Part shown: in pieces, positions 1 to 10,079 of the stretch
How the letters are laid out: every line of letters starts with the position of its first letter
How positions within the stretch are numbered: position 1 is the first letter of the stretch
Assembly: GCA_003520425.1 (NCBI GenBank)
Contig: DOUU01000075.1
Span: 1-10,079 of the forward strand
Length of the DNA stretch: 10,079 nt
Reading direction: 5' to 3'
From: Deltaproteobacteria bacterium
Lineage (GTDB): Bacteria > Myxococcota_A > UBA9160
Notes under the pieces: model-generated
What the model saw: the letters and a program-made list of their open reading frames with translations, nothing else
Told to the model about the DNA's origin: nothing
Database searches by the model: none
Program-made: the position numbers and the translations under genes

Positions 1-858
1 CTCTACACCCCCGAATGCCGCAACTGCAAGTATTGCCTCTCCGGAAAGACCAACCTTTGCATCACGCTTCGTGCCACCCAGGGCCGGGGGGTGATGCCCG
101 ACGGCACAAGTCGCCTCTGGTACAAGGGCCAAATGCTGCACCACTACATGGGGACCTCCACCTTCGCCGAGTGCACGGTCCTGCCCGAGATCGCGGTCGC
201 AAAGATCCGCAAAGACGCGCCGCTTGAAAAAGTCTGTCTCCTGGGCTGCGGCGTAACCACGGGGATTGGCGCCGTGCTCCATACCGCGAAGGTCGAACCG
301 GGCTCGTCCGTCGCCGTCTTCGGTCTTGGGGGCATCGGGCTCGCCGTAATCCAAGGGGCCGTGATCGCGGGCGCCGATCGGATCATCGCGATCGACGTCA
401 ATTCGAAGAAGTTCGAGCTCGCGCGTCGCTTCGGTGCGACGGACTGCTTAAATCCCATCGAAGCCGGCGACATCGTCCAGACCCTGGTCGAGATGACGGA
501 CGGTGGCGTCGACTACTCCTTTGAGTGCATCGGAAACGTGGAGGTGATGGGTCAGGCCCTCGCGTGCACGGCCCGGGGCTGGGGCCAATCCGTGATCATC
601 GGGGTTGCGGGGGCGGGCGAGCAGATCCGCGCGCGACCCTTTCTCCTCGTGACGGGGAGGCAGTGGAAGGGGACGGCGTTCGGAGGGGTGAAGGGCAGGA
701 CCGAGCTTCCGGGCTTTGTCGACCGGTACATGGCGGGTCGCATTCGCCTTGATGAGATGATTACGGCAACGCTTCCTCTTTCGGAGATCAATCGCGCGTT
801 CGAGCTCATGCACTCGGGCGATGCGATCCGCAGCGTCATTCTCTATCGCGAGCGGTAG
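1..858 (+). CDS. frmA: S-(hydroxymethyl)glutathione dehydrogenase / class III alcohol dehydrogenase, 5' truncated
   Basis: Zinc- and NAD-dependent cytosolic enzyme that oxidises S-hydroxymethylglutathione, formed from formaldehyde and glutathione, to S-formylglutathione. The reading frame is open from base 1, so the first roughly 90-95 residues lie outside the window. Visible residues 6, 9, 12 and 20 are the four cysteines of the structural zinc lobe (PECRNCKYC...C). They are followed by LRATQGRG, which carries the arginine that binds the glutathione carboxylate in class III enzymes, then HHYMGTSTF, the catalytic-zinc cysteine in LLGCGVTTG, the Rossmann motif [17 protein letters not shown] and FGGVKGR. 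The C-terminus [14 protein letters not shown] is normal for the family. Class III is clear from these motifs; adhC is a synonym. Its stop overlaps the 3' end of the convergent racemase-like gene by 16 bp, with no terminator between them. A formaldehyde-detoxification role fits the C1/C2 assimilation genes further along, but no physical operon link is seen. Confidence 0.95.
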
Positions 859-1490
859 CGCGCAAGCGCAACGGCAAGCCCGAGCCGAGGGCTCGAGAGG
901 ACAGGCGCGAAGAGCTTCATACACAAGGGCGCGGCACCGGCCATGGAGGCCTGTGCGAGGATCACGACGTCGGCATCCCGCACGTCCCGCTCGAGCACCC
1001 GCGCGATGGCCCGGTGGTATCCGTCCAAATCCCCTCGCTCGAAGTGGGAAAACGCGCCCTCGCACAAGAGGGGACGCGTCCTGACCTCGCGTCCTGCGGC
1101 CCGCGCCGCCTCCTCCACCAACAGCCTCGTAGGCTCAAGGGTGCTCCCAAGAGCCGCGGCGATCGTGATGCGATGGCCGAGACGGACGGCGCGCTCCGCC
1201 ATCGGGCGGTCGATCCGCAAGGCCACGCCCGGCCGATCCTCGTTCGCGCGTTCTGCGCAGCCTCCGAGCGTGGAGCAGGTGCAGACCACGAGCGCGCCGG
1301 GCTCGCGGGCAGCGCCAAGCACCAGATCCCGGACGCGCAGCGCAAGGGCGCCCGTGATCCCCGTGCGCCGCGCCTCGGCGAGGAGTTCCTCCTCGACGAG
1401 GTGGCGCGCCACAAGGTCGGGGGCCATCTCCTGGAGCAGCGCGTCGAACAGGGCCACCTGGGCGGACGCCGTATGGAGGAACGCCAGCAG
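843..1490 (-). CDS. Asp/Glu/hydantoin racemase-superfamily protein
   Basis: Cytosolic cofactor-independent racemase/isomerase-like fold that uses two cysteines; the substrate cannot be told from sequence. With the start chosen here it is 215 residues. The N-terminus LLAFLHTA is the first beta strand. The first catalytic cysteine lies in [10 protein letters not shown] (Cys72, or Cys70), the second in [14 protein letters not shown] (Cys143), followed by the family's [11 protein letters not shown] strand near 175-183. The frame has no ATG, GTG or TTG at the expected place. Two CTG codons (1490-1488 and 1487-1485) sit exactly where homologous proteins begin, just past the stop of the upstream hydrolase. 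A GTG at 1589 would add 33 residues that are only the hydrolase read in another frame, and a GTG at 1457 would remove the first strand. It is the second gene of an operon with the hydrolase, probably translationally coupled, and under the same TetR-type control. Family confident; start uncertain. Confidence 0.8.
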
Positions 1491-1494
1491 CCGC

Positions 1495-2367
1495 CTAGCC
1501 CCGCGCCCCGGACGCCGGCGGCGCAGCCAGGAACTCCTCGAGCTTCGGGAGAAATCGCTCGGGGCACTCGAGAAAAGGCGCGTGGCCACCGGGGAAGACC
1601 TCAAGCCGCGCGTTCGGGAAGCGTTCGATGACCGCGCGGCAGCGCGCGAGCTGAAGCGTCCGGTCGCTTTTCGCCCAGGCAAAGAGCACCGGGCAGCGGA
1701 TGCTCTCGGCAAGCTCGCGAAGATCGCTTTCCGGGCGAGCGAAGCCCCGCCACGCCGCGGCAAGAAGCGGCGCCATCTCCCGAGCGCATGCAACGATGCG
1801 CCGGCGCTGCTCGCTAGCGGCCGGACGGGGAAGCACAAGCCGATAGTACGCTGCGAATGCCGCGGGGTACCAGCGCGCACCCCGCGCCCCCGCGTCGAAG
1901 AGTCGCACCATGAGCCCAATCGCGAAGCGCGAGATCGCGTCCATGGGATCGAGCCCGCCCGGATCGACGAGCACAAGGCTCCGCACCCGATCGGGGTGCT
2001 GCGCGGCAAACCGCAGGGCAGCAGCGCCCCCGATGGAGTTGCCCAGCAAGACCGCGCGCTCGACCCCCACGGCATCCAGAAAGCCCGCGAGAAGCGTCGC
2101 GTAGCGGCCCGCCGTCGGCGGCTCGGTGTCGCCACCCGAGTTCCCGTGCCCGGGCCAGTCGAGGGCCATCACACGCTGCCTGCCTCGCAGCCGGGCCCGC
2201 AGATGCTCGAAATCGCCCGCCCCGTGGGCAATGGCGTGGAGGCACACGAGCGGGTCACCCCGTCCCTCGTCGTCGTAGGTCAAGCGGACGCCCTCTACGA
2301 CCACCTCCTTCCCGGGACTCTTTGCGCCGAGCGCAGCGCGCGCTTGGCTCGGGGCAAAAGCTCGCAT
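1495..2367 (-). CDS. alpha/beta hydrolase
   Basis: Alpha/beta-hydrolase-fold enzyme of 290 residues, likely cytosolic since no signal peptide is seen; its ester, lactone or C-C substrate is unknown. Motifs in order: oxyanion-hole region VCLHAIAHGAGDFEHL (41-56), WPGHGNSGG (71-79), nucleophile elbow GNSIGG with Ser111, acid residue Asp225 in WAKSDRTLQ, and the catalytic histidine His252 in FPGGHAPFLECPERF. The triad is complete. The start is an ATG at 2367 preceded by a strong Shine-Dalgarno AGGAGG with 5 nt spacing. It is the first gene of a minus-strand operon whose second gene is the racemase-like protein, and it is divergent from a TetR gene with a palindromic operator between them. The pairing suggests a catabolic step on a small ester or amide whose product or substrate is sensed by the regulator; that is inference. 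Confidence 0.92.
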   Translation of the reverse strand: MRAFAPSQARAALGAKSPGKEVVVEGVRLTYDDEGRGDPLVCLHAIAHGAGDFEHLRARLRGRQRVMALDWPGHGNSGGDTEPPTAGRYATLLAGFLDAVGVERAVLLGNSIGGAAALRFAAQHPDRVRSLVLVDPGGLDPMDAISRFAIGLMVRLFDAGARGARWYPAAFAAYYRLVLPRPAASEQRRRIVACAREMAPLLAAAWRGFARPESDLRELAESIRCPVLFAWAKSDRTLQLARCRAVIERFPNARLEVFPGGHAPFLECPERFLPKLEEFLAAPPASGARG

Positions 2368-2386
2368 GGGCTCCTCCTCTTGCGTT

Positions 2387-2406
2387 TAGTGATACTTATA
2401 TCACTA
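2387..2406. promoter_or_regulatory. putative TetR-family operator, perfect 8-4-8 palindrome
   Basis: The sequence TAGTGATA-CTTA-TATCACTA is a perfect inverted repeat with 8-bp arms and a 4-bp centre, in an AT-rich patch of an otherwise GC-rich window. It lies between a hydrolase gene and a divergent TetR gene and covers the best -10 hexamer of the hydrolase promoter, which is the usual arrangement for TetR repression. A second, overlapping perfect palindrome CACTAGTG sits at 2402-2409. The palindrome is seen directly; binding by the neighbouring regulator is inferred. Confidence 0.7.
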
Positions 2407-2424
2407 GTGGTGGGTCCCTGTCCA
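2395..2424 (-). promoter_or_regulatory. putative sigma-70-type promoter of the hydrolase-racemase operon
   Basis: Read on the minus strand, TGGACA (2424-2419, -35) is followed after 18 nt by TATAAG (2400-2395, -10). The -10 box is inside the palindromic operator. The predicted transcript would start near 2388 and reach the AGGAGG ribosome-binding site (2378-2373) and the ATG at 2367 after a short leader. The promoter is predicted by consensus match only. No equally good promoter is visible for the divergent regulator gene. Confidence 0.5.
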
Positions 2425-2443
2425 GTATGCTAGGCAGGCGTCC

Positions 2444-3046
2444 GTGACGACCCGCGCCACCAAGACCTCCCGGCCGCTGCGCGGAACCCCCGAAGGCACG
2501 CGCGCGCGCCTCGTGGCGGCCGCCACGCAGGCCTTCAACCGAAGCGGCTACCACGGCACGGACTCAAACCGCATCGCGCAGGCGGCGGGCTACTCCCCCG
2601 GGACCTTCTACAAGCACTTCACGGACAAGCGCGAGATCTTCCTCGCCGCGTTTCAAGACTGGGTGGACGAAGAGTGGCAGGCGATCGAGCGTGAGGTCTT
2701 GAAGGCCCGCGATCCCGAGGCGCTGGCCCGAAGGATCGTGGAGCTCACGCTAAAGCACCACACGCGCTGGCGAGGCTTGCGCGCTTCGATGCTCGGGCTC
2801 GTGGCAAGGGACCCCGTCGTCCGGCGCTTTCACCGCGCCCAGCGCCGCCGGCAGCTCGAGATGTTGGCTGCCCTAAGGCAACGAAGGCGAGCGCCGCCGC
2901 GCCCTCCCGAGGAGGACCTCGTCTTGCTGCTCACGATGGAGCGAACCTGCGACGCGCTCGCGCTGGGCGAGCCGCGCGAGCTTGGCCTCTCCCGCAAGGC
3001 CGTCGTTGAAGCGCTGCGCCGGGCGGTGCGGCGACACGTCTTCTAG
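2444..3046 (+). CDS. TetR/AcrR-family transcriptional regulator
   Basis: DNA-binding repressor of 200 residues, the usual TetR length. The N-terminal helix-turn-helix spans about residues 17-66: TRARLVAAATQAFNRSGYHG, then SNRIAQAAGYSPGTFYKHF with the recognition helix around SPGTFYKHF, and the typical continuation DKREIFLAAF. The C-terminal ligand-binding domain is all-helical and too variable to name a ligand. The start is the GTG at 2444; the nearby ATG at 2427 is followed at once by a stop. It is divergent from the hydrolase-racemase pair, with a 20-bp palindrome in the gap, so it most likely represses that operon and possibly itself. Its end abuts the broken end of the channel remnant. 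The very arginine-rich C-terminal stretch (RFHRAQRRRQ, RQRRRAPPRPP) is a little unusual. Confidence 0.92.
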   Translation: MTTRATKTSRPLRGTPEGTRARLVAAATQAFNRSGYHGTDSNRIAQAAGYSPGTFYKHFTDKREIFLAAFQDWVDEEWQAIEREVLKARDPEALARRIVELTLKHHTRWRGLRASMLGLVARDPVVRRFHRAQRRRQLEMLAALRQRRRAPPRPPEEDLVLLLTMERTCDALALGEPRELGLSRKAVVEALRRAVRRHVF

Positions 3047-3361
3047 TAAGGCGTGCGGGGTACATCACGCCATATCCGATCGCCCCCATGGTCTGCACGC
3101 TGAAGAAGAAGTGGTCCGCCAGGGATCCAAGCCGCGCGCCGGCGACCCGCCGACGGCCACGTAGGCCAACGCAAGGAGAAGGTTGATCACGAGGAACACG
3201 CAACTTACGCCGAGGAGATCGAGCCAGGAGGGGGCGCGCAGCAATTCATGGTAGAGGTCGCGTCCCAGGAGTGGGGGATCAAAGGGAGGCGCGCTCCTTT
3301 CGAGCGCCCCGGGGTCGTCACGCTCTTGCGTCCGAGACGGCTTGATCACCCGTGAGGACAC
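3047..3361 (-). pseudogene. KirBac-type inward-rectifier K+ channel remnant, frameshifted and 3' truncated
   Basis: Only the N-terminal part of a KirBac-like channel is left. From a GTG near 3361, 13 nt after the stop of the upstream gene, one frame gives the slide-helix region GRDLYHELLRAPSWLDLL and the first membrane helix (GVSCVFLVINLLLALAYV). Between about 3150 and 3130 the homology jumps to another frame, consistent with loss of one base, and continues as GSLADHFFFSVQTM and the filter GAIGYGVMYP. In intact channels the filter is T-I/V-G-Y-G; here codon 3083-3081 is GCG (Ala), one base from ACG (Thr). After MYP the homology stops near 3050, where the convergent TetR gene ends, so the second membrane helix and the cytoplasmic beta-rich domain are missing. 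Three independent defects make this a dead gene. It was probably the third gene after ccr and the phosphodiesterase-dipeptidase fusion. Confidence 0.82.
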
Positions 3362-3374
3362 GACCTTCGCGTCC

Positions 3375-4826
3375 TTAGCCTCCGAAGGGCTCGTCGAGGA
3401 GCGGCGCGTTGGCCCACCCCGGATCATCGAAATGCCACCATTCCGTCGGAAGCGGGATAAAGCCTTCCGCGGTCATCGCGTCCTCGAGGATCTTTCGGTT
3501 CCTCAAGGCCGGCTCCGGCAAGTTCATGTAGTCGCGGCGGGCGCGCGCGCTGAAGTCGTCGTGCTTTGTGGGCATTTGCACGGGATTGCCCGCCGTGTCC
3601 ACGAGCGTGACGTCGACGGCGGCGGCGCGGCTGTGCTTGGAGCCGACGCTCGGATCGGCCACGTAGCGCGGATCGGGCAGGAGATCCCACATCCGCTGCT
3701 GGACGGACTGCGGCCGGTAGCAGTCCCACATGCGGAGGCCGAATCCCTCGGCCAAGAGCCGTCGCTGCACACGTGCGAGGCGCTCGGCGACCTCGGCCCG
3801 CAGGAGGCAGCGGTTCACGGGGTAGATCGCCTCTTTCAGGAAGTTGTCGGGCCTTGCGTACCGCATGTCGACCTGGATCGATGGATCCACGTGCGTGATG
3901 TCGCACAGGATGCCCCCAAGGCGCACAAGTCCCTCCATCTCCGGCGGCACCGCCTCGCCCAGGAGGAGCAGCACCGTGGGTGCGGTGTCGAGGATCGTCG
4001 CGTAGGGAATCTTCGCACCGGGCGGCGCCCCGTCTCCCCAAGCAATCCACGGGATGCGCGTATCCTTCGCGAGGTCCGTGCCGTGGCGCGTCCCGTGTCC
4101 TCCGTGGTCGGAGGTCACGATAAGCGTCAGCGGACGGGTCCCGGCTTTCTGTGCCTTCGCGGCGAAAGTCCCGACGAGCGCGTCGACGCGGGCGAGCGCG
4201 TGCAGCTGCGCCTCGCCCCCCCAACCCTCGGAGTGTCCTGCGAGATCGACGTCGGCAATCTGGATCATGACGAAGTCAGGGTCCGCCTGCTGCATCCACG
4301 CAAGGGCACTCCCGAAGACATGGCTCGCATCGCTGTCCAGCTCGTAGTGCTCGACGCCGACCTCGTCGCGGGCAAAGGAGGCGAACTTGGGCTTTCCGGC
4401 GAAGAGCCCGCAGCGCAAGCCCTCGCTCGCGCAGCGTGTGAAGACCGTTTCCGCCCGGATGTGACGCCACGGGAGATACCGGTCCCAGTCGACGCCGTGC
4501 TTTTCGGGCGGGAGTCCGGAGAGCATGCTCGTAGCGGCATTTAACGTGAGCGAGGGGATGACCGTCTCTGCCACCGCCGCCGCCACCCCCTCGCGAGCAA
4601 GGCGCGCGAGATTCGGCTGCGGCGCCCCTTCCAGCACCCAGGCCGCAAGGCCATCGATCAAGATCAGGACCACCCGCCGCGGTGCGGGATGGCGCTCGAG
4701 CGGCGCCGCGCGCTCAATCTTTCGCGGGGCGAAAACATCGAGCACCGGCTCCGTGTCGTACAGGAGAACCGCGAGAATGCCAGCGACCGCCAGGATCGCG
4801 ACGTGCCGGTGCCGAAGGAGTCCCAG
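3375..4826 (-). CDS. fusion of alkaline-phosphatase-superfamily phosphodiesterase domain and VanX-like D-Ala-D-Ala dipeptidase, probably membrane-anchored
   Basis: Two enzymes in one frame. Numbering is from the GTG at 4745 (456 residues). Residues about 22-275 are a type I phosphodiesterase/nucleotide pyrophosphatase domain of the alkaline phosphatase superfamily: metal ligand Asp31 in LILIDGL, likely nucleophile Thr67 in VIPSLTLNAATS, GLPPEKHG, DVDLAGH (165-171), SDHGGHG (Asp213, His214) and His221. Residues about 290-456 are a zinc D-Ala-D-Ala dipeptidase like VanX/DdpX: DCYRP (Arg354), SKHSRAAAVDV (zinc ligands His371 and Asp378) and EWWHFDD (base Glu435, ligand His438). All key residues of both are present. 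Upstream in the same frame lies RHRHVAILAVAGILAVLLYD, a basic stretch plus hydrophobic segment typical of a signal anchor, with no ATG, GTG or TTG before it. The CTG at 4826, 6 nt after AGAGG, is the best start and is used here; the safe start is GTG 4745. It lies 9 nt after ccr in the same direction. Likely extracytoplasmic, acting on cell-wall or lipid phosphodiesters and peptides (inferred). Confidence 0.85.
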   Translation of the reverse strand: MGLLRHRHVAILAVAGILAVLLYDTEPVLDVFAPRKIERAAPLERHPAPRRVVLILIDGLAAWVLEGAPQPNLARLAREGVAAAVAETVIPSLTLNAATSMLSGLPPEKHGVDWDRYLPWRHIRAETVFTRCASEGLRCGLFAGKPKFASFARDEVGVEHYELDSDASHVFGSALAWMQQADPDFVMIQIADVDLAGHSEGWGGEAQLHALARVDALVGTFAAKAQKAGTRPLTLIVTSDHGGHGTRHGTDLAKDTRIPWIAWGDGAPPGAKIPYATILDTAPTVLLLLGEAVPPEMEGLVRLGGILCDITHVDPSIQVDMRYARPDNFLKEAIYPVNRCLLRAEVAERLARVQRRLLAEGFGLRMWDCYRPQSVQQRMWDLLPDPRYVADPSVGSKHSRAAAVDVTLVDTAGNPVQMPTKHDDFSARARRDYMNLPEPALRNRKILEDAMTAEGFIPLPTEWWHFDDPGWANAPLLDEPFGG

Positions 4827-4835
4827 AGCGGGCCT

Positions 4836-6176
4836 CTAGCCCCGGTAAAGGCGGATCCGACCGAGGTGCCTCTCCCGCAGCTCAGGGTTGGTGACGCCCA
4901 GCCCCTCGTGCGGCGCAAGGCAAAGGACGCCGATCTTGCCGTCGTGAACGTTGCGATGGACGTCGAGGGCCGCCTGGCCTGCCTCCTCGAGCGGGTACGC
5001 CTTGGAGAGCGTCGGGTGGATCACGCCCTTGCACACGAGTCGGTTTGCCTCCCAGGCTTCGCGGTAGTTCGCGAAGTGGGAGCCGATGATGCGCTTCAGG
5101 TTCATCCAGAGGTAGCGGTTGTCATAGACATGGTTGTAGCCGCTGGTCGAGGCGCAGGTGACGATCGTTCCGCCGCGCCGCGCGACGAAGACGCTCGTCG
5201 CGAAGGTCTCCCGGCCGGGGTGCTCGAAGACGATGTCGGGATCGTCGCCCCCGCTGAGCTCCCGGATGCGCGCGCCAAAGCGGCGCATCTCCTTCATATT
5301 CATCTCATCGCCACTCCAGAACTTGTAGCCCTCCGTCTTTCGGTCGATCACCCAGTCACAGCCGAGCTTCCGGACGATCTCGGCGCGGTGCGGACTCGAG
5401 ACGACTCCCACCGGATAGGCGCCGCCGTTCAAGGCGTACTGCGTCGCGTAGCCGCCGAGACCCCCCGAGGCACCCCAGATCAGCACCACGTCGCCCTGTT
5501 TCATGGCCCCGCCATGCTTCGATACGAGCTGGCGGTAGGCGGTGGAGTTCACAAGGCCGTTGCAGGCGGCTTCCTCCCAGGTGAGGTGCTCGGGTTTGGG
5601 CATGAGCTGGTTGGCCTTCACAAGGCACAGCTCTGCCAGGCCTCCGAAGTTCGTCTCGAAGCCCCAGATCGTCTGGCCGGGGTCAAGCATCGCGTCGTCG
5701 TGGCCCTCGGGCTCCTCGAGGTCGACGTAGTTGCAGTGAACGACGACGCGATCGCCCGCCTTCCACTTCGAGACTCCGGGCCCCGTTCGCAGCACCACCC
5801 CCGCCGCGTCGCTCCCGAGAATGTGGTAGGGAAGATCGTGACGCTTCCAGAGGGCACTGCGCCGACCGTTGCGCTCGAGGAAGAGGAATGTAGGGAGGGG
5901 CTCGAAGATCGCGGACCAGACCGTGTTGAAGTTGATGGCCGAGGCCATCACCGCAACCAGGGCCTCGCTGGGCCCAAGCTCGGGAAGCGGCACCTCGTCC
6001 ACATGCAAGGACTTGCGCGGATCCTTCTCCGCAGACGGAATCCCTTCGAACAGCTTCTGCTCGTCCCTGTGGGTGGTGGCCGCGCGGAAGGCTTTGGGCA
6101 GGGCGAGCGAGAGGAAGGCCTGCGAGGACGCCCGGCCCTCGATGGCCTCGACGATGGACTGCATGGCTGCGGACAT
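4836..6176 (-). CDS. ccr: crotonyl-CoA carboxylase/reductase
   Basis: Cytosolic NADPH-dependent enzyme that reductively carboxylates crotonyl-CoA with CO2 to (2S)-ethylmalonyl-CoA, the signature step of the ethylmalonyl-CoA pathway. At 446 residues it is full length for a zinc-free medium-chain dehydrogenase of the Ccr group. Residues known to hold CO2 in characterised carboxylating reductases are all present: an Asn in INFNTVW (82 or 84), Phe173-Glu174 in WGFETNFGGLAE, and His367 in GSHFANYREAWEANRL. This favours a true carboxylase over a plain enoyl reductase. The nucleotide-binding motif is WGASGGLGGYA (224-234), and IFEPLPTFLFLER and HPGRETFATSVF are typical. Start ATG at 6176 with GGAG 7 nt upstream. 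It is divergent from the ligase/ferredoxin/lyase operon across 173 bp, so the two units may share control. The fusion gene follows directly downstream, which is not a usual ccr partner. Confidence 0.96.
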   Translation of the reverse strand: MSAAMQSIVEAIEGRASSQAFLSLALPKAFRAATTHRDEQKLFEGIPSAEKDPRKSLHVDEVPLPELGPSEALVAVMASAINFNTVWSAIFEPLPTFLFLERNGRRSALWKRHDLPYHILGSDAAGVVLRTGPGVSKWKAGDRVVVHCNYVDLEEPEGHDDAMLDPGQTIWGFETNFGGLAELCLVKANQLMPKPEHLTWEEAACNGLVNSTAYRQLVSKHGGAMKQGDVVLIWGASGGLGGYATQYALNGGAYPVGVVSSPHRAEIVRKLGCDWVIDRKTEGYKFWSGDEMNMKEMRRFGARIRELSGGDDPDIVFEHPGRETFATSVFVARRGGTIVTCASTSGYNHVYDNRYLWMNLKRIIGSHFANYREAWEANRLVCKGVIHPTLSKAYPLEEAGQAALDVHRNVHDGKIGVLCLAPHEGLGVTNPELRERHLGRIRLYRG

Positions 6177-6267
6177 CAGGGTCTCCGAACGGTGGCGGGT
6201 TGAGGGGGTGCGCCTAGCCGCCCATCCTACCCTACCGGCGGGCTCGGGCGAGGGCTTGGCTTACCGG

Positions 6268-6296
6268 TTGACCCCTTCGCGGAAGCTGATTAGCGT
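6268..6296 (+). promoter_or_regulatory. weak candidate promoter for the ligase-ferredoxin-lyase operon
   Basis: In the 173-bp gap between divergent ccr and the SucC-like gene, TTGACC (6268-6273) is a good -35 match. After 17 nt comes TAGCGT (6291-6296), a poor -10. It is the best pair I see; no convincing promoter for ccr and no clear operator palindrome are visible in the gap. The SucC-like ATG at 6350 has AGAGGA (6340-6345) as its ribosome-binding site. Confidence 0.3.
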
Positions 6297-6349
6297 CCGC
6301 TTTCTCGTCCGCGCGGGGCGGTCCTGCCGCGAGAGCCCCAGAGGACCCC

Positions 6350-7552
6350 ATGCGTTTTTACGAGTACGAGTCGAAGGCCCTCTTCGCCCGCCACGGCCTT
6401 CCCTTAAGCAAAAGCGGCCTCGCCCACTCCCGGGAGGACGCCCGCCGGATCGCCGCCGAGATCGCCGGACCCGTGGTGCTGAAGAGCCAGGTGCTCTCCG
6501 GCGGGCGCATGAAGGCAGGCGCCGTGAAGTTCGCAGACACGCCGGACGAAGCCGCGGCGCACTACGACGCCATCGTGCCGATCGTGGTGAGCGGCCAGAA
6601 GTGCCGCGCCGTGCTCGTGGAGGAGAAGAGCCAGGTCCAGCAGGAGTACTACGCGGGCGTCACCTGGGATGGCCGCCGCAAGCTCCCCGTCGTGATTTTC
6701 AGCGACATGGGCGGGATCGACATTGAGCAGGTGGCCGAGAGGCACCCCGACCACGTCTCGAAGACGCACGCCTCGACGCTTCTCCCGCCCATGCCCTACC
6801 TCGCCAAGGAGGCGGCGGCCAAGACGGGAGTCTCCGGTGCGGATCTCACGCGCCTAGCGCCCATCGTCTCCAGGCTGATCGAGATCTTCTTCCGCTACGA
6901 CCTGACGCTCGCCGAGATCAACCCGCTCGCGAAGCTCGAAGACGGCCGCTTCGTCGTGCTCGACGGCCACGTAGACCTTGAGGGAGACGCGCGGCCGAAG
7001 CACGAAAAGCTCCTCGCCGAGCTCGGGATCCGCCCCGAGGAGACCCGGCAGGCGAGGCCCCCCACCGACTTTGAAGTCCGCGGCGCGCAGGTCGATGCCG
7101 GCGATCACCGCGGTGTCGCGGGCAACGTGGTCGAGTTCGACGGCAACTTGGGTCTCGTGATCGGCGCAGGCGGGGGATCGCTCACGCTCTTTGACGCCGT
7201 TCGCAAGCACGGCGGCCGGCCTGCGAACTACTGCGAGATCGGCGGAAATCCCTCCGTCAAGAAGGCGTGCGCCCTCACTAAGCTCGTGCTCTCGAAGCCC
7301 GGCGTTGAAAAGCTCGCCGTGATGATGAACGTCGTCTCGAATACGCGCGTCGACATCGTGGCGCGGGGAGTCGTCAAGGGCTGCATTGAATCGGGTCGCG
7401 ATCCCGCCAAAACGATCGCGATCTTCCGCATCCCCGGCTCCTGGGAGCAGGAGGGGTTCAAGATCCTGAAGAAGTATGGCGTCGAGTACTGCGATCGGAC
7501 CGTGTCGATGTACGAAGCCGCGGGTCGCGCCGTCATGAAGATGAAGGCCTAG
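6350..7552 (+). CDS. ADP-forming acyl-CoA ligase beta subunit, SucC/MtkA-like
   Basis: Beta subunit of a heterodimeric acid-CoA ligase (succinyl-CoA or malate-CoA type), carrying the ATP-grasp domain; cytosolic. It has 400 residues, against about 390 in SucC and MtkA. The N-terminus MRFYEYESKALFARHGLPL is the standard ATP-grasp start. VVLKSQVLSGGRMKAGAVKF corresponds to the nucleotide-binding segment, and LAEINPLAKL holds the magnesium-binding EINP motif. The C-terminal ligase domain shows GNLGLVIGAGGGSLTLFDAV and NYCEIGGNPS, where typical SucC has a LDVGGGA-type motif. It is therefore a divergent branch and not the housekeeping TCA enzyme. Because a malyl-CoA lyase of the Mcl1 type ends the same operon, malate thiokinase (malate + ATP + CoA to malyl-CoA) is the best guess. 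Succinate or itaconate/citramalate ligases are alternatives. The alpha-subunit gene starts 2 nt after its stop. Confidence 0.88.
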   Translation: MRFYEYESKALFARHGLPLSKSGLAHSREDARRIAAEIAGPVVLKSQVLSGGRMKAGAVKFADTPDEAAAHYDAIVPIVVSGQKCRAVLVEEKSQVQQEYYAGVTWDGRRKLPVVIFSDMGGIDIEQVAERHPDHVSKTHASTLLPPMPYLAKEAAAKTGVSGADLTRLAPIVSRLIEIFFRYDLTLAEINPLAKLEDGRFVVLDGHVDLEGDARPKHEKLLAELGIRPEETRQARPPTDFEVRGAQVDAGDHRGVAGNVVEFDGNLGLVIGAGGGSLTLFDAVRKHGGRPANYCEIGGNPSVKKACALTKLVLSKPGVEKLAVMMNVVSNTRVDIVARGVVKGCIESGRDPAKTIAIFRIPGSWEQEGFKILKKYGVEYCDRTVSMYEAAGRAVMKMKA

Positions 7553-7554
7553 GA

Positions 7555-8463
7555 ATGTCGATCCTGATTCACAAGGACACGACGGTCATCATCCAGGGCA
7601 TTACCGGCCGTGAGGCCGTGAACATGACGCGCGAGGGCCTGAACTACGGAACCAAGATCGTGGGTGGCGTGACACCAGGGCGTGCAGGACGGGACGTCTA
7701 TGGCGTCCCTGTCTACGACTGCGTGCGCGACATTACCTCGAAGACACGGGTCGATGGCTCCATCGTGACGGTGCCCGCGGCCTTCACGCGGGACGCAGTC
7801 TTCGAGGCGATCGAGAACGGGATCAAGCTGGTGGTCGTCGTGACCGAGCGCATCCCTCGCGGCGAGGTCGCGCAGATGGTCGAGCTCGCGCAGCTGCGCG
7901 GCGCGCGCATCATCGGTCCAAACTGCCTCGGCATTCTCTCGCCCGACGAAGCCAAGATGGGCGGCCTGGGAGGCCCGGCCGCGGACGCCCGCAAGGCGTT
8001 CACCAAGGGCCCGATCGGGGTGATGTCGCGCTCGGGGGGGATGACGACCGAGATCTGCAACACGCTCACGGCGGCAGGCCTCGGCCAGTCGACCGCGGTC
8101 TCGATCGGCGGCGACGCCATCATCGGCTCGACCTACGCGGAGCTGATGCCGCTTTTCGAGGCAGACCCCGAGACCAAGGCCATCGCGATCTACTCCGAGC
8201 CTGGCGGCAGGATGGAGGCGGAGCTTGCGGACTGGGTTCGGGAGCACCGCTCGCGCCTGCCGATTGTGGCCTTCATGGCCGGCCGCTTCATGGATGAGAT
8301 GCCGGGCATGCGCTTCGGCCACGCCGGCACGATCGTGGAGGGGAAGGCCGACACCACCGCCGACAAGATCGAGCGCATGCGCGCCGCAGGCATCGCGGTC
8401 GCCGAGCGGATCGAGGAGATCCCGGCGCTCATCCGGCAAGAGCTCGGAAAGCGAGGCGCCTAG
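7555..8463 (+). CDS. ADP-forming acyl-CoA ligase alpha subunit, SucD/MtkB-like
   Basis: Alpha subunit partnering the preceding beta subunit; it binds CoA and carries the phosphohistidine. It has 302 residues, slightly longer than SucD (about 290). The CoA-binding Rossmann part begins [11 protein letters not shown], followed by [15 protein letters not shown] and [29 protein letters not shown] and [19 protein letters not shown] follow the family order. The catalytic histidine is His256 in [13 protein letters not shown]. The loop that in SucD reads GEIGG is YSEPGG here (Glu215 kept). The usual SRSGTLTYE is SRSGGMTTE, and GPNCPG is GPNCLG. Residues for catalysis are intact, so it should be active, but the substitutions set it apart from ordinary SucD and could reflect a different acid substrate. 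Start ATG at 7555; its TAG overlaps the next gene's GTG by one base (TAGTG). Confidence 0.9.
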
Positions 8464-8687
8464 TGCCCGGCATGTTCATCGACGTCCTGGTGGATCCCAA
8501 GGCGGCTTCCGATGCGGCGCTGGTCAAGAAGCTTGTGGAGGTCTGCCCGGTCAATATCTTTGCCGCGCAGGAGGGCGGCGGCCTGCGCATCGTCGAGGAG
8601 AACCTCGACGAATGCGTGCTCTGCGACCTGTGCGTGCAGGCCGCGCCGCCGGGCGCCGTTCGCGTGATCAAGCGCTACGAGAGCTAG
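8463..8687 (+). CDS. small ferredoxin-like [4Fe-4S] protein
   Basis: A 74-residue protein with exactly four cysteines placed to bind one [4Fe-4S] cluster. The order is inverted relative to a standard ferredoxin: a remote cysteine comes first in EVCPVNIF, then the CxxCxxC run in [17 protein letters not shown]. The usual fourth cysteine of CxxCxxCxxxCP is alanine (AAPPG), so the cluster must use the N-terminal CP cysteine. FixX and the ferredoxin domain of ETF-quinone oxidoreductase also place a CP motif first. The GTG start shares its G with the stop of the alpha subunit (TAGTG), which implies translational coupling; an ATG three codons later is an alternative. It lies between a ligase pair and a lyase that need no electrons, so its role is unknown. 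It might feed an unlinked oxidoreductase, or play a structural or sensing role in a complex. Confidence 0.8.
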
Positions 8688-8710
8688 CCCCGCCGAGGAG
8701 GAGGACCGCT

Positions 8711-9760
8711 GTGCGCAACCCCCGCTCGTTCCTGAGGCCCCTCGTGATCGGCGCTCCCGCGCCGCTCCAGGACATTCCCTTCAAGCCGTCGCGGATGATC
8801 CATTTCTTCGATCCCAGCAACGAGAAGATGGCGGCGAAGCTGCCCGAGATCGCCGGGAAGACGGATGTCCTCCTCGGAAATCTCGAGGACGCGATTCCCG
8901 CCGACCGGAAGCTCGCTGCGCGCGAGGGCTTGGTGAAGATCGGGCGGGGGGTGAATCTCGGCGACACCGCGCTTTGGACTCGGGTGAATAGCCTTGACAG
9001 TCCGTGGTTTCTCGACGACGTGCTGCGCCTTGTGGGCGAGATCGGCGACAAGCTCGAAGTGATGATGATCCCGAAGGTGGAGGGGCCGTGGGACATCCAC
9101 TTCGTCGACCGGCTGCTCTCCCAGCTCGAGGCGAAGCACGCCCTTTCGCGGCCGATCCTCGTGCACGCGATTCTCGAGACCGGGCTCGGCGTCACGAACG
9201 TCGAGGACATTGCGAGCGCGAGCCCGCGCATGCAGGGCATGAGCTTCGGTCCCGCCGACCTCGCGGCGTCGCGGCGCATGAAGACAACGCGCGTCGGAGG
9301 CGGGCACCCCGGCTATCGCGTGATCTCCGATCCCGACAAAGAGCATCCGGAGGCGCCGCGTGCCGCCGCGCAGCAGGACCTCTGGCACTACTCCATCGCC
9401 CGGATGGTGGATGCCTGCACAGGGGCCGGCATCCTCCCCTACTACGGCCCCTTCGGCGACATCTCGGATCCGCTGGGCTGCGAGGCGCAGTTCCGCGCGG
9501 CCTTCCTCATGGGCTGCGTCGGAGCGTGGTCGCTTCATCCGAGCCAGCTCGAGATCGCAAGGAAGGTCTTCAGCCCCGACCCGGCGGAGGTGGCGTTCGC
9601 GCGGCGCGTGCTCGAGGCCATGCCGGACGGACGGGGGGTTCTCATGCTCGACGGCAAGATGCAGGACGACGCCACCTTCAAGCAATGTCAAGTCATGGTC
9701 AGTCTCGCCAAGGCGCTGGCTGAAGGCGACCCGGAGCTGACCAAGGCGTACGAGTTCTAG
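8711..9760 (+). CDS. mcl1: L-malyl-CoA / beta-methylmalyl-CoA lyase (HpcH/HpaI aldolase, CitE superfamily)
   Basis: Cytosolic magnesium-dependent lyase that splits malyl-CoA to acetyl-CoA and glyoxylate, and usually also (2R,3S)-beta-methylmalyl-CoA to propionyl-CoA and glyoxylate. It has 349 residues from the GTG at 8711, which follows AGGAGGAGG at a good distance. The much longer open frame upstream is not coding. Motifs: GNLEDAIP (56-63), the CoA/substrate arginine Arg91 in [18 protein letters not shown], metal ligands Glu146 (AILETGLGV) and Asp173 (FGPADLAAS), the Mcl-specific stretch [31 protein letters not shown] and [16 protein letters not shown]. These match the Mcl1 branch better than citrate lyase beta subunits. 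As the last gene of the operon it would complete malate to acetyl-CoA plus glyoxylate with the ligase, or the glyoxylate-forming step of the ethylmalonyl-CoA pathway with ccr. A citramalyl-CoA lyase role is less likely. Confidence 0.92.
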
Positions 9761-9785
9761 GGCTGCGTACGTTCGCGCGCGTCTG

Positions 9786-10079
9786 CTACACCGCGATTTC
9801 CTTGAGCGCCGGGCTGACCGTGAAGGGCGCGGCGGTGGCGGCGCGCACGTCCTCGACGGAGACGCCGGGGGCGACCTCAGTGAGCAGGAGCCCGTCTTTC
9901 GTGACCTCGATCACGGCCATGTCCGTCACAATCAGATTCACGCAGCGCTTGCCGGTGAGCGGGAGCGTGCACTCGGGTATGATCTTCGGCTTGCCCTTGG
10001 CGCTGTGCTCCATGGCCACGATGACCCGGCAGCCTCCGGTCACGAGGTCCATCGCGCCACCCATCCCCTTGACCATCTT
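9786..10079 (-). CDS. scoB: 3-oxoacid CoA-transferase subunit B, 5' truncated at window edge
   Basis: C-terminal part (97 residues in view) of the beta subunit of a heteromeric 3-oxoacid CoA-transferase, which moves CoA between succinyl-CoA or acetyl-CoA and acetoacetate or a related acid. The motif [16 protein letters not shown] followed by [40 protein letters not shown] and [17 protein letters not shown] is diagnostic for the C-terminal half. The frame stays open to the window edge; the N-terminal half with the catalytic glutamate, and normally the A subunit upstream, lie outside. It converges on the malyl-CoA lyase gene with 25 bp between stops and no evident terminator hairpin. A role in acetoacetyl-CoA or polyhydroxybutyrate turnover would feed crotonyl-CoA to Ccr, but that is inference. 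Subunit B of a related transferase (for example the 3-oxoadipate enzyme) cannot be excluded. Confidence 0.93.

Follow-up and report, generated by a model that had tools for sequence, protein, structure and literature searches.

A conserved protein fusion with phosphodiesterase-like and D-Ala-D-Ala dipeptidase-type halves, encoded beside a crotonyl-CoA carboxylase/reductase gene

The fusion gene and its reading frame

The window (the whole stretch of DNA that was analysed, 10,079 nt) carries on its minus strand a frame that is open from the stop codon of ccr (TAG, nt 4838–4836) to a TAA at nt 3377–3375. It encodes one protein with a phosphodiesterase-like half and a D-Ala-D-Ala dipeptidase-type half (Table 1), and this fusion is real. 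Pfam Phosphodiest (PF01663) matches residues 55–249 of the 486-residue frame (E = 4e-24, far above the cut-off) and Peptidase_M15 (PF01427) matches residues 311–474 (E = 2e-41; 142.2 bits against a cut-off of 27). An AlphaFold model of the 456 residues from GTG 4745, proposed as a check in the initial annotation, gave a pLDDT of 95.4 and a pTM of 0.85. The two domains and the model uphold the earlier description of a single uninterrupted frame with two metalloenzyme folds, while its strand is corrected to minus. The aligned structures listed span model residues 5–324, mostly the phosphodiesterase half, and for the dipeptidase half the fold is supported by sequence and by the model.

Table 1. 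Features of the window. Residue numbers of domains and active sites, here and in the text, count from GTG 4745.
Feature	Position (nt)	Strand	Remarks
Whole fusion frame	3375–4835	−	486 codons plus stop, counted from the ccr stop; coding probably begins at CTG 4826
N-terminal hydrophobic segment	4746–4826	−	17-residue hydropathy 2.24; read as an inner-membrane anchor
NPP-type phosphodiesterase domain	3915–4745	−	Residues 1–277; Pfam, fold, zinc/nucleophile residues
Peptidase_M15 domain (M15D, VanX/DdpX-like)	3378–3911	−	Residues 279–456; R344, H371, D378, E435 and H438 kept
ccr, crotonyl-CoA carboxylase/reductase	4836–6176	−	TIGR01751, 579 bits against 378.55; upstream of the fusion, its stop codon preceding the proposed CTG start by 9 bases
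Succinate/malate-CoA ligase-like beta and alpha subunits	6350–8463	+	Below NCBIfam equivalog cut-offs; divergent neighbours, syntenic marker

The same fusion is present in at least 13 other protein clusters among approximately 5.8 billion proteins searched (11 full or near-full, two partial), as the initial annotation had asked of relatives. Clusters P0002–P0009 and P0013–P0014 share 77–85% identity with the window protein (P0001) and P0010–P0012 share 58–61%; P0013 and P0014, being partial, were assessed on the residues present. Of the 407 matches of an alignment-based search, the best 120, which were listed, contained no more fusion clusters. The window genome is a 512-contig draft, in which an assembly chimera is conceivable, but the 13 other clusters come from several sources and one of them, P0011, sits on a 3.25 Mb contig. 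A chimera is refuted by these data and has practically no probability left; the missed stop or indel that had earlier been named as a possible refutation is ruled out by the fused clusters together with the model. The join is nearly seamless (about 0–5 residues), as the stand-alone phosphodiesterase P0041 ends with 'GRPRL' and the homology of stand-alone dipeptidases begins with 'LVDL', and the linker of 10–15 residues proposed before is too long. No fusion was seen in two other genomes of the family, 78 of the order, 89 of the class and 376 sampled from the phylum (overlapping sets). A scan of genome contigs with the fusion as query gave 82 loci, and the 80 that were listed have their best segments in the dipeptidase half (query residues of at least 243).

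No ATG, GTG or TTG lies 5' of the hydrophobic segment, between the ccr stop and GTG 4745. The latter is the first ordinary start, and the anchor falls outside a protein begun there. The anchor therefore needs a start at CTG 4826, which has AGAGG (nt 4837–4833) six bases upstream and would include the segment; such a non-AUG start, and an inner-membrane anchor, are what we infer for this gene. P0006, P0010 and P0012 have a similar segment (hydropathy of at least 1.6), and so do 35 of the 41 stand-alone phosphodiesterases, where it lies within residues 1–45; the cut is loose, as an inner strand of the window protein begun at GTG 4745 scores just below 1.6. The segment of P0011 scores 0.86, and its called start falls inside it. 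At nt 4824–4838 (minus strand) the fusion and ccr share a reading frame, with the TAG stop alone between them and an apparent CTG start, and several close relatives are likewise called from starts within or past the hydrophobic segment.

Gene neighbourhood

The scanned genes of the window specify Ccr, CoA ligase, HpcH/HpaI, TetR and CoA transferase proteins as well as hydrolases. Of 78 other genomes of the order, 13 have a stand-alone homologue of the phosphodiesterase half (E < 1e-30), and all 13 homologues lie in a similar ethylmalonyl-CoA-type carbon cluster: ten directly 3' of a reductase gene, one beside the reductase on the opposite strand, and two beside a CoA-ligase gene. Of the 13 loci retrieved, 12 include CoA-ligase genes, and some have genes for mesaconyl-CoA hydratase, HpcH/HpaI lyase and transhydrogenase. 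From the synteny of these 13 clusters, the fused gene is the positional counterpart of the cluster phosphodiesterase, to which a dipeptidase has been joined. In the window's family, both remaining genomes carry ccr (84% and 81% identity), and in neither was a close phosphodiesterase found (best match 31% identity).

The reductase beside the stand-alone phosphodiesterases was considered as a Ccr and rejected, being a distant reductase with 23% identity to the window Ccr. Seven of 79 genomes have a Ccr match of E = 1e-80 or better. The distant reductase occurs in 66 of 79 genomes of the order and lies beside CoA-ligase genes in the loci read (window nt 4836–6176 compared with locus L111, nt 6090–7253); the type of reductase has possibly been swapped in this cluster. 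It was also considered whether a phosphodiesterase or a dipeptidase invariably occupies the slot that follows the reductase, and this was rejected, since transhydrogenase or other genes are found there in many genomes. In genome G012 the gene directly 3' of the cluster reductase (locus L132, nt 3840–4586, minus strand) encodes a separate M15 dipeptidase whose start is lipobox-like, and takes the slot held by the phosphodiesterase in ten other genomes; the slot being variable and the case single, this is only suggestive. Downstream of the fusion (nt 2934–3427, minus strand) is a remnant of an inward-rectifier-type potassium channel. Its pore piece (nt 2934–3203) matches KirBac3.1 in one frame (E = 7e-5), the apparent N-terminal part (nt 3068–3427) lies in another frame and was recognised by eye, having no Pfam hit, and the C-terminal part seems to be absent, against the opposite TetR gene.

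Ancestry and active sites of the two halves

In a tree of the 14 fused dipeptidase domains and 86 others, drawn from the protein search matches listed, the fused domains group as a single clade (SH-aLRT 90) beside nine stand-alone proteins (88). A lipobox-like motif opens three of these nine (P0054, P0123, P0124), and the remaining six start with a hydrophobic segment that resembles an anchor. The dipeptidase was therefore probably periplasmic before the fusion. In the phosphodiesterase tree (66 rows) nine close fusions form one clade (100), and the fusions group with the stand-alone proteins P0016, P0019, P0022 and P0024 (93). The fusions do not all fall in one clade in a smaller phosphodiesterase tree, but a single clade is not rejected (p-AU 0.34); there may have been one fusion and a later split, or two fusions. 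The stand-alone P0041, from a 'Myxococcota bacterium', groups with P0048 and the G032 locus of the order at 100, which probably places the order in Myxococcota.

Two stand-alone phosphodiesterases and two stand-alone dipeptidases have longest contigs of equal size, namely P0019 and P0054 (2221) and P0024 and P0123 (7106), and both pairs, which come from the same source, would fit on these contigs. The 41 × 85 comparisons gave three equal pairs, one of them impossible by size and two feasible, while 120 shifted comparisons gave 0.125 equal-size matches on average and 2 at the highest. As the four proteins also fall in matching small clades, the two pairs would represent unfused genes on the same contig.

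All the residues named in the initial annotation were found: D31, T67, D165, D167, H171, D213, H214 and H221 in the phosphodiesterase half, and R344, H371, D378, E435 and H438 in the dipeptidase half. D165 is no family residue, being Glu in most relatives. The claim of two complete sets holds for the five dipeptidase residues and for the phosphodiesterase zinc ligands and Thr nucleophile (D31, T67, D167, H171, D213, H214, H221); it does not hold for the phosphodiesterase as a whole, in which N88, H71 and H162 are missing and which is eroding within the clade. The window protein keeps 48 of 52 near-invariant residues, the losses being S29L, N88D, H71A and H162Q. The seven zinc/nucleophile residues, H71 and H162 are invariant in the 41 stand-alone proteins, and the phosphate-binding Asn at nucleophile +21, D88 in the window, is N88 in 40 of them. 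We know of no tested role for H71 or H162. The same ten residues are intact in 12 of 13 loci checked in the order. The exception, the stand-alone L110, lost D31, H71, N88 and H162, three of these losses being common to the window, so erosion also occurs outside fusions. L110 is the first copy of a tandem pair of stand-alone phosphodiesterases in genome G075 (locus L113, nt 4837–6669, plus strand), the second copy of which is intact, and is a possible parallel pseudoenzyme.

The close clade has 11 proteins, of which only the window protein and P0004 keep all seven zinc/nucleophile residues. The other nine are altered: P0002 (T67A, H171R), P0003 (D213A), P0005 (T67S, H171E, D213G), P0006 (D31E, T67S, D167E), P0007 and P0009 (both T67S, D167T, H171R, H221Y), P0008 (H171R, H221Q), P0013 (D167E, H171R, H221Y) and P0014 (D167E, H171L, H221Y). 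At eight strict positions (these seven residues and N88), the nine longer close fusions lost 23 of 72 cells, compared with 38 of 394 at the other invariant positions (Fisher p = 3e-6, which overstates the significance because the rows are related). Losses at the strict positions number 0 of 24 in the three distant fusions and 1 of 328 in the 41 stand-alone proteins, which themselves define the invariant set. The fewest changes required on the tree, from which the active-site columns were not removed, are three for T67, two each for N88, D167, D213 and H221, one each for D31 and H171, and none for H214. Mean identity among P0001–P0007 is 87.3% in the dipeptidase domain versus 75.8% in the phosphodiesterase domain. 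Judged from these sequences, the phosphodiesterase half of the close clade is keeping its predicted fold while losing catalytic residues. The distant fusions P0010–P0012 retain 50–52 of the 52 invariant residues, and with these intact the ancestral fusion was probably bifunctional.

Mutants of related enzymes, as given in excerpts of one report (PMC9173814), help to interpret these losses. The zinc residues of mouse ENPP1 are listed there as D200, T238, D358, H362, D405, H406 and H517; mutation of N259 inhibited activity toward both substrates, with T238A as a negative control, and the H214A mutant of Xac NPP degraded ATP several-fold above the wild type. Residue 88 stands at nucleophile +21 like ENPP1 N259, and H171 corresponds to H214 of Xac NPP. 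By these mutants, T67A and the loss of D213 are probably inactivating, whereas the loss of H171 alone need not be. The window phosphodiesterase, with N88D, is by analogy probably weakened; since the window protein and P0004 keep the seven zinc/nucleophile residues, it may still work.

The dipeptidase half differs in that its His-Asp-His zinc site (H371, D378, H438), E435 and R344 are intact in all 14 fusions. The Gly of the SxHxxG stretch, which is no catalytic residue, is A374 in the window and Ala throughout the close clade, but Gly in 83 of 86 others. The domain scores below the cut-offs of both the DdpX-type equivalog NF007557 (165.3 of 176 bits) and the VanX equivalog NF033115 (72.1 of 320 bits), which makes its substrate uncertain. 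M15 domains above cut-off occur in six of 79 genomes of the order, including the window genome, and the stand-alone dipeptidase type in ten of 377 genomes of the phylum sample, none with more than 51% identity except the window's. A search of the window genome for D-Ala-D-Ala ligase gave sub-cut-off matches only.

Proposed role and related systems

On balance, the protein is probably an anchored periplasmic D,D-dipeptidase whose phosphodiesterase half is turning into a non-catalytic anchor or binding domain. This reading builds on the computed fusion, conservation, predicted fold, residue pattern and synteny, and extends from them to location, activity loss, substrate and physiological role. 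A stand-alone, anchored NPP-type phosphodiesterase of an ethylmalonyl-CoA-type cluster would have been fused to a zinc M15D D,D-dipeptidase, giving a protein tethered in the inner membrane and facing the periplasm. Only about 27 residues, with a single hydrophobic segment, precede the phosphodiesterase domain, and an envelope location is likely. The anchor and envelope location of the initial annotation thus survive, given this segment and the lipobox- or anchor-like starts of the sister dipeptidases, with the qualification that the segment requires the CTG start. The C-terminal dipeptidase would be the working enzyme in this clade, with H371, D378 and H438 presumably holding the zinc, E435 acting as base and R344 stabilising, and would cleave periplasmic D-Ala-D-Ala, or another free dipeptide like it, so that the amino acids are reused. 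The N-terminal half keeps fold and zinc ligands in the window, but its hydrolysis of phosphodiesters would most likely be poor or nil because of N88D, at the phosphate-holding residue, along with H71A and H162Q; it would now act as an anchor in the membrane, a spacer or a ligand-binding regulator. A narrower version, which we put forward tentatively, is a lineage-specific pseudo-phosphodiesterase in which catalytic residues were lost repeatedly after the fusion while the scaffold was kept, leaving a membrane-side binding domain that positions or regulates the dipeptidase, as proposed for PbgA/YejM.

Both halves may instead be active, the protein being a periplasmic scavenger that salvages phosphate-containing and peptidic debris by hydrolysing nucleotides or glycerophosphodiesters and D-Ala-D-Ala. 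The intact zinc/nucleophile residues of the window protein and P0004, the well-preserved P0010–P0012 with their probably bifunctional ancestor, and the two possible unfused pairs, which suggest that the activities are jointly useful, fit such an enzyme, but N88D, H71A and H162Q in the window and the altered zinc ligands or nucleophile in nine of 11 close fusions make it rather unlikely. The wall-turnover or glycopeptide-tolerance enzyme of the initial annotation, removing D-Ala-D-Ala in the manner of VanX, is improbable. Its M15D catalytic set is intact and aligns to residues 14–185 of VanX (1r44), but the VanX equivalog score is far from the cut-off and no vanH/vanA-like gene is among the scanned window genes. 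VanX works in the cytoplasm on the precursor pool, while the fusion probably faces the periplasm. With carbon-metabolism genes as neighbours and a host that is probably a relative of Myxococcota, neither glycopeptide tolerance nor teichoic acid turnover finds support. A protein begun at GTG 4745 would lack the anchor and be cytoplasmic, translationally coupled to ccr. That codon is the first ordinary start, and the called starts of P0002–P0005 and P0007 likewise lie there or shortly before it, but the hydrophobic segments of P0006, P0010, P0012 and 35 of 41 stand-alone relatives, as well as the starts of the nine sister dipeptidases, leave a cytoplasmic protein with a low probability. The anchored dipeptidase with a fading phosphodiesterase half is thus preferred. 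The family would then trace an apparently rarely seen series, from separate envelope genes to a fusion and on to the loss of one active site within a retained fold. Should the phosphodiesterase half be dead, the family would be a natural series in which to test the change from enzyme to scaffold or sensor; if it is alive, hydrolysis of phosphodiesters and of D-Ala-D-Ala would share one anchor beside a carbon-assimilation cluster.

No published description of the phosphodiesterase-dipeptidase architecture was found in the open-licence literature, and no such fusion is named in the titles or opening abstract text of the ten listed of 32 open-licence papers on VanX homologues. For the phosphodiesterase half, the closest systems are Xanthomonas NPP (2gsn, 7mw8) and mammalian ENPP1/ENPP7 of the alkaline phosphatase superfamily, from which the window protein differs in being approximately 100 residues shorter from DHG to the last zinc His, in the Asp that replaces Asn at nucleophile +21, and in the fused peptidase. 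The zinc ligands, catalytic Glu and Arg of VanX align with the window dipeptidase, as do a Ser and an Asp that we take to be VanX substrate-pocket residues. Unlike VanX/DdpX-type enzymes, the window dipeptidase is tethered behind a phosphodiesterase domain, is below both NCBIfam cut-offs and has Ala in place of G374. Other proteins combine M15D with a different partner, namely P0059, P0068 and P0100 (YkuD-like, just under the cut-off), P0120 (TPR) and P0098 (Colicin V production), with M15 first in all except P0098. PbgA/YejM (6vc7 and 6v8q, Foldseek matches to the model) likewise has a membrane-attached periplasmic domain of the alkaline phosphatase superfamily. Excerpts of one report describe it as lacking the typical catalytic residues of the superfamily and serving the envelope (PMC7018646); this inactivity is disputed, as YejM is called a metalloenzyme in the title of another (PMC7576196). 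It differs in its multi-helix membrane part, for which the N-terminus of the window protein tested negative, and in having no peptidase. The nearest physiological parallel for the fusion dipeptidase is the ddpX operon of E. coli, where, in the excerpted text of PMC8743547, such a dipeptidase is paired with a D-Ala-D-Ala transporter. The families of both halves are known.
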